A stretch of 64,000 nucleotides of DNA from Mycobacterium florentinum (GTDB lineage: Bacteria > Actinomycetota > Actinomycetes > Mycobacteriales > Mycobacteriaceae), in the NCBI RefSeq assembly GCF_010730355.1, contig NZ_AP022576.1, forward strand, positions 2,356,001-2,420,000, written 5' to 3'. Both the position numbers and the translations under genes were made by a program. Positions 1-64,000 of this stretch are shown here, in pieces. The notes under the pieces are model-generated. The model made no database searches. It was not told where the DNA came from and worked only from the letters and a program-made list of their open reading frames with translations. Numbering within the stretch: the stretch's first letter is position 1; each line of letters begins with the position of its first letter.

Positions 1-239
1 ACCGCCAGCAGCTCAAAGAGGCCGCCAAGGAAGGCCAGGACGTCGACGAGCTGCGGCTGCAGTTGCAGCAGGAGTACGAGGACACCCTGGTCAACCCGTA
101 CGTCGCCGCCGAGCGCGGATACGTCGACTCGGTCATCCCGCCGTCGCACACCCGCGGCTACATCGCCACGTCGCTGCGTCTGCTGGAACGCAAGATCTCC
201 CACCTGCCGCCGAAGAAGCACGGGAACATTCCCCTATGA
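1..239 (+). CDS. accD5: Propionyl/acyl-CoA carboxylase beta subunit AccD5, C-terminal end (partial)
   Basis: This is the 3' end of a carboxyltransferase beta subunit whose start lies before the window. The readable 78 residues end in [19 protein letters not shown], the typical C-terminus of mycobacterial AccD5. AccD5 transfers carboxyl groups from biotin to propionyl- or acetyl-CoA, giving methylmalonyl- or malonyl-CoA for fatty and mycolic acid synthesis. Its stop overlaps the accE5 start by four bases (ATGA), which suggests translational coupling. The epsilon subunit (next gene) and the biotin-carrying alpha subunit AccA3 (2600-4402) in the same neighbourhood support the call. Confidence 0.9.
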
Positions 240-484
240 GCGACATCGACGAGGCGGCCCCGGCCGTCGACACCCCGCAGGTGCCGCACATCAAGATTCT
301 GCGCGGCCGGCCCACCGCCGCCGAGGTGGCCGCGCTGATCGCCGTGCTGGGCAGCGCCGGCGGTGGCGCGCAGCCCGAGCAGCCCGAAAGCACCCGCTGG
401 GGGCTTCCGGTCGACAAGCTGCGCTACGCGATCAGCAACTACCAGCGAGTCACCCTGCAGGAACGCATCCACATGCAGCGATGA
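236..484 (+). CDS. accE5: Acyl-CoA carboxylase epsilon subunit AccE5 (short form)
   Basis: An 82-residue acidic protein placed directly after accD5. The C-terminal half ([20 protein letters not shown]) is the conserved epsilon-subunit region. It contains the [20 protein letters not shown] segment known from actinobacterial AccE/PccE subunits. These bind the alpha and beta subunits and stimulate the holoenzyme. The M. tuberculosis protein is about 177 residues because of a long disordered N-terminus, and that extension is absent here. The stop overlaps the maf start (ATGA), so accD5-accE5-maf look like one coupled operon. Confidence 0.88.
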
Positions 485-1116
485 CCCGGGTTGTGCTCGG
501 GTCGGCCTCTAGTGGCCGCCTCAAGGTGCTGCGCCAGGCCGGTATCGATCCCCTGGTCGTCGTCTCCGGCGTCGACGAGGATCGCCTGATCGCCGAGCTG
601 GGACCGGACGCCTCACCCGCTGAGGTGGTCTGCGCGCTGGCTCAAGCCAAGGCCGAGCAGGTCGCCGGCGAACTGGATCGCACCATCGCGGCGGATTGCG
701 TTGTCATCGGCTGCGATTCGATGCTTTACCTCGACGGCCGGCTGTGCGGCAAACCGGAATCCATTGAAGCCGCACGCCAACTCTGGCAGTCGATGGCCGG
801 GCGATCAGGCCAGCTCTATACCGGACACTGCGTTATCCGCTTGCAGGACAACGACATTGTCCACTGCGAAGCGCAAACATCAATCACCACAGTGCATTTC
901 GGAACACCCGAGCCCGACGACCTGGAGGCTTACCTGGCCGACGGGGAATCGCTGCGGGTCGCCGGCGGGTTCACCCTGGACGGCCTGGGCGGATGGTTCA
1001 TCGACGGCGTCGACGGCGACCCGTCGGCCGTACTGGGAATCGGACTGCCGCTGACGCGCGCGCTGCTGCGCCGCGCGGGCCTGTCCATCGCCGCACTGTG
1101 GGCCCCAACGGCGTGA
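481..1116 (+). CDS. maf: Maf-like nucleoside triphosphate pyrophosphatase
   Basis: A 211-residue Maf/HAM1-type protein, the Rv3282 equivalent. The N-terminal [18 protein letters not shown] segment is the Maf signature, and [10 protein letters not shown] is the acidic catalytic segment. Family members hydrolyse non-canonical or methylated nucleotides, or dTTP/UTP, to the monophosphate. They are treated as house-cleaning enzymes, sometimes linked to septum formation. It starts inside the accE5 stop codon, so it is probably read from the accD5 operon. The exact substrate cannot be told from sequence. Confidence 0.85.
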
Positions 1117-1164
1117 TCCCCAAAAGGCATCGCACACTGAGGCGCAACCTCCCAGGCGGCTGAG

Positions 1165-1170
1165 TAGGCT
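1165..1170 (+). promoter_or_regulatory. Candidate -10 element for leaderless sseA
   Basis: TAGGCT fits TANNNT and ends seven bases before the GTG start at 1178. That is the spacing expected for a mycobacterial leaderless transcript. No -35 is obvious. Confidence 0.35.
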
Positions 1171-1177
1171 TTGCCCT

Positions 1178-2071
1178 GTGCCGCTACCCCCCGATTCAAG
1201 CCCGACGCTGTCGGCCTACGCCCACCCCGAACGCTTGGTCACCGCCGACTGGTTGTCCGGCCACCTGGGCTCGCCCGGTCTGGCGATCGTCGAATCCGAC
1301 GAGGACGTGTTGCTCTACGACGTCGGGCATATCCCCGGCGCGGTCAAGATCGACTGGCACACCGACCTCAACGACCCGCGGGTCCGCGACTACATCTCCG
1401 GTGCGCAGTTCGCGGAACTGATGAATCGCAAAGGCATCTCGCGCGACGACACCGTGGTGATCTACGGCGACAAGAGCAACTGGTGGGCGGCGTACGCGCT
1501 GTGGGTGTTCACGTTGTTCGGCCACCCCGATGTGCGGCTGCTCAACGGCGGGCGTGACCTGTGGCTGTCCGAGCGACGGGATACCAGCCTCGAGGTGCCG
1601 ACCAGGACCTCGACGGACTATCCCGTCGTCGCGCGCAACGACGCACCGATCCGCGCCTACCGGGACGACGTGCTGGACATCCTGGGCAGCCAGCCGCTGA
1701 TCGATGTGCGCTCGCCCGACGAGTACACCGGCAAGCGCACGCACATGCCCGACTACCCCGAAGAGGGCGCGCTGCGCGCCGGCCATATCCCCACCGCCCG
1801 GTCGATCCCGTGGGGGAGGGCGGTCGACGAGAACGGCCGGTTCCGCAGCCGCGAAGAGCTCGAAGAGCTGTACGGCTTCCTGCAACCGGACGACAAGACC
1901 GTCGTCTACTGCCGCATCGGCGAGCGGTCCAGCCACACCTGGTTCGTGCTCACCCATTTACTGGGCAAGCCCGGCGTCCGCAATTACGACGGGTCGTGGA
2001 CCGAGTGGGGCAACACCGTGCGGGTGCCGATCGTCGCGGGCGAAGAACCGGGAGCCGTACCCGCGCGATGA
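1178..2071 (+). CDS. sseA: Thiosulfate sulfurtransferase SseA (two-domain rhodanese)
   Basis: A 297-residue rhodanese with two tandem domains: an inactive N-terminal one (about 20-135) and a catalytic one (about 165-285). The active-site loop [13 protein letters not shown] puts the persulfide-carrying cysteine at C245. The CRIGER loop fits thiosulfate or 3-mercaptopyruvate sulfurtransferases. It matches M. tuberculosis SseA (Rv3283) in length and position. The stop overlaps the start of the SufE-like gene, so the two are coupled and probably act as a sulfur relay. Confidence 0.9.
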
Positions 2072-2487
2072 CTCTGCCCGCTGCCCTGGCCGAGGTGGTG
2101 TCCGACTTCGCTGAAGTGCAGGGCCAGGACAAGCTGAGGCTCTTGCTGGAGTTCGCCGACGACCTGCCGGATCTGCCCGACGATCTGGCCGAAGCAGCGA
2201 TGGAGCCGGTTCCCGAGTGCCAGTCGCCGCTGTTCTTGCATGTCGACGCCCACGACCCGAATCGGGTACGGCTGTATTTCAGCGCCCCCGCCGAAGCGCC
2301 GACCACCCGCGGATTCGCCTCGATCCTGGCCGCCGGGCTCGACGAGCAACCCGCCGCCGACATCCTCGCGGTGCCCGAAGATTTCTACAGTGAGCTCGGC
2401 TTGGCCGCTCTGATCAGCCCGCTGCGCTTGCGGGGCATGTCGGCGATGCTGGCTCGCATCAAACGGCGATTGCGCGAGACGGCTTGA
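2068..2487 (+). CDS. SufE-like sulfur acceptor protein
   Basis: A 139-residue SufE/YgdK-family protein (Rv3284 equivalent). The frame is open further upstream inside sseA. I chose the ATG that overlaps the sseA stop (ATGA) because the conserved domain begins just after it. The likely persulfide-accepting cysteine is C51 in [11 protein letters not shown], and the C-terminal helix [18 protein letters not shown] is typical of SufE. SufE proteins take sulfur from a desulfurase or sulfurtransferase. The coupled rhodanese suggests SseA is the donor. Confidence 0.82.
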
Positions 2488-2545
2488 GTGGGACCGGGTA
2501 TCGGCGCTCTCGGCGCGCCGCCTAAACTTCCCCCGACACGACTTG

Positions 2546-2578
2546 TAAGAAATTCTCTTAGAGACGAAGACGACGTCT
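2546..2578 (+). promoter_or_regulatory. Dyad-containing leader/promoter region of accA3
   Basis: The 112-bp gap before accA3 holds two small dyads: TAAGA-AATTC-TCTTA (2546-2560) and AGACG-A-CGTCT (2568-2578). They sit 22-54 bp upstream of the GTG start and could be an operator or part of the leader. No regulator can be named. Confidence 0.25.
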
Positions 2579-2599
2579 AGCCATACACAGGAGGCGCAG

Positions 2600-4402
2600 G
2601 TGCCTAGTCACGCCAGCTCACGGATCTCCAAGGTGCTCGTCGCCAACCGCGGCGAAATCGCCGTCCGGGTGATCCGGGCGGCCCGCGACGCGGGTCTGTC
2701 CAGCGTGGCGGTGTACGCCGAGCCCGACGCCGACGCGCCGCACGTGCGGCTGGCCGACGAGGCGTTCGCCCTGGGCGGTCAGACTTCCGCCGAGTCCTAC
2801 CTGGACTTCGGCAAAATCCTCGACGCGGCGGCCAAATCCGGCGCCAACGCCATCCACCCCGGTTACGGCTTCCTCTCGGAGAACGCCGACTTCGCCCAGG
2901 CGGTGCTGGACGCCAACCTGATCTGGATCGGGCCCAGCCCGCAGTCGATCCGCGACCTCGGTGACAAGGTCACCGCCCGCCACATCGCGGCCCGCGCCCA
3001 GGCCCCGCTGGTGCCCGGCACCCCCGACCCGGTCAAGGACGCCGACGAGGTGGTGGCCTTCGCCAAGGAGTACGGCGTACCGATCGCGATCAAGGCGGCC
3101 TTCGGTGGCGGTGGCCGCGGCATGAAGGTGGCCCGCAGCATCGAGGAGATCCCCGAGCTGTTCGAGTCGGCCACCCGTGAGGCCGTCGCGGCGTTCGGTC
3201 GCGGCGAATGCTTCGTCGAGCGCTACCTGGACAAGCCGCGCCACGTCGAGGCCCAGGTGATCGCCGACCAGCACGGCAACGTCGTCGTCGCCGGTACCCG
3301 CGACTGCTCGCTGCAGCGCCGCTTCCAGAAGCTGGTGGAAGAAGCGCCGGCACCGTTTTTGACCGACGCGCAGCGCAAGGAGATCCACGAGTCGGCCAAG
3401 CGGATCTGCAAGGAGGCGCACTACTACGGCGCCGGAACCGTCGAGTACCTGGTCGGCCAGGACGGCCTGATCTCGTTCCTGGAGGTCAACACCCGTCTGC
3501 AGGTGGAGCACCCGGTTACCGAGGAGACCGCGGGCATCGACCTGGTGCGCCAGCAGTTCAAGATCGCCAACGGCGAAAAGCTGGACCTCACCGAGGACCC
3601 GACGCCGCGCGGGCACGCGATCGAGTTCCGGATCAACGGCGAAGACGCCGGCCGCGGCTTCCTGCCCGCTCCCGGCCCGGTCACCCGCTACGACACCCCC
3701 GGCGGCCCCGGCGTCCGGGTGGATTCCGGCGTCGAGGCCGGGTCGGTGATCGGCGGCCAGTTCGACTCGATGCTGGCCAAGCTGATCGTGCACGGCGCCA
3801 CCCGTGAGGAGGCGCTGGCGCGGTCGCGCCGGGCACTGGACGAGTTCCACATCGAGGGCCTCGCCACGGTCATCCCGTTCCACCGCGCCGTGGTGAGTGA
3901 CCCGGCGTTCATCGGCGACGACAACGGCTTCACGGTGCACACCCGCTGGATCGAAACCGAATGGGACAACACCATCGAGCCGTTCACCGCGGGCGAGCCC
4001 CTCGACGAGGACGACGCCCAGCCGCGGCAGAAGGTGGTCGTCGAGGTCGACGGCCGGCGGCTCGAGGTCTCGCTGCCCGGCGACCTGGCGCTGTCCAACG
4101 GCGGCGGTAGTGGCGTGACGGGCGCCGGCGTCGTCCGCAGGAAGCCGAAGCCCCGCAAGCGCGGCTCGCACGGCGGTGCGGCGGCCTCGGGTGATGCGGT
4201 CACCGCGCCGATGCAGGGCACCGTGGTCAAGGTCGCGGTCGAGGAAGGCCAGCAGGTCGCCGTCGGTGATCTGGTGGTGGTGCTCGAGGCGATGAAGATG
4301 GAGAACCCGGTCACCGCGCACAAGGAGGGCACCATCACCGGTCTCGCGGTCGAGGCCGGTGCCGCCATCACTCAGGGCACGGTGCTCGCCGAGATCAAAT
4401 AG
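2600..4402 (+). CDS. accA3: Acetyl/propionyl-CoA carboxylase alpha chain AccA3 (biotin carboxylase + BCCP)
   Basis: A 600-residue fusion of biotin carboxylase (about 10-455) and biotin carboxyl carrier domain (about 530-600). The N-terminal [20 protein letters not shown] and the ATP-grasp glycine-rich loop [12 protein letters not shown] are visible. The biotinylation motif EAMKME places the modified lysine at K566. AccA3 carboxylates biotin with ATP and bicarbonate. It serves as the shared alpha subunit for AccD4, AccD5 and AccD6 complexes in fatty and mycolic acid synthesis. The GTG start is set by a strong AGGAGG site about six bases upstream. The basic linker KPKPRKRG near 510-520 is usual. 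Confidence 0.96.
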
Positions 4403-4439
4403 TCCCTGACCAGGCTTCCTGGGAATCGGCTCGGTAAAC

Positions 4440-4466
4440 GTTGTCGCTCTCCGGCACCCCGGGTAG
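4440..4466 (+). promoter_or_regulatory. Possible SigF-type promoter upstream of the STAS gene
   Basis: GTTG-N17-GGGTAG resembles the mycobacterial SigF consensus GTTT-N15-17-GGGTAT with one mismatch in each box. It would give a leader of about 115 nt. A SigF-controlled anti-anti-sigma gene would make sense, but the match is imperfect. Confidence 0.3.
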
Positions 4467-4588
4467 GGTTGCGTTCAGGTTGAGTTCACAGCCGCCCGGA
4501 CCACGTCAGCGCCGCGCGGAAGGCGAATTCCCACCGCTCAACCGTTGTCGTAGTCCTCACAGCAATCCTCGGTCGAGGGAGTGAAGCG

Positions 4589-4990
4589 ATGTCTGTGGCC
4601 CAGTCCTGGCAGCAATGCCGAACGGCCCAATTCAGCGCCCTTTCGAGCGCGTCGGGCACGGTCATCACGGTGGACGGCGAGCTCGACGCCGCGAACTCGG
4701 ATCAGCTCGCCGTCTACGCAGCGCACCGCGCACGACACGCCGGGCGAGTGATCCTCGACCTGCGCGAGCTGGATTTCATTGGTACTGCGGGCTTTTCGGC
4801 ACTGCACCGGATCAACGTGGTGTGCTCGGGCGCCCAGGTGAGCTGGGCGATGGTGCCGAGCCCCGCGGTCGGGCGGCTGTTGCGTGTCTGCGACCCCGAC
4901 GGCACCCTGCCGGTGACGACGCCGGGCGACGAGCCGCTGCTGCGGCACGCCGCGCGGCCGCTACTCCAGCTGGTCGCGCAGGCGCGTTAG
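4589..4990 (+). CDS. STAS-domain anti-anti-sigma factor candidate
   Basis: A 133-residue single-STAS protein. The core TVITVDGELDAANSDQLAVY, then VILDLRELDFIGTAGFSALHRI, is the SpoIIAA/RsbV fold signature. The phospho-acceptor motif D-S-[ST]-G reads G-T-A-G here, leaving T66 as the only hydroxyl residue. Cysteines lie near 10, 79 and 101, so redox control (known for M. tuberculosis RsfA) is an alternative to phosphorylation. The gene is convergent with sigF and overlaps its 3' end by 30 bp, which strongly suggests it acts on RsbW-SigF. It is not RsfA or RsfB by position. The start has a GAGGGAG-type site upstream. Confidence 0.75.
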   Translation: MSVAQSWQQCRTAQFSALSSASGTVITVDGELDAANSDQLAVYAAHRARHAGRVILDLRELDFIGTAGFSALHRINVVCSGAQVSWAMVPSPAVGRLLRVCDPDGTLPVTTPGDEPLLRHAARPLLQLVAQAR

Positions 4991-5755
4991 CGATTTAGCC
5001 AGCAGCCGCGATACGTGCATCTGCGAAATGCCGACTCGCTCCGCGATCTGTGTCTGCGTCATCGACTCAAAGAACCTGAGCACCAACACCGTTCGCTCCC
5101 GCTCGGGCAGGCCCTCGAGCAACGGGCGTAGCGATTCGCGGTCCTCGATGCGATCGATGCTGGCGTCGACGTCGCCCAGGGTGTCGGCGATCGCGCGGGT
5201 GTCCTCCTCGTCGCCGCCGCCCCCACCGCTGTCGATGGACAGGGTGTTGTAGGAGCTGCCCGCCACCAGACCCTCGACCACCTCGGCGCGGTCCATTTCC
5301 AGCTCGGCCGCGAGTTCGGTTGCGGTAGGCGCCCGCCCGAGGCGTTGCGACAGATCGGCGGTGGCGCTGCCGAGCCGCAGATGCAGCTCCTTGAGGCGCC
5401 GCGGAACCTTGACCGACCAGCTGTTGTCCCGGAAGTGCCGGCGGACCTCACCCATGATCGTGGGCACCGCGAACGACACGAAGTCCGATCCGGTTTCGAC
5501 GTCGAAGCGCACCACGGCGTTGACCAATCCGACCCGTGCCACCTGAACCAGGTCGTCGCGCGGCTCGCCGCGGCCCTCGAACCGGCGGGCGATGTGATCG
5601 GCCAGCGGCAGACACCGCTCAACGATCTTGTCCCGTTGGCGCTGGAATTGTGCCGAGTCGGTTCCGATCGTCGCCAGCTCACGGAACATATCCGGAACGT
5701 CGGCGTATTCGTTTGGGCGTGATGAGCCCGAACCGCCGTCAGCTTGCGCTGTCAC
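4961..5755 (-). CDS. sigF: Stress-response sigma factor SigF
   Basis: A 264-residue sigma-70 family group 3 (SigB/SigF type) protein. Region 2 is seen as DDLVQVARVGLVNAVVRFD and FVSFAVPTIMGEVRRHFRD. Region 3 is RRLKELHLRLGSA...LGRAPTATELAAEL. Region 4 carries a helix-turn-helix, MTQTQIAERVGISQMHVSRLL. SigF directs general-stress and stationary-phase transcription in mycobacteria and is held inactive by RsbW. Its start overlaps the rsbW stop (ATGA), so the two are co-translated. The glycine-rich GGGGGDEED stretch between regions 3 and 4 is a flexible linker. Confidence 0.96.
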   Translation of the reverse strand: MTAQADGGSGSSRPNEYADVPDMFRELATIGTDSAQFQRQRDKIVERCLPLADHIARRFEGRGEPRDDLVQVARVGLVNAVVRFDVETGSDFVSFAVPTIMGEVRRHFRDNSWSVKVPRRLKELHLRLGSATADLSQRLGRAPTATELAAELEMDRAEVVEGLVAGSSYNTLSIDSGGGGGDEEDTRAIADTLGDVDASIDRIEDRESLRPLLEGLPERERTVLVLRFFESMTQTQIAERVGISQMHVSRLLAKSLTRLRDQLE

Positions 5756-6189
5756 CGGCTAGCGGCCGCCCGTCGCGCCGTCAGCGTGATTCCGAATACG
5801 CTGCCGGTTTCACTTGGTTCACGTCCGTCATGGAAGGTCTGGACGTCGTCGGCCAGCGACGTCAGGACATGCCAGCTGAAGCTGCCGGGCGACACCACGT
5901 CGTAGGTGTCGCAGGCGGCGGATGCCTCGACCACCAACTCGTCTTCTCGGGGGTCGACCACCACGCTCAGGGTCGCGTCCGGGGTGGCCGACCGGATCAA
6001 TCGGGTGCAGACCTCGTCGACCGCGAGCCGCAGATCCGCCACGGCGTCGAAATCGAGATCCTCGTAGGTGCCGATCGCGCCCACCAGGGTGCGCAGCATC
6101 GCCAGGTTCTCCAGGCGCGCAGCAACATGCAATTCGACGGCGCGGTGGCCGCGTTGGCGCTGTTCAGCGCGCAATCCAATATCGGTCAT
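5752..6189 (-). CDS. rsbW: Anti-sigma F factor RsbW (UsfX)
   Basis: A 145-residue GHKL-ATPase-fold anti-sigma factor. The central DAVADLRLAVDEVCTRLIR holds the N-box helix, and the tail SVFGITLTARRA matches M. tuberculosis RsbW/UsfX. It binds and inhibits SigF and is relieved by STAS proteins such as the one at 4589-4990. The frame is open to 6243, but the ATG at 6189 is preferred. It has a CCGGGAGA site just upstream and gives the same 145-residue length as the characterised protein. Confidence 0.93.
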   Translation of the reverse strand: MTDIGLRAEQRQRGHRAVELHVAARLENLAMLRTLVGAIGTYEDLDFDAVADLRLAVDEVCTRLIRSATPDATLSVVVDPREDELVVEASAACDTYDVVSPGSFSWHVLTSLADDVQTFHDGREPSETGSVFGITLTARRAAASR

Positions 6190-6212
6190 ATGGTCTCCCG
6201 GCAACGTTTGGC

Positions 6213-6404
6213 TCACACTACCCCTCGTTTTGGGGCGCGCCATTCGTCACTCGATACGGACGCGCCAGACACCACCGGCCAACCCGGGACACGCACACTC
6301 GGGCGCATCGCATTGGTCGCCGGAATCACACGAGCCCTTCTCGTCATCGCAGTAGGCATGATCGGATCGGTGCCGCGCGCATCATCATCGCAGGCACTCA
6401 TCAT
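6213..6404 (-). CDS. Possible 63-residue leader ORF between the SigF promoter and rsbW
   Basis: A 63-residue frame beginning MMSACDDDARG, with its ATG about 12 bases downstream of the SigF-type -10 box and its stop 23 bp before rsbW. If transcription starts from that promoter, the ORF would be almost leaderless and translated first. I recognise no family. The arginine- and proline-rich composition could equally mark untranslated GC-rich leader. Called only because of its position. Confidence 0.28.
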   Translation of the reverse strand: MMSACDDDARGTDPIMPTAMTRRARVIPATNAMRPSVRVPGWPVVSGASVSSDEWRAPKRGVV

Positions 6405-6416
6405 GGTTTAGACCTG

Positions 6417-6442
6417 ATACCCATTCAACGGGGCGCATAACC
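6417..6442 (-). promoter_or_regulatory. SigF-dependent autoregulatory promoter of rsbW-sigF
   Basis: On the minus strand GGTT (6442-6439), a 16-bp spacer and GGGTAT (6422-6417) match the mycobacterial SigF consensus GGTTT-N15-17-GGGTAT. The promoter lies about 230 bp upstream of rsbW and downstream of usfY. This is the expected place for SigF autoregulation. Confidence 0.7.
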
Positions 6443-6470
6443 TACGAATTTCGGTGAGCAGCGTCGCCTA

Positions 6471-6782
6471 TCAGCTGTCGGGCGACTGCCTGGCCACCTC
6501 GGGATGGTCGGCGTACCACCGGTCGAGAAGCCGGCGTACCCGCCGGTGCTCGACGGCCAGCCACGCCAGGCCCATCACCGTGACGACAATCGCCGTCACG
6601 CCCGCGGTCATGCCCTCGTGCTGATGTCCGGTGGCGAAGGCCGCAAGGCTTCCGCACACCGCGACCACACCGGCAACCACCATCAGGTATCCGGGCCAGT
6701 GCAATACGTCGATCAGTGATTCGCCGGCGAGTGGCCGCGTCGTCCGCAAATGGTCGACGGGGTCGTGATAGGTGTCTCCCAT
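6471..6782 (-). CDS. usfY: UsfY-like small membrane protein
   Basis: A 103-residue protein beginning MGDTYHDPVDHLRTTRPLAGE and nearly collinear with M. tuberculosis UsfY (Rv3288c). Two hydrophobic segments (about 32-48 and 57-75) predict a small inner-membrane protein with a charged C-terminal tail, EHRRVRRLLDRWYADHPE. The frame is open further upstream, but this ATG sits after a GAGCAGCC stretch and matches the known N-terminus. Its role is unknown. It lies between Rv3289c and rsbW-sigF and belongs to the SigF neighbourhood. Confidence 0.85.
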   Translation of the reverse strand: MGDTYHDPVDHLRTTRPLAGESLIDVLHWPGYLMVVAGVVAVCGSLAAFATGHQHEGMTAGVTAIVVTVMGLAWLAVEHRRVRRLLDRWYADHPEVARQSPDS

Positions 6783-6811
6783 GGCTGCTCCTCGCGTCGC
6801 ACCACTAATTA

Positions 6812-7195
6812 TTAGAGCCCCAGCGCCGGACCCGCAATTGCCGGAACTCCCATGGAGACGGTGACGATCATCAGCGTCAACAAAAACCAGCCCGCGCCGT
6901 GCCATCCCCACCAGGTGCCCTCGACGCGCCAGACCCGGTAGGTGCGCACGAACGCCCACAGGCCGCCGGCGAACAGGATCAGCGGACCCCCGATGGCCAG
7001 CAGGGTTCGCTGCGGCGCACCGCAGGCCGCCGTGTCCACACCCGTTCCCGGACAGGTGCTGACCCACAAGGCGGCCATGACGATGAATCCGACCCCCGCG
7101 GCCGCGGCCAAGACGGTGAAGCGGATGGCGGCGCGCACCTCGCCGTCTTCGGAACCCAGGCGATCACCCGGTGATCGCTCATCTGCTCTCGGCAT
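6812..7195 (-). CDS. Conserved membrane protein of the SigF neighbourhood (Rv3289c-like)
   Basis: A 127-residue protein beginning MPRADERSPGDRLG with three predicted membrane segments (about 25-45, 65-83 and 100-122). It matches Rv3289c in position and approximate length. The frame opens earlier at 7303 but would then overlap the lat 3' end, so the internal ATG is preferred. It is 29 bp upstream of usfY and probably in the same transcript. No enzymatic motif is visible and its function is unknown. Confidence 0.75.
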   Translation of the reverse strand: MPRADERSPGDRLGSEDGEVRAAIRFTVLAAAAGVGFIVMAALWVSTCPGTGVDTAACGAPQRTLLAIGGPLILFAGGLWAFVRTYRVWRVEGTWWGWHGAGWFLLTLMIVTVSMGVPAIAGPALGL

Positions 7196-7299
7196 TTGAG
7201 AACCTCGTATCCCGCGTGCTGACTGCGGTTGGTATTTCGTCCGCAACGAAGGATTAGTTACAGCTTCATAAGGATTTTCTTTCCGCGCCCGAACGCCGG

Positions 7300-8643
7300 T
7301 CAAGTACCCGCTACCGCCAGGACGTCACGCACCGCCGCAATCGCCACATCGATTTCGGCCCGCGACACCGTCAGCGCGGGACGGAACCGAACGCCGTCCG
7401 TCCCGGCGGGCAGCACGATCACCCCCCGGTGCCACAGCCGGCGGACCAACTCGTCACGATCGGCGGTGGTCGCCAGGCTGAATGCACACATCAGCCCGCG
7501 GCCGCGCGGGTCGAACACCAACGCCGGGAACTCGTCGGCGAGTTCGTCCAGCCGCCCGCGCAGGTAGCGGCCCTGCTGAGCGGCACGGTCGAACAGCGCG
7601 TCGGCTTCGATGACCTCCAGGATGCGGCGCGCCCGCACCATGTCGGTCAGATTGCCGCCCCACGTCGAGTTGATCCGGGAGGAGATCGCGAAGACGTTGT
7701 CGGCGATCTCGTCGACCCGCCGGCCGGCCATCACCCCGCAGACCTGTGTCTTCTTGCCGAACGCCACAACATCGGGTTGCACGCCCAATTGCTGGTAGGC
7801 CCAAGGGGTTCCGGTCAACCCGCAGCCGGTCTGCACCTCGTCGAAGATCAGCAACGCATCGTGTTCGTCGCACAGCTCGCGCATCGCGGCGAAGAACTCC
7901 GGCCGGAAGTGGCGGTCGCCGCCCTCACCCTGGATCGGTTCGGCGATGAAGCAGGCGATGTCGTTCGGGTGGGCCGCGAATGCCGCGCGGGCCTGGCGCA
8001 GCGACTCGGCCTCGACCGCGTCCATATCGGCGCCCGGCCGGATGAACGGCGCGTCGATGCGCGGCCAGTCGAACTTCGGGAAGCGGGCCACGGTGACGGG
8101 CTTGGTGTTGGTCAGCGACAGCGTGTAGCCGCTGCGGCCGTGGAAGGCACCGCGCAGATGCAGCACTCGGGTGCCGAGCTCGGCGTCGATGCCGAGTCTC
8201 TCGTTGCGCCGGCTCTTCCAGTCGAAGGCCACCTTGAGCGCGTTCTCCACCGCGAGTGCGCCGCCATCGACGAAGAACAGATGCGGCAGCGCCGGGTCGC
8301 CCAGCACCCGGGCGAACGTCTCGACGAAGCCGGCCATCGCGACCGTGTACACGTCGGCGTTGCTCGGCTTGTTCAGCGCGGCCTCGGTGAGCTCGGCGCG
8401 GAACTCCTCGTCGTCGGCCAGGGCCGGATGGTTCATCCCCAGCGCCGACGAGGCGAAGAAGGTGAACATGTCGAGGTAGCGCCGGCCGTCGCGGGCGTCG
8501 ACCAGATACGAGCCGGACGACCGGGTCAGGTCGAGCACGAAATCAAAACCGTCGACCAGCATGCTGCGCGACAGCACCTCGTGAACCTGGTCGGGTTCGG
8601 GCTGCACGCCGGTCAGCGCAAGGGAGTTCAGGACGGCAGTCAT
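7300..8643 (-). CDS. lat: L-lysine epsilon-aminotransferase
   Basis: A 447-residue class III PLP aminotransferase highly similar to M. tuberculosis Lat (Rv3290c). The PLP-lysine segment VAFGKKTQVCGVMAGRR, the LLIFDEVQTGCG aspartate and the RFRP C-terminal arginine motif are visible. It transfers the epsilon-amino group of lysine to 2-oxoglutarate, giving allysine, which cyclises to piperideine-6-carboxylate. ATG 8643 aligns with the known N-terminus; ATG 8652 is an alternative. The Lrp-type regulator lies just upstream and Pcd, which uses the product, is nearby. Lat is known to rise strongly in persistence and starvation. Confidence 0.95.
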   Translation of the reverse strand: MTAVLNSLALTGVQPEPDQVHEVLSRSMLVDGFDFVLDLTRSSGSYLVDARDGRRYLDMFTFFASSALGMNHPALADDEEFRAELTEAALNKPSNADVYTVAMAGFVETFARVLGDPALPHLFFVDGGALAVENALKVAFDWKSRRNERLGIDAELGTRVLHLRGAFHGRSGYTLSLTNTKPVTVARFPKFDWPRIDAPFIRPGADMDAVEAESLRQARAAFAAHPNDIACFIAEPIQGEGGDRHFRPEFFAAMRELCDEHDALLIFDEVQTGCGLTGTPWAYQQLGVQPDVVAFGKKTQVCGVMAGRRVDEIADNVFAISSRINSTWGGNLTDMVRARRILEVIEADALFDRAAQQGRYLRGRLDELADEFPALVFDPRGRGLMCAFSLATTADRDELVRRLWHRGVIVLPAGTDGVRFRPALTVSRAEIDVAIAAVRDVLAVAGT

Positions 8644-8662
8644 ACCGCCCATGCTAGCTTAG

Positions 8663-8698
8663 TTTTTACGGATTCATGACGCCATTGTCGTAATTTTT
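8663..8698 (-). promoter_or_regulatory. AT-rich dyad between lrpA and lat, candidate Lrp operator
   Basis: TTACG (8666-8670) and CGTAA (8689-8693) form an inverted repeat flanked by A/T runs, with an 18-bp centre. It fills the 53-bp gap between the lrpA stop and the lat start in otherwise GC-rich DNA. Lrp/AsnC proteins favour such AT-flanked dyads. Confidence 0.45.
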
Positions 8699-9149
8699 AT
8701 GGTATGTGTTGGCGATCACTGTAAAAAGTATTGAGAATGATGGTGCTGCGGGTCTGGACGTTCGCCGCGGTCCGGATTCGCTGCAGCAGATCCTCGAGTG
8801 CTCGCGGCGACGCGACGCGCACCAGCAGGACGTAGCTTTCCTCGCCGGCCACCGAGTGGCACGCCTCGATCTCCTCGATGTGCGCCAGGCGGGCGGGCGC
8901 ATCATCGGGTTGGGAGGGATCGAGAGGAGTGATGGCCACGAACGCCGATAGCAGATGCCCGACCGCCTCGGGTTTGATCCGCGCGGAGTATCCCGAGACC
9001 ACGCCGCGGGCCTCCAGCCGGCGCACCCGGGATTGCACCGCCGAGACCGACAGCCCGGCGCTCGCGGCCAGCTCTGCCAGCGTTGCGCGTCCGTCCGCGA
9101 CCAGCCGGCGCACCAGGATCCGGTCGATGTCGTCGAGCGACTCACTCAT
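8697..9149 (-). CDS. lrpA: Lrp/AsnC-family regulator LrpA
   Basis: A 150-residue feast/famine regulator. The N-terminal helix-turn-helix is LDDIDRILVRRLVADGRATLAELAASAGLSVSAVQSRVRRLE. The C-terminal RAM/AsnC ligand-binding domain contains VAGEESYVLLVRV. It corresponds to Rv3291c, a characterised octameric regulator that binds amino acids, lysine included, and is linked to lat and persistence. It lies upstream of lat in the same direction and is divergent from the DUF1338 gene, with only 15 bp between the two start codons. Confidence 0.93.
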   Translation of the reverse strand: MSESLDDIDRILVRRLVADGRATLAELAASAGLSVSAVQSRVRRLEARGVVSGYSARIKPEAVGHLLSAFVAITPLDPSQPDDAPARLAHIEEIEACHSVAGEESYVLLVRVASPRALEDLLQRIRTAANVQTRSTIILNTFYSDRQHIP

Positions 9150-9164
9150 GGCCCGGAATTATCC

Positions 9165-10424
9165 ATGAGCCGCGCCAAGAGGCTGGTGACCTGGCAGCTT
9201 CGCGAACGCTTCGCCGCGGGGCTGTCGGCCATGTACGCCGGCGAGGTGCCCGCCTACGGCACCCTGGTCGAGGTCAGCGGGCAGGTCAACGCCGACTACG
9301 CGGCACGTCATCCGGGCGCCGAACGGCTGGGCTCGTTGGCGCGGGTCACCGCCGAACGCCACGGCGCCATCCGGGTGGGCAGCCCGGCCGAACTGGCGGC
9401 CGTCGCCGACTTGTTCTCGGCGTTCGGCATGGTGCCGGTCGGGTACTACGACCTGCGGTCGGCTCGCTCGCCAATTCCGGTGGTATCGACGGCTTTTCGG
9501 CCTATCGACGCAAACGAACTGGCGCGCAATCCTTTTCGGGTGTTCACGTCGATGCTGGCGACCCGCGATCGCCGGTACTTCGATCCCGACCTGCGCACCC
9601 GCGTCGAGACGTTCATCGCACGCCGTGAGCTGTTCGACCCCGCGCTGCTCGATCGGGCCCGGTTCATCGCGGCCGAGGGCGCCTGTGACGCCGAGGAGGC
9701 CGACGCGTTCGTCGCCGCCGCGGTGGGCGCGTTCGCGCTGTCGCGTGAACCGATCAACAAGTCCTGGTACGACGAGCTGTCCCGGGTCTCCGCGGTGGCC
9801 GCCGATATCGCGGGGGTGTGTTCCACCCACATCAACCACCTGACGCCGCGGGTCCTGGACATCGACGAGCTGTACCAGCGGATGACCAAACGTGGCATCA
9901 CCATGATCGATACGATCCAGGGCCCGCCCCGCACCGACGGGCCCGCAGTGTTGTTGCGCCAGACGTCATTTCGCGCCCTCGCCGAACCATGCCTGTTTCG
10001 CGGCCGAGACGGCACCGTGAACTCGGGCAGTCTGCGGGTGCGGTTCGGTGAGGTCGAGGCGCGCGGCGTGGCGCTGACCCCGCGCGGGCGCGAGCGCTAC
10101 GACGCGGCGATGGCCCGCCTGGTGGCCGAAGACGATCCCGCCCGGGTCTGGGGCGAGCACTTCCCGGCGACCGACGCCGAGATGGCGGCGCAGCGGCTGG
10201 CCTACTACCGCGGCGGCGACCCGGCCGCACCGATCGTCTACGAAGACTTTCTGCCGGCCTCGGCGGCGGGCATCTTCCGGTCCAACCTGGACCGCGACAC
10301 CAGGGCAGCCGGTGGGATCGACGATTCTGGATACGACGCCGGGTGGCTGGCGGGCACGATCGGCCACCATATCCATGACCCGTATGCGCTCTACGAAGCG
10401 CTGTCCCAGGAGGCACCGAAGTGA
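9165..10424 (+). CDS. DUF1338 protein, probable 2-oxoadipate dioxygenase/decarboxylase (HglS/YdcJ family)
   Basis: A 419-residue DUF1338 protein (Rv3292 equivalent). Characterised relatives are Fe(II) enzymes with a VOC fold that convert 2-oxoadipate to 2-hydroxyglutarate in lysine catabolism. The RHGAIR motif gives H66 and R70, with the same four-residue spacing as the metal His and substrate Arg of HglS. STHINHLTPR (H222/H225) and FGEVEARGVALTPRG (E296/E298) hold the other likely ligands. The frame is open further upstream, but family similarity begins at this ATG. The gene is coupled to pcd (ATG-type overlap) and next to lat, so lysine breakdown is the obvious role. Confidence 0.82.
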   Translation: MSRAKRLVTWQLRERFAAGLSAMYAGEVPAYGTLVEVSGQVNADYAARHPGAERLGSLARVTAERHGAIRVGSPAELAAVADLFSAFGMVPVGYYDLRSARSPIPVVSTAFRPIDANELARNPFRVFTSMLATRDRRYFDPDLRTRVETFIARRELFDPALLDRARFIAAEGACDAEEADAFVAAAVGAFALSREPINKSWYDELSRVSAVAADIAGVCSTHINHLTPRVLDIDELYQRMTKRGITMIDTIQGPPRTDGPAVLLRQTSFRALAEPCLFRGRDGTVNSGSLRVRFGEVEARGVALTPRGRERYDAAMARLVAEDDPARVWGEHFPATDAEMAAQRLAYYRGGDPAAPIVYEDFLPASAAGIFRSNLDRDTRAAGGIDDSGYDAGWLAGTIGHHIHDPYALYEALSQEAPK

Positions 10425-11950
10425 ACCTGCCGACGATCGACGAGTTGCGCGACCGGGCCCGTGCGGCCCTGCGGGCGACCGGCACCGACGTCAGCCTCGG
10501 CGAGCCGGGCGGACCCGGCCTGGCGGCCAGCACGCCGATCACCGGTGAGGTGCTTTTCACCGTCGCACCCACCTCCGACGAGCAGGCCGAGCGTGCCGTC
10601 GCCGCGGCCGCCGAGGCCTTTTCGGCGTGGCGTAACACCCCCGCCCCGGTGCGCGGCGCCCTGGTGGCCCGGCTCGGCGAGCTGCTCGCCGAACACAAGA
10701 ACGACCTCGCGACGCTGGTGACCCTCGAGGTCGGCAAGATCACCTCCGAAGCCCTGGGCGAAGTGCAGGAAATGATCGACATCTGCCAGTTCGCCGTCGG
10801 CCTGTCGCGCCAGCTCTACGGCCGGACCATCGCCTCGGAACGCCCCGGCCACCGGCTGGCCGAGACCTGGCATCCGCTCGGCGTGGTCGGCGTGATCACC
10901 GCGTTCAACTTCCCGGTCGCGGTCTGGGCGTGGAACACCGCGGTGGCCCTGGTGTGCGGGGACACGGTGGTGTGGAAACCCTCGGAGCTGACGCCGTTGA
11001 CGGCGCTGGCCGCCCACGCGCTGATCCGCCGGGCCGCCGCGGATGTCGGCGCGCCGCCCGCGGTGAGCGAGCTGGTGCTGGGCGATCGCGACCTGGGCGA
11101 GCGGCTGGTCGACGACCCGCGGATCGCGCTGCTGTCCGCGACGGGTTCGGTGCGGATGGGCCGGCAGGTCGGTCCGCGGGTGGCCGCGCGCTTCGGGCGG
11201 GCGCTGCTGGAGCTGGGCGGCAACAACGCGGCCATCGTGACGCCGTCGGCCGATCTGGACCTGGCGGTGCGCGCCATCGTCTTCGCCGCCGCGGGCACCG
11301 CCGGGCAGCGCTGCACCAGCCTGCGCCGGCTGATCGTGCATCGCTCGGTGGCCGACGTAGTCGTACAGCGGGTGGCGTCCGCTTTCAAGCAGTTGCCGAT
11401 CGGCGACCCGTCGGCACCCGACACGCTCATCGGCCCGCTGATTCACGAGACCGCCTACCGCGACATGGTGGGCGCGCTGGAACAGGCACGCGTCGAGGGC
11501 GGCAAGGTTTTCGGCGGCGAGCACCAGGAGGCCGCGGCCGGCGAGCACCCCAGCGCCTACTACGTCGCACCGGCCGTGGTGCGCATGCCCGCACAGACCG
11601 ACATCGTGGCGGCCGAGACGTTCGCGCCGATCCTCTACGTGCTGACCTACGACGAGCTGGACGAGGCGATCGCGCTCAACAACGGCGTGCCGCAAGGGCT
11701 CTCGTCGGCCATCTTCACGACCGACCTGCGTGAGGCCGAGCGATTCCTGGACGGGTCCGATTGCGGTATCGCCAACGTCAATATCGGCACATCGGGGGCC
11801 GAAATCGGCGGCGCGTTCGGCGGCGAGAAGCAAACCGGCGGCGGACGGGAATCCGGTTCGGACGCGTGGAAGGCCTACATGCGACGTGCCACCAACACCG
11901 TCAACTACTCCGGCGAGCTGCCGCTGGCGCAAGGTGTGGAGTTCGGATAA
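10421..11950 (+). CDS. pcd: Piperideine-6-carboxylate (alpha-aminoadipate semialdehyde) dehydrogenase
   Basis: A 509-residue NAD-dependent aldehyde dehydrogenase of the ALDH7/antiquitin type (Rv3293). The cofactor region WHPLGVVGVITAFNFPVAVW, catalytic glutamate in LLELGGNNAAIV and nucleophilic cysteine in AAGTAGQRCTSLRR are all present. It oxidises the product of Lat to 2-aminoadipate. The GTG start overlaps the DUF1338 stop by four bases. Lat, Pcd and the DUF1338 enzyme together form most of a lysine-to-2-hydroxyglutarate route; a 2-aminoadipate aminotransferase is the missing step. Confidence 0.93.
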   Translation: MNLPTIDELRDRARAALRATGTDVSLGEPGGPGLAASTPITGEVLFTVAPTSDEQAERAVAAAAEAFSAWRNTPAPVRGALVARLGELLAEHKNDLATLVTLEVGKITSEALGEVQEMIDICQFAVGLSRQLYGRTIASERPGHRLAETWHPLGVVGVITAFNFPVAVWAWNTAVALVCGDTVVWKPSELTPLTALAAHALIRRAAADVGAPPAVSELVLGDRDLGERLVDDPRIALLSATGSVRMGRQVGPRVAARFGRALLELGGNNAAIVTPSADLDLAVRAIVFAAAGTAGQRCTSLRRLIVHRSVADVVVQRVASAFKQLPIGDPSAPDTLIGPLIHETAYRDMVGALEQARVEGGKVFGGEHQEAAAGEHPSAYYVAPAVVRMPAQTDIVAAETFAPILYVLTYDELDEAIALNNGVPQGLSSAIFTTDLREAERFLDGSDCGIANVNIGTSGAEIGGAFGGEKQTGGGRESGSDAWKAYMRRATNTVNYSGELPLAQGVEFG

Positions 11951-11983
11951 ACGCGGTCTGAATTATGGCCGACCCTTCGTGAG

Positions 11984-11989
11984 TACTAT
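11984..11989 (+). promoter_or_regulatory. Candidate -10 element for a leaderless TetR gene
   Basis: TACTAT fits TANNNT and ends exactly seven bases before the ATG at 11997. It is consistent with a leaderless transcript inside the 46-bp gap after pcd. Confidence 0.45.
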
Positions 11990-11996
11990 CTGACAC

Positions 11997-12668
11997 ATGC
12001 CAACGGCTAGGAGGCGGCTGTCCCCCGAGGATCGGCGCGCCGAACTGCTTGCGTTAGGGGCGGAAGTCTTCGGGAAGCGGCCCTACGACGAGGTCCGCAT
12101 TGACGAGATCGCCGAGCGCGCGGGCGTCTCGCGCGCCCTGATGTATCACTACTTCCCCGACAAGCGCGCGTTCTTCGCCGCGGTCGTCAAGGACGAAGCG
12201 GATCGCCTCTACGAGGCCACCAACAAAGAGCCGATGGCCGGGCTGACGATGTTCGAAGAGGCGCGCATGGGCGTGCTGGCCTACATGGCCTATCACGAGC
12301 AGAACCCGGAAGCCGCCTGGGCGGCCTACGTCGGTCTCGGCCGGTCCGACCCGGTTCTGCTGGGCGTCGAGGACGACGCCAAGAACCGCCAGCTCGAGCA
12401 CATCATGACCCGCATCCACGAGGTCGTGGCCGCGGTTCCGGGCGCCAAGCTGGAGCCGGACATCGAACGCGACCTGCGGGTGATCCTCAACGGCTGGATC
12501 GCGTTCACCTTCGAGCTGTGCCGCCAACGCATCATGGACCCGACCACCAGCGCCGAGCGCCTGGCCGACTCGTGCGCGCACACGCTGCTCGACGCGATCA
12601 CCCGGGTGCCCGAGATTCCCGAGGAACTCGCCCACGCGATGGCGACCGCTCGCCACAAACCGCAGTAG
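11997..12668 (+). CDS. TetR/AcrR-family transcriptional regulator
   Basis: A 223-residue TetR regulator (Rv3295 equivalent). The N-terminal helix-turn-helix spans about residues 12-58: FGKRPYDEVRIDEIAERAG followed by VSRALMYHYFPDKRAFF. The C-terminal ligand domain has no close characterised match that I recognise. It lies 46 bp after pcd and 37 bp before lhr in the same direction, so it could control either side or itself. Targets cannot be read from the sequence. Confidence 0.88.
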   Translation: MPTARRRLSPEDRRAELLALGAEVFGKRPYDEVRIDEIAERAGVSRALMYHYFPDKRAFFAAVVKDEADRLYEATNKEPMAGLTMFEEARMGVLAYMAYHEQNPEAAWAAYVGLGRSDPVLLGVEDDAKNRQLEHIMTRIHEVVAAVPGAKLEPDIERDLRVILNGWIAFTFELCRQRIMDPTTSAERLADSCAHTLLDAITRVPEIPEELAHAMATARHKPQ

Positions 12669-12705
12669 GGACGTCGTTGTCGGTGTCTGTTGGCACCATG
12701 GCCAG

Positions 12706-15700
12706 GTGAGCACCGCAGCACTCGGGAAGTTCAGCGAGACCACCCGCGAGTGGTTCACCAGCACCTTCCCCGCCCCGACCACCGCGCAGGCGGCGGCCTG
12801 GGACGCCATCGCCGACGGCAACAACACGCTGGTCATCGCCCCGACCGGCTCCGGAAAGACGCTGGCGGCGTTTCTGTGGGCCCTGGACTCTTTGGCCGCC
12901 GCGGACGAACGTCCGCGCGGCACCCGGGTGCTGTACGTGTCACCGCTCAAGGCGCTGGCAGTCGACGTCGAGCGCAACCTGCGCACCCCGCTGGCCGGGC
13001 TGACCAGGATCGCCGAGCGCCACGGTCTTCCCGCGCCCGACATCAGCGTCGGGGTCCGCTCGGGTGACACCCCGCCGGCGCAGCGTCGCCAACTCATCAA
13101 CTCCTCGCCCGATGTGCTGATCACCACGCCCGAGTCGCTGTTTCTGATGCTGACCTCGGCCGCGCGCGAAACGCTGGCCGGCGTCCAGACCGTGATCGTC
13201 GACGAGGTGCACGCCATCGCCGCCGGCAAGCGCGGCGCGCACCTGGCGGTGTCGCTGGAGCGGCTTCAGGATTTGTCACAAGACCTCCGCGAAGGACCGC
13301 CCGCACAGCGCATCGGATTGTCGGCGACGGTGCGCCCACCCGAGGAGCTGGCGCGGTTCCTGTCCGGCCAGCGCCCGACCACGATCGTGGCTCCGCCGTC
13401 GGCCAAGTCCTTCCAGCTCACCGTGCAGGTGCCGGTGCCCGACATGGCCAACCTGACCGACAACACCATCTGGCCCGACGTCGAGGCCCGCCTGGTCGAC
13501 CTGATCGAAGCGCACAACTCGACCATCGTGTTCGCCAATTCGCGACGGCTGGCCGAACGACTTACCGCACGGCTCAACGAAATTCACGCCGAGCGCAGCG
13601 GTGTCGAACTGTCCACCGAAGCCAACCCGAAGGTGGCCGGTGGGGCGCCGGCGCACATCATGGGCAGCGGCCAGACCTACGGCGCCGACGCCGTTTTGGC
13701 CCGCGCCCACCACGGATCGGTCAGCAAGGAGCAGCGCGCCCTGGTCGAAGAGGACCTCAAACGCGGCCTGCTCAAGGCGGTGGTGGCCACCTCCAGCCTG
13801 GAGCTGGGCATCGACATGGGTGCGGTCGACCTGGTGATCCAGGTGGAGGCGCCGCCGTCGGTGGCCAGCGGCCTGCAACGCATCGGGCGGGCCGGCCATC
13901 AGGTCGGTGAGGTGTCGCAAGGTGTGTTGTTCCCTAAGCACCGCACCGACCTGATCAGCTGTGCGGTCAGTGTGCAACGGATGCTGGCCGGGCAGATCGA
14001 GACGATGCGGGTGCCCGCCAACCCGCTCGACATCCTCGCGCAGCAGACCGTCGCGGCGGCCGCGCTGGAACCGCTGGACGCCGACCGGTGGTTCGACACG
14101 GTGCGCCGCAGCGCCCCGTTCTCGACCCTGCCGCGCAGCGTGTTCGAGGCCACCCTGGACCTGCTGAGCGGCAAGTACCCGTCCACCGAATTCGCCGAGC
14201 TGCGGCCGCGGCTGGTCTACGACCGCGACACCGGAACGCTGACCGCCCGGCCCGGTGCGCAGCGGCTGGCCGTCACCTCCGGCGGCGCGATCCCCGACCG
14301 CGGGATGTTCACCGTCTATCTGGCCAGCGAGTCCGAAAAGCCCTCGCGGGTAGGTGAACTCGACGAGGAGATGGTCTACGAGTCACGTCCCGGCGACGTC
14401 ATCTCGCTCGGTGCCACCAGCTGGCGGATCACCGAGATCACCCATGACCGGGTGCTGGTGATTCCCGCGCCCGGCCTGCCCGCCCGGCTACCGTTCTGGC
14501 ACGGCGACGGAGTCGGCCGCCCCGCCGAGCTCGGCGCGGCGCTGGGCGCATTCACCGGCGAGCTGGCCGGACTGGATCGCGAAGCATTCGGAATACGTTG
14601 TGCTGCATTGGGTTTCAACGACTACGCGACCGACAACCTGTGGGTGTTGCTCGACGATCAACGGACCGCGACCGGGACGGTGCCGACCGACACCACCCTG
14701 CTGGTCGAGCGATTCCGCGACGAGCTCGGTGACTGGCGGGTGATCCTGCACTCGCCGTACGGGCTGCGGGTGCACGGGCCGCTCGCGCTGGCGGTGGGCC
14801 GGCGGCTGGCCGAACGGTACGGCATCGACGAGAAGCCGACCGCCTCCGACGACGGCATCGTCGTGCATCTGCCGGACACGCTCGAGGAAATCCCGCCCGG
14901 CGCAGAGATTTTCGTCTTCGACGCCGACGAGATCGACCCGATCGTCACCGGCGAGGTGGGCGGTTCGGCGTTGTTCGCGTCGCGGTTCCGCGAATGCGCG
15001 GCGCGTGCGCTGCTGCTGCCGCGCCGGCACCCCGGCAAGCGCTCGCCGCTGTGGCACCAGCGCCAGCGCGCGGCCCAATTGCTGGAAGTGGCCCGCAAAT
15101 ACCCCGACTTCCCGATCGTGCTGGAGACCGTCCGGGAATGCCTGCAGGACGTCTACGACGTCCCGGCCCTGGTCGATCTGATGACCGGCATCGCCGCGCG
15201 CCGGGTGCGGGTGCTCGAGACCGAAACGGCCAAGCCGTCACCGTTCGCGGCGTCGCTGCTGTTCGGCTACGTCGGCGCGTTCATGTACGAGGGCGATTCC
15301 CCGCTCGCCGAGCGCCGCGCCGCGGCTCTGTCGCTGGACAGCACGCTGCTGGCCGAGTTGCTCGGCCGGGTCGAACTGCGTGAGCTGCTGGATCCCGACG
15401 TCGTCGCCGCGACCGGGCGCCAGCTGCAGCATCTGAGCGCCGACCGGGCCGCCCGCGATGCCGAGGCGGTCGCGGACCTGCTGCGGCTGCTGGGCCCGCT
15501 GACCGAGGACGAGGTCGCGGCGCGGTCCGAGGCTGCCGACGGCATCGATATTGGAGGCTGGCTGGAAGGCCTGCGCGCCGCCCGGCGCGCGCTGACGGTG
15601 TCGTTCGCGGGCCGCACCTGGTGGGTGGCGATCGAGGACGTCGGCCGGCTGCGCGACGCGGTCGGCGTGGCCGTCCCGCTGGGCGTCCCGGCCACGTTCA

Positions 15701-17244
15701 CCGAGCAGGTGGCCGACCCACTGGGCGAGCTGCTGGGCCGGTACGCGCGCACCCGCACCCCGTTCACCACGGCCGAGGCCGCCGCCCGGTTCGGCCTGGG
15801 GCTACGGGTGACGGCCGACGTGCTGAACCGGATGGCCGGTGACGGCCGGCTGGTGCGCGGCGACTTCGTCACTCCCGATGTCACTTCCGGCGTCGGCGGC
15901 ATCGGCGCCGAACAATGGTGTGACGCGGACGTGTTGCGGATTCTGCGGCGGCGTTCGCTGGCCGCGCTGCGTGCCCAGGTCGAGCCGGTCAGCACCGCGG
16001 CCTACGGCCGGTTCCTGCCCGCCTGGCATCACGTGTCATCACCCCAGTCCGGCCTTGACGGCTTGGTCTCCGCGATCGATCAGCTGGCCGGTGTTCGGAT
16101 ACCGGCGTCGGCGCTCGAACCGCTGGTGCTGGCACCGCGGGTGACCGACTATTCGCCGGCGATGCTCGACGAACTGCTGGCGGCCGGGGAGGTCACCTGG
16201 TCGGGCGCGGGGTCGATCTCGGGCAGCGACGGGTGGATCGCGCTGCACGCCAGCGATTCGGCCCCGTTGACCCTCACGGCACCCGACGAGATCGACTTCA
16301 CCGACACCCATCGCGCGATCCTGGACACGCTGGCCGGCGGCGGCGCGTACTTCTTCCGCCAGCTCACCCCCGGCCTCCCCGAAACCGCGCTCAAAGACGC
16401 ACTGTGGGAACTGATCTGGGCCGGCTGGATCACCGGCGACACGTTCGCCCCGGTGCGTGCGCTGCTCACCGGCGCCCGCAAGCGCTCGGCCCCCGCCCAC
16501 CGCACCCGGCGTCCGCCGCGGCTGAGCCGCTACAGCGTCGCGCACCCTCACTCCAGGACCACCGACGCGACCGTGGCCGGCCGCTGGTCGGCGCTGCCGG
16601 CCCCCGAGCCCGATTCCACCCTGCGCGCCCACTACCAAGCCGAACTGCTACTCAACCGGCACGGCGTCCTGACCCGTGGCGCGGTGACGGCGGAGAATGT
16701 GCCGGGCGGATTCGCCACCCTCTACAAGGTGCTGAGCACATTCGAAGAGGCGGGCAGGTGTCAGCGTGGGTACTTCGTCGAGTCGCTGGGCGGCGCTCAA
16801 TTCGCCGTCGCCTCGACCGTCGACCGGCTGCGCAGCTACCTCGACGGGATCGACCCGGAGCGGCCCGAATACCGGGCGGTGGTGCTGGCCGCGGCCGATC
16901 CGGCCAACCCGTACGGTTCCGCCTTGCCCTGGCCCGACCGGGCCGGGGCACGCCCGGGTCGCAAGGCCGGCGCGCTCGTCGTCCTGGTCGACGGCGAACT
17001 GGCCTGGTTCCTCGAGCGCGGCGGACGGTCCATGCTGACCTTCACCGATGACCCCGGCGCCCATCACGCCGCGGCCCAAGGCCTGGCCGACCTGGTCGCC
17101 GCGCGACGCGTCGAGTCGATCCTCGTCGAACGCATCGACGGGGTGCCGGCCCTGCAGCCGTTGGCCGGCGGGCCGAGCCCGGTCGCCGAGGCACTGTCGG
17201 ACGCCGGCTTCGCGCGCACGCCGCGCGGAATGCGGCTGCGGTGA
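12706..17244 (+). CDS. lhr: Large ATP-dependent helicase Lhr
   Basis: A 1512-residue superfamily 2 helicase close in length to M. tuberculosis Lhr (Rv3296). The N-terminal core shows Walker A APTGSGKTLAAF, DEVH box VIVDEVHAIAAGKRG, motif III LSATVRPPEEL and motif VI QRIGRAGHQ. A winged-helix/Lhr core and a long Lhr-specific C-terminal region follow. Mycobacterial Lhr is a 3'-5' translocase that unwinds RNA:DNA hybrids and is induced by DNA damage. The GTG start fits the family N-terminus. nei follows after 15 bp, giving a repair pair. Confidence 0.95.
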   Translation: MSTAALGKFSETTREWFTSTFPAPTTAQAAAWDAIADGNNTLVIAPTGSGKTLAAFLWALDSLAAADERPRGTRVLYVSPLKALAVDVERNLRTPLAGLTRIAERHGLPAPDISVGVRSGDTPPAQRRQLINSSPDVLITTPESLFLMLTSAARETLAGVQTVIVDEVHAIAAGKRGAHLAVSLERLQDLSQDLREGPPAQRIGLSATVRPPEELARFLSGQRPTTIVAPPSAKSFQLTVQVPVPDMANLTDNTIWPDVEARLVDLIEAHNSTIVFANSRRLAERLTARLNEIHAERSGVELSTEANPKVAGGAPAHIMGSGQTYGADAVLARAHHGSVSKEQRALVEEDLKRGLLKAVVATSSLELGIDMGAVDLVIQVEAPPSVASGLQRIGRAGHQVGEVSQGVLFPKHRTDLISCAVSVQRMLAGQIETMRVPANPLDILAQQTVAAAALEPLDADRWFDTVRRSAPFSTLPRSVFEATLDLLSGKYPSTEFAELRPRLVYDRDTGTLTARPGAQRLAVTSGGAIPDRGMFTVYLASESEKPSRVGELDEEMVYESRPGDVISLGATSWRITEITHDRVLVIPAPGLPARLPFWHGDGVGRPAELGAALGAFTGELAGLDREAFGIRCAALGFNDYATDNLWVLLDDQRTATGTVPTDTTLLVERFRDELGDWRVILHSPYGLRVHGPLALAVGRRLAERYGIDEKPTASDDGIVVHLPDTLEEIPPGAEIFVFDADEIDPIVTGEVGGSALFASRFRECAARALLLPRRHPGKRSPLWHQRQRAAQLLEVARKYPDFPIVLETVRECLQDVYDVPALVDLMTGIAARRVRVLETETAKPSPFAASLLFGYVGAFMYEGDSPLAERRAAALSLDSTLLAELLGRVELRELLDPDVVAATGRQLQHLSADRAARDAEAVADLLRLLGPLTEDEVAARSEAADGIDIGGWLEGLRAARRALTVSFAGRTWWVAIEDVGRLRDAVGVAVPLGVPATFTEQVADPLGELLGRYARTRTPFTTAEAAARFGLGLRVTADVLNRMAGDGRLVRGDFVTPDVTSGVGGIGAEQWCDADVLRILRRRSLAALRAQVEPVSTAAYGRFLPAWHHVSSPQSGLDGLVSAIDQLAGVRIPASALEPLVLAPRVTDYSPAMLDELLAAGEVTWSGAGSISGSDGWIALHASDSAPLTLTAPDEIDFTDTHRAILDTLAGGGAYFFRQLTPGLPETALKDALWELIWAGWITGDTFAPVRALLTGARKRSAPAHRTRRPPRLSRYSVAHPHSRTTDATVAGRWSALPAPEPDSTLRAHYQAELLLNRHGVLTRGAVTAENVPGGFATLYKVLSTFEEAGRCQRGYFVESLGGAQFAVASTVDRLRSYLDGIDPERPEYRAVVLAAADPANPYGSALPWPDRAGARPGRKAGALVVLVDGELAWFLERGGRSMLTFTDDPGAHHAAAQGLADLVAARRVESILVERIDGVPALQPLAGGPSPVAEALSDAGFARTPRGMRLR

Positions 17245-17259
17245 GGCTGCCAGGCAACC

Positions 17260-18015
17260 ATGCCCGAGGGTGACACCGTCTGGCACACCGCGGCCATGCT
17301 GCGCGAGCACCTGGCCGGTCAGACGCTGACGCGCTGCGATGTCCGGGTGCCGCAATTCGCCACGGTCGACCTCACCGGCGACGTGGTGGACGAAGTGCTC
17401 AGCCGCGGCAAACACCTGTTCATCCGGGTGGGGCGGGCCAGCATTCACTCACACCTGAAGATGGACGGCAGCTGGCGAGTCGGAAATCGCCCGGTCCGGG
17501 CAGACCATCGGGCTCGTATCATATTGGAAGCCAACGATATTCGTGCCGTCGGGATCGACCTGGGGGTGCTCGAGATTCTCGACCGCGACCACGACGGCGA
17601 AGCGGTCGCGCACCTGGGACCCGATCTGCTGGGCCCGGACTGGGATCCCGTGGTCGCCGCCGCAAACCTGGTCGCACAGCCGGACCGGCCAATCGCCGAG
17701 GCGCTGCTCGACCAGCGGGTGCTGGCCGGGGTGGGCAACGTCTACTGCAACGAGTTGTGTTTCGTCAGCGGACACCTGCCCACCGCGCCGGTCAGGGCTA
17801 TCGCCGACCCGCGCCGTTTGGTTTCGCGAGCCCGGGACATGTTGTGGGCCAACCGCTTCCGTTGGAACCGTTGCACCACCGGTGATACCCGGGCGGGCCG
17901 GCAGCTATGGGTCTACGGCCGTTCCGGGCAAAGCTGCCGTCGCTGCGGAACCCGCATCAGCGTCGACGATGCCGCCGCGCGGGTGGCCTACTGGTGCCCG
18001 TCGTGTCAGCGCTGA
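17260..18015 (+). CDS. nei: Endonuclease VIII / formamidopyrimidine-type DNA glycosylase Nei1
   Basis: A 251-residue Fpg/Nei glycosylase (Rv3297). After removal of Met1, Pro2 is the catalytic nucleophile and Glu3 the proton donor (MPEGDT). The helix-two-turn-helix region contains [17 protein letters not shown]. The C-terminal zinc finger is C-x2-C ... C-x2-C (CRRCGT and CPSCQ). It removes oxidised pyrimidines and nicks the abasic site. It is probably co-transcribed with lhr. Its stop is 6 bp from the convergent lpqC stop. Confidence 0.94.
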
Positions 18016-18021
18016 TTCCCG

Positions 18022-18939
18022 CTAGTCTCGGGCGTGCGCCAGGAAGAACTGCGCGATCGATTCCGATCCGTCCAGCGCGCGCGTGGTCGGCCCGATGACG
18101 GCCTTGGGCAGATACTGTTTGCCGCCCGGCCAGGTGTGGCCGCCTTTGTCGATTTGATAGAAGACCACCTCGGTCGCGGCCGCGCACGCCGTTGAATCGA
18201 AGCGGTGCACGACGGTGCCGTCGCCGACATTGGGCAACACCTCTGCCACCGGCTCACCCTGGCAGCGGTCGGCGGAACGCCACTTGTCCACCATGCTTTT
18301 GACCGAGATGGAGTGGCTCAGCCCGCCGCGACCGCGTACATCGCCGCCGTTGAAATGCACCAGCGGATCGGCGGTCCCGTGCGCCTCCCACACCGAAACC
18401 GGCTGCGACGGGTTGCATGCCACGCCCACCCCGAGCGTGCCCGCCACCGGCGCGATAGCCGAAAAAACATCAGCACGATCGCAAGCCAGCCTGTTGGACA
18501 TGAAGCCGCCGTTGGACATTCCGGTGACGAAGACGTGCCCGGGCGCGATGTTGTAGTCATTGCGCAGCTTGTCGGCCAGCCCGACCAGGAAGCCGACGTC
18601 GTCGACGTGACGGCGATCGGCCGGCGATGCCCCCCGTCCGTCGGCCCAGCTCTTGTCATAGCCGTCGGGGTAGACCACCAGCAGGTTGTTGGCGTCGGCG
18701 ACGGCGTCGAACTCGGTCAGGCCCTTCTGACCCTTTCCGCTGCCGCCGCCTCCGTGCAGGCTCAGCACCAAACCGACGGGATCGCCCGGCGGCACATGCA
18801 TGACGTAGGTCCTGTCCAGGCCGCCGGAACGAAACGTCCCGGACAGATCGTGCGGCGTGGCCGCCGATACATGCTGCACGCCGCAGCCGACAAGACAGAC
18901 CGCCAGCAGCGCCAGCGCTATCCATCGTTCGTACGGCAT
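18022..18939 (-). CDS. lpqC: Esterase lipoprotein LpqC
   Basis: A 305-residue alpha/beta-hydrolase of the polyhydroxybutyrate depolymerase/feruloyl esterase type (Rv3298c). The N-terminus MPYERWIALALLAVCLVGC is a lipoprotein signal with the lipobox LVGC, so the mature protein is anchored at the outer face of the inner membrane. The oxyanion strand VLSLHGGGGSG and nucleophile elbow VTGMSNGGFMSN are visible, as is the late histidine in DKGGHTWPG. I use the ATG at 18939 because a -10 box lies seven bases upstream. Confidence 0.88.
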   Translation of the reverse strand: MPYERWIALALLAVCLVGCGVQHVSAATPHDLSGTFRSGGLDRTYVMHVPPGDPVGLVLSLHGGGGSGKGQKGLTEFDAVADANNLLVVYPDGYDKSWADGRGASPADRRHVDDVGFLVGLADKLRNDYNIAPGHVFVTGMSNGGFMSNRLACDRADVFSAIAPVAGTLGVGVACNPSQPVSVWEAHGTADPLVHFNGGDVRGRGGLSHSISVKSMVDKWRSADRCQGEPVAEVLPNVGDGTVVHRFDSTACAAATEVVFYQIDKGGHTWPGGKQYLPKAVIGPTTRALDGSESIAQFFLAHARD

Positions 18940-18946
18940 GGGGGTC

Positions 18947-18952
18947 AAATTA
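18947..18952 (-). promoter_or_regulatory. Candidate -10 element for leaderless lpqC
   Basis: On the minus strand TAATTT is followed by seven bases and the ATG at 18939. This is the usual leaderless arrangement. Confidence 0.45.
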
Positions 18953-19070
18953 CCGACCGCGCTTGCCGATCTGACAAGTCGGGCGGGCGATAGCCGTACC
19001 GGTGCTGAAAACGGCCATGTTCAACTGCTCGTCAGACTTGGTCACATTGGCAACGATCGCGATTTGAGCG

Positions 19071-19460
19071 ATGATGAGGGACGTGAAAATTGGCAAGCCC
19101 GGCCCCCTCCACACACCGTCGGGCACCCGACTCGTAGCTGCGATGGCCGTCTCGCTTGGCGTGCTCGGCGCGGCCGTAGCCCCGGCTGCCCGCGCCGACG
19201 CGACCGACGACAAGTTCATCCAACTTCTGATTTCCGACGGCATCACCCACGAGTCGGTCCCCGCTGCCATCGCCGCAGCGCGGAAGGTCTGCGAGTACCT
19301 CGCACAGGGGATGACGCCCAACGAGGTCGTCATCGACGTGATGAACAGCAGTAGCCTGCCCGACTACGACGCCGGGTACTTCGTCGGCGCCGCCATCCGC
19401 GCCTACTGCCCGCAATACAAGCCGCCGCCGGAGCCTGCTCCGCCGCCGCCCGCGGCCTAA
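19071..19460 (+). CDS. Secreted DUF732-family protein
   Basis: A 129-residue protein with an N-terminal signal sequence (hydrophobic core about 22-38, cleavage near AARADATDD). The short helical domain DDKFIQLLISDGITH...ARKVCEYLAQGMTPNEVV is typical of mycobacterial DUF732 exported proteins. The tail is proline-rich (PPPEPAPPPP), which suggests wall association. Two cysteines could form a disulfide. DUF732 proteins are common in mycobacteria and have no established function. Confidence 0.8.
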   Translation: MMRDVKIGKPGPLHTPSGTRLVAAMAVSLGVLGAAVAPAARADATDDKFIQLLISDGITHESVPAAIAAARKVCEYLAQGMTPNEVVIDVMNSSSLPDYDAGYFVGAAIRAYCPQYKPPPEPAPPPPAA

Positions 19461-19485
19461 CGAAACGGCCACAAACCACCACAAA

Positions 19486-19503
19486 ACGGCGTGCTCACGC
19501 CGT
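19486..19503 (+). terminator. Candidate hairpin terminator after the DUF732 gene
   Basis: ACGGCGTG-CT-CACGCCGT is a perfect 8-bp inverted repeat 25 bp downstream of the stop, followed by TGTTAG. It has no U-run, as is common in mycobacteria. Confidence 0.4.
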
Positions 19504-19559
19504 GTTAGCGCCATCCGTCTGTACGCTTTAACAAAAGGTGAACAAATGGAGGCTAAATA

Positions 19560-19766
19560 ATGATCGCGAAGATAATTATTGGTGGTGCCGTCGTTCTGGG
19601 TGCCACGGTTGGACTCGCAGCGCCGGCCAGCGCGGACGTGGTGTTCAACCAATTCTCCTGTACCTGCGGGGCACCGCCCCCATTCGCCAGCCCGCTGGCC
19701 GCGGATCGCATCAACCAGGGCATCAACGACGCCCTGACCCGCGTGCTGCCGGGCGACAACAGCTAG
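19560..19766 (+). CDS. Small secreted protein, unknown function
   Basis: A 68-residue protein with a clear signal peptide (MIAKIIIGGAVVLGATVGLA, cleavage after PASA). The mature part is about 43 residues and carries a CTC cysteine pair near residue 38. A GGAGG site lies seven bases before the ATG, which is good translational evidence for so short a gene. The ending INDALTRVLPGDN resembles other short mycobacterial exported proteins. No function is known to me. Its 3' end overlaps that of atsB by four bases. Confidence 0.68.
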   Translation: MIAKIIIGGAVVLGATVGLAAPASADVVFNQFSCTCGAPPPFASPLAADRINQGINDALTRVLPGDNS

Positions 19767-22666
19767 CCAGCGGCGCCCTGTCCGACCGCTTGGACGGACG
19801 CGTGCTCGTGTAGCTCCTTCTCGACGTTCACCGGAACCGGCATCAGGTCGAAGACGACCTCTTTGACGGTTCCGGTGAACGCGTAGGGCGCCCGGTCCTC
19901 GTAGTCGCGGTCGACGACCAACCCGTTGTCCCGCCCGATGTCCATCCCGGCGTAGGACGTGAAGGCCAGGCTCACCGTTTGGGGCAGTTCCCCCTCGCCG
20001 ATCAACCGATCGTCGGCCCAGAGCGTCACGCGCCCACCGGAACCGACGACGGGCTGCGCCGATTCGAACAGCATCCGCACGGTCAGATCGCCGACGGGAA
20101 GCGCCTCGGTCGATACCTGCCGATAGGTCTCGACTCCCAGGAACGAATACGTGTGGTGCAGTTTGCGTTCCTCGTCGACCCACAACGCGAACCCGCCCAT
20201 GAAATCGGCGTTGGCGACGAGCACCCCCTGTGCGCCCTCGTCGGGGATGTGCAGCCGCGCCTCGATCGCGTACGAACGGCCGAAGATCCGCGGCACCATG
20301 CCGCGCTGAATGTTCTGCACACCGCCGGAGAAGGTGAACCGCGCGGTGGTGGGCAGCGGCGGCAGGTCACCGAACATCACCGCAAGCCCGCCGAGTAGTG
20401 GCAGTACCCGGTTGTTTTCGGCTTCTTGCCACCAAAGTTGTTGCAGCTCTGCGAGCTTGTCGGGGTGCTCGGCGGCCAGGTCGTTGGCCTGTGAGAAGTC
20501 GTCGGGCAGGTAATACAGCTCCCAGATGTCGTCGTCGGGGTTGTAGTTGCCGGGCGCGAACCGCTGCATCGTCTGCGGCGACAGGTCCCAGGGCGCCTTG
20601 TCCAGCCGGGCGCACGCCCACCACCCGTCCTTGTAGAGGGCGCGGCTGCCGAAGTTCTCGAAGTACTGCACGGTGTGCCGCTCTTGGGCCGCCGCGTCGT
20701 CGAAGGTGTGGACGAAACTGGTTCCGTCCATCGGCTCCTGCTCGAAGCCGTCGACACTGCTCGGTTCCGGTAAACCGATGGCCTCCAACACGGTTGGCGC
20801 AATGTCGATGCAGTGTGTGAACTGGTCGCGCACTTGCGCGTCGGGCCGGATCCGGCTGGGCCAGGCCACCACCATCGGATCGCGGGTGCCGCCGAGGTGG
20901 CTGCCCATCTGCTTGCCCCACTGGTACGGGGTGTTGTTGGCGTGCGCCCAGGCGCTCGCGAAGTGCGGTGCGGTGTCCTCGTCGCCGAGCGCCTCGATCC
21001 CACCGTATTGCTCGATGAGCTGCAACTGCTGTTCGGCGGTGAGGTCCAGGCCGTTGATGAACGTCATCTCGTTGAACGAACCCGTGTTGGTGCCCTCCAT
21101 GCTGGCGCCGTTGTCGCCCCAGATGTAGAAGACGAGCGTGTTGTCGGACTCGCCGAGATCGTCGATCGCATCGAGCAGGCGACCGACGTTCCAGTCCGCG
21201 TTTTCCGAGAACCCCGCGAACACCTCCATCTGCCGGGCATAGAGCTTGCGCTGAGTATCCGACAGGCTGTCCCACGCCGGGAAGAGATCGGGCCGCTCGG
21301 TGAGTTCGGCGTCGGCTGGGACGATGCCGAGCTGCTTCTGCCGTTCGAATGTCTTCTCCCGGTACACATCCCAGCCCTCGTCGAACTGGCCCCGGTACTT
21401 GTCGGCCCACTCGGCGAACACGTGGTGCGGCGCGTGGGTGGCACCGGTGGAGTAGTACATCATCCACGGCTTGGTGGCGTTGGCGGCGCGGACGGTGTGC
21501 AGCCACTGCACGGCCTTGTCGGTGAGATCGTCGGGGAAGTAGTACGGCTTGTCGTCTTGCCCCTGCGGGATGCCGAGGACGGAGTTGTCCTGGCTGATGA
21601 TCGGGTCGTACTGGCCTGCCGCTCCCGACGGGAAACCCCAGAAGTGGTCGAATCCCCAACCGAGCGGCCAGTTGTCGAACGGCCCCGCCGCCCCTTGCAC
21701 GTTGTCCGGGGTCAGATGCCACTTACCGAAAGCGCCTGTGACATAACCGTTGTCGCGCAGAATGCGCGGCAGCGCGGCACAACTGCGCGGCTTGGCGGTC
21801 GAGTAGCCCGGGTAGGGACCGGGGAACTCGCAGACCGATCCGAACCCGACCCGGTGGTGGTTGCGCCCGGTCAGCAACGCCGCACGAGTCGGCGAGCACA
21901 CTGCGGTGACGTGAAAACGGTTGTAGGCCAATCCATTCTGCGCGACCCGCGACAACGTCGGGGTGTGGATGGCACCGCCGAAGGTGTCCGGGCCGCCGAA
22001 CCCGGCGTCGTCGATCAGCACGATCAGCACGTTCGGTGCACCGTCGGGCGCGGACGCGCCGGGCACGATCGTCCAGTCCCCAACCGACTCGGCCACGGTG
22101 CGGCCCACCGTGCCGCCGAAGCTGCGCTGGGGTATCGGCAGCCGGGTGCGGTCCGGGTTGAATTTGCCCATCGCCTCTTCGAGCGCCGCGCCGAAGCCGC
22201 GCAATGTCGAGTGACCCAGCTCCGCAACAGATTTCATCGGTGATCCGGCCAGCACCTGCTCGACGGCCAGCCGGGACTCGCCCGGGACCACGGTGATGAT
22301 CACGGCGCCGTCGGTCGCCATCTGCTCCCCGATCTTGTCGGACAGCCCGCCCTTGATCTTCTGGTTCAAGAAGGTACCCGCCAGGGCCCCGGCCGCGGCG
22401 CCGACGGCCGCCGTGGCCACCGACACCGGCGAGAGCAGGCCGACCGCCAGCCCCGCCCCCGCGCCCCACTTGGCGCCGCGACGGCCCAGGCGATTGCCGC
22501 TGTCCACGAACACGCGATTGCCCTCGGCGTCCTTGCCGACCAGCACCGCGTCGCGCACCGCGACACTTTTGTCCTTGGCGCGGCCGATCAGCGTTTCAAA
22601 GTCCTGACGGGCAGCATCGAGTCCCTGATAGCCGGCGACGATGACCAGCGCGTGCACTTCGCTCAT
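19763..22666 (-). CDS. atsB: Arylsulfatase AtsB with N-terminal DUF1269 domain
   Basis: About 967 residues. Residues 1-180 form a DUF1269-like domain (HALVIVAGYQGLDAARQDFE, then a glycine/alanine-rich hydrophobic stretch GLAVGLLSPVSVATAAVGAA). The rest is a type I sulfatase. NVLIVLIDDAGFG holds metal-binding aspartates. VCSPTRAALLTGR is the sulfatase signature, whose Cys257 would become formylglycine, and GKWHL and the later DNGAS metal site are present. It hydrolyses sulfate esters. M. tuberculosis AtsB is of similar length. The ATG at 22666 starts the DUF1269 domain and lies 11 bp after the P-type ATPase stop, which suggests one operon. Confidence 0.9.
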   Translation of the reverse strand: MSEVHALVIVAGYQGLDAARQDFETLIGRAKDKSVAVRDAVLVGKDAEGNRVFVDSGNRLGRRGAKWGAGAGLAVGLLSPVSVATAAVGAAAGALAGTFLNQKIKGGLSDKIGEQMATDGAVIITVVPGESRLAVEQVLAGSPMKSVAELGHSTLRGFGAALEEAMGKFNPDRTRLPIPQRSFGGTVGRTVAESVGDWTIVPGASAPDGAPNVLIVLIDDAGFGGPDTFGGAIHTPTLSRVAQNGLAYNRFHVTAVCSPTRAALLTGRNHHRVGFGSVCEFPGPYPGYSTAKPRSCAALPRILRDNGYVTGAFGKWHLTPDNVQGAAGPFDNWPLGWGFDHFWGFPSGAAGQYDPIISQDNSVLGIPQGQDDKPYYFPDDLTDKAVQWLHTVRAANATKPWMMYYSTGATHAPHHVFAEWADKYRGQFDEGWDVYREKTFERQKQLGIVPADAELTERPDLFPAWDSLSDTQRKLYARQMEVFAGFSENADWNVGRLLDAIDDLGESDNTLVFYIWGDNGASMEGTNTGSFNEMTFINGLDLTAEQQLQLIEQYGGIEALGDEDTAPHFASAWAHANNTPYQWGKQMGSHLGGTRDPMVVAWPSRIRPDAQVRDQFTHCIDIAPTVLEAIGLPEPSSVDGFEQEPMDGTSFVHTFDDAAAQERHTVQYFENFGSRALYKDGWWACARLDKAPWDLSPQTMQRFAPGNYNPDDDIWELYYLPDDFSQANDLAAEHPDKLAELQQLWWQEAENNRVLPLLGGLAVMFGDLPPLPTTARFTFSGGVQNIQRGMVPRIFGRSYAIEARLHIPDEGAQGVLVANADFMGGFALWVDEERKLHHTYSFLGVETYRQVSTEALPVGDLTVRMLFESAQPVVGSGGRVTLWADDRLIGEGELPQTVSLAFTSYAGMDIGRDNGLVVDRDYEDRAPYAFTGTVKEVVFDLMPVPVNVEKELHEHASVQAVGQGAAG

Positions 22667-22676
22667 ACCGCAGAAC

Positions 22677-25271
22677 TTATGCGGTGAAGCTGTGGAAGCG
22701 TGCGGCACGTCGCCGAATGCGGTGAGTCCGCCCACGAGTGCGATGTGGCTGCCCGGCGAGATGGATCGGCTCGGCGTAGAAAATCACCTTGGCCAGCTCC
22801 ACGAGTACGAGGTAGCTGAGGACGAAGCCGCCGAGCACCACAAAGAATTGCCAGGGCAGCGGCGTAAAACCGAGGGTCACGGCAAGCGGCGAAATCGTAA
22901 GCAGGACGCCGATGGCGACCACCGAGATGCTGGTGATCGCCAGCCACGCGCTCGGTCGGCTGCGGAAGAACGGAACCTTTCGGGTGCGGACAGCGAAGAT
23001 GATCAGCGTCTGGGTCGCAAGCGATTCCACGAACCAGCCGGTGCGAAATTCGACGACGCCGGCGTGCAGAACTCCCAGCATCAACCCGAAGGTCAAGAAG
23101 TCGAACAGCGAACTGATCGGGCCGAACGTCAGCATGAACCGCCGGATGAACGCGACGTTCCAGTGCGACGGCGCGTGCAGCTGCTCGTCGTCGACCCGGT
23201 CGGTGGGAATCGCGAGCTGCGAGGAGTCGTAGAGCAGATTATTCAACAGGATCTGGCTGGGCAGCATCGGCAGAAACGGCAAGAGTGCCGACGCGGCGGC
23301 AGCGCTGAACATGTTGCCGAAGTTGCTCGATGTACCCATCAGCACGTATTTGATGGTGTTGGCGAAAATTCGCCGGCCCTCGGCCACCCCGGTGGCCAGG
23401 ACGCTCAGGTCCTTTTCCAGCAGGACCACGTCGGCCGCATCCTTGGCGACGTCGGTAGCGCTGTCGACCGAGATTCCCACGTCGGCCGCGTGCAGGGCCA
23501 GCGCGTCGTTGACACCGTCGCCCAGGAATCCGACCGATCGCCCGGTTCGGCGCAGCGAGGCGATCAGGCGTGCCTTCTGCTCGGGGGAGATGCGGGCGAA
23601 GATGGTGTGGTCTCGCGCGGCGTCGACGAACGCGTCGTCGCCGAGGGGCTCGAGCTGTGCGCCGGTGATGGTGCCCTTGGATGTCAAACCGAGATCGCTG
23701 CAAACCTTTTCGGCGACCCGCGGATTGTCACCCGTGGCGACCTTGAGCTCGATACCCAGCCCGGCAAGCTCGGACAGGGACTGGCGGGCGGCCGATTTGG
23801 GCTCATCGGCAAACACCAGAAACCCCGCCAACACCAGATCGCGCTCGTCGTCGCGGGTGATCGCGGTGAGCCCGGCCGCGGGTTTGGCGGCCACGGCCAC
23901 CACCCGGCGCCCGGCCGCGAACAGGGCCGCAAGGGTGTCCTGCGCGGCCGCCGCGGCCGGCTGGCATTGACTCAGCAGCTGCTCGGGCGCGCCCTTGACC
24001 ACCAGCACCGTTTTCCCGTTGTCGTCGACCAACGCTGAGGTCGCCCGCCGCTCATGGTCGAACGGCATCGTCGCGACCCGGCGCACACCATCTCCCAGCA
24101 ACTGTTGCGGCAGCGGGGATTCCCACAGCGCCGCGTCAAGCGGATTGGCGCTGACGCCACCGGATTCGGGGTCGACATCGGTGGCCAACAACCCGAGCCG
24201 CCGGACCGAATCGCTGTGGGCGCCGAACGGGTCGATCGTATCGACCAGCCGGATCCGGCCTTCGGTCAAAGTACCGGTCTTATCGGTGATCAGGATGTCG
24301 ACGTCGCCGAGATCTTCGATGCACACCAACCGCTTGACGAGTACTTTCGCCTTGGCCAGTTGCCGAGACCCGGTCGCGAGACTGGTGCTGACCACGGCGG
24401 GTAGCAGTTGCGGCGTAATGCCGACGGCGATCGCCAACGAGAACAGGACCGAATCGATCACCGGTTTGCGCAACAGCAGGTTGCTGATCAAGATGATCAC
24501 CACCAGCGCGATCGCGACTTGCAACAACAGGTAGGAGAACCGGCGCAGGCCGACCTGGAACCCGGTTTCGGGTGGCCTATCATCCAAACCCGCTGCAATC
24601 CGCCCGAATTCGGCGTTACGGCCGGTGGCGAACACCACTCCGCTGCCCTCCCCGGCGCTGACGATGGCGCCCATGAAGGCCACGTCGGTTGAGTCCGCCA
24701 GTTCGGCGTCCGCGGCGATCGGCTGCGGGGATTTCTCCGCGCCGATCGATTCGCCGGTCAGGATGCTTTCGTTGCATTCCAGGCCGCTGACGTCGATGAG
24801 CCGGACATCGGCCGGAACGGCCTCACCCAACGACAACCGGATCACGTCGCCGGGCACCAACTCGGTGACGCCGACACTGACGAATTCCCCGTCGCGACGC
24901 ACGACGGCCCGGTGCCGCATCCCCGCGTGCAACTCGTCGGCGGCCCGCTCGGCGCGATACTCGTTGACGAACCCCAGCCCGATGCTGACCGCCAGGATCA
25001 CGCCGATGATGACCGCCTGCATGCTGTCGCCGAGAAAGAAGGAGACCACCGCGGTGCCGGCCAACAAGATCAGCACCGCGCTGCGCAATTGACGGCCCAA
25101 CACCGCGAACGCGTTGACACGGTGGGTCCGCACCGCATTCGGTCCGCAGCGCGCCCGCCGGGCCGAGGCCTCGGCCTCGGGTAATCCGTCGGCCGAACTG
25201 TCCAACCAGCCCAAGACGTCGCCGACCGTGGCCGCGGCAACCTGCTTGGTGGTCAGGGCATCGGAGTTCAT
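22677..25271 (-). CDS. P-type ATPase, P3B (MgtA/MgtB-like) magnesium importer
   Basis: An 864-residue P-type ATPase. It has the N-terminal cation-ATPase domain, the actuator motif ILTGES, the phosphorylated aspartate in ITDKTGTLTEGR, the nucleotide-binding KGAPEQLL and the hinge GFLGDGVNDALAL. Helix M4 reads VGITPQLLPAVVSTSLATG, and the sequence SSNFGNMFSAAAASALLPFLPML is the hallmark of MgtA/MgtB. Such pumps import Mg2+ when it is scarce. M. tuberculosis has no such pump at this locus as far as I know. It precedes atsB by 10 bp, so the sulfatase may share its control. Confidence 0.9.
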   Translation of the reverse strand: MNSDALTTKQVAAATVGDVLGWLDSSADGLPEAEASARRARCGPNAVRTHRVNAFAVLGRQLRSAVLILLAGTAVVSFFLGDSMQAVIIGVILAVSIGLGFVNEYRAERAADELHAGMRHRAVVRRDGEFVSVGVTELVPGDVIRLSLGEAVPADVRLIDVSGLECNESILTGESIGAEKSPQPIAADAELADSTDVAFMGAIVSAGEGSGVVFATGRNAEFGRIAAGLDDRPPETGFQVGLRRFSYLLLQVAIALVVIILISNLLLRKPVIDSVLFSLAIAVGITPQLLPAVVSTSLATGSRQLAKAKVLVKRLVCIEDLGDVDILITDKTGTLTEGRIRLVDTIDPFGAHSDSVRRLGLLATDVDPESGGVSANPLDAALWESPLPQQLLGDGVRRVATMPFDHERRATSALVDDNGKTVLVVKGAPEQLLSQCQPAAAAAQDTLAALFAAGRRVVAVAAKPAAGLTAITRDDERDLVLAGFLVFADEPKSAARQSLSELAGLGIELKVATGDNPRVAEKVCSDLGLTSKGTITGAQLEPLGDDAFVDAARDHTIFARISPEQKARLIASLRRTGRSVGFLGDGVNDALALHAADVGISVDSATDVAKDAADVVLLEKDLSVLATGVAEGRRIFANTIKYVLMGTSSNFGNMFSAAAASALLPFLPMLPSQILLNNLLYDSSQLAIPTDRVDDEQLHAPSHWNVAFIRRFMLTFGPISSLFDFLTFGLMLGVLHAGVVEFRTGWFVESLATQTLIIFAVRTRKVPFFRSRPSAWLAITSISVVAIGVLLTISPLAVTLGFTPLPWQFFVVLGGFVLSYLVLVELAKVIFYAEPIHLAGQPHRTRGRTHRIRRRAARFHSFTA

Positions 25272-25303
25272 GCCACCATGCTGTCCGGAACTTGGCCGGC
25301 GTT

Positions 25304-26173
25304 CTAGTGACCTGAGTCCTCAATTGTGCGCCGGGCGACGAACGTGCGGCGCGATCCGGTGAACGGATCGTCGAACTCGATACGCTGGGCGAGCAATCGC
25401 AGCGGTGTGCCGAAGTCGTCGGCAGGCACATCGATCACCTTGGGGTACAACGGGTCTCCGATGATCGGCAGCCCCAGCGACGCCATGTGCACGCGCAACT
25501 GATGGGTGCGCCCGGTGCGCGGCGTCAGCCGGTACAAACCCGGCGCACACAGTTCGACCAATGTCTCGGCATTGGGCTCCCCTGGCTCAATGACGGCCTG
25601 TAAGTGACTGCGGCGCTTGATGATTCGATTGCGCACTACCAGTGGCAACTCCAGGCCCGGATCGACCGCCGCGCCCGCCAGGTAGGTCTTTTGCACCTCG
25701 CCGCGGGCGAACAGCATCTGGTAGGCACCGCGCACCTCACGGCGGGCCGTGAACAGCAGCACCCCGGCGGTCAGCCGGTCGAGCCGGTGAGCGGGGCTGA
25801 GCTCGGGCAGCCCCAATTCCCGGCGCAGCCGCACCAGCGCGGTCTGCGCGACGTGGCTGCCCCGGGGCATGGTGGCCAGAAAGTGCGGCTTGTCGACGAC
25901 CACGATGTCGTCGTCGCGATGCAGCACCGGGATGTCGAAAGGCACCGGAACCTCATCCGGCAGGTCGCGATAGAGGTAGACGCTGGCGCCGGCGGGCAGC
26001 ACGGTAGCCTCGTCGATCACCGCGCCGTCGGCGTCGACGACCTCACCGCCCAGCACCTTGGCCCGGGCCTGCTCGCCGAATCGTGTGGTGAGCTCGGCCA
26101 GCACCGCTCCGCCGTGCAGCCGTACCCGCGCCGGGCCCAGTCCATCTCGCACAGGCAGCGGCGCGGGCCTCAA
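25304..26173 (-). CDS. RluA-family pseudouridine synthase
   Basis: A pseudouridine synthase (Rv3300c equivalent) of about 289 residues. The catalytic aspartate lies in AHRLDRLTAGVLLF, and the RluA family context is seen in IVVVDKPHFLATMPRG and RTGRTHQLRVHMASLGLPIIGDPLY. It isomerises specific uridines in rRNA or tRNA; the target is unknown. The frame runs on into glpD2. I place the start at the TTG that overlaps the glpD2 stop (TTGA), with GTG 26152 as an alternative. Confidence 0.85.
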   Translation of the reverse strand: MRPAPLPVRDGLGPARVRLHGGAVLAELTTRFGEQARAKVLGGEVVDADGAVIDEATVLPAGASVYLYRDLPDEVPVPFDIPVLHRDDDIVVVDKPHFLATMPRGSHVAQTALVRLRRELGLPELSPAHRLDRLTAGVLLFTARREVRGAYQMLFARGEVQKTYLAGAAVDPGLELPLVVRNRIIKRRSHLQAVIEPGEPNAETLVELCAPGLYRLTPRTGRTHQLRVHMASLGLPIIGDPLYPKVIDVPADDFGTPLRLLAQRIEFDDPFTGSRRTFVARRTIEDSGH

Positions 26174-27894
26174 TTGAGGGGAACCGGCTCGAGGATCTCG
26201 GCGCGGGCTTCGGGTGCGCTGGCCCGCAGTTCGTCCGCCGACGCGTCGTCGGGCTGGGCCTGCGACAGGATCTCGGCCTCCACCCGTGCGGTGTAGTTGG
26301 CGACCTCGCGGTTGACGTCGCCGGCGCTCCACCCCAGCACCGGAGCCACCAGTTCGGCGACCTCGCGGGCGCAGTCGACGCCGCGGTGCGGGTATTCGAT
26401 CGAGATCCGCATCCGGCGGGCCAGGATGTCCTCGAGATGCAGGGCGCCCTCGGCGGCGACGGCGTACAGCGCCTCCACCTTCAGGTAGCCCGGAGCGTCC
26501 TTGATCGGGGTCAGCAGGTCGGGACGATCGGCGGCCAGCGCCAGCACGTCGTCCATCAGCGAGCCGTAGCGATCCAGCAGGTGACGCACCCGGTACGGGT
26601 GCAGGCCCACCAGTTCGCCGACGTGCTCGACCTGGTTGATCAGGGCGAAGTAGCCGTCGGCGCCCAGCAGGCTCACCTTCTCGGTGATCGACGGCGCCAC
26701 CCGGGCCGGAACGAACTGCGACGCAGCGTCAATCGCGTCGGCGGCCATCACCCGATAGGTCGTGTACTTACCGCCGGCGATGGCGACCAGGCCGGGTGCG
26801 GGCACCGCGACGGCGTGCTCCCGGGACAGCTTGGAGGTCTCCTCGCTCTCCCCGGCCAGCAGCGGCCGCAGCCCCGCGTAAACGCCGTCGATGTCGGCGT
26901 GCGACAGCGGCGTGGCCAGCACCGTGTTGACGGTGGCGAGGATGTAGTCGATGTCGGCCTTGGTGGCCGCCGGGTGGGCCAGGTCGAGGTTCCAGTCGGT
27001 GTCGGTGGTCCCGATGATCCAGTGGCTGCCCCACGGGATGATGAACATCACCGACTTCTCGGTACGCAGGATGATGGCGGCATCGCTGACGATCCGGTCC
27101 CGCGGCACCACCACATGCACACCCTTGGACGCGCGCACCTGAAAACGCCCGCGCTGCTTGGACAATGCCTGGATCTCGTCGGTCCACACCCCGGTCGCGT
27201 TGACCACGACGTGCCCGCGCACCTCGGTCACCGAGCCGTCCTCGGAGTCGCGCACCCGCACCCCGATCACCCGATCGCCCTCGCGCAGCAACGCGACCGC
27301 CTGGGTGGAGCACCGCACCACCGCGCCGTAGTGCGCGGCGGTGCGCGCGACCGTCATTGTGTGCCTGGCGTCGTCGACGACGGTGTCGTAGTAGCGGATC
27401 CCGCCGATCAGCGAGCTGCGCTTCAGGCCCGGACTCAGCCTCAAAGCCCCAGCGCGAGTCAAATGCTTCTGGGCGGGAACGGATTTCGCGCCGCCCAGGC
27501 TGTCGTAAAGGAAGATGCCCGCCGCGGTGTAAGGACGCTCCCACCACCGGTGGGTCAGCGGGAACAGGAACGGCAGCGGCTTGACCAGATGCGGTGCCAA
27601 CCTGGTCAGCGACAGCTCGCGCTCGTGCAGCGCCTCGCGCACCAGCCCGAACTCCAGCTGTTCGAGGTAGCGCAGTCCGCCGTGGAACATCTTCGACGAG
27701 CGGCTCGACGTCCCCGAGGCGAAGTCGCGCGCCTCGACCAGGGCGACCTTGAGCCCGCGGGTGGCGGCATCGAGCGCGCACCCGGAGCCCACCACGCCGC
27801 CGCCGATGACGACGACGTCGAACTGCTCACTGCCAAGGCGCTCCCAAGCCGCCGCGCGTTGCCGCGGTCCCAAGTTGGAAACCGGATCATTCAC
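26170..27894 (-). CDS. glpD2: FAD-dependent glycerol-3-phosphate dehydrogenase GlpD2
   Basis: A 574-residue membrane-associated flavoenzyme (Rv3302c). The dinucleotide fold VVVIGGGVVGSGCALDAATRGLKV and the GlpD signature segments GTSSRSSKMFHGGLRYLE and IAGGKYTTYRVMAADA are present. The helical C-terminal domain spans about 400-540. It oxidises glycerol-3-phosphate to dihydroxyacetone phosphate and passes electrons to the quinone pool. The start has an AGGAG site. In M. tuberculosis phoY1 lies between this gene and the pseudouridine synthase; here they abut. Confidence 0.95.
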   Translation of the reverse strand: MNDPVSNLGPRQRAAAWERLGSEQFDVVVIGGGVVGSGCALDAATRGLKVALVEARDFASGTSSRSSKMFHGGLRYLEQLEFGLVREALHERELSLTRLAPHLVKPLPFLFPLTHRWWERPYTAAGIFLYDSLGGAKSVPAQKHLTRAGALRLSPGLKRSSLIGGIRYYDTVVDDARHTMTVARTAAHYGAVVRCSTQAVALLREGDRVIGVRVRDSEDGSVTEVRGHVVVNATGVWTDEIQALSKQRGRFQVRASKGVHVVVPRDRIVSDAAIILRTEKSVMFIIPWGSHWIIGTTDTDWNLDLAHPAATKADIDYILATVNTVLATPLSHADIDGVYAGLRPLLAGESEETSKLSREHAVAVPAPGLVAIAGGKYTTYRVMAADAIDAASQFVPARVAPSITEKVSLLGADGYFALINQVEHVGELVGLHPYRVRHLLDRYGSLMDDVLALAADRPDLLTPIKDAPGYLKVEALYAVAAEGALHLEDILARRMRISIEYPHRGVDCAREVAELVAPVLGWSAGDVNREVANYTARVEAEILSQAQPDDASADELRASAPEARAEILEPVPLN

Positions 27895-27972
27895 GACAAA
27901 TGGCTCCTCGGTTACTCGTCAGTAGAAGGTGCTCCACCAAGGCTAGTTCGTCGGGCGTTCGGCGGCCCGCCG

Positions 27973-29388
27973 TCAGTCCAGATCGTCGTGCGCCATCAGC
28001 CGGCGGGCGGCCTCGGTGATCGACCCGGACAACGACGGGTAGACGGACAGCGTCTGCGCCAGCTCGTTGACGGTGATGCGATTTTGCACCGCCACGGCGA
28101 TCGGCAGGATCAGCTCGGATGCAATCGGCGCCACCACCACGCCGCCGATCACCACGCCGGTGGCCTGCCGGCAGAACAGCTTGACGAAGCCCTGCTGCAG
28201 CCCGGACATCTTGGCGCGCGCGTTGGTCCGCAGCGGCAGCATGATCGTGCGGGCCGGCACCGAGCCGTCGTCGATCATCGTTTGCGGCACCCCGACGGCG
28301 GCGATCTCGGGCCGGGTGAACACCGTCGAGGCGACCGTGCGCAGCCGGATCGGGCTGACGCCCTCGCCCAGCGCGTGATACATCGCGATGCGGCCCTGCA
28401 TGGCGGCCACCGAGGCCAGCAGCAGCAGCCCGGTGCAGTCGCCGGCGGCGTAGATACCCGGAACCGACGTCCGCGACACCCGGTCCACCTTCAGATAGTC
28501 ACCCCGGCCGAGCTCGATGCCGACGCGTTCCAGGCCGAGGCCGCCGGTGTTGGGCACCGATCCGATCGTCATCAGGGCGTGGCTGCCCTCGACGGTGCGG
28601 CCGTCGGTCATGGTGACCAGGACCCCGGTCTCGGTGCGGGTGACGGATTCCGCGCGGGCGTTCTTGATCAATTCGACGCCGCGTTCGGCGAACGCCTCCT
28701 CGAGCACCAGCGCGGCGTCGGCGTCCTCGTAGGGCAGCACCCGGTCCCGGCTTGCCGCCACCGTGACCGGCACGCCGAGCTCGGTGTAGGCGTGCACGAA
28801 CTCGGCGCCGGTGACGCCGGAGCCCACCACGATCAGGTGCTCGGGCAGCGCCTTGAGGTCGTAGAGCTGCCGCCAGGTCAGGATGCGCTCGCCGTCGGGC
28901 CGGGCCGACGGCAGCACCCGCGGGCTGGCGCCGGTGGCGATCAGCACCACGTCGGCGTCGTGCTCGGTGACCGTGCCGTCGGCCGCGGTCGCCTTGACGC
29001 GATGCCGGGCCAGGCCCGGCGCGGAGTCGCACAGTTCGCCGCGACCCGCGACCACCCGCACGCCCTGGGCGAGCAGCTGGGCGGTGATGTCGGCGGACTG
29101 CTCGGCCGCCAGCGCCTTGACCCGATTGTGGATCTGCGGCAGCGAGATCTTGGCGTCGTCGATGTCGATGTCGAAGCCCAGCCGGGGCGCACGGCGCAGC
29201 TCGGTGCGCAGCCAGGTCGAGGCGATGAACGTCTTGGACGGCACGCAGTCATCCAGCACCGCCGCCCCGCCGATGCCTTCGGAATCGATGACGGTGACGT
29301 CGGTGGTATCGGGGTGCGACGTGGCGGCGACCAGCGCGGCTTCGTAACCGGCCGGGCCTCCACCGAGGATCACGATGCGGGTCACCAC
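27973..29388 (-). CDS. lpdA: NAD(P)H quinone reductase LpdA (disulfide reductase-like flavoprotein)
   Basis: A 471-residue class I pyridine-nucleotide disulfide oxidoreductase homologue (Rv3303c). The FAD motif GGGPAGYEAA and the NAD-binding VVGSGVTGAEFVHAY are intact. The redox-active disulfide is not: GGAAVLDDCVPSKT has only the second cysteine of the family's C-x4-C pair. The M. tuberculosis protein is likewise known to lack the disulfide and to act as a quinone/diaphorase reductase that helps against oxidative stress. It is 78 bp upstream of glpD2. A -10 box lies six bases before the GTG start. Confidence 0.93.
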   Translation of the reverse strand: MVTRIVILGGGPAGYEAALVAATSHPDTTDVTVIDSEGIGGAAVLDDCVPSKTFIASTWLRTELRRAPRLGFDIDIDDAKISLPQIHNRVKALAAEQSADITAQLLAQGVRVVAGRGELCDSAPGLARHRVKATAADGTVTEHDADVVLIATGASPRVLPSARPDGERILTWRQLYDLKALPEHLIVVGSGVTGAEFVHAYTELGVPVTVAASRDRVLPYEDADAALVLEEAFAERGVELIKNARAESVTRTETGVLVTMTDGRTVEGSHALMTIGSVPNTGGLGLERVGIELGRGDYLKVDRVSRTSVPGIYAAGDCTGLLLLASVAAMQGRIAMYHALGEGVSPIRLRTVASTVFTRPEIAAVGVPQTMIDDGSVPARTIMLPLRTNARAKMSGLQQGFVKLFCRQATGVVIGGVVVAPIASELILPIAVAVQNRITVNELAQTLSVYPSLSGSITEAARRLMAHDDLD

Positions 29389-29394
29389 CGCCCT

Positions 29395-29400
29395 AACCTA
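29395..29400 (-). promoter_or_regulatory. Candidate -10 element for leaderless lpdA
   Basis: TAGGTT on the minus strand is six bases upstream of the GTG at 29388, close to leaderless spacing. Confidence 0.35.
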
Positions 29401-29451
29401 TCCAAGGACCTCCGGAACCGCCGGATGAAGACCGCGCGAGCGTCCGGCGTT

Positions 29452-29457
29452 TAAGCT
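29452..29457 (+). promoter_or_regulatory. Candidate -10 element for the leaderless GGCT-like gene
   Basis: TAAGCT is seven bases upstream of the GTG at 29465, matching TANNNT with leaderless spacing. Confidence 0.45.
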
Positions 29458-29464
29458 TTCACCC

Positions 29465-29944
29465 GTGCCGCTATACGCCGCCTACGGGTCGAACATGCAT
29501 CCCGAGCAGATGCTGAAGCGTGCACCCCACTCCCCGATGGCCGGAACGGGCTGGTTGCACGGGTGGCGGCTGACCTTCGGCGGCGAGGACATCGGCTGGG
29601 AAGGCGCACTGGCCAGCGTCGTCGAAGATCCCGGTTCCAAGGTGTTCGTCGTGCTCTACGACATGACGCCGGCCGACGAGATGAGCCTGGACCATTGGGA
29701 GGGCTCCGAGTTCGGCATCCACAAGAAGATCCGATGCCGGGTGGAGCGGACATCATCGGACACCACCACCGATCCGGTGCTGGCATGGCTGTACGTGGTC
29801 GACGCCTGGGAGGGCGGGCTGCCGTCGGCGCGGTACCTGGGCGTGATGGCCGATGCCGCCGAAATCGCCGGCGCACCAATGGAATACGTCCACGACCTGC
29901 GGACGCGACCGGCCCGCAACATCGGCCCCGGAACTACTGCCTAG
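29465..29944 (+). CDS. Gamma-glutamylcyclotransferase-like (AIG2/GGCT-fold) protein
   Basis: A 159-residue protein (Rv3304 equivalent). MPLYAAYGSNMHPEQMLKRAP holds the YGSN substrate-binding loop of the GGCT/butirosin BtrG fold. An acidic catalytic candidate lies in the YDMTPADEMSLDHWEG region. Enzymes of this fold cyclise gamma-glutamyl amines or peptides to 5-oxoproline. The physiological substrate in mycobacteria is not established. The GTG start is supported by the -10 box seven bases upstream. It is divergent from lpdA and convergent with the small gene at 29941. Confidence 0.78.
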   Translation: MPLYAAYGSNMHPEQMLKRAPHSPMAGTGWLHGWRLTFGGEDIGWEGALASVVEDPGSKVFVVLYDMTPADEMSLDHWEGSEFGIHKKIRCRVERTSSDTTTDPVLAWLYVVDAWEGGLPSARYLGVMADAAEIAGAPMEYVHDLRTRPARNIGPGTTA

Positions 29945-30201
29945 GCGAAACCCAGCACATCCTGGAGGGAACCGGCGGCGTCGTCCGGCAATTCGAAGAG
30001 CCGTTCCTGAGCCGCCCCGTCGGCCGCTATCGCTTCTGCCTGCGCCTCGAGAATCGCCTCGTTGATGTGCTGCGCGACCGTTTCGGCACCTAACCGCAGC
30101 AGGCCGTCGGTGATCTGCAGGCCGGTGAGCCGTTGGCGTTCGTCGACCGTCACGGCGACGGTGTGGGCCTCGTCGATGCCCCGGAACTGAATGGTGGTCA
30201 T
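29941..30201 (-). CDS. Small YbaB/EbfC-like protein
   Basis: An 86-residue protein. Its core, VAVTVDERQRLTGLQITDGL then LRLGAETVAQHINEAILEAQ, has the strand-plus-helix layout of mycobacterial YbaB/EbfC-like nucleoid or secretion-associated small proteins. The match is by pattern only, so the family is tentative. It is the only gene that can be served by the two 18-bp dyads at 30234-30284, which lie 32-83 bp upstream of its ATG. That is a striking amount of control for so small a gene. It follows amiA1 in the same direction. Confidence 0.6.
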   Translation of the reverse strand: MTTIQFRGIDEAHTVAVTVDERQRLTGLQITDGLLRLGAETVAQHINEAILEAQAEAIAADGAAQERLFELPDDAAGSLQDVLGFA

Positions 30202-30233
30202 TTCTCGTCCTCACTCCCTGTATCCGTGGGACC

Positions 30234-30251
30234 TGTAGTCAACTGTCTACA
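30234..30251 (-). promoter_or_regulatory. Operator dyad 1 upstream of the YbaB-like gene
   Basis: TGTAGTCAACTGTCTACA, with arms TGTAG/CTACA extended to CTGTAG/CTACAG (30233-30252). Its reverse complement matches dyad 2 with one mismatch. Its centre is 41 bp from the start codon. Confidence 0.6.
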
Positions 30252-30266
30252 GCACGATGAACGGAG

Positions 30267-30284
30267 TGTAGACAGATGACTACA
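30267..30284 (-). promoter_or_regulatory. Operator dyad 2 upstream of the YbaB-like gene
   Basis: TGTAGACAGATGACTACA, with arms extended to GTGTAG/CTACAC (30266-30285). Its centre is 33 bp from that of dyad 1, about three helical turns, so two dimers would bind on the same face. Confidence 0.6.
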
Positions 30285-30337
30285 CCGAGTGCAAGAGCTT
30301 TGGCGGATGGCCGCGGATGTGTTGCGAGACTCGAGGG

Positions 30338-31516
30338 CTACGTCTCGGAGAAACCGGCCGACTGCTCGACGATGTTGACCATCACCCGCACTCCGACCCC
30401 CAGCGCGCGCTCGTCGAGATCGAAATTCGGCTGGTGCAGGTCCAGCTGCGGGCCTTCGCCCGGCCACACACCCAGTCGCGCCATCGCTCCGGGAATCTCC
30501 TCGAGATACCAGGAGAAGTCCTCGCCGCCGCCGGACTGGCGGGTGTCGGCCAGCACGTCGGGCCCGACGGACTCGATCGCGTGGGTGAGTATGCGGGTCG
30601 AGACCTCCTCGTTGACCACTGGAGGCACTCCGCGCCGGTACTGAATCGTGTGTTCGATCCCCAGCGGCAGCAACAGCGCGTCCACGGCCTGACGGATAAT
30701 CTCCTCGAGCTCGAGCCAGGTGTGCCGGCTGGCCGTGCGCACGGTGCCGGACAGCTGGCCGTTCTGCGGGATCGCGTTGGCGGCCACACCGGCGTTGACC
30801 GCGCCCCACACCAGGACGGTGCCGTTGCGTGGGTCGAGCCGCCGCGACAGCACCCCGGGCACCCCGGTGATCAGCGTGCCGAGACCGTAGACCAAGTCGG
30901 AGGTCAGGTGTGGCCGCGAGGTGTGCCCGCCCGGCGAATACAGCGTGATGTGGATATGGTCGGCCGCCGAGGTGATCGGGCCCTGCCGGATCGCGACCTT
31001 GCCGACCTCGAGGCGGGGGTCGCAATGCAGCGCGAAAATCCGGGACACCCCGGTCAGCGCTCCGGCCGCGATGGCGTCGATCGCGCCACCGGGCATCAAT
31101 TCCTCGGCCGCCTGAAAGATCAAGCGCACCCCGACCGGCAGTTCGGGTACCGACGCCAGCGCCTGCGCGGTGCCCAGCAGGATCGCGGTGTGCGCGTCGT
31201 GCCCGCAGGCGTGCGCGACATTGGGCATCGTCGAGGCGTACGGCGCTCCGGTTCGTTCGGACATCGGCAGCGCGTCCATGTCGGCCCGCAGCGCGATCCT
31301 GGGCTCGTGAGCGGGGCCGAAATCACACGTCAACCCGGTACCGCCGGGGAGCACCTTCGGATTCAGGCCCGCTTCGGCCAACCGCTCGGCGACGAACTGC
31401 GTGGTGGCGTATTCCTGCCGGCCCAGCTCCGGGTACCGGTGGATGTGCCGGCGCCACTCAACCAGGTCGTCGTGATGGGCGGCCAGCCACGATTCGGCCG
31501 TGTCGATCAGGCTCAT
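30338..31516 (-). CDS. amiA1: M20-family amidohydrolase AmiA1
   Basis: A 392-residue peptidase M20D/aminoacylase-type metal hydrolase (Rv3305c). LRADMDALPM and HACGHDAHTAILLG carry metal ligands, AAEELMPGGA the catalytic glutamate region, and SGGGEDFSWYLEEIPG the C-terminal ligand site. It likely removes an acyl group from an N-acyl amino acid or related amide. Its start overlaps the amiB1 stop by four bases, so the two form an operon and probably related activities. The substrate is unknown. Confidence 0.87.
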   Translation of the reverse strand: MSLIDTAESWLAAHHDDLVEWRRHIHRYPELGRQEYATTQFVAERLAEAGLNPKVLPGGTGLTCDFGPAHEPRIALRADMDALPMSERTGAPYASTMPNVAHACGHDAHTAILLGTAQALASVPELPVGVRLIFQAAEELMPGGAIDAIAAGALTGVSRIFALHCDPRLEVGKVAIRQGPITSAADHIHITLYSPGGHTSRPHLTSDLVYGLGTLITGVPGVLSRRLDPRNGTVLVWGAVNAGVAANAIPQNGQLSGTVRTASRHTWLELEEIIRQAVDALLLPLGIEHTIQYRRGVPPVVNEEVSTRILTHAIESVGPDVLADTRQSGGGEDFSWYLEEIPGAMARLGVWPGEGPQLDLHQPNFDLDERALGVGVRVMVNIVEQSAGFSET

Positions 31517-32697
31517 CGGGCGGCCCGGCGTTCCAACCCGGCCAGCACTCGGTCGCGTTCGGCGCTGTCCTGGGCGAGGTGGACCACCGTGCGCGCCAGC
31601 ATCACCGCGCCCTCGACCACCGCACGGTCGCCACTCGGGCCGCCGGCGGCGGTGGCGAAGGCGCGCTGATGCACCGTCGCGCCGCCGGCTTCGACACCGA
31701 TCACCGGGTGGATGCCCGGCAGCACATGCGTCACGTTGCCCATGTCAGTGCTGCCCATCGGCAGCGCCTTCTCGAACTCGGGTGCCACCGGCTCGCGTCC
31801 GAGCCGGCGCATCTCTTCCCGGCAGATGTCGGCCAGCCACTCATCCGGCCGCAGCTCCGCGTATGCCGGTGACGGTGTGTTGATTTCGTATTCGCAGCCG
31901 GTGCCCAGTGCGCCCGCGGCAAAGCAGGCGAACATCCTGCCCTCCAGCTCGCGCAGCGAATCCACCTCGACCGCCCGCATCGCGTACTGCACGGTCGCGT
32001 GGCCCGGGATGACGTTGACCGCCTGCCCGCCGTTGGTGACGATCCCGTGCACCAGCTGCCCCGGCGCCAGTTGCTGGCGCAGCAGCCCGATGGCCACCTG
32101 CGCCACGGTGATGGCGTCGGCGGCATTGACGCCCAGATGCGGGGCGACGGCGGCATGCGATTCCTTGCCGCGGTAGTCGACGGTCACCTCGGACAGCGCC
32201 AGCGAACGGGCGGCGGCGATGTCGGTCGGCCCGGGATGCAGCATCACCGCGGCCGCGACGTCGTCGAAGGTGCCGGCCTCCAGCAGCAGCGCCTTGCCGC
32301 CGCCGGCCTCCTCGGCGGGAGTGCCGATCAGGGCCACGGTCAGGCCGAGCTCGTCGGCCACGTCGGCCAGCGCCAGCGCGGTTCCGACCGCCGACGCGGC
32401 GATGATGTTGTGCCCGCAGGCATGTCCGATCTCGGGCAGGGCGTCGTACTCGGCGCAGACGCCGACGACCAGCGGCCCGCTTCCGTAGTTCGCGCGGAAG
32501 GCGGTGTCCAGGCCGCCGGCGCCCGGGATGACCTCGAAGCCCCGCTCGGCAACCAGTGCCTGCGTCTTGGCGCAGCTACGGTGCTCGGCGAAGGCCAGCT
32601 CGGGCTCGGCGTGAATCGCGCGCGAGAGCTCGACAAGATCGACGCCACGACGCCGCACCGCGTCCTCGACGCTATCCAATGCGGTGTTGGTGGGCAT
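31513..32697 (-). CDS. amiB1: M20-family amidohydrolase AmiB1
   Basis: A 394-residue M20D amidohydrolase (Rv3306c), paralogous to AmiA1. VCAEYDALPEIGHACGHN carries metal ligands, GTPAEEAGGGKALLLEAG the catalytic glutamate, and MGSTDMGNVTHVLPGIHP the C-terminal metal site typical of the AbgB/indole-acetyl-aspartate hydrolase branch. An AbgAB-like heterodimer for an N-acyl or p-aminobenzoyl-glutamate type substrate is one possibility, but this is inference. It is the first gene of the amiB1-amiA1 pair. Confidence 0.85.
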   Translation of the reverse strand: MPTNTALDSVEDAVRRRGVDLVELSRAIHAEPELAFAEHRSCAKTQALVAERGFEVIPGAGGLDTAFRANYGSGPLVVGVCAEYDALPEIGHACGHNIIAASAVGTALALADVADELGLTVALIGTPAEEAGGGKALLLEAGTFDDVAAAVMLHPGPTDIAAARSLALSEVTVDYRGKESHAAVAPHLGVNAADAITVAQVAIGLLRQQLAPGQLVHGIVTNGGQAVNVIPGHATVQYAMRAVEVDSLRELEGRMFACFAAGALGTGCEYEINTPSPAYAELRPDEWLADICREEMRRLGREPVAPEFEKALPMGSTDMGNVTHVLPGIHPVIGVEAGGATVHQRAFATAAGGPSGDRAVVEGAVMLARTVVHLAQDSAERDRVLAGLERRAAR

Positions 32698-32746
32698 CCC
32701 TGCAGTATCTCATCGACCGAGGCCGCGAAGGACCGCCCGGCGGTGG

Positions 32747-33409
32747 CTACACCCGTCCGGCGATGAAGCTGGCCGCCTGGCCGGGGTAGGGCGCTATCGA
32801 ATAGTCGTGGTGCGCCTCGCGGTCGCGACCGCCGACGACGCAGACCGGATCGCCGGGACTGCACTCGTCGATGGCACGGCCGGCGAACTGCCCGGCCGTC
32901 GACAGCGGGGTGTTGAACCGGTTGCCGGGATTGCCGAACACCGCGACCGCCCTGATCTTGCTGGCCAGGCCGGGATCCAGCGCCGGCGCCGACCCGAACT
33001 CGCCGATGGTGTTGCCCAGCGGCGGCACCCCGGCCAGCATCGAGACCGCGGCCGCGCCCTGCGAGAAGCCGCCGAGGATCAGGTGAGTACCCGGGCACTG
33101 GTCGGCCATCGCGGCGATGTGGTCACGGGCGTCGTTGGCGCCGTCGCCGGTCTGCAGGAAGTTGTAGCTGGCCGGGTAGTTCACCGCGTAGTTGTCGAAG
33201 TTGCGTCCGCCCAGGGTGGGCTGCAGCGCGGCGAACAGTGCATCGCCGACAACGCCGAGGCCGGGCGGCTCGTTGGTGCCGCGGGCGAAGATCAGTTGAA
33301 CGTCGGGGCAGTCGGCCCGTGCCGTCGGCGCCGGGCCACCGAGGACCGCGGCTACCAAAGCCGCCACTGCAAGTAGCGGGCCAGCGAGTGGCCTCATACC
33401 AAAACTCAT
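32747..33409 (-). CDS. Secreted cutinase-family serine esterase
   Basis: A 220-residue cutinase/CULP-type protein with a signal peptide ([20 protein letters not shown], cleavage near TARA-DC). The nucleophile elbow GGFSQGAA, the DPVC aspartate segment and a late histidine in [11 protein letters not shown] form the expected Ser-Asp-His triad, with the usual paired cysteines (ADCPDV/DQCPG and ECSPGDPVC). Mycobacterial cutinase-like proteins hydrolyse fatty esters or phospholipids at the cell surface. M. tuberculosis does not have one between amiB1 and the PNP gene, so this is a locus-specific addition. ATG 33397 is an alternative start. Confidence 0.87.
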
Positions 33410-33438
33410 GCGGGAAATCCTGACATATATAGCGAAGC

Positions 33439-33444
33439 TAAGCT
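33439..33444 (+). promoter_or_regulatory. Candidate -10 element for leaderless PNP gene
   Basis: TAAGCT lies eight bases before the GTG at 33453. It is the same hexamer as in front of the gene at 29465. Confidence 0.4.
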
Positions 33445-33452
33445 CGCACAGT

Positions 33453-34259
33453 GTGACCGACGTTGCATCCGAGAACTCTCAACTCGCACAGCGCGCGGCA
33501 AATTCCATCCGGGAGCAAACCGGGGTCGACGCACATGACATCGCGATCGTTCTCGGCTCGGGATGGTCGCCGGCGCTCACCGAGCTGGGCTCTCCCGACG
33601 TCGTGCTGCCCCAGGCCGAGATTCCCGGCTTCGCGCCGCCACGCGCGGCCGGCCATCCCGGCGAGCTGTTGTCGGTGCGCATCGGCGAGCACCGGGTAAT
33701 GGTGCTGGCCGGGCGCGTGCACGCCTACGAGGGCCATGACCTGAGCCACGTCGTCCACCCGGTCCGGGCGGCCTGCGCGGCCGGGGCCGGCATCGTCGTG
33801 CTGACCAACGCGGCGGGCGGGTTGCGCACCGACATGCGCGTCGGCCAGCCGGTGCTGATCAGCGACCACCTGAACCTGACCGCGCGTTCGCCGCTGGTCG
33901 GCGCGCAGTTCGTGGATCTCACCGATGCCTATGCGCCGCGGCTGCGCGCGCTGGCCCGTGCGGCCGACCCCGAGCTGACCGAAGGCGTCTACGCCGGCCT
34001 GCCCGGGCCGCACTACGAGACACCGGCCGAGATCCGGATGCTGCGGACCCTGGGCGCCGACCTGGTCGGCATGTCGACGGTGCACGAGACGATCGCGGCC
34101 CGCGCGGCCGGCGCCGAGGTGCTGGGCATTTCGCTGGTCACCAACCTGGCGGCCGGCATCACCGGCGATCCACTGAGCCATGCCGACGTGATGGCCGCGG
34201 GGGCCGCATCGGCATCCCGGATCGGCGCCCTGCTTGCCGACGTAATCGCCCGGATTTAG
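33453..34259 (+). CDS. punA: Purine nucleoside phosphorylase
   Basis: A 268-residue trimeric-type purine nucleoside phosphorylase (Rv3307, also called deoD). [11 protein letters not shown] is the phosphate-binding loop. [37 protein letters not shown] and [13 protein letters not shown] complete the active site. It splits inosine and guanosine with phosphate. The frame is open to 33408, but GTG 33453 gives the same length as the M. tuberculosis enzyme and has a -10 box at leaderless spacing. pmmB follows after 2 bp, so ribose-phosphate metabolism is grouped. Confidence 0.94.
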
Positions 34260-34261
34260 CC

Positions 34262-35749
34262 GTGACAGCGCCGCTTCGATTCGGCACGGCGGGATTGCGC
34301 GGTCCGGTGCGCGACGGCCCGGACGCCATGAACGTCGAGGTGGTATCGCGCGCCACCTGGGCGGTGGCGCAGGTGCTTACCGGTCGCGGCCTGGCCGGTG
34401 GGCAGGTGATCGTTGGGCGCGACGCTCGGCACGGTTCGGCGATCTTTGCCACAGTGACCGCGGAAGTGCTTGCCGCCGCGGGCTTTTCGGTGCTGCTGTT
34501 GCCGGGAGTCGTGCCGACGCCGGTGGTCGCCTACGCGGTCCGGCACGTCGGCGCCGCCGCCGGAATACAGATCACCGCCTCGCACAATCCGCCCAGCGAC
34601 AACGGCTACAAGGTGTACTTCGACGGCGGCATCCAGATCATCTCGCCCGCCGACACCGAGATCGAAAATGCAATGGCCACAGCGCCTTCCGCCGAACGGA
34701 TCGCCCGCAAGCCGGTGGCGCCCGCGGACACCGACCTGGTCGCCCGCTACATCGAACGCGCGGCCGGGGTGCGGCGCGCCGGCGGTTCGGTGCGGGTGGC
34801 CCTGACCCCGCTGCACGGGGTCGGCGGGGCCGTGGCCGTCGAGACGCTGCACCGCGCCGGCTTCGACCAGGTACACACCGTCGGTGCCCAATACGCGCCG
34901 GACCCGGACTTCCCCACCGTCGCGTTTCCGAATCCCGAGGAGCCCGGCGCCGCCGATGCCCTGCTCGCCCTGGCCACCGATATCGAAGCCGACGTCGCGA
35001 TCGCCCTGGACCCCGACGCCGACCGGTGCGCGGTGGGCATCCCCACAACAACGGGATGGCGAATGCTGTCCGGCGACGAAACCGGTTGGCTGCTAGGCGA
35101 TTACATCCTGTCGCACGAACGATCGAACAGCGCGGTGGTGGCCAGCACCATCGTCTCCTCCCGGATGCTGGCAGACATCGCCGCCCACTACGGCGCGGCC
35201 CACGTCGAGACGCTCACCGGTTTCAAATGGCTGGCGCGCGCCGATGCGCAGGTGCCGGGCGGCCGCCTCGTCTACGCCTACGAAGAAGCGATCGGCCACT
35301 GCGTCGACCCCGCCGCGGTGCGCGACAAGGATGGCATCAGCGCCGCGGTGCTGGTGTGCGACATGGCGGCTTCCCTGAAACAGCAGGGCCGTTCGATACC
35401 CGACGCGCTCGACGATCTCGCCCGGCGCTACGGCGTGCACGAAGGCGCGGCGATCTCCCGCCGAGTCGCCGACGCGGGCGAGGCCGCCGCAATCATGCGG
35501 CGGCTGCGAACCGCCCCGCCGAGCCAACTGGCCGGGTTCGCGGCGACGATCACCGATATCAGCGACGCGCTGATCTTCACCGCCGGTGACGACACCTCGA
35601 TCAGGGTGGTGGTGCGGCCCAGCGGGACGGAGCCGAAGTTCAAGTGCTACTTGGAGATTCGCTGCGCCGCTTCCGACGACTTGGCTTATTTCCGGACTTA
35701 CGCCGCCGCGCTGCGCGCTCAGTTGGTTGCCGCGGTGGAATGCTGGTGA
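34262..35749 (+). CDS. pmmB: Phosphomannomutase/phosphoglucomutase PmmB (short N-terminus)
   Basis: A 495-residue alpha-D-phosphohexomutase (Rv3308). [17 protein letters not shown] carries the phosphoserine. [14 protein letters not shown] is the metal-binding loop, [26 protein letters not shown] the sugar-specificity loop, and [19 protein letters not shown] the phosphate-binding loop. It interconverts mannose, glucose or pentose 1- and 6-phosphates. The M. tuberculosis protein is 534 residues. This one starts at GTG two bases after the PNP stop and lacks the first 35-40 residues. Its last 110 bp overlap the upp 3' end on the other strand. Confidence 0.88.
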
Positions 35750-36374
35750 ATACCCGGGGCCCGAACTGACGGTCGCCCGCGTCGCCGAGACCCGGCACGA
35801 TGAACGCCGCCTTGTTGAGTCCTTTGTCGACGGCCGCGGTGAACACTCGCGCGTCCGGCGCGATTTTCTCCACTGCCGCAAGGCCTTCCGGTGCGGCCAC
35901 CACGCAGAGCACACTGATGTCGGTCGCGCCGCGACACTGCAGCAGTTCGATGGCATAGGTCATCGACCCGCCGGTGGCCAGCATCGGATCGAGCACCATG
36001 ACGGGCCGGTGTTTGAGCTTGGCGGGCAGCGACTCCATGTACGGGAACGGCAGATGGGTTTCCTCGTCGCGAGCAACGCCGACGAAGCCGACCTCGGCCT
36101 CGGGGATCGCGGCGTGCGCCTCGTTGATCATTCCGAGCCCGGCCCGCAACACCGGAACCAGCAGCGGCGGCGTGGTCAATCGCTTCCCGAATGTCTCGGC
36201 CAGCGGCGTCCGGATCCTGACCGGCGCGGTGGCCGCCTCCCGGGTGGCCTCGTAGACCAGCATCAGCGTCAGCTCGCGCAGCGCGGCCCGAAAACCCGCG
36301 GCATCGGTGCGTTCGTCGCGCAGCACCGTCAGCCGGGTGGCGGCCAACGGGTGGTCGATCACTCGCACATCCAT
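35640..36374 (-). CDS. upp: Uracil phosphoribosyltransferase with C-terminal extension
   Basis: A 244-residue UPRTase (Rv3309c). The PRPP loop [14 protein letters not shown], the [10 protein letters not shown] motif and the end [16 protein letters not shown] match the family, which normally stops after GPR at 207 residues. Here the frame continues for 37 basic residues ([19 protein letters not shown]...), all antisense to the pmmB 3' end. The enzyme converts uracil and PRPP to UMP. The tail looks like read-through after loss of the ancestral stop and is probably a flexible addition. Confidence 0.92.
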
Positions 36375-36465
36375 GCGTCCGAGGGTATATAACGATCCGA
36401 CCTCGGTTGGCTAAAGCGCAGTTCGCGTGCGTGCGTGCCTGCCGTCGATCCCGCGCGTCGGCTCG

Positions 36466-36471
36466 TATGCT
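36466..36471 (+). promoter_or_regulatory. Candidate -10 element for leaderless sapM
   Basis: TATGCT lies six bases upstream of the GTG at 36478. Confidence 0.35.
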
Positions 36472-36477
36472 CCCCGG

Positions 36478-37338
36478 GTGTTTCGCGCGATTCGAAGTCT
36501 CCTGATCTTGGTCGGTGCGGTGGCGCTGACCTGGCTGGCCGCCACCCCGTTGGCGCCCCGCGTCACCGCCGCGGCCGCGCTTCCCCGGCCCGCGCACATC
36601 GTAATTGTGGTGGAGGAGAACCGTTCTGAAGGCCACATCATCGGCCACCCGCAGAACCCGTTCATCAATGCCCTGGCCACCCATGGCGCCAACATGGTGC
36701 AGTCGTTCGCCGAAACACATCCCAGCGAACCGAACTATTTGGCGATGTTCGCCGGCAATACCTTTGGCGTGACGAAGGACTCGTGCCCGATCAACGCCGG
36801 CAACGCGCCCAACCTGGGGTCTGAATTGCTCGGTGCAGGTTACACATTCATCGGCTACTCAGAGGACCTGCCCGCCGTCGGCTCGCCCGTGTGCAGCGCC
36901 GGCAAGTACGCCCGCAAGCATGTGCCGTGGGCCAATTTCACCAACGTGCCGCCGACCAGTTCGGTGCCGTTCTCCGCGTTTCCGCAGGGCAATTACGCCA
37001 GCCTGCCGACGGTGTCGTTCGTCATCCCCAACAACGACAACAACATGCACGACGGCTCGATCGCGCAGGGCGATGCCTGGCTGAATCGGCAGCTGTCCGG
37101 CTATGCCAACTGGGCGGTCGCCAACAACAGTCTGCTGATCGTGACCTGGGACGAGGACGACAACGGCGCCAACAACCAGATCCCGACGATCTTCTACGGC
37201 GCGCACGTCCAACCGGGCAGCTACAGCGAGCAGATGAGCCACTACAACCTGCTGTCCACCATCGAGCAGATGTACGGATTGCCCAAGACGGGCAACGCGG
37301 CCAACGCTCCCGCGATCGCCAGCATCTGGGCGGGATAG
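36478..37338 (+). CDS. sapM: Secreted acid phosphatase SapM
   Basis: A secreted phosphatase of about 286 residues (Rv3310). The N-terminal hydrophobic stretch (IRSLLILVGAVALTWLAATP) is a signal peptide. The phosphoesterase-family core is AHIVIVVEENRSEGHIIG, then FAETHPSEPNYLAMFAGNTFG, and later LLIVTWDEDDNGANNQIPT. In M. tuberculosis SapM dephosphorylates PI3P and other substrates and blocks phagosome maturation. Whether this strain's copy has that role is inference. An open frame reaches 36427, but GTG 36478 fits the -10 spacing and the signal peptide better. Confidence 0.9.
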   Translation: MFRAIRSLLILVGAVALTWLAATPLAPRVTAAAALPRPAHIVIVVEENRSEGHIIGHPQNPFINALATHGANMVQSFAETHPSEPNYLAMFAGNTFGVTKDSCPINAGNAPNLGSELLGAGYTFIGYSEDLPAVGSPVCSAGKYARKHVPWANFTNVPPTSSVPFSAFPQGNYASLPTVSFVIPNNDNNMHDGSIAQGDAWLNRQLSGYANWAVANNSLLIVTWDEDDNGANNQIPTIFYGAHVQPGSYSEQMSHYNLLSTIEQMYGLPKTGNAANAPAIASIWAG

Positions 37339-37383
37339 GCCCGCCGGCCCGGCACCGGACCCGGCGCATTCGTCCGTCGTCGC

Positions 37384-37389
37384 TATTCT
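37384..37389 (+). promoter_or_regulatory. Candidate -10 element for the leaderless gene at 37397
   Basis: TATTCT is followed by exactly seven bases and the ATG at 37397. Confidence 0.45.
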
Positions 37390-37396
37390 GTGCCGC

Positions 37397-38689
37397 ATGG
37401 CTGCTGACCTCGTACCCATCCGCCTGAGCCTGTCCGACGGTGACCGCTACACCGTATGGGCACCGCGCTGGCGCGACTCCGGCGACGAGTGGGAGGCGTT
37501 CCTGGGCAATGAAGATGACCTGTACGTCTTCGAGTCGGTCGCCGACCTCGTCGCGTTCGTGCGGTCCGGCGCCGAGAACGACCTCACCGATCACCCGGCG
37601 TGGAAAGAGCTGACCACGGCGCACGCGCACCGCTTCGAGCCCACCGAGGCCAAGCAGTTCGACCTGGTCGCGGTCGAGGAACTGGTGGCCGAGAAGCCGA
37701 CCGAGGAGTCGGTGACCGCGCTGGCCGGCGCCCTGGCGATCGTGTCGTCGATCGGATCGGTGTGCGAGCTGGCGGCGGTGTCGAAGTTCTTCAACGGCAA
37801 CCCCACCCTGGGCGCGGTGTCCGGCGGCATCGACCACTTCACCGGCAGAGCGGGAGCCAAGCGCTGGGATGCGATCGGCGAGGTCATCGGGCGCAGCTGG
37901 GACGACGTGCTCAGCGCGATCGAGAAGATCGCCACCACCCCCGAGGTCGACGAGGCGGCGGCGGAGAAGGCCGCCGAGGAACTGGCCGAGGAACGAGACG
38001 AAGAAGAGCCCGAGGACGAAGACTCCGAGGAAGAGTCCGCCGGATCCGAGGAGGCGTCCGACGGCGAAGCCGTCGACGACGACGAGGAAGAAGACGAAGA
38101 AGAGGTCCGCGCGCCCGCCGACACCGTCGTGCTCGGCAGCGACGAGGACTTCTGGATGCAGGTGGGGATCGACCCGGTTCGCATCATGACGAGTTCGGGC
38201 ACGTTCTACACGCTGCGCTGCTACCTGAACGACCGCCCGATCTTCCTGGGCCGCAACGGACGGATCAGCGTGTTCACCTCCGAGCGCAGCCTGGCGCGCT
38301 ACCTGGCCGACGAGCACGACCACGACCTGTCCGATCTGAGCACCTACGACGACATCCGCACCGCCGCGACCGACGGATCGCTGTCGGTCGAGGTCACCGA
38401 CGAGAACATCTACGTGCTCAGTGGGCTGGTCGACGACTTCGCCGACGGACCCGACGCCGTGGATCGTGAGCAACTCGACCTGGCCGTCGAGCTGCTCCGC
38501 GATATCGGTGACTACTCCGAGGAGAGCACCGTCGACAAGGCGCTGGAAACCGGCAAGCCGCTGGGCAAGCTGATCGCCTACGTGCTGGAGCCCGGCTCGG
38601 TGAGCAAGCCCGCGTCGCCGTATTCGGCGGCGGTGCGGGAATGGGAGGAACTGGAGAAGTTCGTCGACTCCCGGCTGCGGCGCGAATAG
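37397..38689 (+). CDS. Conserved acidic protein, Rv3311-like, unknown function
   Basis: A 430-residue cytosolic protein with no membrane segment or signal. Two globular parts (about 1-175 and 240-430) each contain a related module. In the first, VWAPRWRDSGDEWEAFLGNEDDLYVFESVADLVAFV; in the second, LGRNGRISVFTSERSLARYLADEH. This points to an internal duplication. They are joined by a very acidic linker (about 180-238, EERDEEEPEDEDSEEESAG and similar). It corresponds to Rv3311. No catalytic motif is recognised. Confidence 0.83.
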   Translation: MAADLVPIRLSLSDGDRYTVWAPRWRDSGDEWEAFLGNEDDLYVFESVADLVAFVRSGAENDLTDHPAWKELTTAHAHRFEPTEAKQFDLVAVEELVAEKPTEESVTALAGALAIVSSIGSVCELAAVSKFFNGNPTLGAVSGGIDHFTGRAGAKRWDAIGEVIGRSWDDVLSAIEKIATTPEVDEAAAEKAAEELAEERDEEEPEDEDSEEESAGSEEASDGEAVDDDEEEDEEEVRAPADTVVLGSDEDFWMQVGIDPVRIMTSSGTFYTLRCYLNDRPIFLGRNGRISVFTSERSLARYLADEHDHDLSDLSTYDDIRTAATDGSLSVEVTDENIYVLSGLVDDFADGPDAVDREQLDLAVELLRDIGDYSEESTVDKALETGKPLGKLIAYVLEPGSVSKPASPYSAAVREWEELEKFVDSRLRRE

Positions 38690-38730
38690 CGCTCGTTTGA
38701 CGGGTCCGTGGGTCTCCTCTTTACTGGCGT

Positions 38731-39714
38731 GTGTCGCTTCCCGTGATTGGACCGTTGCCGTTCTACGGATTTCAGCGTCCGGCCCTGTTGCTGTTCGGGC
38801 TGATCCCGCTGGCCCTGCTCGCCGTGTACGTCGTCGTCCAGGCCCGGCGCCGACACCGCCTGCGCCGCTACACCGAGGCCGAGGTGCCGCAGTCGTTGTG
38901 GCGCCACCTGCCGATCGCCGTGTCGCTGCTCAGCCTGGCGCTGCTGACCATCGCGCTGGCCACCCCGACCCACGACATGCGCATCCCGCGCAACCGCGCC
39001 GTCGTGATGCTGGTGATCGACATGTCGCAGTCCATGCGGGCCACCGACGTCGAGCCCGACCGCCTGCGGGCCGCCGAGCAAGCCGCCAGCAAGTTCGCCG
39101 CGCAGCTGACGCCGGGCATCAACCTCGGGCTCGTCGGGTTTGCCGGAACGCCGTATCTGCTGGTGCCGCCCACACCCCGGCACCAGGCCACCATCGACGC
39201 CCTGCCGAAGCTGCAATTCGGCGACGGCACCGCGACCGGTGAAGCCATCTACACCGCCCTGCACGCGATCGAGGCGACGAACACGACCGGCGGGGACACG
39301 CCGCCGCCGGCCCGGATCGTGCTGCTGTCCGACGGCGGCGAGAACAGGCCGACCGATCCCAGCGACCCGCACGACGGCGTCTACACCGCCTCGCGGCTGG
39401 CCAGGGACCAGGGCGTGCCCATCTCGACAATCTCGTTCGGCACCAAGAGCGGCAACATCAGCCTGGACGGGGTGCAGGTGAATGTTCCCGTTTCGACCGA
39501 CCAGATGAAGAAGGTCGCGCAGCTGGCCGGCGGGCAGGCCTACACCGCGACCAACCTCGACGAGCTCACCAAGGACTACCAGTCGATCCAGCAGGAGATC
39601 GGGTATCGCACCGTGCCCGGTCCCGGAGGATCCGGGTGGTTGCGCCTCGGGGTGCTCACCGCGTTGATCGCCACGGTGCTGGCGCTGCTGATCAACCGCA
39701 GGTTGCCGACTTAG
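38731..39714 (+). CDS. von Willebrand factor A domain membrane protein (copy 1)
   Basis: A 327-residue protein. A short N-terminus with two membrane segments (about 15-36 and 62-80) precedes a VWA domain (about 90-275) with the MIDAS motif DMSQSM, followed by a C-terminal membrane helix and RRLPT end. It is of the BatA/Rv1481 type, normally partnered with a MoxR ATPase and a DUF58 protein, neither of which is nearby. It is paralogous to the gene at 39721-40728, which faces it tail to tail with a 6-bp gap. Function is unknown; roles in envelope assembly or metal insertion are known for relatives. Confidence 0.85.
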   Translation: MSLPVIGPLPFYGFQRPALLLFGLIPLALLAVYVVVQARRRHRLRRYTEAEVPQSLWRHLPIAVSLLSLALLTIALATPTHDMRIPRNRAVVMLVIDMSQSMRATDVEPDRLRAAEQAASKFAAQLTPGINLGLVGFAGTPYLLVPPTPRHQATIDALPKLQFGDGTATGEAIYTALHAIEATNTTGGDTPPPARIVLLSDGGENRPTDPSDPHDGVYTASRLARDQGVPISTISFGTKSGNISLDGVQVNVPVSTDQMKKVAQLAGGQAYTATNLDELTKDYQSIQQEIGYRTVPGPGGSGWLRLGVLTALIATVLALLINRRLPT

Positions 39715-39720
39715 GATCGC

Positions 39721-40728
39721 TCAAGCGGGCAGCCGGCGGTTCAGGAACAGGCCCGCCAGCACCGCGCCGGCCATTACGACCGAACCGAGCAACATCCACG
39801 CCAGGCTCGCATCGCCCTTGACGGTCTCGTAGCCGATCTGGCGCTGCAGCGTCCCGTAGACCTCCTTCAGCGACGCCAGGCTGTCGGCATGGAAAGCCTG
39901 ACCGTCGGTGATCTTGCAGATCTCCTGCAGGGTCTGATCGTCGACCGGAACCGGAATCGTCGCGCCCTGGTAGACGACCGTGCCGTCGGGCGTACCGAAC
40001 GAGATCGTCGAGATCTGCACGCCCTCGGACTTGGCCGCGCGGGCCGCGGTGAACGCCCCCTGCGGCGCGTTGGGGTCCAACGGCACGTTCTCGGCGCCGT
40101 CGGACTCCAGCACGATGCGCGCCGGTGGTGGACCGTCGCCGCCGCCCATCACCGCACCGACCGTCGCGATGGCCTGCAGTGCGGTGAAAAGGCCTTCGCC
40201 GGTGGCGGTTTTCGGGGCGGGCTGCAGGCCGTCGATCGCGGCCTTGACGGCGCCGCGGTTCGTCGTCGGAGAAACGAGCAGGGTCGCGTTGGCCGCGAAC
40301 GCCACCAGCCCGAGATTGATGGCCGGCGTCAGCTCGTCGGCGAACTGCTTACCGGCCTCCTGCGCGGCGGCCAGCCGGTTGGGAGCCACATCGGTGGCGG
40401 CCATCGACTCCGAGACGTCGATGACCAACATCACCACCGCGCGGTTGAGCGGAATCCGCACATCGGTCGTCGGCCCGGCCATGGCCGTCGTCAGCAGCAC
40501 CAGCGACACGGCGAGCAGGATCGTCGGGATGTGCCGCCACCGCGACAGCCGCGCGGGCGCGACCCGCTCCAGCACCTCCATGTTGGCGAACCGCAGCACC
40601 CGGCGCCGTCGGGCGAATTGCTGGACGACGTAGAGACCTATCACCAGCAGCACCGCCAGCAGCACCAGGAAGAACCACCCGTGCTGAAAACCCGTGAGCG
40701 ACACCGGACCCAGCAGCGGCAACTTCAT
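39721..40728 (-). CDS. von Willebrand factor A domain membrane protein (copy 2)
   Basis: A 335-residue paralogue of the preceding gene in opposite orientation, with the same layout. The N-terminus [21 protein letters not shown] parallels SLPVIGPLPFYGFQRPALLL. Shared features include the MIDAS motif DVSESM, the segment [24 protein letters not shown], the GAENVP loop and the C-terminal LFLNRRLPA end. Divergence is considerable outside these motifs, so the duplication is old or the two came separately. It may form a BatA/BatB-like pair with copy 1. No MoxR is visible in the window. Confidence 0.85.
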
Positions 40729-40776
40729 GCCACGTCACATTACGTGGCACCGCAGCGAGCCCGCTCTACCAGCGAC

Positions 40777-41781
40777 TTACCCAGCGACCAGGTCCCGGCG
40801 CTGAGTGAATTTGATGTCGAGGCTGCGCAGGTGGGTCTGCAGCCCCGCGTCCTGAACGGGAATCAGGTGGGCCGGCTGATCGGTCTCGTTGAAGTGGGCG
40901 TGCCACATGCCCGGCGGGGTGGTGAAGGCACCACCGGCCTGCCAGTCCACCCGGATCGGGTCGACGATGTCGCCGCGCTCGTCGAGTCGCGTTCCCAGCA
41001 ACGAGTAGCAACCGGCCGGCGGTGCGTCGAGAATGAGATCCAATGCGACCGACTGGTGCCGATGCGGGCGCTGCTCCTGATTGGGAGGCAGCACGCCGAA
41101 CATTGCCCACAGGACGTGAGTGATGGTCAGCGTCTGCTCCTGGTTCTGGTTGGCCAGCAACACGCTCACCCGGCTCCTGTCGTTGGCGCCGGGACGCGAG
41201 GCGATCTCGTCCAGCTTGGTCACCGCGTCCGTGCGGCAGAACTTGGTCGCGGCGAACCTCGGCTCACGCGCCTCGGCGCCCAGGTAGCGCAGCAGCGGCT
41301 CGTCGTGCACCCAGTACATGGCCGCCTCCGAGTCGGCGTAGAACACCGAGCGGCAACCGGCGGGCAGGGTCAGGAAGTCACCCTTCTCCCACTTGACCAG
41401 CTGGCCGTTGACCGCGGCGAAGCCGCGCCCGAACAGCACGTAGTACAGCTGCGAGGTGGCGTTGGGGCTGGTGTCGATCTGCTCGCCGGCACGGATACGG
41501 ACGAAGTTGGCCAGCAGCGCGGGACTGGTCGCCGCACCGGTGATGCCGAGGTCCGACGACAGATCCAGCGGCACGATGCCGGTCGGCTGATCCAGGTAGA
41601 CCTCGGGACCGAACTGGGTGACCGGGACCTGCGGGGCATATCCGGCGCCGATCGGGTTGGCGGCCTTGGAGTACTCGAAGTAGCGGGCTTCATCGGCCCA
41701 GTCGGCGAAACGGCCCTCGAATCCGTACTCGGCCACGTTGGTCATCGGGGCAGGAATCGTCGGGTCCAAATTCACGGACAT
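40777..41781 (-). CDS. Bicupin dioxygenase-like protein
   Basis: A 334-residue protein with two cupin domains. The N-terminal one (about 85-165) contains QLYYVLFGRGFAAVNGQLVKWEKGDFLTLPAG. The C-terminal one (about 205-320) contains RPHRHQSVALDLIL with possible metal histidines and GGAFTTPPGMWHAHFN. The arrangement resembles gentisate 1,2-dioxygenase and related ring-cleavage or quercetinase-type bicupins. Substrate is not identifiable. It is transcribed divergently from a GntR/FCD regulator with an elaborate dyad region between them, so it is probably a substrate-induced catabolic gene. Confidence 0.72.
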   Translation of the reverse strand: MSVNLDPTIPAPMTNVAEYGFEGRFADWADEARYFEYSKAANPIGAGYAPQVPVTQFGPEVYLDQPTGIVPLDLSSDLGITGAATSPALLANFVRIRAGEQIDTSPNATSQLYYVLFGRGFAAVNGQLVKWEKGDFLTLPAGCRSVFYADSEAAMYWVHDEPLLRYLGAEAREPRFAATKFCRTDAVTKLDEIASRPGANDRSRVSVLLANQNQEQTLTITHVLWAMFGVLPPNQEQRPHRHQSVALDLILDAPPAGCYSLLGTRLDERGDIVDPIRVDWQAGGAFTTPPGMWHAHFNETDQPAHLIPVQDAGLQTHLRSLDIKFTQRRDLVAG

Positions 41782-41834
41782 TGCACGTCTCCTTAGTGCT
41801 CAAGTACTTCTTGTGTTTGAATCGTATCTATCTT

Positions 41835-41887
41835 GTATCTCAGTGTCAATCGGAGCTCCGGTATGGTCATGGACACACTTGAGATAC
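41835..41887. promoter_or_regulatory. Nested dyads in the bicupin/GntR divergent promoter
   Basis: GTATCTCAGTGTC (41835-41847) and GACACACTTGAGATAC (41872-41887) are imperfect inverted repeats around a perfect 10-bp palindrome, CGGAGCTCCG (41851-41860). A further TCGTATCTA copy lies at 41822-41830. It is the likely binding region of the adjacent GntR protein. Confidence 0.6.
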
Positions 41888-41909
41888 GACTTAGCTACAA
41901 GGGGGTGCC

Positions 41910-42587
41910 GTGGCGACAAAGGGCGCACGGGCCGGCACGGCCAAGGACCGGGCGCTGGAGTACGTCAAGGCCCAGGTGCTCACCGGCGCGTTTCCCGGCG
42001 GCGAACTGATCAGCGAGGGCGACATCGCCACCGCGCTGGGCATGTCGCGGACCCCGGTGCGCGAAGCCTTTCTGCGCATGGAGGCCGAAGGACTGCTGCG
42101 GCTGTATCCACAACGCGGGGCGCTCGTCGTCCCGGTCTCGCCCGAGGAAGTCCGCGCGGTCATCGAGGCCCGGCTGGTGCTCGAGCAGTACGCGACCCGC
42201 AAGGTGGTCGGACGCGGACCCACCGTGTCCGCCGCCGTGTTCGGACGATTGTCGGCCGAGTTGCGGCGCCAGCACGACGCCGCGGCGGCGAACGACTGGC
42301 GGGAATTCCTCGACTCCGACCGGGCCTTCCACGCCATCACCCTCGACGAATCGCAGAACGCGATCTTGGCGGGTTTCTACTCCACACTGCGCGATCGTCA
42401 GATGCGGATGATCGGCGAATCGGCACAGCGCGAACCGGATCGGGTCGCGACGATCATGCGCGAGCACCTCGCGATCGCCGAGGCACTGCGCGACGGCGAT
42501 CTGCCGCGGGCGCTGCAGGCCGTGCAGACCCACCTGGCCAGCACGGTGCACGCCATCGGCCTCGCCGTCGACGTGTCGTTGATCTGA
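41910..42587 (+). CDS. GntR-family (FadR/FCD) transcriptional regulator
   Basis: A 225-residue regulator. The winged helix-turn-helix near the N-terminus contains GELISEGDIATALGMSRTPVREAFLRMEAEGLL. The C-terminal FCD ligand domain holds metal/ligand residues in DRAFHAITLDESQN and IMREHLAIAEALRDGD. FCD regulators respond to organic acids and usually repress a neighbouring catabolic gene and themselves. The divergent bicupin gene is the obvious target. Confidence 0.88.
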   Translation: MATKGARAGTAKDRALEYVKAQVLTGAFPGGELISEGDIATALGMSRTPVREAFLRMEAEGLLRLYPQRGALVVPVSPEEVRAVIEARLVLEQYATRKVVGRGPTVSAAVFGRLSAELRRQHDAAAANDWREFLDSDRAFHAITLDESQNAILAGFYSTLRDRQMRMIGESAQREPDRVATIMREHLAIAEALRDGDLPRALQAVQTHLASTVHAIGLAVDVSLI

Positions 42588-42750
42588 TTTTTCGGCGCGC
42601 GGGCCGACACGATCGTTCGCGCGTGCCAAAACCTTCCGAACCCGCGTCGCGTCGTGCTAGAACTCCCTACACGGGGTCAACCTCTTCTGGCGGGGGTTCA
42701 ACCAAAACTGCTGTGCCGTTTTACTGATCCATCCGAAAGGCAACGACGCC

Positions 42751-44013
42751 ATGGACTTTGGGTTGCTCATGCCGGAAATCAACTCCGGTCGCATGTACGC
42801 CGGACCCGGGTCCGGGCCGATGCTGGCCGCCGCGGCGGCCTGGGATGACCTCGCCGCTCAGCTGGAATCGGCTGCCAGCGCCTACTTTTCGGAAGTCTCG
42901 GGTTTGACTGGCCAGACCTGGTTCGGCCCGTCGTCGATGCGGATGGCCGCGGCCGCCACACCGTACGTCGCCTGGCTGCAGGCGGCCGCCGCCCAGGCCG
43001 CGCAAACCTCGGCGCAGGCGTACGCGGCGGCAGCGGCCTACGAAGCGGCGTTCGCCATGACGGTCCCGCCACCGGTGATCGCGGCGAACCGGGCCCAGCT
43101 GATGGCGCTGGTCGCGACCAACTTCTTCGGGCAGAACACCCCGGCGATCGCGGCCACCGAAGCCCAGTACGCCCAGATGTGGGTCCAGGACGCCGCCGCG
43201 ATGTACACCTACGCCGCCGACTCGACGACGGTGAGCACCCTGACGCCGTATGAAGAGCCGCCGCAGACCACCAACTCGACCGGGCAGGCCGATCAGGCCC
43301 GCACGATGGCCCAGAACGCAGGCAATCTCACCAGCGCCCGCACCCAATCCCTGGTGCAGCAGGTGTCGACCAACACCACCGGGCCCGGTGGCATCGACTA
43401 CACGCCCGTCGGCGACGCCGACCCCCCGATCCCGCCCGGAACGTCGGCCAACGTGCCGCCGCTGAGCATCATCTCCGTCGGGACCAACACGCACATGATC
43501 GTCGAAGCCGGGTCGGTCACCATGGCACCCACCGGCGTCGCCGGGTTCGTCGAAGTCACCGCCCAGAGCGGTTCGACCATCACCCTCAACTCCGGCAGCG
43601 TCTTTACCGCGGGAGTCCTCCCGCAGTGGGTAAACGTGGCCACCGGCGCCAACGTGAGCGGCGTCGTAAACGTCGGCGTTGGAGAAAGCCTCACCCTGAC
43701 CCCCAAATTCGCCATCGGGGCCATTGGCTTCATCAACTCCGGCTCCGTCACGCTCGGTCCGGGAACCGGCCTCATCACCGTGAACGACACCGCCGTCGGG
43801 TTCGCCGGCCTCTCCGGCGCGACCCTCACCAACGCCGCGGGCAGCGTCTCCTACAGCGCCCCGGCACCCGCGTTGGCCACGGCGGCCAGCTCGCCCGGGC
43901 TGGCCGGAACCGCCGGAATCCAACCCCAATTCAACGCCGACGGCCTTGCGGACTGGGCCCGCCGCATTGTGGCCCCCGCGGAAGAAGCTGCCGCGGCAGC
44001 GGCTTTGGGGTAA
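42751..44013 (+). CDS. PPE family protein (orphan)
   Basis: A 420-residue PPE protein. The N-terminal domain (about 1-175) begins [20 protein letters not shown]; the defining PPE tripeptide is MPE here. It keeps the WFG turn (GQTWFGPSS) and the alanine-rich helices [21 protein letters not shown]. The C-terminal part (about 225-380) is a glycine/valine/threonine-rich repetitive region without SVP or NxGxGNxG repeats. PPE proteins are exported by ESX systems, normally as heterodimers with a PE protein. No PE gene is visible in the 160 bp upstream or elsewhere in the window. Confidence 0.9.
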
Positions 44014-44022
44014 GCACGAACC

Positions 44023-44286
44023 ATGAAGCACTACATGGCCGGCGGATTGGCTGCCGCGCTGGTGGCCGCAGGAATGATCGCGGCCGCGCCGCCGGCCAGC
44101 GCCGGCTGCCAGTACGGCGGACCCATCATCAGCAAGTGCGACGGCCCCATCCAGCCCGACGGCACCTGGGAACGCTGCGTGGTCACGAAGAATCTGGTGG
44201 CCAACGGTGCCAGTTCCTTCTTCGTGCCCGAACGGACCTGCAACGTCATCGGCCCGGGCGGTCTGGACCCGCACATCGACGGCTGA
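44023..44286 (+). CDS. Secreted small cysteine-containing protein with CDGP motif
   Basis: An 87-residue exported protein with a signal peptide (GGLAAALVAAGMIAAAPPASA). The mature part has four cysteines in CQYGGPIISKCDGPIQPDGTWERC and RTCNVIGPGGLDPH. The C-D-G-P-[IV]-x-P-D-G-x-W-x-R-C pattern is shared by a family of small mycobacterial secreted proteins of unknown function. It begins 9 bp after the PPE stop and may be co-transcribed with it. Confidence 0.78.
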   Translation: MKHYMAGGLAAALVAAGMIAAAPPASAGCQYGGPIISKCDGPIQPDGTWERCVVTKNLVANGASSFFVPERTCNVIGPGGLDPHIDG

Positions 44287-44291
44287 GCTAC

Positions 44292-44314
44292 TTGTCGGGG
44301 GCGGTCGATATACT
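44292..44314 (+). promoter_or_regulatory. RecA-independent DNA-damage promoter (RecA-NDp/PafBC type)
   Basis: TTGTCGGGG (44292-44300), an 8-bp spacer and TATACT (44309-44314) fit the mycobacterial RecA-NDp consensus TTGTCRGTG-N8-TANNNT with one mismatch. TATACT is seven bases before the ATG at 44322, so the transcript would be leaderless. Confidence 0.65.
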
Positions 44315-44329
44315 CGAACACATGTTCGA
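44314..44329 (+). promoter_or_regulatory. SOS box (LexA operator)
   Basis: TCGAACACATGTTCGA matches the mycobacterial LexA consensus TCGAAC-N4-GTTCGA exactly. It overlaps the start codon of the HNH gene, so LexA would block initiation at the leaderless start. Confidence 0.82.
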
Positions 44330-45740
44330 AACATCGGCCCTGCTTACCCGCATCGGCGACGCCGCACGAGCCGAAGCCCAGGCCGCGGCTGAGCGCCTGC
44401 TCGCGATCGGTGACCTGTTCAGATTGCGGCAGGCCCAGCACGGCGATCGCGCGCAGTGGGCGGCCGACACCAGTGACGCGGTGGCTGCCGAAGTCGCGGC
44501 AGCGCTCGGAACGAGTGTGGCGATGGGCCACAGCAACCTGCGATATGCCCGCGCCATGCAGGAACGACTTCCAGCTGTATCAGCGATTTTTCGGGCCGGG
44601 GACATCGACTTCCGGCTTTTTCGCACCATCGTGTTTCGCACCGACCTGATCGTCGACGCCGAGGCCCTGGCTGCCGTCGATGGCCAACTGGCCGTCAAGG
44701 CGCCGCGCTGGCCGTCGATGACCAGCTGGAAGCTCGCGACGGAGATCGATCGCGTGGTGGCCAGGATCGACCGGGATGCGGTGCGCCGATCGCGCGAGTA
44801 TGCGGAGGACCGCTATTTCAAGGTCAGCCCGATGGAAGCGGGCACGGCGCTGATCAACGGCACCGTTTTCGCGACGACGGGCCAAGCGCTGGATCGCCGG
44901 CTCGACGAACTCGCCAAGACGGTGTGCGCCGACGATCCACGGACGATCGAGCAGCGCCGCGCCGACGCATTGGGCGCACTGGCGGCAGGTCAGGACCGGC
45001 TGCCGTGCGGATGCGTTCGCGCCGACTGCCCGGCCGGTTCCGCGCCCCGCCAACACAACTCCGTGGTGATTCACGTGGTCGCCGACCGCGCCACCGTGGA
45101 CGGGTCCGGTGCGGCTCCGGGATTTCTGTACGGCGATAGCATCATTCCGGCCGAGCTTGTCCGCGAGCTGGCGAAAATGGCTAAGCTGCAACCGATTACA
45201 ACACCGATTGCGCCGGAGCGGGCTTACATTCCGTCTCGGGCGCTAGCCGACTTCGTGCGGGCCCGCGACCTCACCTGCCGGGCCCCGGGCTGCGACCGCC
45301 CAGCAACCGAATGCGACATCGACCACACCGTGCCCCACGGCGACGGCGGCGCCACCCATCCGTCGAACCTCAAGTGCTTGTGCCGAAAACATCACCTGCT
45401 CAAGACTTTCTGGGGCTGGCGCGACCAGCAGCTGGCTGATGGCACCGTTATCTGGACCCTGCCCGGCGGGCAGACCCACGTCACCACACCCGGCAGCGCG
45501 CTGCTCTTCCCCGCCCTGTGCGCCTGCGTGGACCCGCCGCCGGTTGTCGGGATGCCATACCCGGACCGCGACAACCGCGAAGCGATGATGCCGACCCGGA
45601 CCCACACCCGCGCACGGAACCGGGCCGCGAAGATCGCCGCCGAACGCCGGCACAACCGAGCCGCTCGCGAAGCCCGCAAAAAGCGTTGGGAATATGCCCG
45701 CGTCGGACCGTCCGACGACGACGAACCGCCGCCGTTCTAG
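44322..45740 (+). CDS. 13E12-family DUF222/HNH endonuclease domain protein
   Basis: A 472-residue member of the mycobacterial 13E12 repeat family. The N-terminal DUF222 helical domain (about 20-270) includes [28 protein letters not shown]. The C-terminal HNH nuclease motif has zinc cysteines [27 protein letters not shown] and the HTVPHGDGG loop. A basic tail follows ([25 protein letters not shown]). Activity and target are unknown; homing or mobile-DNA origins are suspected for the family. The frame is open far upstream, but the ATG at 44322 fits the promoter exactly. LexA control is known for several M. tuberculosis 13E12 members. Confidence 0.88.
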
Positions 45741-46825
45741 CCGATCAGCACCGCATACCGCGGCTTGATCACCTCGTCGATGAGCGCCAGCCGCTCGTCA
45801 AACGGAATGAACGCCGACTTCATCGCGTTGATGGTGAACCTCTCGAGATCGCTCCACCCGTAGCCGAAAGCCTCTACCAAACGGTGCATTTCGAGGCTCA
45901 TCGTGGTGTCGCTCATCAGCCGGTTGTCGGTGTTGACGGTGACCCGGAAGCGCGCGCGGGCCAGCAGGTCGAAGGGATGGTCGGCGATGCTCTTGACGGC
46001 GCCGGTCTGCACGTTCGAGCTCGGGCACAGTTCCAGCGGAATCCGCTTGTCGCGCAGGATCGATGCCAGCCTACCCAGCTCAACACCGCCGCCCTCGACG
46101 ATCTCGATATCGTCGACGATGCGCACCCCATGGCCGAGCCGGTCGGCGGCACAGAACGCGATCGCCTCGTGAATGGACGGCAGACCGAATGCCTCACCGG
46201 CATGAATAGTGAAGCGCGCGTTGTGATCTCGCATGTATTCGAACGCGTCCAGGTGACGCGTCGGCGGGTAACCGGCCTCGGCGCCGGCGATGTCGAACCC
46301 GACAACTCCCCTGTCCCGGAAGCGAATTGCCAGCTCGGCGATCTCCCGTGACATTGCGGCGTGACGCATCGCGGTGACCAGTAGGCGCACGACGATCGGA
46401 CGTCCGGCCGCCGCGGCGGCCTTCTCCCCGGCGGCGAAGCCTTCCAGCACGGCATCGACGATCTCGTCGAAGGAAAGCCCGCGGTTGATGTGTAGCTCAG
46501 GGGCGAAACGGATCTCGGCGTAGATCACGGAGTCGGCGGCCAGGTCTTCGACGCACTCGTAGCCGACGCGGAACAATGCCTCCGGCGTCTGCATCACGGC
46601 CACGGTGTGGGAGAACGGCTCCAGGTAGCGCTCCAGCGAGCCGCTGTGCGAGCGGGTGCGAAACCAGGTCGCCAGCTCGTCGGCGTCGGTGGCGGGCAGC
46701 TCGTCGTAGCCGATCTCGCCAGCGATCTCCAGCACGGTCGACGGGCGCAAGCCCCCGTCGAGGTGATCGTGCAGCAGCGCCTTGGGCGCCTTCTGGATCT
46801 GCCGCAACTCCAGCGGGGCGCTCAC
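45737..46825 (-). CDS. add: Adenosine deaminase
   Basis: A 362-residue adenosine deaminase (Rv3313c). [13 protein letters not shown] carries zinc histidines, [12 protein letters not shown] the zinc histidine and catalytic glutamate, DRLGHGVR the catalytic histidine, and [11 protein letters not shown] the zinc aspartate. It converts adenosine to inosine, which PNP (33453-34259) can then split. GTG 46825 is chosen because it overlaps the deoA stop (GTGA) and matches the family length; the frame itself opens at 46882. It is the last gene of cdd-deoA-add. Confidence 0.94.
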
Positions 46826-48120
46826 GACGCGACCCCGATGATCAGCGGTCGCGGCTCCGGCGCCGTATCGCCCACACTCCAACCGCGGTCCAGCTCGGCC
46901 AGCGCGGCACCGAAGCGTTCGGGGCTGTCGGTGTAGAGGGTGAACAACGGCTCACCGGCCACCACCGGCTGCCCCGGACGACGGTGAATCCTGACGCCGG
47001 CGCCGGGTTGCACCTGCCCACCCGGGCGGGATCGACCCGCGCCGAGTCGCCAAGCTGCCAGCCCCACTGCCATAGCATCGATGTTTCCCATTGTGCCGCT
47101 CCGCGCCGCGATCACGGTCTCCGAATGTGAACCGATTGGCAACGGTACCGACAAGTCGCCGCCCTGGGCCGCGACCAGCCGGCGGAATAGGTCCATCGCG
47201 GTGCCATCGCGCAGGGTCTGGGCGGGATCGCGCCCGGCAATCCCGGCCAGCTCCAGCATCTCGGCGGCCAGCCGCACCGTCAGCCCCACCACGTCGGGTG
47301 GCCCACCGCCGGCCAGCACCTCGAGCGCCTCGCCCACCTCGAGCGCATTGCCGACCGTCGCGCCCAGCGGGGAGTCCATGTCCGTCAGCACCGCCCGGGT
47401 CGGCACACCGTGGGCCGCGCCCAACCCGACCATGGTTTCGGCCAGTTCGCGGCACTGCGTCTCCGACGCCATCAGCGCCCCGTCACCGACCTTGACGTCG
47501 AGGACCAGCGCGCCGATGCCCTCGGCCAGTTTCTTGCTCATGATCGAGCTGGCGATCAACGGCAAGGAGTCGACCGTGGCGGTGATGTCGCGCAGCGCAT
47601 AGAGCTTTTTGTCGGCGGGCGCCAGCTCACCGGCGGCGAAGATCGCCGCCCCGATATCGCAAAGTTGTTGGCGCACTTGCTGCTTGGAAATTCCCGCGGT
47701 GAAGCCCGCGATCGACTCCAGCTTGTCCAGGGTGCCACCGGTATGGCCGAGACCGCGGCCGGAGACCTTGGGCACCGCGCCGCCACAGGCGGCGACGACG
47801 GGCACCAACACCAGCGTCGTCTTGTCCCCGACCCCACCGGTCGAATGCTTGTCCACGGTGGCCAACGGTTTACCGTCTACTCGCAGATCGCTGAAATCCA
47901 GCCGGTCGCCCGACGCCAGCATCGCCGCCGTCCACCGGACGATCTCGCCGTGATCCATGCCGCGCCAAAAGATCGCCATCAACAGCGCCGCCATCTGCTC
48001 CTCGGCAACGCGCCCAGCGGTATAGGCGTCGACGACCCAGTCGATCGCGGCATCGGACAACCGAGTCCCGTCGCGCTTGGTCTTGATGACCGTCGGGGCG
48101 TCGAATGCGAAGTCAGTCAA
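46822..48120 (-). CDS. deoA: Thymidine phosphorylase
   Basis: A 432-residue pyrimidine nucleoside phosphorylase (Rv3314c). The signature includes [21 protein letters not shown] and [17 protein letters not shown], with the uracil/thymine site at [21 protein letters not shown]. It cleaves thymidine or deoxyuridine with phosphate. The TTG start at 48120 overlaps the cdd stop, so translation is coupled. Compared with the remembered M. tuberculosis sequence there is a short insertion around [15 protein letters not shown]; the fuller version here is the usual family form. Confidence 0.92.
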
Positions 48121-48518
48121 CGACGTTCCCGGGCAAGATCATCGGCATCGAACGGATCGGGCAGCAGCTCCTCGAGGCGGCGGGGACCGGCCGGATGCGC
48201 GATCAGCAGGTCGCGCCCGCCGTGCTCCAGCAGGACCTGGCGGCAGCGCCCGCACGGCATCAACAGCACCCCCTGTGAGTCAACGCACACCAGGGCAACC
48301 AACCGCCCGCCACCGCTCGCATGCAGGGCAGACACCACACCGCATTCGGCACAGAGACCAAGGCCATATGAGACATTCTCCACATTGCAGCCGGTGACCA
48401 CGCGGCCGTCGTCGACCAATGAGGCCGCACCGACCGGGAATTGCGAATATGGGGCATAAGCTCCCGCCGCCACCTGTATTGCTTTGTCCCGCAGCAAATT
48501 CCAATCAATATCAGGCAT
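48117..48518 (-). CDS. cdd: Cytidine deaminase
   Basis: A 133-residue tetrameric-type cytidine deaminase (Rv3315c). The zinc site is C-A-E (GLCAECGVVSAL), with the catalytic glutamate, plus P-C-G-x-C (MPCGRCRQVLLEHG). FPVGAASLVDDGRVVTGCNVENVSYGLG is the conserved substrate region. It converts cytidine or deoxycytidine to uridine or deoxyuridine, feeding DeoA and ultimately Upp. It is the first gene of the cdd-deoA-add operon and divergent from sdhC. Confidence 0.94.
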   Translation of the reverse strand: MPDIDWNLLRDKAIQVAAGAYAPYSQFPVGAASLVDDGRVVTGCNVENVSYGLGLCAECGVVSALHASGGGRLVALVCVDSQGVLLMPCGRCRQVLLEHGGRDLLIAHPAGPRRLEELLPDPFDADDLARERR

Positions 48519-48676
48519 ACCACAACCTCAATCACCGATGGGCCCAGTCCAGAAAGCCACCCTAACCCCGGCACGAAAGCACCGTTGATGAATGGTGTCG
48601 GCCGGTTCCGGACACATCGTTGCCGGGCTAAGCTCGATTGCCCGGCTTTAGTTTCGCGGACCACATGAGGACCGGT

Positions 48677-49087
48677 TTGAGCACTGAGACCACAGAGCCA
48701 TCACGCAAGCGGCGGCCACCACGGACCCTGTATCGGGGAGATCCGGGAATGTGGTCGTGGGTGCTGCATCGCATCACCGGCGCGACGATCTTCTTCTTCC
48801 TTTTCGTGCACGTCCTGGATACCGCCCTGGTCCGGGTGAGCCCGCAGACCTACAACGAAGTGATCGCGACCTATAAGACGCCGATCGTCGGGCTGATGGA
48901 GTTCGGGTTGGTCGCCGCGGTGCTTTTCCACGCACTCAACGGGATCCGCATCATCTTGATCGACTTCTGGTCGGAGGGGCCGCGGCACCAGAAGACGATG
49001 CTGTGGGTCATCGCCGTCGTCTACCTGTTGGTCATGGTGCCCGCCGCGGTGGCCATCGGCATTCACATGATGGAGCACTTCCGATGA
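48677..49087 (+). CDS. sdhC: Succinate dehydrogenase cytochrome b subunit SdhC
   Basis: A 136-residue membrane anchor with three helices (about 41-58, 78-98 and 110-130). WSWVLHRITGATIFFFLFVHVLD includes the quinone-site and haem-ligand histidine region, and FHALNGIRIILIDFW is conserved. It anchors the catalytic SdhAB to the membrane and passes electrons to menaquinone. I use TTG 48677 because GAGGA lies five bases upstream. ATG 48665 is in frame and possible, and the annotated M. tuberculosis protein begins later. Confidence 0.88.
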   Translation: MSTETTEPSRKRRPPRTLYRGDPGMWSWVLHRITGATIFFFLFVHVLDTALVRVSPQTYNEVIATYKTPIVGLMEFGLVAAVLFHALNGIRIILIDFWSEGPRHQKTMLWVIAVVYLLVMVPAAVAIGIHMMEHFR

Positions 49088-49554
49088 GCAGCCCCGACCT
49101 TCAGCTCGGCCGCGGTGAGGTCGCGCCGGTTCTGCAGCGCAGCCACGACCGCCCGCCCAGCCTGGACAACCCGCGCTCGCCGCGGCGGCGCGCCGGCATC
49201 CCCAACTTCGAGAAATTCGCGTGGCTGTTCATGCGGTTTTCCGGTGTCGCGCTGGTGTTCCTGGCGGTCGGGCACCTGTTCATCATGCTGATGTGGGAAA
49301 ACGGCGTGTACCGCATCGACTTCAACTACGTCGCTCAACGCTGGGCGTCGCCGTTCTGGCAATTCTGGGACCTGTCGCTGCTGTGGCTGGCGCAATTGCA
49401 CGGCGGTAATGGCCTGCGCACCATCATCGACGACTACAGCCGTAAAAACAGCACCCGGTTCTGGCTGAACAGCCTGCTGCTGTTGTCGATGGGATTCACC
49501 TTGGTGCTGGGTACCTACGTGCTGATGACCTTCGACCCCAATATCGGAGGCTGA
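49084..49554 (+). CDS. sdhD: Succinate dehydrogenase membrane anchor SdhD
   Basis: A 156-residue hydrophobic subunit with three membrane helices (about 42-62, 88-106 and 124-146). FEKFAWLFMRFSGVALVFLAVGHLFIMLMW is the conserved first helix. WDLSLLWLAQLHGGNGLRTIIDDY holds the second haem-ligand histidine region. ATG 49084 overlaps the sdhC stop (ATGA). The cytosolic N-terminus is proline/arginine-rich. Confidence 0.92.
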   Translation: MSSPDLQLGRGEVAPVLQRSHDRPPSLDNPRSPRRRAGIPNFEKFAWLFMRFSGVALVFLAVGHLFIMLMWENGVYRIDFNYVAQRWASPFWQFWDLSLLWLAQLHGGNGLRTIIDDYSRKNSTRFWLNSLLLLSMGFTLVLGTYVLMTFDPNIGG

Positions 49555-49557
49555 CCG

Positions 49558-51312
49558 ATGATTCAGCATCACAAATACGACGTGTTGATCGTCGGCGCGG
49601 GCGGCGCCGGAATGCGGGCCGCCGTCGAGGCCGGCCCCCGGGTGCGCACCGCGGTGCTGACAAAGCTCTACCCCACCCGCAGCCACACCGGCGCCGCGCA
49701 GGGCGGCATGTGCGCGGCGCTGGCCAACGTCGAGGACGACAACTGGGAATGGCACACCTTCGACACCGTCAAGGGCGGTGACTATCTCGCGGACCAGGAC
49801 GCCGTCGAGATCATGTGCAAGGAAGCCATCGACGCGGTGCTCGACCTGGAGAAGATGGGGATGCCGTTCAACCGCACCCCCGAGGGCCGCATCGACCAGC
49901 GCCGCTTCGGCGGTCACACCCGCGACCACGGCAAGGCCCCGGTGCGCCGGGCCTGCTACGCCGCCGACCGCACCGGCCACATGATCCTGCAGACGCTCTA
50001 CCAAAACTGCGTCAAGCACGACGTGCAGTTCTTCAACGAGTTCTACGCGCTCGACCTGGTGCTCACCCAAACGCCGAGCGGACCGGTGGCCACCGGCGTG
50101 GTCGCCTACGAGCTGGCCACCGGACGTATCCACGTATTCCACGCCAAGGCCATCGTGCTGGCGACCGGCGGCTCGGGCCGCATGTACAAGACGACCTCCA
50201 ACGCGCACACGCTGACCGGCGACGGCATTGGCATCGTGTTCCGCAAAGGACTTCCGTTGGAGGACATGGAGTTTCACCAGTTCCACCCGACCGGCCTGGC
50301 CGGGCTGGGCATCCTGATCTCCGAGGCGGTGCGCGGCGAGGGTGGCCGGTTGCTCAACGGCGAGGGCGAGCGCTTCATGGAACGCTACGCCCCGACGATC
50401 GTCGACCTGGCTCCCCGCGACATCGTCGCCCGCTCGATGGTCCTGGAGGTCCTGGAGGGCCGCGGCGCGGGCCCGCACAAGGACTACGTCTACATCGACG
50501 TCCGCCACCTCGGTGAGGACGTGCTGGAATCCAAGCTGCCCGACATCACCGAGTTCGCCCGCACCTATCTGGGCGTGGACCCGGTCAAGGATCTGGTGCC
50601 GGTCTACCCGACCTGTCACTACGTGATGGGCGGCATCCCCACCACGGTCACCGGACAGGTGTTGCGGGACAACACATCTACCGTCCCGGGCCTGTACGCG
50701 GCCGGCGAGTGCGCGTGCGTGTCCGTGCACGGCGCCAACCGGCTGGGCACCAACTCGCTGCTGGACATCAACGTCTTCGGCCGCCGCGCCGGCATCGCCG
50801 CGGCCGGCTACGCCCAGGGCCACGACTTCGTCGACATGCCACCGGAACCCGAGGCGATGGTGGTCGGCTGGGTGGCCGACATTCTGTCCGAACACGGCAA
50901 CGAGCGCGTCGCCGACATCCGCGGCGCCCTGCAGCAGACGATGGACAACAACGCCGCCGTGTTCCGCACCGAGGAAACCCTGAAGCAGGCGTTGACCGAC
51001 ATCCACGCGCTCAAGGAGCGCTACTCCCGAATCACCGTGCACGACAAGGGAAAACGTTTCAACAGCGACCTGCTGGAAGCCATGGAACTGGGCTTCCTCC
51101 TGGAGCTGGCCGAAGTCACCGTCGTCGGGGCCTTGAATCGCAAGGAGTCTCGCGGTGGCCACGCCCGGGAGGACTACCCGAACCGGGACGACGTGAACTA
51201 CATGCGCCACACGATGGCCTACAAGCAGGGCAGCGAGCTGTTGAGTGACATCGCGCTCGACTTCAAACCCGTCGTGCAGACGCGCTACGAACCCAAGGAG
51301 CGGAAGTACTGA
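49558..51312 (+). CDS. sdhA: Succinate dehydrogenase flavoprotein subunit SdhA
   Basis: A 584-residue flavoprotein (Rv3318). VLIVGAGGAGMRAAVEAG is the FAD fold, and RSHTGAAQGGMCAAL contains the histidine that carries covalent FAD. HQFHPTGLAGLGILISEAVRGEGG and the catalytic-arginine region RRACYAADRTGHMI and GECACVSVHGANRLGTNSLLD are conserved. It oxidises succinate to fumarate in the TCA cycle. Its stop overlaps or abuts the sdhB start. Confidence 0.97.
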   Translation: MIQHHKYDVLIVGAGGAGMRAAVEAGPRVRTAVLTKLYPTRSHTGAAQGGMCAALANVEDDNWEWHTFDTVKGGDYLADQDAVEIMCKEAIDAVLDLEKMGMPFNRTPEGRIDQRRFGGHTRDHGKAPVRRACYAADRTGHMILQTLYQNCVKHDVQFFNEFYALDLVLTQTPSGPVATGVVAYELATGRIHVFHAKAIVLATGGSGRMYKTTSNAHTLTGDGIGIVFRKGLPLEDMEFHQFHPTGLAGLGILISEAVRGEGGRLLNGEGERFMERYAPTIVDLAPRDIVARSMVLEVLEGRGAGPHKDYVYIDVRHLGEDVLESKLPDITEFARTYLGVDPVKDLVPVYPTCHYVMGGIPTTVTGQVLRDNTSTVPGLYAAGECACVSVHGANRLGTNSLLDINVFGRRAGIAAAGYAQGHDFVDMPPEPEAMVVGWVADILSEHGNERVADIRGALQQTMDNNAAVFRTEETLKQALTDIHALKERYSRITVHDKGKRFNSDLLEAMELGFLLELAEVTVVGALNRKESRGGHAREDYPNRDDVNYMRHTMAYKQGSELLSDIALDFKPVVQTRYEPKERKY

Positions 51313-52115
51313 TGTCTGTCGAAGCACCGGACGCACCAGAGGCCCTGCCCGCGGAACCACCCCTGCCGCAGGTTCCGGACGGCGCGGTGATGGTGACGCT
51401 GAAGATCGCCAGGTTCAACCCGGACGACCCCGATGCCTTTGCGAAAACCGGTGGCTGGCAAAGCTTTCGGGTACCGTGTCTGCCCAGCGACCGGTTGCTC
51501 AACCTGCTGATCTACATCAAGGGCTACCTGGACGGCACGCTCACCTTCCGGCGCTCCTGCGCACACGGCGTGTGCGGGTCGGACGCGATGCGGATCAACG
51601 GCGTCAACCGGCTGGCCTGCAAGGTGCTGATGCGCGACCTGCTGCCCAAAAAACCGGGCAAGTCGCTGACCATCACGGTCGAACCGATCCGCGGACTGCC
51701 GGTGGAGAAGGATCTGGTGGTCGACATGGAGCCGTTCTTCGACGCCTACCGCGCGGTCAAGCCGTACCTGATCACCAGCGGCAACCCGCCGACCCGGGAG
51801 CGGATCCAAAGCCCGACCGACCGCGCCCGCTACGACGACACCACCAAGTGCATCCTGTGCGCGTGCTGCACCACCAGTTGCCCGGTGTTCTGGAGCGAGG
51901 GCACCTACTTCGGCCCCGCCGCGATCGTCAACGCGCATCGGTTCATCTTCGACAGCCGCGACGAGGCCGCCGGTGAACGCCTGGACATCCTCAACGAGGT
52001 CGACGGCGTGTGGCGCTGCCGGACCACGTTCAACTGCACGGAGTCCTGCCCGCGCGGCATTCAGGTCACGAAGGCGATCCAAGAGGTCAAGCGCGCGCTG
52101 ATGTTCTCACGCTGA
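51312..52115 (+). CDS. sdhB: Succinate dehydrogenase iron-sulfur subunit SdhB
   Basis: A 267-residue iron-sulfur protein (Rv3319). The [2Fe-2S] cysteines are in RRSCAHGVCGSDAM and LACKVL. The [4Fe-4S] and [3Fe-4S] ligands are in CILCACCTTSCPVFW and FNCTESCPRG. It conducts electrons from FAD to quinone. It is the last gene of sdhCDAB. Its 3' end overlaps the oppositely oriented gene at 52087 by 29 bp. Confidence 0.96.
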   Translation: MSVEAPDAPEALPAEPPLPQVPDGAVMVTLKIARFNPDDPDAFAKTGGWQSFRVPCLPSDRLLNLLIYIKGYLDGTLTFRRSCAHGVCGSDAMRINGVNRLACKVLMRDLLPKKPGKSLTITVEPIRGLPVEKDLVVDMEPFFDAYRAVKPYLITSGNPPTRERIQSPTDRARYDDTTKCILCACCTTSCPVFWSEGTYFGPAAIVNAHRFIFDSRDEAAGERLDILNEVDGVWRCRTTFNCTESCPRGIQVTKAIQEVKRALMFSR

Positions 52116-52539
52116 GCCCGGCGGCATTGCACTCGGCGACCAGGTCGTCGACCACCGCCTGCCAGGCCGCTTCGTCGATGCAGAGCTGGCTGGCGGTGAG
52201 CACCAGGCGGTCGGGTTCTCCCGGCAGCAGCGAGACCGCGAACAACCGGCCGGTGTGCATGTCGAAGCTGGCCAAATGCCGCGCGACGACGTCGGTGATG
52301 GTGCCGCCGGGGGGCTCCACTCCCCACGCCCAGCCACCGCCCGGACGCGTCATCCAGATCTTCAGTTTCGACTCGAACACGGTGCCAAGGTCGGGGTGAG
52401 CAGCGAAGACCGTGTCGACCGCGGCGCGGATGCGCGCCTGGTCCAGCCGCGGTTCGGCGACCAACACCTCCGTGTGAGTGGCGGGCTCGATGTCTTCCAG
52501 ACGGGGCGGCTCGTCGAAATAGCAGTAAGTCATCGCCAC
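52087..52539 (-). CDS. Condensation-domain-like fragment protein
   Basis: A 150-residue protein resembling the N-terminal half of a non-ribosomal peptide synthetase condensation domain. EVLVAEPRLDQARIRAAVDTVFAAHPDLGTVFE parallels the first core motif. FDMHTGRLFAVSLLPGEPDRLVLTASQLCIDEAAWQAVVDDLVAEC parallels the region that normally carries HHxxxDG; here it is S-Q-L-C-I-D-E, so the catalytic histidine is missing. It stands alone, without any other synthetase domain nearby. It may be a relic, a non-catalytic binding protein or a PapA-like remnant. Confidence 0.6.
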   Translation of the reverse strand: MAMTYCYFDEPPRLEDIEPATHTEVLVAEPRLDQARIRAAVDTVFAAHPDLGTVFESKLKIWMTRPGGGWAWGVEPPGGTITDVVARHLASFDMHTGRLFAVSLLPGEPDRLVLTASQLCIDEAAWQAVVDDLVAECNAAGLSVRTSARA

Positions 52540-52602
52540 AGACTTGCCGGGGATCCTTAATGGATTCTTGGGAAATTCTTGGGATCAAGATCGCCTCAGT
52601 CG

Positions 52603-52628
52603 GTCACACTTGGCAGAGCTGCGTCGTC
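52603..52628 (+). promoter_or_regulatory. ECF41/SigJ-type promoter
   Basis: GTCACA (52603-52608), 16 bp, then CGTC (52625-52628) matches the ECF41 consensus TGTCACA-N16-CGTC apart from its first base (G for T). The AhpD-like ATG is nine bases past the -10 box, so the leader is very short or absent. Confidence 0.78.
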
Positions 52629-52636
52629 TGAGGGGT

Positions 52637-53236
52637 ATGACACAGAAAACACGGATCGAGCCCCTACCACCCAAGAGCGCCGGACTGATGACCCGCGCTA
52701 TGTACCGGATCGCCAAGCGCCGCTACGGCCAGGTTCCCGAACCGTTCGCGGTGGCCGCGCATCATCGCCGGCTGATGGTCGCCGGCGCCGTGCACGAGAC
52801 CCTGATCGACCGGGCGTCACGCGCGCTTCCGGTCAGCGTGCGTGAGCTTGCCGTCTACCGGACGGCGCGCGCGATCGGCTGCGCGTGGTGCGTCGACTTC
52901 GGGTCCATGCTGCAGCGCCTGGACGGCCTGGACATCAACCGGCTCAAGGAGATCGACGACTACGCCACCTCGACGGCGTTCACCGACGACGAGCGCGCCG
53001 CCATCGCCTACGCCGACGCCATGACCACCGATCCGCACACCGTCACCGACGAACAGGTGGCCGACCTGCGGGCCCGCTTCGGCGACGCCGGGGTGATCGA
53101 GCTGACCTATCAGATCGGGGTGGAGAACATGCGGGCCCGGATGAACACCGCGCTGGGCATCACCGAGCAGGGCTTCAATTCCGGTGACAGCTGCCGCATT
53201 CCGTGGGCTACCGAGAGTTCAGCGGAGAACCGGTGA
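52637..53236 (+). CDS. AhpD/carboxymuconolactone decarboxylase-family protein
   Basis: A 199-residue AhpD-like protein. The redox motif C-x2-C is in RTARAIGCAWCVDFGSML, followed by the family's LKEIDDYATSTAFTDDERAAIAYADAMT helix and the C-terminal VIELTYQIGVENMRARMNTALGI. Relatives act as alkyl-hydroperoxidase-linked thiol proteins. Carboxymuconolactone decarboxylase-type genes are the classic targets of ECF41 sigma factors, and this one has the matching promoter and faces sigJ, overlapping its 3' end by 29 bp. The frame opens upstream, but ATG 52637 fits the promoter and the family. Confidence 0.86.
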   Translation: MTQKTRIEPLPPKSAGLMTRAMYRIAKRRYGQVPEPFAVAAHHRRLMVAGAVHETLIDRASRALPVSVRELAVYRTARAIGCAWCVDFGSMLQRLDGLDINRLKEIDDYATSTAFTDDERAAIAYADAMTTDPHTVTDEQVADLRARFGDAGVIELTYQIGVENMRARMNTALGITEQGFNSGDSCRIPWATESSAENR

Positions 53237-54107
53237 ACTTGTCGGGGTTGGCGATATCCCATAGCGCGCAGACCTTTCCGTCGCGCACCGTCAGGGCCGT
53301 GATCCGCGGCAACATCTCCCGATAGCCGTCGCTGGCGGGGCAGCCGGGGCTGTACATCCCCAGCTCGCCGTTGATCAGCCCGAATTGATGCACGGTGTAC
53401 ATCGCCGGGCCGTAGCGTTGCGCCAGGCCCTGGATGAACCGGACCACCTTGTCCGCGCCGCGGATGACGTTGATTGCCGTGGGCGCCTTGCCATTCGAAT
53501 CGCCGGTGAACGTCACATCCGGGTGCAGCAGCGACACCACGGTTTCCAGGTCGCCCTCGGCAATCGCCGCGAGCAACTTGCCGACCACCTCGGCGTGCGC
53601 CGGATCGGGTTTCGGCGGCGGCTGGTGCGCGACGGCCTTGCGGGCCCTCGACGCCAGCTGCCGGGCGGCGGGCTCGTTGGTGCCCAGCACCTCGGCCACT
53701 TCCGCGAACGGCATCGAGAACCCGTCGTGCAACACGAAGGCGACCCGCTGATCCGGCGACAACCGTTCCAGCACGACCATCGCCGCGAACCGGGCATCCT
53801 CGCGAGCCACCACGGCCGACAGCGGATCGTTACCGTCGAAGCCGGTCACCACCGGTTCGGGCAGCCAGGTGCCGGTGTAGCTCTCCCGGCGGTGGGCGGC
53901 CGACCGCAACCGGTCCAGCCCCAACCGGCTCACCACGGTGGTCAGCCAGGCGCGTAGATCGGCGATCGCCCCATCCTGTTTGTCCCACCGCAGCCAGGCT
54001 TCCTGGACGATGTCTTCCGCGTCGGCAACGGTGCCCGTCACCCGGTAAGCCACCGCCATCAGATGCGGCCGCAGCGCTTCGAAATCTGTGACCTGCGTCG
54101 CGGTCAT
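53208..54107 (-). CDS. sigJ: ECF41-type sigma factor SigJ
   Basis: A 299-residue ECF sigma factor closely matching M. tuberculosis SigJ (Rv3328c). Region 2 (AYRVTGTVADAEDIVQEAWLRW) and region 4 (LSPDQRVAFVLHDGFSMPFAEVAEVLG) are followed by a SnoaL-like C-terminal domain. The domain keeps the NPDK[LF] motif (NPDKF near residue 287) and a TGDSNGKAPTAI segment where ECF41 factors have DGGGR. In ECF41 proteins this domain replaces an anti-sigma factor as an internal switch. SigJ is linked to H2O2 resistance. The convergent AhpD-like gene is its likely target. Confidence 0.95.
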   Translation of the reverse strand: MTATQVTDFEALRPHLMAVAYRVTGTVADAEDIVQEAWLRWDKQDGAIADLRAWLTTVVSRLGLDRLRSAAHRRESYTGTWLPEPVVTGFDGNDPLSAVVAREDARFAAMVVLERLSPDQRVAFVLHDGFSMPFAEVAEVLGTNEPAARQLASRARKAVAHQPPPKPDPAHAEVVGKLLAAIAEGDLETVVSLLHPDVTFTGDSNGKAPTAINVIRGADKVVRFIQGLAQRYGPAMYTVHQFGLINGELGMYSPGCPASDGYREMLPRITALTVRDGKVCALWDIANPDKFTGSPLNSR

Positions 54108-54221
54108 GTCCCGAGCCTATGCGCTTCCCGACCAATACTGTGCGCGCATTGGCTAATGACTAGGCGGTCTCTAACGCGACAGTGAAGGTGGAGGAAACGC
54201 GTCAAGTATCGAGAGGGAATC

Positions 54222-55055
54222 ATGACGGGGCGATTGGAAGGCAAGGTCGCGTTCATCACCGGCGCCGCCCGCGGCCAGGGCCGCGCTCACGCCGTGCGGT
54301 TCGCGGAAGAAGGCGCCGACATCATTGCCGTGGACATCTGTCAGCAGATCGACAGCGTCGCCTACCCGTTGGGGTGCCCAGAGGACCTGGACGAGACGGT
54401 CAACCTGGTGGAGAAGACCGGGCGCCGCATCGTCGCCGGGCAGGCCGATGTCCGTGACTTCGAGCGTCTTGGGTCGGTGCTGGCCGACGGCGTTGCCGAA
54501 CTCGGCCGCCTGGACTTCGTCCTGGCCAATGCCGGCGTGGCACCGGGCTTCGGCCTCGCCGAGCCGACAGTGAGTTCGTACCTCGACGCGATCGACGTCC
54601 TGCTCAACGGTGTCTATTGCACGATCGAAGCGACCCTGCCCCATCTGCTCGCCCACCACGACGGCGGCGCGATCGTCATCACCAGCTCGGCGGCCGGATT
54701 CAAATCCGTCTCGCGCGATTTCGACACGCGCAACCCTGGTCTGGCCGGCTACACCGCGGCCAAGCATGGCGTCATCGGGCTGATGCGTTATTACGCCACC
54801 ACATTGGCGGAGAAGGAGATTCGGGTGAACTCCGTGCATCCGACCGGAGTGGCCACGCCGATGGTTCACAACGACGTCTTCGACAAATACTTAGAGCAGC
54901 ACCCGGCGTTCGCGACGGCCTTCACCAATCTGCTGCCCGTCTCGGTGATCGATCCCGAGGATGTCTCGGAGGCGATGCTCTACCTGTGCGCCAAGTCCGG
55001 TCGCTACATCACGGGCACGACGCTGTCGGTGGATGCCGGAATATTGCTCAAGTGA
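54222..55055 (+). CDS. Mycofactocin-coupled-type SDR oxidoreductase
   Basis: A 277-residue short-chain dehydrogenase. The cofactor loop reads GAARGQGRAHAVRFAEEGADIIAVDIC, and the catalytic Ser-Tyr-Lys is in ITSSAAGF and GYTAAKHGVIGLMR. The GQGR loop, the insertion after VDIC and the late HPTGVATPMVHNDV segment are typical of the SDR subfamily that uses tightly held NAD and depends on mycofactocin. Substrate is unknown. A GAGAGGGA site precedes the ATG. It is 32 bp upstream of the aminotransferase, so the two may share a pathway. Confidence 0.87.
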   Translation: MTGRLEGKVAFITGAARGQGRAHAVRFAEEGADIIAVDICQQIDSVAYPLGCPEDLDETVNLVEKTGRRIVAGQADVRDFERLGSVLADGVAELGRLDFVLANAGVAPGFGLAEPTVSSYLDAIDVLLNGVYCTIEATLPHLLAHHDGGAIVITSSAAGFKSVSRDFDTRNPGLAGYTAAKHGVIGLMRYYATTLAEKEIRVNSVHPTGVATPMVHNDVFDKYLEQHPAFATAFTNLLPVSVIDPEDVSEAMLYLCAKSGRYITGTTLSVDAGILLK

Positions 55056-55087
55056 TTGCCGCCCGTGGCGTTACGCTCACGGGCACG

Positions 55088-56419
55088 ATGACTGACAATC
55101 TTTGGCTGCACTTCGCCCGGCACGGCGCCGGCATCACGCCGCCGATCATCACCCGCGGTGAGGGCGTCACCATCTACGACGATCGCGGCAAGAGTTATCT
55201 GGACGGGCTGTCCGGGCTCTTCACGGTGCAGGTCGGTCACGGCCGCACCGAACTGGCCGAGGTCGCGGCCCGGCAAGCGAGCACGCTGGCTTTCTTCCCG
55301 CTGTGGGGATACGCCACCCCCACCGCGATCGAGCTGGCCGAGCGCCTGGCCGGCTATGCCCCGGGCGACCTCAACCGGGTCTTCTTCACCACCGGCGGCA
55401 CCGAGGCCGTCGAGTCGGCGTGGAAAGTGGCCAAGCAGTTTTTCAAGCTCACCGGCAAACCCGGTAAATACAAGGTGATTTCGCGGGCGATCGCCTACCA
55501 CGGCACCACCCAGGGCGCGCTCGCGATCACCGGGCTGCCGCGCTTCAAGGCGCCGTTCGAACCGGTCACACCGGGCGGCTTCCGGGTGCCCAACACGAAC
55601 TTCTACCGCGCCCCCGAACCGTTCGGTACCGATGCAAAAGCCTTCGGGCAGTGGGCCGCCGACCGGATCGCCGAGGCGATCGAGTTCGAGGGGCCCGACA
55701 CCGTGGCCGCGGTGTTCCTGGAACCGGTGCAGAACGCCGGCGGCAGCATCCCCGCTCCCCCAGGCTATTTCGAGCGGGTGCGGGAGATCTGCGACGCCTA
55801 CGACGTGCTGCTGGTCTCCGACGAGGTGATCTGCGCGTTCGGCCGGATCGGCTCGATGTTCGCCTGCGACGATATGGGCTACGTGCCCGACATGATCACC
55901 TGCGCCAAGGGCATGACGTCGGGCTACTCGCCGATCGGCGCGATGATCGCCAGCGAGCGGCTGTTCGAGCCGTTCAACGACGGCGAGACCATGTTCCCGC
56001 ACGGGTATACCTTTGGCGGCCACCCGGTTTCGGCCGCCGTCGGGCTGGCCAACCTCGACATCTTCGAGCGCGAGGGCATCAACGACCACGTCAAGACCAA
56101 CGCGCCCGTCTTCCGCGCCACCCTGGACAAGCTTTACGACCTGCCGATCGTCGGCGACGTTCGCGGCGAGGGCTTCTTCTACGGCGTCGAGCTCGTCAAG
56201 GACAAGGCGACCAAGCAAACCTTCACCGACACCGAACGCCGGTCACTGCTGGGGTACGTGTCGTCGGCCCTGTTCGAGGCCGGGTTGTATTGCCGCACCG
56301 ACGATCGCGGCGATTCCGTCGTCCAGCTGGCGCCGCCGCTGATCAGCGGTCAGGCCGAGTTCGACACCATCGAATCGATCCTGCGCGGCGTGCTCAGCGA
56401 GGCGTACACGCGGCTCTAG
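55088..56419 (+). CDS. Class III PLP aminotransferase (Rv3329-like)
   Basis: A 443-residue omega-amino-acid:pyruvate or beta-alanine type aminotransferase. TTGGTEAVESAWKVAKQFF binds PLP phosphate. VLLVSDEVICAFGRIG has the PLP-ring aspartate, and ITCAKGMTSGYSPIGAM contains the Schiff-base lysine. The substrate could be an amine or omega-amino acid. The frame is open through the preceding SDR gene, but the family N-terminus begins at ATG 55088. Synteny with Rv3329, between sigJ and dacB1, supports the call. Confidence 0.88.
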   Translation: MTDNLWLHFARHGAGITPPIITRGEGVTIYDDRGKSYLDGLSGLFTVQVGHGRTELAEVAARQASTLAFFPLWGYATPTAIELAERLAGYAPGDLNRVFFTTGGTEAVESAWKVAKQFFKLTGKPGKYKVISRAIAYHGTTQGALAITGLPRFKAPFEPVTPGGFRVPNTNFYRAPEPFGTDAKAFGQWAADRIAEAIEFEGPDTVAAVFLEPVQNAGGSIPAPPGYFERVREICDAYDVLLVSDEVICAFGRIGSMFACDDMGYVPDMITCAKGMTSGYSPIGAMIASERLFEPFNDGETMFPHGYTFGGHPVSAAVGLANLDIFEREGINDHVKTNAPVFRATLDKLYDLPIVGDVRGEGFFYGVELVKDKATKQTFTDTERRSLLGYVSSALFEAGLYCRTDDRGDSVVQLAPPLISGQAEFDTIESILRGVLSEAYTRL

Positions 56420-56690
56420 CGGTACCTGTGGCCATCACCAGCTGGCGGGCGTGCGCCGCGCTCGGGTTGGTCACGAACCGCGACAGCGAGTTGCACAACC
56501 AGGCGAGTGCCGACCGCGCTTCGGGATCGACCGTGGCGTCGCGATGCATCTGCAGCTCGGACAGCACCCCGTCGAGTCCGGTACGTCGCACCTGAGTCGA
56601 CTTCTCCACCTGCTTGAGCAGCTGTTCCAGCGAGCGCGGCGAGGTGCCCGACCCATTCGTGCCGTTCCGGCGCCGCCACTTTGACCACAA
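56394..56690 (-). CDS. Small conserved-looking protein, unknown function
   Basis: A 98-residue frame with a coherent helical composition: SGTSPRSLEQLLKQVEKSTQ, then QMHRDATVDPEARSALAWLCNSLSRFVTNPSAAHARQLVMATG. The lack of GC-driven low complexity and the regular hydrophobic spacing suggest real coding. No ATG or GTG is well placed. I use TTG 56690, with no strong ribosome-binding site. It lies between the aminotransferase (26-bp 3' overlap) and dacB1, on the opposite strand. I do not recognise a family. Confidence 0.55.
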   Translation of the reverse strand: MWSKWRRRNGTNGSGTSPRSLEQLLKQVEKSTQVRRTGLDGVLSELQMHRDATVDPEARSALAWLCNSLSRFVTNPSAAHARQLVMATGTARAACTPR

Positions 56691-56837
56691 TCGCTCGCTT
56701 GGAATGGCACACCCTTTTCGACGTTGACGGCTGTTGGTTCCTGCCAGCGTAGTGCGTCGATCCGCCGCACAGATGAACTTGTCACATACGCCCCAACAGT
56801 CACAGCGCGGCTCCCGCGAATCCGGCGCCCCATCGCC

Positions 56838-56843
56838 TAGTCT
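56838..56843 (+). promoter_or_regulatory. Candidate -10 element for leaderless dacB1
   Basis: TAGTCT lies eight bases upstream of the ATG at 56852. Confidence 0.4.
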
Positions 56844-56851
56844 GCACACCA

Positions 56852-58096
56852 ATGCCCCGCTCAAAAGCTCTCGTACGTTCCGCATCCTGCCTGGCAGCGA
56901 CCGTTTTTGTGATGGCCGCCCCGGCCGCTGCGGGCATGCCGGCCGCGCTCGCGGAGCCGAGCCCCGGGCCCAATGCCGGAGCGCCGAACTGCCCGTACAA
57001 GGTGAACACCCCACCGGCGGTGGACTCGTCGGAGGTACCGCAGGCCGGTGACCCGCCGATCCCGCTGGCGGTGCCGGCCAAGCCGGTGGGCGGCGAGGCG
57101 CTGAGCAGCTGCGGCATCGTCGCCGCGCCTGATACTCCGGCACTGCCGACCGACGTCTCCGCCGAGGCCTGGCTGGTCGCGGACCTGGACAGCGGCGCGG
57201 TGATCGCGGCCAAGGATCCGCATGGCCGCCACCGCCCGGCCAGCATCATCAAGGTCCTCGTCGCGATGGCCGTCCTGAACGCGCTGCCACTCAACAAGTC
57301 GGTGACCGGGACGGCCGACGACGCCTCCGCCGAGGGCACCAAGGTCGGCGTGGACGACGGCGGCGTCTACACCGTCAACCAACTGCTGCACGGGCTGCTG
57401 ATGCACTCGGGTAACGACGCGGCGCACGCGCTGGCCATGCAGCTGGGCGGGATGCAGCAGGCGCTGGAGAAGATCAACGTGCTGGCCGCCAAGCTCGGCG
57501 GCCAGGACACCCGGGTGGCCACACCGTCGGGACTGGACGGACCCGGCATGAGCACTTCGGCCTACGACATCGGCCTGTTCTACCGATACGCCTGGCAGAA
57601 CCCGACTTTCGCCGCCATCGTCGCGACCCGGACGTTCGACTTTCCCGGCCACGGCGACCACCCGGGCTACGAGCTGGAAAACGACAACCAGCTGCTCTAC
57701 AAGTATCCGGGCGCCCTGGGCGGCAAGACCGGCTACACCGACGACGCCGGCCAGACGTTCGTGGGCGCCGCGAACCGCGACGGCCGGCGGCTGGTGGCCG
57801 TGTTGATGCACGGCACCCGGCAACCGATCGCGCCCTGGGAGCAGGCGGCGCACCTGCTGGACTACGGCTTCGCCACCGCGCAGGGCACCCAGGTGGGTGC
57901 GCTGATCGCACCCGACCCGTCGCTGGCACCCAAGCAGGACAGCGCCGCGGACCGGCAGAGCAACGGCGCCCAGGCCGCCGGATTGCTGCCATCGGCCGAC
58001 GCGTTGCCGGTGCGGGTGGGCGTGGGCATCATCGGCGCCATTGTCGTGTTCTCGTTGATCATGGTCGCGCGCTCGATGAACCGCCGGACCATATAA
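56852..58096 (+). CDS. dacB1: D-alanyl-D-alanine carboxypeptidase DacB1
   Basis: A 414-residue low-molecular-weight penicillin-binding protein (Rv3330). An N-terminal signal ([19 protein letters not shown]) leads to a peptidase S11 domain. The SxxK motif is in [15 protein letters not shown] in [11 protein letters not shown] and KTG in [13 protein letters not shown]-terminal membrane anchor ([24 protein letters not shown]) fixes it to the membrane. It trims the terminal D-Ala from peptidoglycan stems. The last two codons and the stop lie within a sequence that is repeated before the second mmpS at 62398. Confidence 0.95.
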
Positions 58097-58142
58097 CGAT
58101 TAACTGGAAACTCTCGATGCTTTAACGCATCGACGGTAGCGT
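58089..58142 (+). repeat. Upstream element of the mmpS-mmpL unit, copy A
   Basis: A 54-bp segment repeated at 62398-62451: shared CCATATAACGATT, CTCGATGCTTTA and GACGGTAGCGT blocks with small differences. It contains TCGATGC-TTTAAC-GCATCGA (58114-58133), a perfect 7-bp-arm hairpin, and a likely -10 box TAGCGT (58137-58142). It begins inside the last codons of dacB1. Confidence 0.6.
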
Positions 58143-58174
58143 CTATCTCGCTAACGCAACCAAACGGGGTAAAG

Positions 58175-61087
58175 ATGATTTCGATTACCCGAGTCGTGAA
58201 GCGAATGTTGTTGCTGTTGGCGGTCATCGCCGTCGCACCGAATTCCGGGCCGCCATTTCTGCCGCGGATTATCATCCGCTTTGCGGTGCCGATCGTTCTG
58301 TTATGGGTGGGGCTGACCGCCGTCGTCAATCTGGCCATCCCGCAGCTGGAAGTGGTCGGCAAAGCACACTCGGTATCCCTGAGCCCGAAAGACGCGGCCG
58401 CGGTCCAGGCGATCAAGCACGTGGGCCAGGTATTCCATGAGTTCGAGTCCAACAGCTCGGTGACGATTGTGCTGGAAGGTGACAAACCGCTCGGCGACGA
58501 CGCTCACCGTTTCTACAACGAGATGATGCGCAGGCTTTCGGCCGATACCCAGCATGTCGCGCACATCCAGGATTTCTGGAGCGACCCGCTGACGGCCCGG
58601 GGATCGCAGAGCGCGGACGATAAGGCCGCCTACGTCGTGGTGTTCCTGGTCGGCAACAACGAAACACAGGCCTACAACTCGGTTCACGCCGTCCAGCACA
58701 TCGTGAACAGCACCCCGGCGCCGCTCGGGGTCAAGGCATACATCACGGGTCCGTACGCGCTGATCGCCGACCAGACCGAGGCCGGCGACAAGAGCGTCGC
58801 CAAGGTCACCCTGACTACCGGCGTGGTGATCGCGGCGATGTTGCTCTTCATCTACCGGTCCGTCGTGACCATGCTTCTCCTGCTCGGCCTGGTTGGGGTC
58901 GAGCTGGGGGCAATTCGCGGGGTCATCGCTTTTCTCGCTCACCACAACGCTTTCGGGCTTTCGACCTTTGCGACAAACCTGGTCACCCTGCTCGCCATCG
59001 CCGCCAGCACGGACTACGCGATATTCATGCTCGGGCGTTATCACGAGGCGCGCTACGGCGGCGAAGACAGGGAAACCGCGTTCTACACGATGTTTCGCGG
59101 GACCGCCCATGTGATTCTGGGCTCGGGCATGACCATCGCCGGCGCCATGTATTGCCTGAGCCTTGCCCGACTTCCGTATTTCCGGACGCTCGGCGCCCCC
59201 TGTGCCATCGGCATGTTGGTCGCGGTCCTCGCCGCGCTGACGCTCGGGCCGGCGGTGCTGACCGTCGGCAGCTTCTTCAAACTGTTCGACCCCAAGCGCA
59301 GGATGGCCACTCGGCGCTGGCGCCGGGTGGGAACCGCCATCGTTCGCTGGCCCGGCCCGATGCTCGCCGCGACGTGCGCGGTGGCGTCCGTTGGCCTGCT
59401 GGCCCTGCCGAATTACCAAACCACTTACGACTTGCGCAAATTCATGTCCGCCAGCATGCCGTCGATCGTCGGGGATGCGGCCGCGGGTCGACACTTTTCG
59501 CAGGCCCGGCTGAACCCCGAGGTGCTGCTGATCGAATCCGATCACGACATGCGTGATCCGGTCGACATGGTGGTGTTGGACAAGGCCGCGAAAGCGATCT
59601 TTCACACCCCTGGAATCGCACAGGTGAAATCGATAACCCGGCCCCTGGGAACGTCTCTCAAACATACGTCGATTCCGTTCATCCTCAGCATGCGCGACGT
59701 GATGAATGCCGAAAACATGGAATTCATGAAGGGCCGAGTGGACGACATGCTGGTCCAAGAGCAGGCGATGGATGTATCGATCGAAACGATGCACAAGATG
59801 TACGACCTGATGGGTCGGCTTATCGACGATAACGTCGACATGGATCACCTGACCCACGACATGTCGAACATCACCGACACCATCAGGGATCACTTCGCCG
59901 ACCTGTCGGATTTCCTCCGGCCAATTGTCAGCTACTTCTACTGGGAAAAACACTGTTTCGATATCCCGATCTGCTGGGCGACGAGATCGATATTCGATAC
60001 GTTCGACAACGTCGATCAGCTGAGCGAGAAGCTTGGGCATTTCGCCAAGGACATGGACGTGCTGATCAACCTTTTGCCCCAGATGCGGGCGCAGCTCCTC
60101 CCGATGATTTCGACGTTGACCACCTTGCGCGACGTGCTGGTCGTTTGGCACGGCACACTTGCGTCTCTTTATGAAGAGCAGGAGCGCAACAGCAAGGACC
60201 CCGGTGCCATGGGTCGGGCCTATGACGCCGCCCAGGTTGACGATTCGTTCTATCTACCGCAGTCGGCCTTTGATAATCCGGGTTTCAAGCGGGTCCTGAG
60301 CATGTTCTTGTCGCCGGACGGCAAGGCGGCCCGCTTCATCATCTCCCTCGACGGAGCTCCCGCGACGCCCGAGGGCATCTCCCGTGTCGAGCCGATCCAG
60401 CAGGCGGCGAGGGAGGCGATCAAGGGAACTCCGCTGCAGGGCGCCGCGATCTCCATGGGCGGCGTCGCCGCGACGTTCAAAGACCTCCAGGAGGGCGCCT
60501 TCTACGATCTGATGATCGCCGTGGTGGCCGCGATCAGCCTCATCTTGATCATCATGATGATCGTCACCCGAAGCGTGATTGCCGCCGCCGTCATCGTCGG
60601 CACGGTGCTGCTTTCCCTGGGCTCGTCCTTCGGCCTGTCCGTGCTGCTCTGGCAAGACCTTCTCGGCATCGACTTGTACTGGCTGGTGTTGGCGATGTCG
60701 GTGATGCTGCTGCTGGCCGTGGGATCGGATTACAACCTGTTGCTGATCTCCCGGCTCAAAGAGGAAATCGGCGCCGGTCTGAACACCGGACTCATCCGTG
60801 CGATGGCCGGCACCGGCGGAGTGGTGACGGCGGCCGGCATGGTCTTCGCCGTCACCATGTCGCTGTTCGTGTTCAGCGATTTGCAAATCATCGGTCAGAT
60901 CGGCACCACCATCGGCCTGGGCCTGGTTTTCGACACGCTGATCGTGCGCTCGTTCATGACACCGTCGATCGCCGCCTTGCTCGGACGCTGGTTCTGGTGG
61001 CCGCAACAAGTACGCCCACGCCCGGCCAGTCGGATGCTCAGATCGTCGGGACCCCGCCGTTTGGTGCGTGCCCTGTTGCTGCCCTAG
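58175..61087 (+). CDS. MmpS-N-terminus::MmpL fusion transporter (970 aa)
   Basis: Residues 1-21 ([21 protein letters not shown]) are the N-terminus of an MmpS protein, nearly identical to the intact MmpS at 62515. From about residue 30 ([19 protein letters not shown]) the protein is a full RND-type MmpL. It has two periplasmic loops, 12 predicted membrane helices, the [21 protein letters not shown] and [16 protein letters not shown] proton-relay motifs, and a complete C-terminus. MmpL proteins export lipids or siderophores with an MmpS accessory subunit. Here most of mmpS and the mmpL start are gone and the frame is continuous from the mmpS start. Relatives are of the MmpL4/MmpL5 type. Confidence 0.88.
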
Positions 61088-62300
61088 CCGGCCCGGGTGC
61101 GCCCAGTGCCGCAACGGCGGCGGCGGCGGCCAGGACCACGACGATGGCGACCGGCCAGATCTTGGAGTGGTTTTGCGCGATCCCGCCCAGCGCCCCGCCC
61201 AGTGCCGTGGTTTCGATCGCGAGCAGCGTCGAGCAAAAGCCGATCAGGGTGACGCGGTGGGGTTCGGCGGCGACCACGCCGACCCACGAGATCGCCGCGG
61301 CGAAGACGGCGAGGGCGGCCACCGTCGCCAGCAAGAACACGGTGCCGTAGGCCCACATGTGAAACCACTGTCCGCACGCCTCGGCCGCGATGGACAGCAC
61401 GCCGGCGGCGGCGCTGAGCAGGGCGCTGCCCAGCAGCATGCCGCGCACCCCGAACAGCTGGTAGACCTTGCGCCACAACGCGGAACCGATGACCAGTCCG
61501 ATGGTGGACAGAAACACCAGCACATGCAGGGTGCCGCTCTGGTGCGCGGTACGCAGGGCATAGAAGGTCATGCCCAGGCTGAGCGGGGCGAACAGCAGGC
61601 ACGTGATCACATACCGGCGAAACCAAGGCTGGGTGCGGGCAACCCCGAAGCCGCGCCGCCAGGTGTCGCGCACGGACATCCGTGGGGCGATCGAATCCGA
61701 CCGCGCCGGGCCGACGAACAGTGCCGCGAAGCCCGAGGCAGCCAGTCCGAACGCACCCAGACACAGCAGATCGCGGTGCAACGCCAACTTGTCGCCGGTG
61801 GCCAGCCCCGGCACGAGGAACAGCGCGGCAACGGTGGCCACCACCGAGGCGATGGCCCCCTGTACCGACAGCATCCTCAACGCGGACAGCTTGCCGGAGG
61901 TCGTGTCGGGGTACGCGACATTGGCGACAGCGACGATGACTCCGCCCCCCGCGCTCGTCAGCAGAAACACCGCCGCCGCGAGCATGCCGTTCCAGCGGAT
62001 CATCGCGTCGCACAAGATCAGCGCGGCCGCACTCGCCGCCATCGCGGCCAGCAGCAGGTGCCGCATCTGGCCGACGCGCCGCAACACCGCCGGTGACATC
62101 GAATTTCCCACGATGGAGCCGAGGCCGTACGCCGGAAACAGGAGCGCGGCCAGCCAGGTGAGGCCCAGGTGCGCGCAAATGAACGGCAGCACCACGGCGC
62201 CATTGCTGAACTGCATGCCGGCCGTGTAGAACGCGCCCTGCGAAGGCAGGCGCGGGAACGGGTTCGTGTGTGCCGAAATCTCCGCCGGCAATGCGGCCAT
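61038..62300 (-). CDS. MFS-family transporter
   Basis: A membrane protein of about 420 residues with 11-12 predicted helices and a large central loop (about 190-215), typical of the major facilitator superfamily. [29 protein letters not shown] is the loop 2-3 region, and the later half contains [26 protein letters not shown]. The substrate is unknown. ATG 62300 is chosen as start; the frame opens at 62396 without a good start signal. The gene sits on the opposite strand between the two mmpL units and overlaps the first one's 3' end by 50 bp. Confidence 0.78.
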
Positions 62301-62397
62301 GGCATTAACAGTATGGGCGCTGAGCAGGTAAAAACTATCCACCGATCGGACACGGCCGGACGAGTTGGGTGTCCCCCGGTTGGGGGAACGGCTCAAT

Positions 62398-62451
62398 CCA
62401 TATAACGATTGTCCGAAAGGCTCGATGCTTTAGCACATTGACGGTAGCGTA
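62398..62451 (+). repeat. Upstream element of the mmpS-mmpL unit, copy B
   Basis: The second copy of the element at 58089-58142, starting with the same CCATATAACGATT and ending in TAGCGT. The hairpin is imperfect here (CGATGC-TTTAGCA-CATTG). It lies about 65 bp upstream of the intact mmpS. Confidence 0.6.
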
Positions 62452-62514
62452 AGCGCCGAACGCATTGAGACATCAAATCGTTTTGCGACCCGGTAACAAA
62501 GCGCGGGAGTAAAG

Positions 62515-62952
62515 ATGGTTTCGGTTACCCGAGTCGTGAAACGAATGTGGTTGCTGCTGGCCGTTATTGCGATCGCCGGCGTCGCGGGGCTCGGAATCTA
62601 TCGCCTGCATAGCATGTTCGGCGTTCATGGACATCCCGTTGTCAGGGTCAAGGCCGATCTCGATGATCCAGTGTTCGACCCGAAACAAGTGACGTATGAA
62701 GTCTTCGGTCCTGCCGCGACCGCAAAGATCGCCTATTTGGATCCCGACGCCCGGGTGCAACGTCTGGAGAATATTCCGCTGCCGTGGTCGCAAACCCTGT
62801 CGACGACGCTGACTTCGGTCACCGTCAACCTTTTGGCGCAAAGCAACGGCAGCGTCATCGGCTGCCGAATCAAGGTGAACGGCGCGATTAAGGACGAGCG
62901 ATCCGAGACCGGACCGAAAGCACTGACTTTCTGCCAGGTGAATGCCGGATGA
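62515..62952 (+). CDS. MmpS-family membrane accessory protein
   Basis: A 145-residue MmpS protein. [25 protein letters not shown] is the short cytosolic N-terminus and single membrane helix. The periplasmic domain has the family's [36 protein letters not shown] and [26 protein letters not shown] with a conserved cysteine pair. It works with the adjacent MmpL in envelope lipid or siderophore export. GGGAGTAAAG precedes the ATG. Its stop overlaps the mmpL start by four bases. Confidence 0.92.
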
Positions 62953-64000
62953 GCCGGGCACCCAAGATAATCCGCCGATTTGCAGTGCCGATCGTCTTGT
63001 TGTGGCTGGGGCTCACGGCCGTGCTCAATATCGGCATCCCGCAGCTGGAGGCGGTCGGCAAAGCGCACTCGGTCTCGATGAGCCCCAAAGGCGGCGCATC
63101 GGTTCAGGCGCTCAACCGGGTGGGACAGGTATTCGGTGAGTCCGGCACCGATAACGCGGCCACGATCGTGCTGGAAAGCGACAAACCACTCGGCGACGAC
63201 GCTCACCGTTTCTATAGCGAACTGGTGCGGCGGCTTTCGGCCGATACCCAGCACGTCGCGCACATCCAGGACTTCTGGAGTGACCCGCTGACCGCCGGGG
63301 GATCGCAAAGTGCGGACGATAAAGCCGCCTATGCGGTGGTCTACCTCGCCGGCACGACAGAAACCGCGGCATACAACTCGGTCTACGCCGTGCGGCACAT
63401 CGTGGACACCACGCCGGCGCCGCGCGGGCTCAAGGCGTATGTGACCGGCTCGATGGGGTTGATCGCCGATCAATCCGAGGCCGGCGACAAAAGTATCGCA
63501 AGGGTCACCCTGATTACCGGCGTGGTGATCGCGGCGATGTTGCTGTTTATCTACCGCTCGGTCGTGACCATGATCCTCGTCGTCGTCCTGGTCGGGATCG
63601 AACTGGGGGCAATACGCGGAGTCGTCAGTTTTCTGGTCTATCACGGCGTTTTCGGCCTCTCGACCTTCGCGGTCAACTTGCTCACCCTGCTGGCCATTGC
63701 CGCCAGCACGGACTACGCGATATTCATGCTCGGCCGCTACCACGAGGCCCGCTACGCGGGTAAGGACCGAGAAGCCGCCTTCTTTGCGATGTTTCACGGA
63801 ACCGCCCATGTGATTCTGGGCTCCGGGTTGACTATCGCCGGCGCCATGTATTGCCTCAGCTTTGCCCGACTGCCGTACTTCAAGTCGATGGGCCCGCCCT
63901 GCGCGGTGGGCATGCTGATTGCGGTCCTCGCCGCACTCACGCTCGGACCGGCGGTGCTGACCATCGCCAGCCACTTCAAGCTGTTCGAACCCAAGCGCAA
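62949..64000 (+). CDS. MmpL-family RND transporter (3' end outside window)
   Basis: The first 350 residues of an MmpL transporter, running off the window end. [31 protein letters not shown] is the first helix, then the periplasmic loop and helices 2-6 with [21 protein letters not shown]. It is strongly similar to the fused copy at 58175 over its whole readable length, so the two are paralogues from one duplicated unit. It is translationally coupled to mmpS (ATGA). The substrate is unknown. Confidence 0.93.

Follow-up and report, generated by a model that had tools for sequence, protein, structure and literature searches.

The window analysed here, a 64,000-nucleotide stretch of a complete Mycobacterium genome (G000; single contig, 6.22 Mb, 100% complete), carries two adjacent transporter units. 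They are flanked by a gene for a dacB1-like D-Ala-D-Ala carboxypeptidase (56852..58096, forward strand; Pfam PF00768), which was matched in 19 of the 20 stretches fetched from relatives. Unit A contains a fused gene of mmpS head and mmpL (58175..61087, forward strand, ATG start, 970 aa), referred to as copy A, and a convergent open reading frame for an MFS-like transporter (61038..62396, reverse strand). The latter is also present in the units of relatives; its product scored 18.9 with PF07690, below the cut-off of 33.4. Unit B contains mmpS (62515..62952, forward strand, 145 aa; PF05423, 181.5 bits), the product of which matches the MmpS5 and MmpS4 chains, and an mmpL (62949..64000, forward strand) that runs past the window end and is open in the genome. 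The two genes overlap by ATGA at 62949 and form the normal coupled pair that had been predicted. In 168 fetched loci, which were not deduplicated, the ATGA overlap was seen in 133 of 143 mmpS-mmpL pairs with an mmpS match of 90 aa or more, and single-frame pairs in none (0/143).

At copy A, in contrast, a complete mmpS with the ATGA overlap is absent upstream, and only about 21 mmpS codons are present. The original prediction of a single 970-residue frame was correct: codons 1 to about 20 of 58175-61087 derive from mmpS and the remainder is a complete mmpL, in one open frame of 970 codons. The product scored above the cut-offs of PF03176 (699 bits, in two MMPL stretches) and TIGR00833 (952.4 against 874.7). 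MMPL was the sole domain of the fused protein, PF05423 being absent in the profile search at an E value of 0.001. The Asp-Tyr pairs of TM4 (D280 Y281; 59012..59017, forward strand) and TM10 (D852 Y853; 60728..60733, forward strand), for which the literature describes a role in proton relay, are invariant in an alignment of 63 rows (A1). The coiled-coil domain spans residues 496-697 (59660..60265, forward strand), with limits transferred by alignment from M487 and V690 of the model in PMC12803245, and C594 and C600 at its tip are likewise invariant in the sequences of A1. The MMPL domains and both Asp-Tyr pairs are those of the MmpL family, and the coiled-coil domain with paired tip cysteines indicates a putative MmpL4/5 type. 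The closest solved chains by sequence are MmpL4 and MmpL5, matching over residues ~19-956.

The first 33 bases of copy A (codons 1-11) are identical to unit-B mmpS at 62515 in 30 positions. The following 30 bases (codons 12-21) match at 22 positions; elsewhere along the forward strand of the 12.5 kb locus, the best placement of this fragment reached 19/30. The mmpS-derived part is thus placed at codons 1-21 (58175..58237, forward strand), and its 3′ limit is fixed only to within four codons. The last four codons (58226..58237, forward strand) form a junction zone, I-A-x-A, common to mmpS codons 18-21 and mmpL codons 4-7: unit-B mmpS has I-A-I-A, the mmpL of copy A in a related genome (G164) has I-A-D-A, and the fused gene has I-A-V-A at the corresponding place. 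The G164 copy retains an intact mmpL start, which reads MSEIADAPNSGTPVLPRM, with GCGCCGAATTCCGGC at the equivalent position, and the N-terminus of protein P0002 shows the mmpL's own residues equivalent to AATTCCGG. These N-termini indicate that AATTCCGG is the mmpL's own N-terminal sequence, so that the deletion also extended over about six codons at the mmpL start and spared no tail of mmpS. An mmpS-tail origin of the AAT-x-CC-GG bases and of AATTCCGG, considered initially in the form of a residual junction, was rejected on the same grounds, as these bases belong to mmpL. The one-base length change proposed to restore the frame is not needed, since the deletion alone yields one frame. Of the predicted extent of the deletion, retention of about 21 mmpS codons and loss of the mmpL start stand, while mmpL also lost about six codons. 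A single in-frame deletion brought mmpS codons ~18-21 and mmpL codons ~4-7 together, and its exact base cannot be fixed.

The identical junction was found in copy A of G031, the DNA of which has 89% identity to that of G000 over 612 bases. The same junction at 11% DNA divergence rules out an assembly error, and the window comes from a complete single-contig genome; the chance that the junction is a sequencing or assembly artefact is negligible. Nor is the deletion recent, as had been suggested, since the fusion is common to both genomes. A query with residues 1-60 against a collection of 5.8 billion proteins gave 13 proteins from 61 candidates. Among the N-termini of P0001, P0002, P0004 and P0012, the mmpS-derived part was seen only in P0001, the record of the window itself. 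The cluster of P0001 lists three contigs, possibly because this strain has been assembled more than once.

A common element lies upstream of both units, ATAACGATTAACTGGAA at 58093..58109 in unit A and its counterpart at 62402..62418 in unit B (both forward strand; mismatch-free pattern search). A genome-wide search for ATAACGATT-NN-CYGNAA gave just two mismatch-free sites, 58093 and 62402, in agreement with the prediction of a shared upstream element. The ATAACRATT motif was found upstream of all 12 A copies and of 15 of 18 unit-B or single copies. An inverted repeat, TCGATGC-N6-GCATCGA (58114..58133, forward strand), is flanked by the shared element and by a −10-like hexamer, TAGCGT, and could, from its sequence, be an operator or a 5′ hairpin. 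Both arms are altered in G164 and G076 (CGACGC/GCGTCG), and a perfect repeat was not found in several other copies. A promoter and terminator scan of 58050-58350 detected nothing.

The Shine-Dalgarno-like CGGGGT (58165..58170, forward strand) ahead of the mmpS ATG gave a duplex energy of −6.3, computed, as were all duplex energies, against an anti-Shine-Dalgarno sequence. The value was −6.9 for unit-B mmpS and 0.0 to −3.6 for seven other in-frame candidate starts of copy A; at 58205, which is the annotated start of P0001 in place of 58175, it was −2.5. Having the best ribosome-binding site tested in frame, 58175 is the putative start of copy A. In-frame ATG, GTG or TTG codons ahead of TM1 occur only at 58175-58217, within the mmpS part. 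An internal mmpL start, which would have removed the basis of the fusion, is therefore unlikely; past the mmpS part a CTG exists at 58259.

The mmpS-derived residues were compared between the two fusions. G000 and G031 do not differ over codons 1-13. Over codons 14-21 they differ at six bases, with a change of amino acid in four cases; two of these four are prolines in G031. All 18 mmpS copies examined encode Trp at codon 12, where both fusions have Leu. This Trp corresponds in the alignment to Trp9 of MmpS5, a residue described in PMC12501195 as touching a phospholipid. The divergent codons 14-21 and the missing Trp make the head resemble a start site and not a working helix. The MmpS tail and partial helix had been taken for a retained element, but conservation of the half-helix is lacking and it is probably no more than a leader. 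It is conceivable that the head acts as a built-in functional tether, the fused half-helix lying on TM8 of the MmpL and partly replacing MmpS. The fused N-terminus of G000 is indeed hydrophobic (19-residue mean 1.81, against a peak of 2.16 in unit-B MmpS), and the MmpS transmembrane helix packs on TM8 in MmpS5-MmpL5 according to PMC12346298 and PMC12501195. However, the hydrophobic run is of only about ten residues, the mean over residues 1-19 of G031 with its two prolines is 1.16, the conserved Trp is lost in both fusions, and other lineages are without any head. A tether is thus very improbable.

To place the fusion among relatives, junction DNA was searched in 396 genomes of the genus, drawn from a larger group, with two candidates scored per genome, so that all counts are minima; 20 stretches were taken from the best-scoring genomes. 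Copy A was found in at least 12 of the 396 genomes (G000, G031, G164, G076, G250, G224, G326, G238, G089, G227, G116 and G155), and the remaining eight of the 20 stretches have one mmpS-mmpL each. The predicted duplication of mmpS-mmpL is seen in these loci, and the repeated unit additionally includes the convergent MFS gene (mmpS-mmpL-MFS). Two gene orders were observed, dacB1-A-B and aminotransferase-A-dacB1-B; they could have arisen if the duplication had extended to dacB1 and each order had then lost a different copy of it. In the DNA tree, A copies of different species (G076 apart) group separately from B and single copies, with a weak support of 57, which suggests that the duplication is old. 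Four genomes in which copy A was not found (G110, G235, G277 and G361) fall among the B sequences; copy A has therefore probably been lost more than once.

A complete mmpS was present ahead of copy A in none of the 12 genomes, and the copy-A mmpL is intact in nine of them. The remnants of mmpS differ. In G000 and G031, mmpS codons 1-21 are fused to mmpL. In G164 and G076, codons 1-11 and the last four codons make a 15-codon open reading frame that overlaps mmpL's own start, and in G250 (similarly in G089) only the last four mmpS codons remain. M. nebraskense (L015), which is outside the 12 genomes and whose contig ends within the locus, has the last ~14 mmpS codons after a GTG, followed by an intact mmpL start. 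In G224, G326, G238 and G155 a short piece resembling the mmpS tail follows a GTG and is fused in frame to mmpL, and in G227 and G116 the start of a leader open reading frame is fused to mmpL. The states of G000/G031, G164/G076 and M. nebraskense are not interconvertible by deletion alone and hence need at least three deletions, unless unit B re-donated sequence; the other states could be further steps of these deletions. The same partner has thus been lost repeatedly, through differing deletions.

A short leader open reading frame, MGALSRTS* (MGALSRTL* in G326), is located ahead of copy A in L154-L156, L160 and L015. A TACGTT hexamer lies seven bases upstream of its ATG, and the start is possibly leaderless. 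It is the initial codons of this frame that are joined in frame to mmpL in G227 and G116. At the G031 locus (L150), one-base gaps are present in the mmpL of both copy A and unit B, and unit-B mmpS has a 68-base gap, its frame ending after 102 codons. A 13-base deletion in copy A of G031, suggested by overlapping tblastn pieces, was rejected, as the nucleotide alignment has one single-base gap.

Substitutions in the fused mmpL were counted on each branch after the G000-G031 split. The G000 branch has 31 nonsynonymous and 47 synonymous changes, a dN/dS of ~0.22 that differs from neutrality (p 4e-11); the copy-A protein has been under purifying selection since that split. On the G031 branch dN/dS is also 0.22 despite a frame broken by one base near residue 124, and the break is therefore recent or an error. 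Constraint is looser than in unit B of the same genome, which has 6 nonsynonymous and 29 synonymous changes (p 0.019). Among intact A copies (ten sequences, one of them partial; 45 pairs) the median pairwise dN/dS was 0.167, and among 16 B and single copies (120 pairs) it was 0.121.

Copy A could also be a relic on its way to a pseudogene, with an open frame that is transient. Such decay would be in keeping with the looser constraint, with the broken copies of G031, G076 and G089 and with the close relatives G110, G277 and G361, in which copy A was not found; conversion by B over the 3′ half might also be enough to make a copy appear intact. Against this, nine frames are intact, and in G000 the frame is open with a post-fusion dN/dS of 0.22, far from 1, which is not the pattern of a pseudogene. 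We consider a relic unlikely.

The 3′ halves of the A and B mmpL are probably being homogenised. Over the four C-terminal TM helices, the A and B copies within a genome differ by 0.04-0.26 at fourfold sites (eight genomes), and the A copies of different genomes by 0.26-0.39 (four genome pairs compared). This makes the A/B tree unreliable there. Apparent homogenisation was seen in L149, L151, L154-L156 and L158-L160 and is strongest in G164 (fourfold difference 0.04). Copy A of G076 (L152) is an A/B recombinant that has an A-type 5′ end and groups with unit B of G164 in the tree; unit B is no longer present beside it.

The requirement for MmpS has been described for related pumps. MmpL5 without MmpS5 confers no efflux, and MmpS5 is not replaceable by MmpS1, 2 or 4, as stated in PMC12501195 and PMC7845600; MmpS holds TM8 and the coiled-coil hairpins according to PMC12346298 and PMC12803245. 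All nine genomes with intact copy A have an intact 145-codon unit-B mmpS, and in the three without it (G031, G076 and G089) copy A is broken (Fisher p 0.0045, for 12 genomes related by descent and uncorrected for kinship). In G076 and G089, which are draft genomes, the latter only 92% complete, unit-B mmpS had no close match (best 40% and 36%). G250 has a one-base insertion in unit-B mmpL, with unit-B mmpS and copy A both intact. General decay of the whole module would, however, also give 9/9 against 0/3, and this counts against the explanation favoured here.

The coiled-coil domain, which is gripped by MmpS, has changed about twice as fast in A. In eight genomes with both copies intact, its amino-acid changes number 148 for A against 66 for B (Fisher p 1.7e-5), with similar silent change per fourfold site (A 1.24, B 1.47); TM8, its limits set by eye, shows no excess (A 10, B 11). 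Coiled-coil dN/dS is 0.178 in A, 0.096 in B and 0.088 in six close single-copy mmpL genes, and that of the rest of the protein is 0.144, 0.136 and 0.094, respectively. When the single-copy set comprised twelve genes, some of them more divergent, the coiled-coil values were 0.166 for A, 0.123 for single copies and 0.089 for B, and those of the rest 0.150, 0.120 and 0.120. The proposal that the coiled coil is relaxed only in A stands in comparison with unit B and the six close genes but is weakened by this smaller contrast. MmpLs that lack an mmpS gene act as stand-alone inner-membrane transporters, and copy A may likewise work without any MmpS while its coiled-coil domain drifts. Relaxation of the coiled coil fits a weaker dependence on MmpS and is less expected if A still needs it. 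Yet the domain remains constrained in A (dN/dS well below 1), the contrast shrinks with the wider single-copy set, and among the 12 genomes intact A never occurs without intact unit-B mmpS. Independence from MmpS is possible but doubtful, and sharing of the unit-B MmpS is favoured over it at modest odds.

We therefore lean, with some reserve, towards copy A being a working MmpL that has recycled its start from mmpS, with the unit-B MmpS as its probable partner. Of the two alternatives offered originally, a chance open frame or a working gene that borrows the neighbour's MmpS, the second is now the better one. Copy A would be an MmpL of the MmpS-dependent MmpL4/5 class that lost its own MmpS through a single deletion with both ends in in-frame I-A-x-A codons; this took all of mmpS from about codon 22 onwards, along with ~6 codons at the start of mmpL. 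Translation of mmpL would now begin from what is left of mmpS, namely its upstream region, its ribosome-binding site and its initial ~20 codons, and the extra N-terminal residues would serve as a leader rather than an MmpS helix. The substitution counts show that the protein is under selection, and, judged from co-retention, it would most likely assemble with the MmpS encoded a few kilobases downstream; one MmpS may thereby serve two MmpLs. In related species the loss of mmpS has been repeated through different deletions.

More generally, it appears reasonably likely that an MmpL4/5-type transporter has been uncoupled from MmpS repeatedly and independently after duplication. The outcome would be a pump of MmpL5 type that needs no MmpS, or else two MmpLs, possibly in mixed trimers, that draw on one MmpS in trans. 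The frame would then be kept by whatever start remains, be it mmpS head, mmpS tail or leader open reading frame. In recent structures MmpS locks the MmpL trimers and the coiled-coil tube together, and MmpL5 alone is nonfunctional. A natural series of intact MmpLs without MmpS thus tests whether MmpS must be made alongside, can be shared or can be dispensed with. The locus also illustrates how an overlapping gene pair loses one partner while the other survives.

MmpLs without an adjacent mmpS, such as MmpL3, 7, 8, 10 and 11, belong to separate subfamilies. Copy A likewise lacks a cognate mmpS but is of MmpL4/5 type, and the loss is recent enough for remnants to be seen. It shares the coiled-coil domain and Asp-Tyr pairs with the siderophore and drug RND exporters MmpS4-MmpL4 and MmpS5-MmpL5, the usual ATGA-coupled arrangement of which is that of unit B. 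Unlike these, it lacks a dedicated MmpS and begins with ~20 residues that derive from MmpS. The glycopeptidolipid operon mmpS4-mmpL4a-mmpL4b also has one MmpS gene beside two MmpL genes, according to PMC5996870. That is a single operon, whereas here each unit has its own upstream element and the convergent MFS gene at 61038-62396 separates them; moreover, the copy-A remnants of this and other lineages reveal a second mmpS that has since been deleted. In the open-licence literature searched, mainly titles and the beginnings of abstracts, no description was found of an MmpS-MmpL fusion or of duplication with loss of mmpS. The parts are known, and an MmpL4/5-type gene restarted from a deleted mmpS within a series of repeated losses was not met with in that literature. 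The genome of the window has a large set of MmpL and MmpS proteins: MMPL domains were matched 39 times and PF05423 16 times, the latter including six weak, partial matches.
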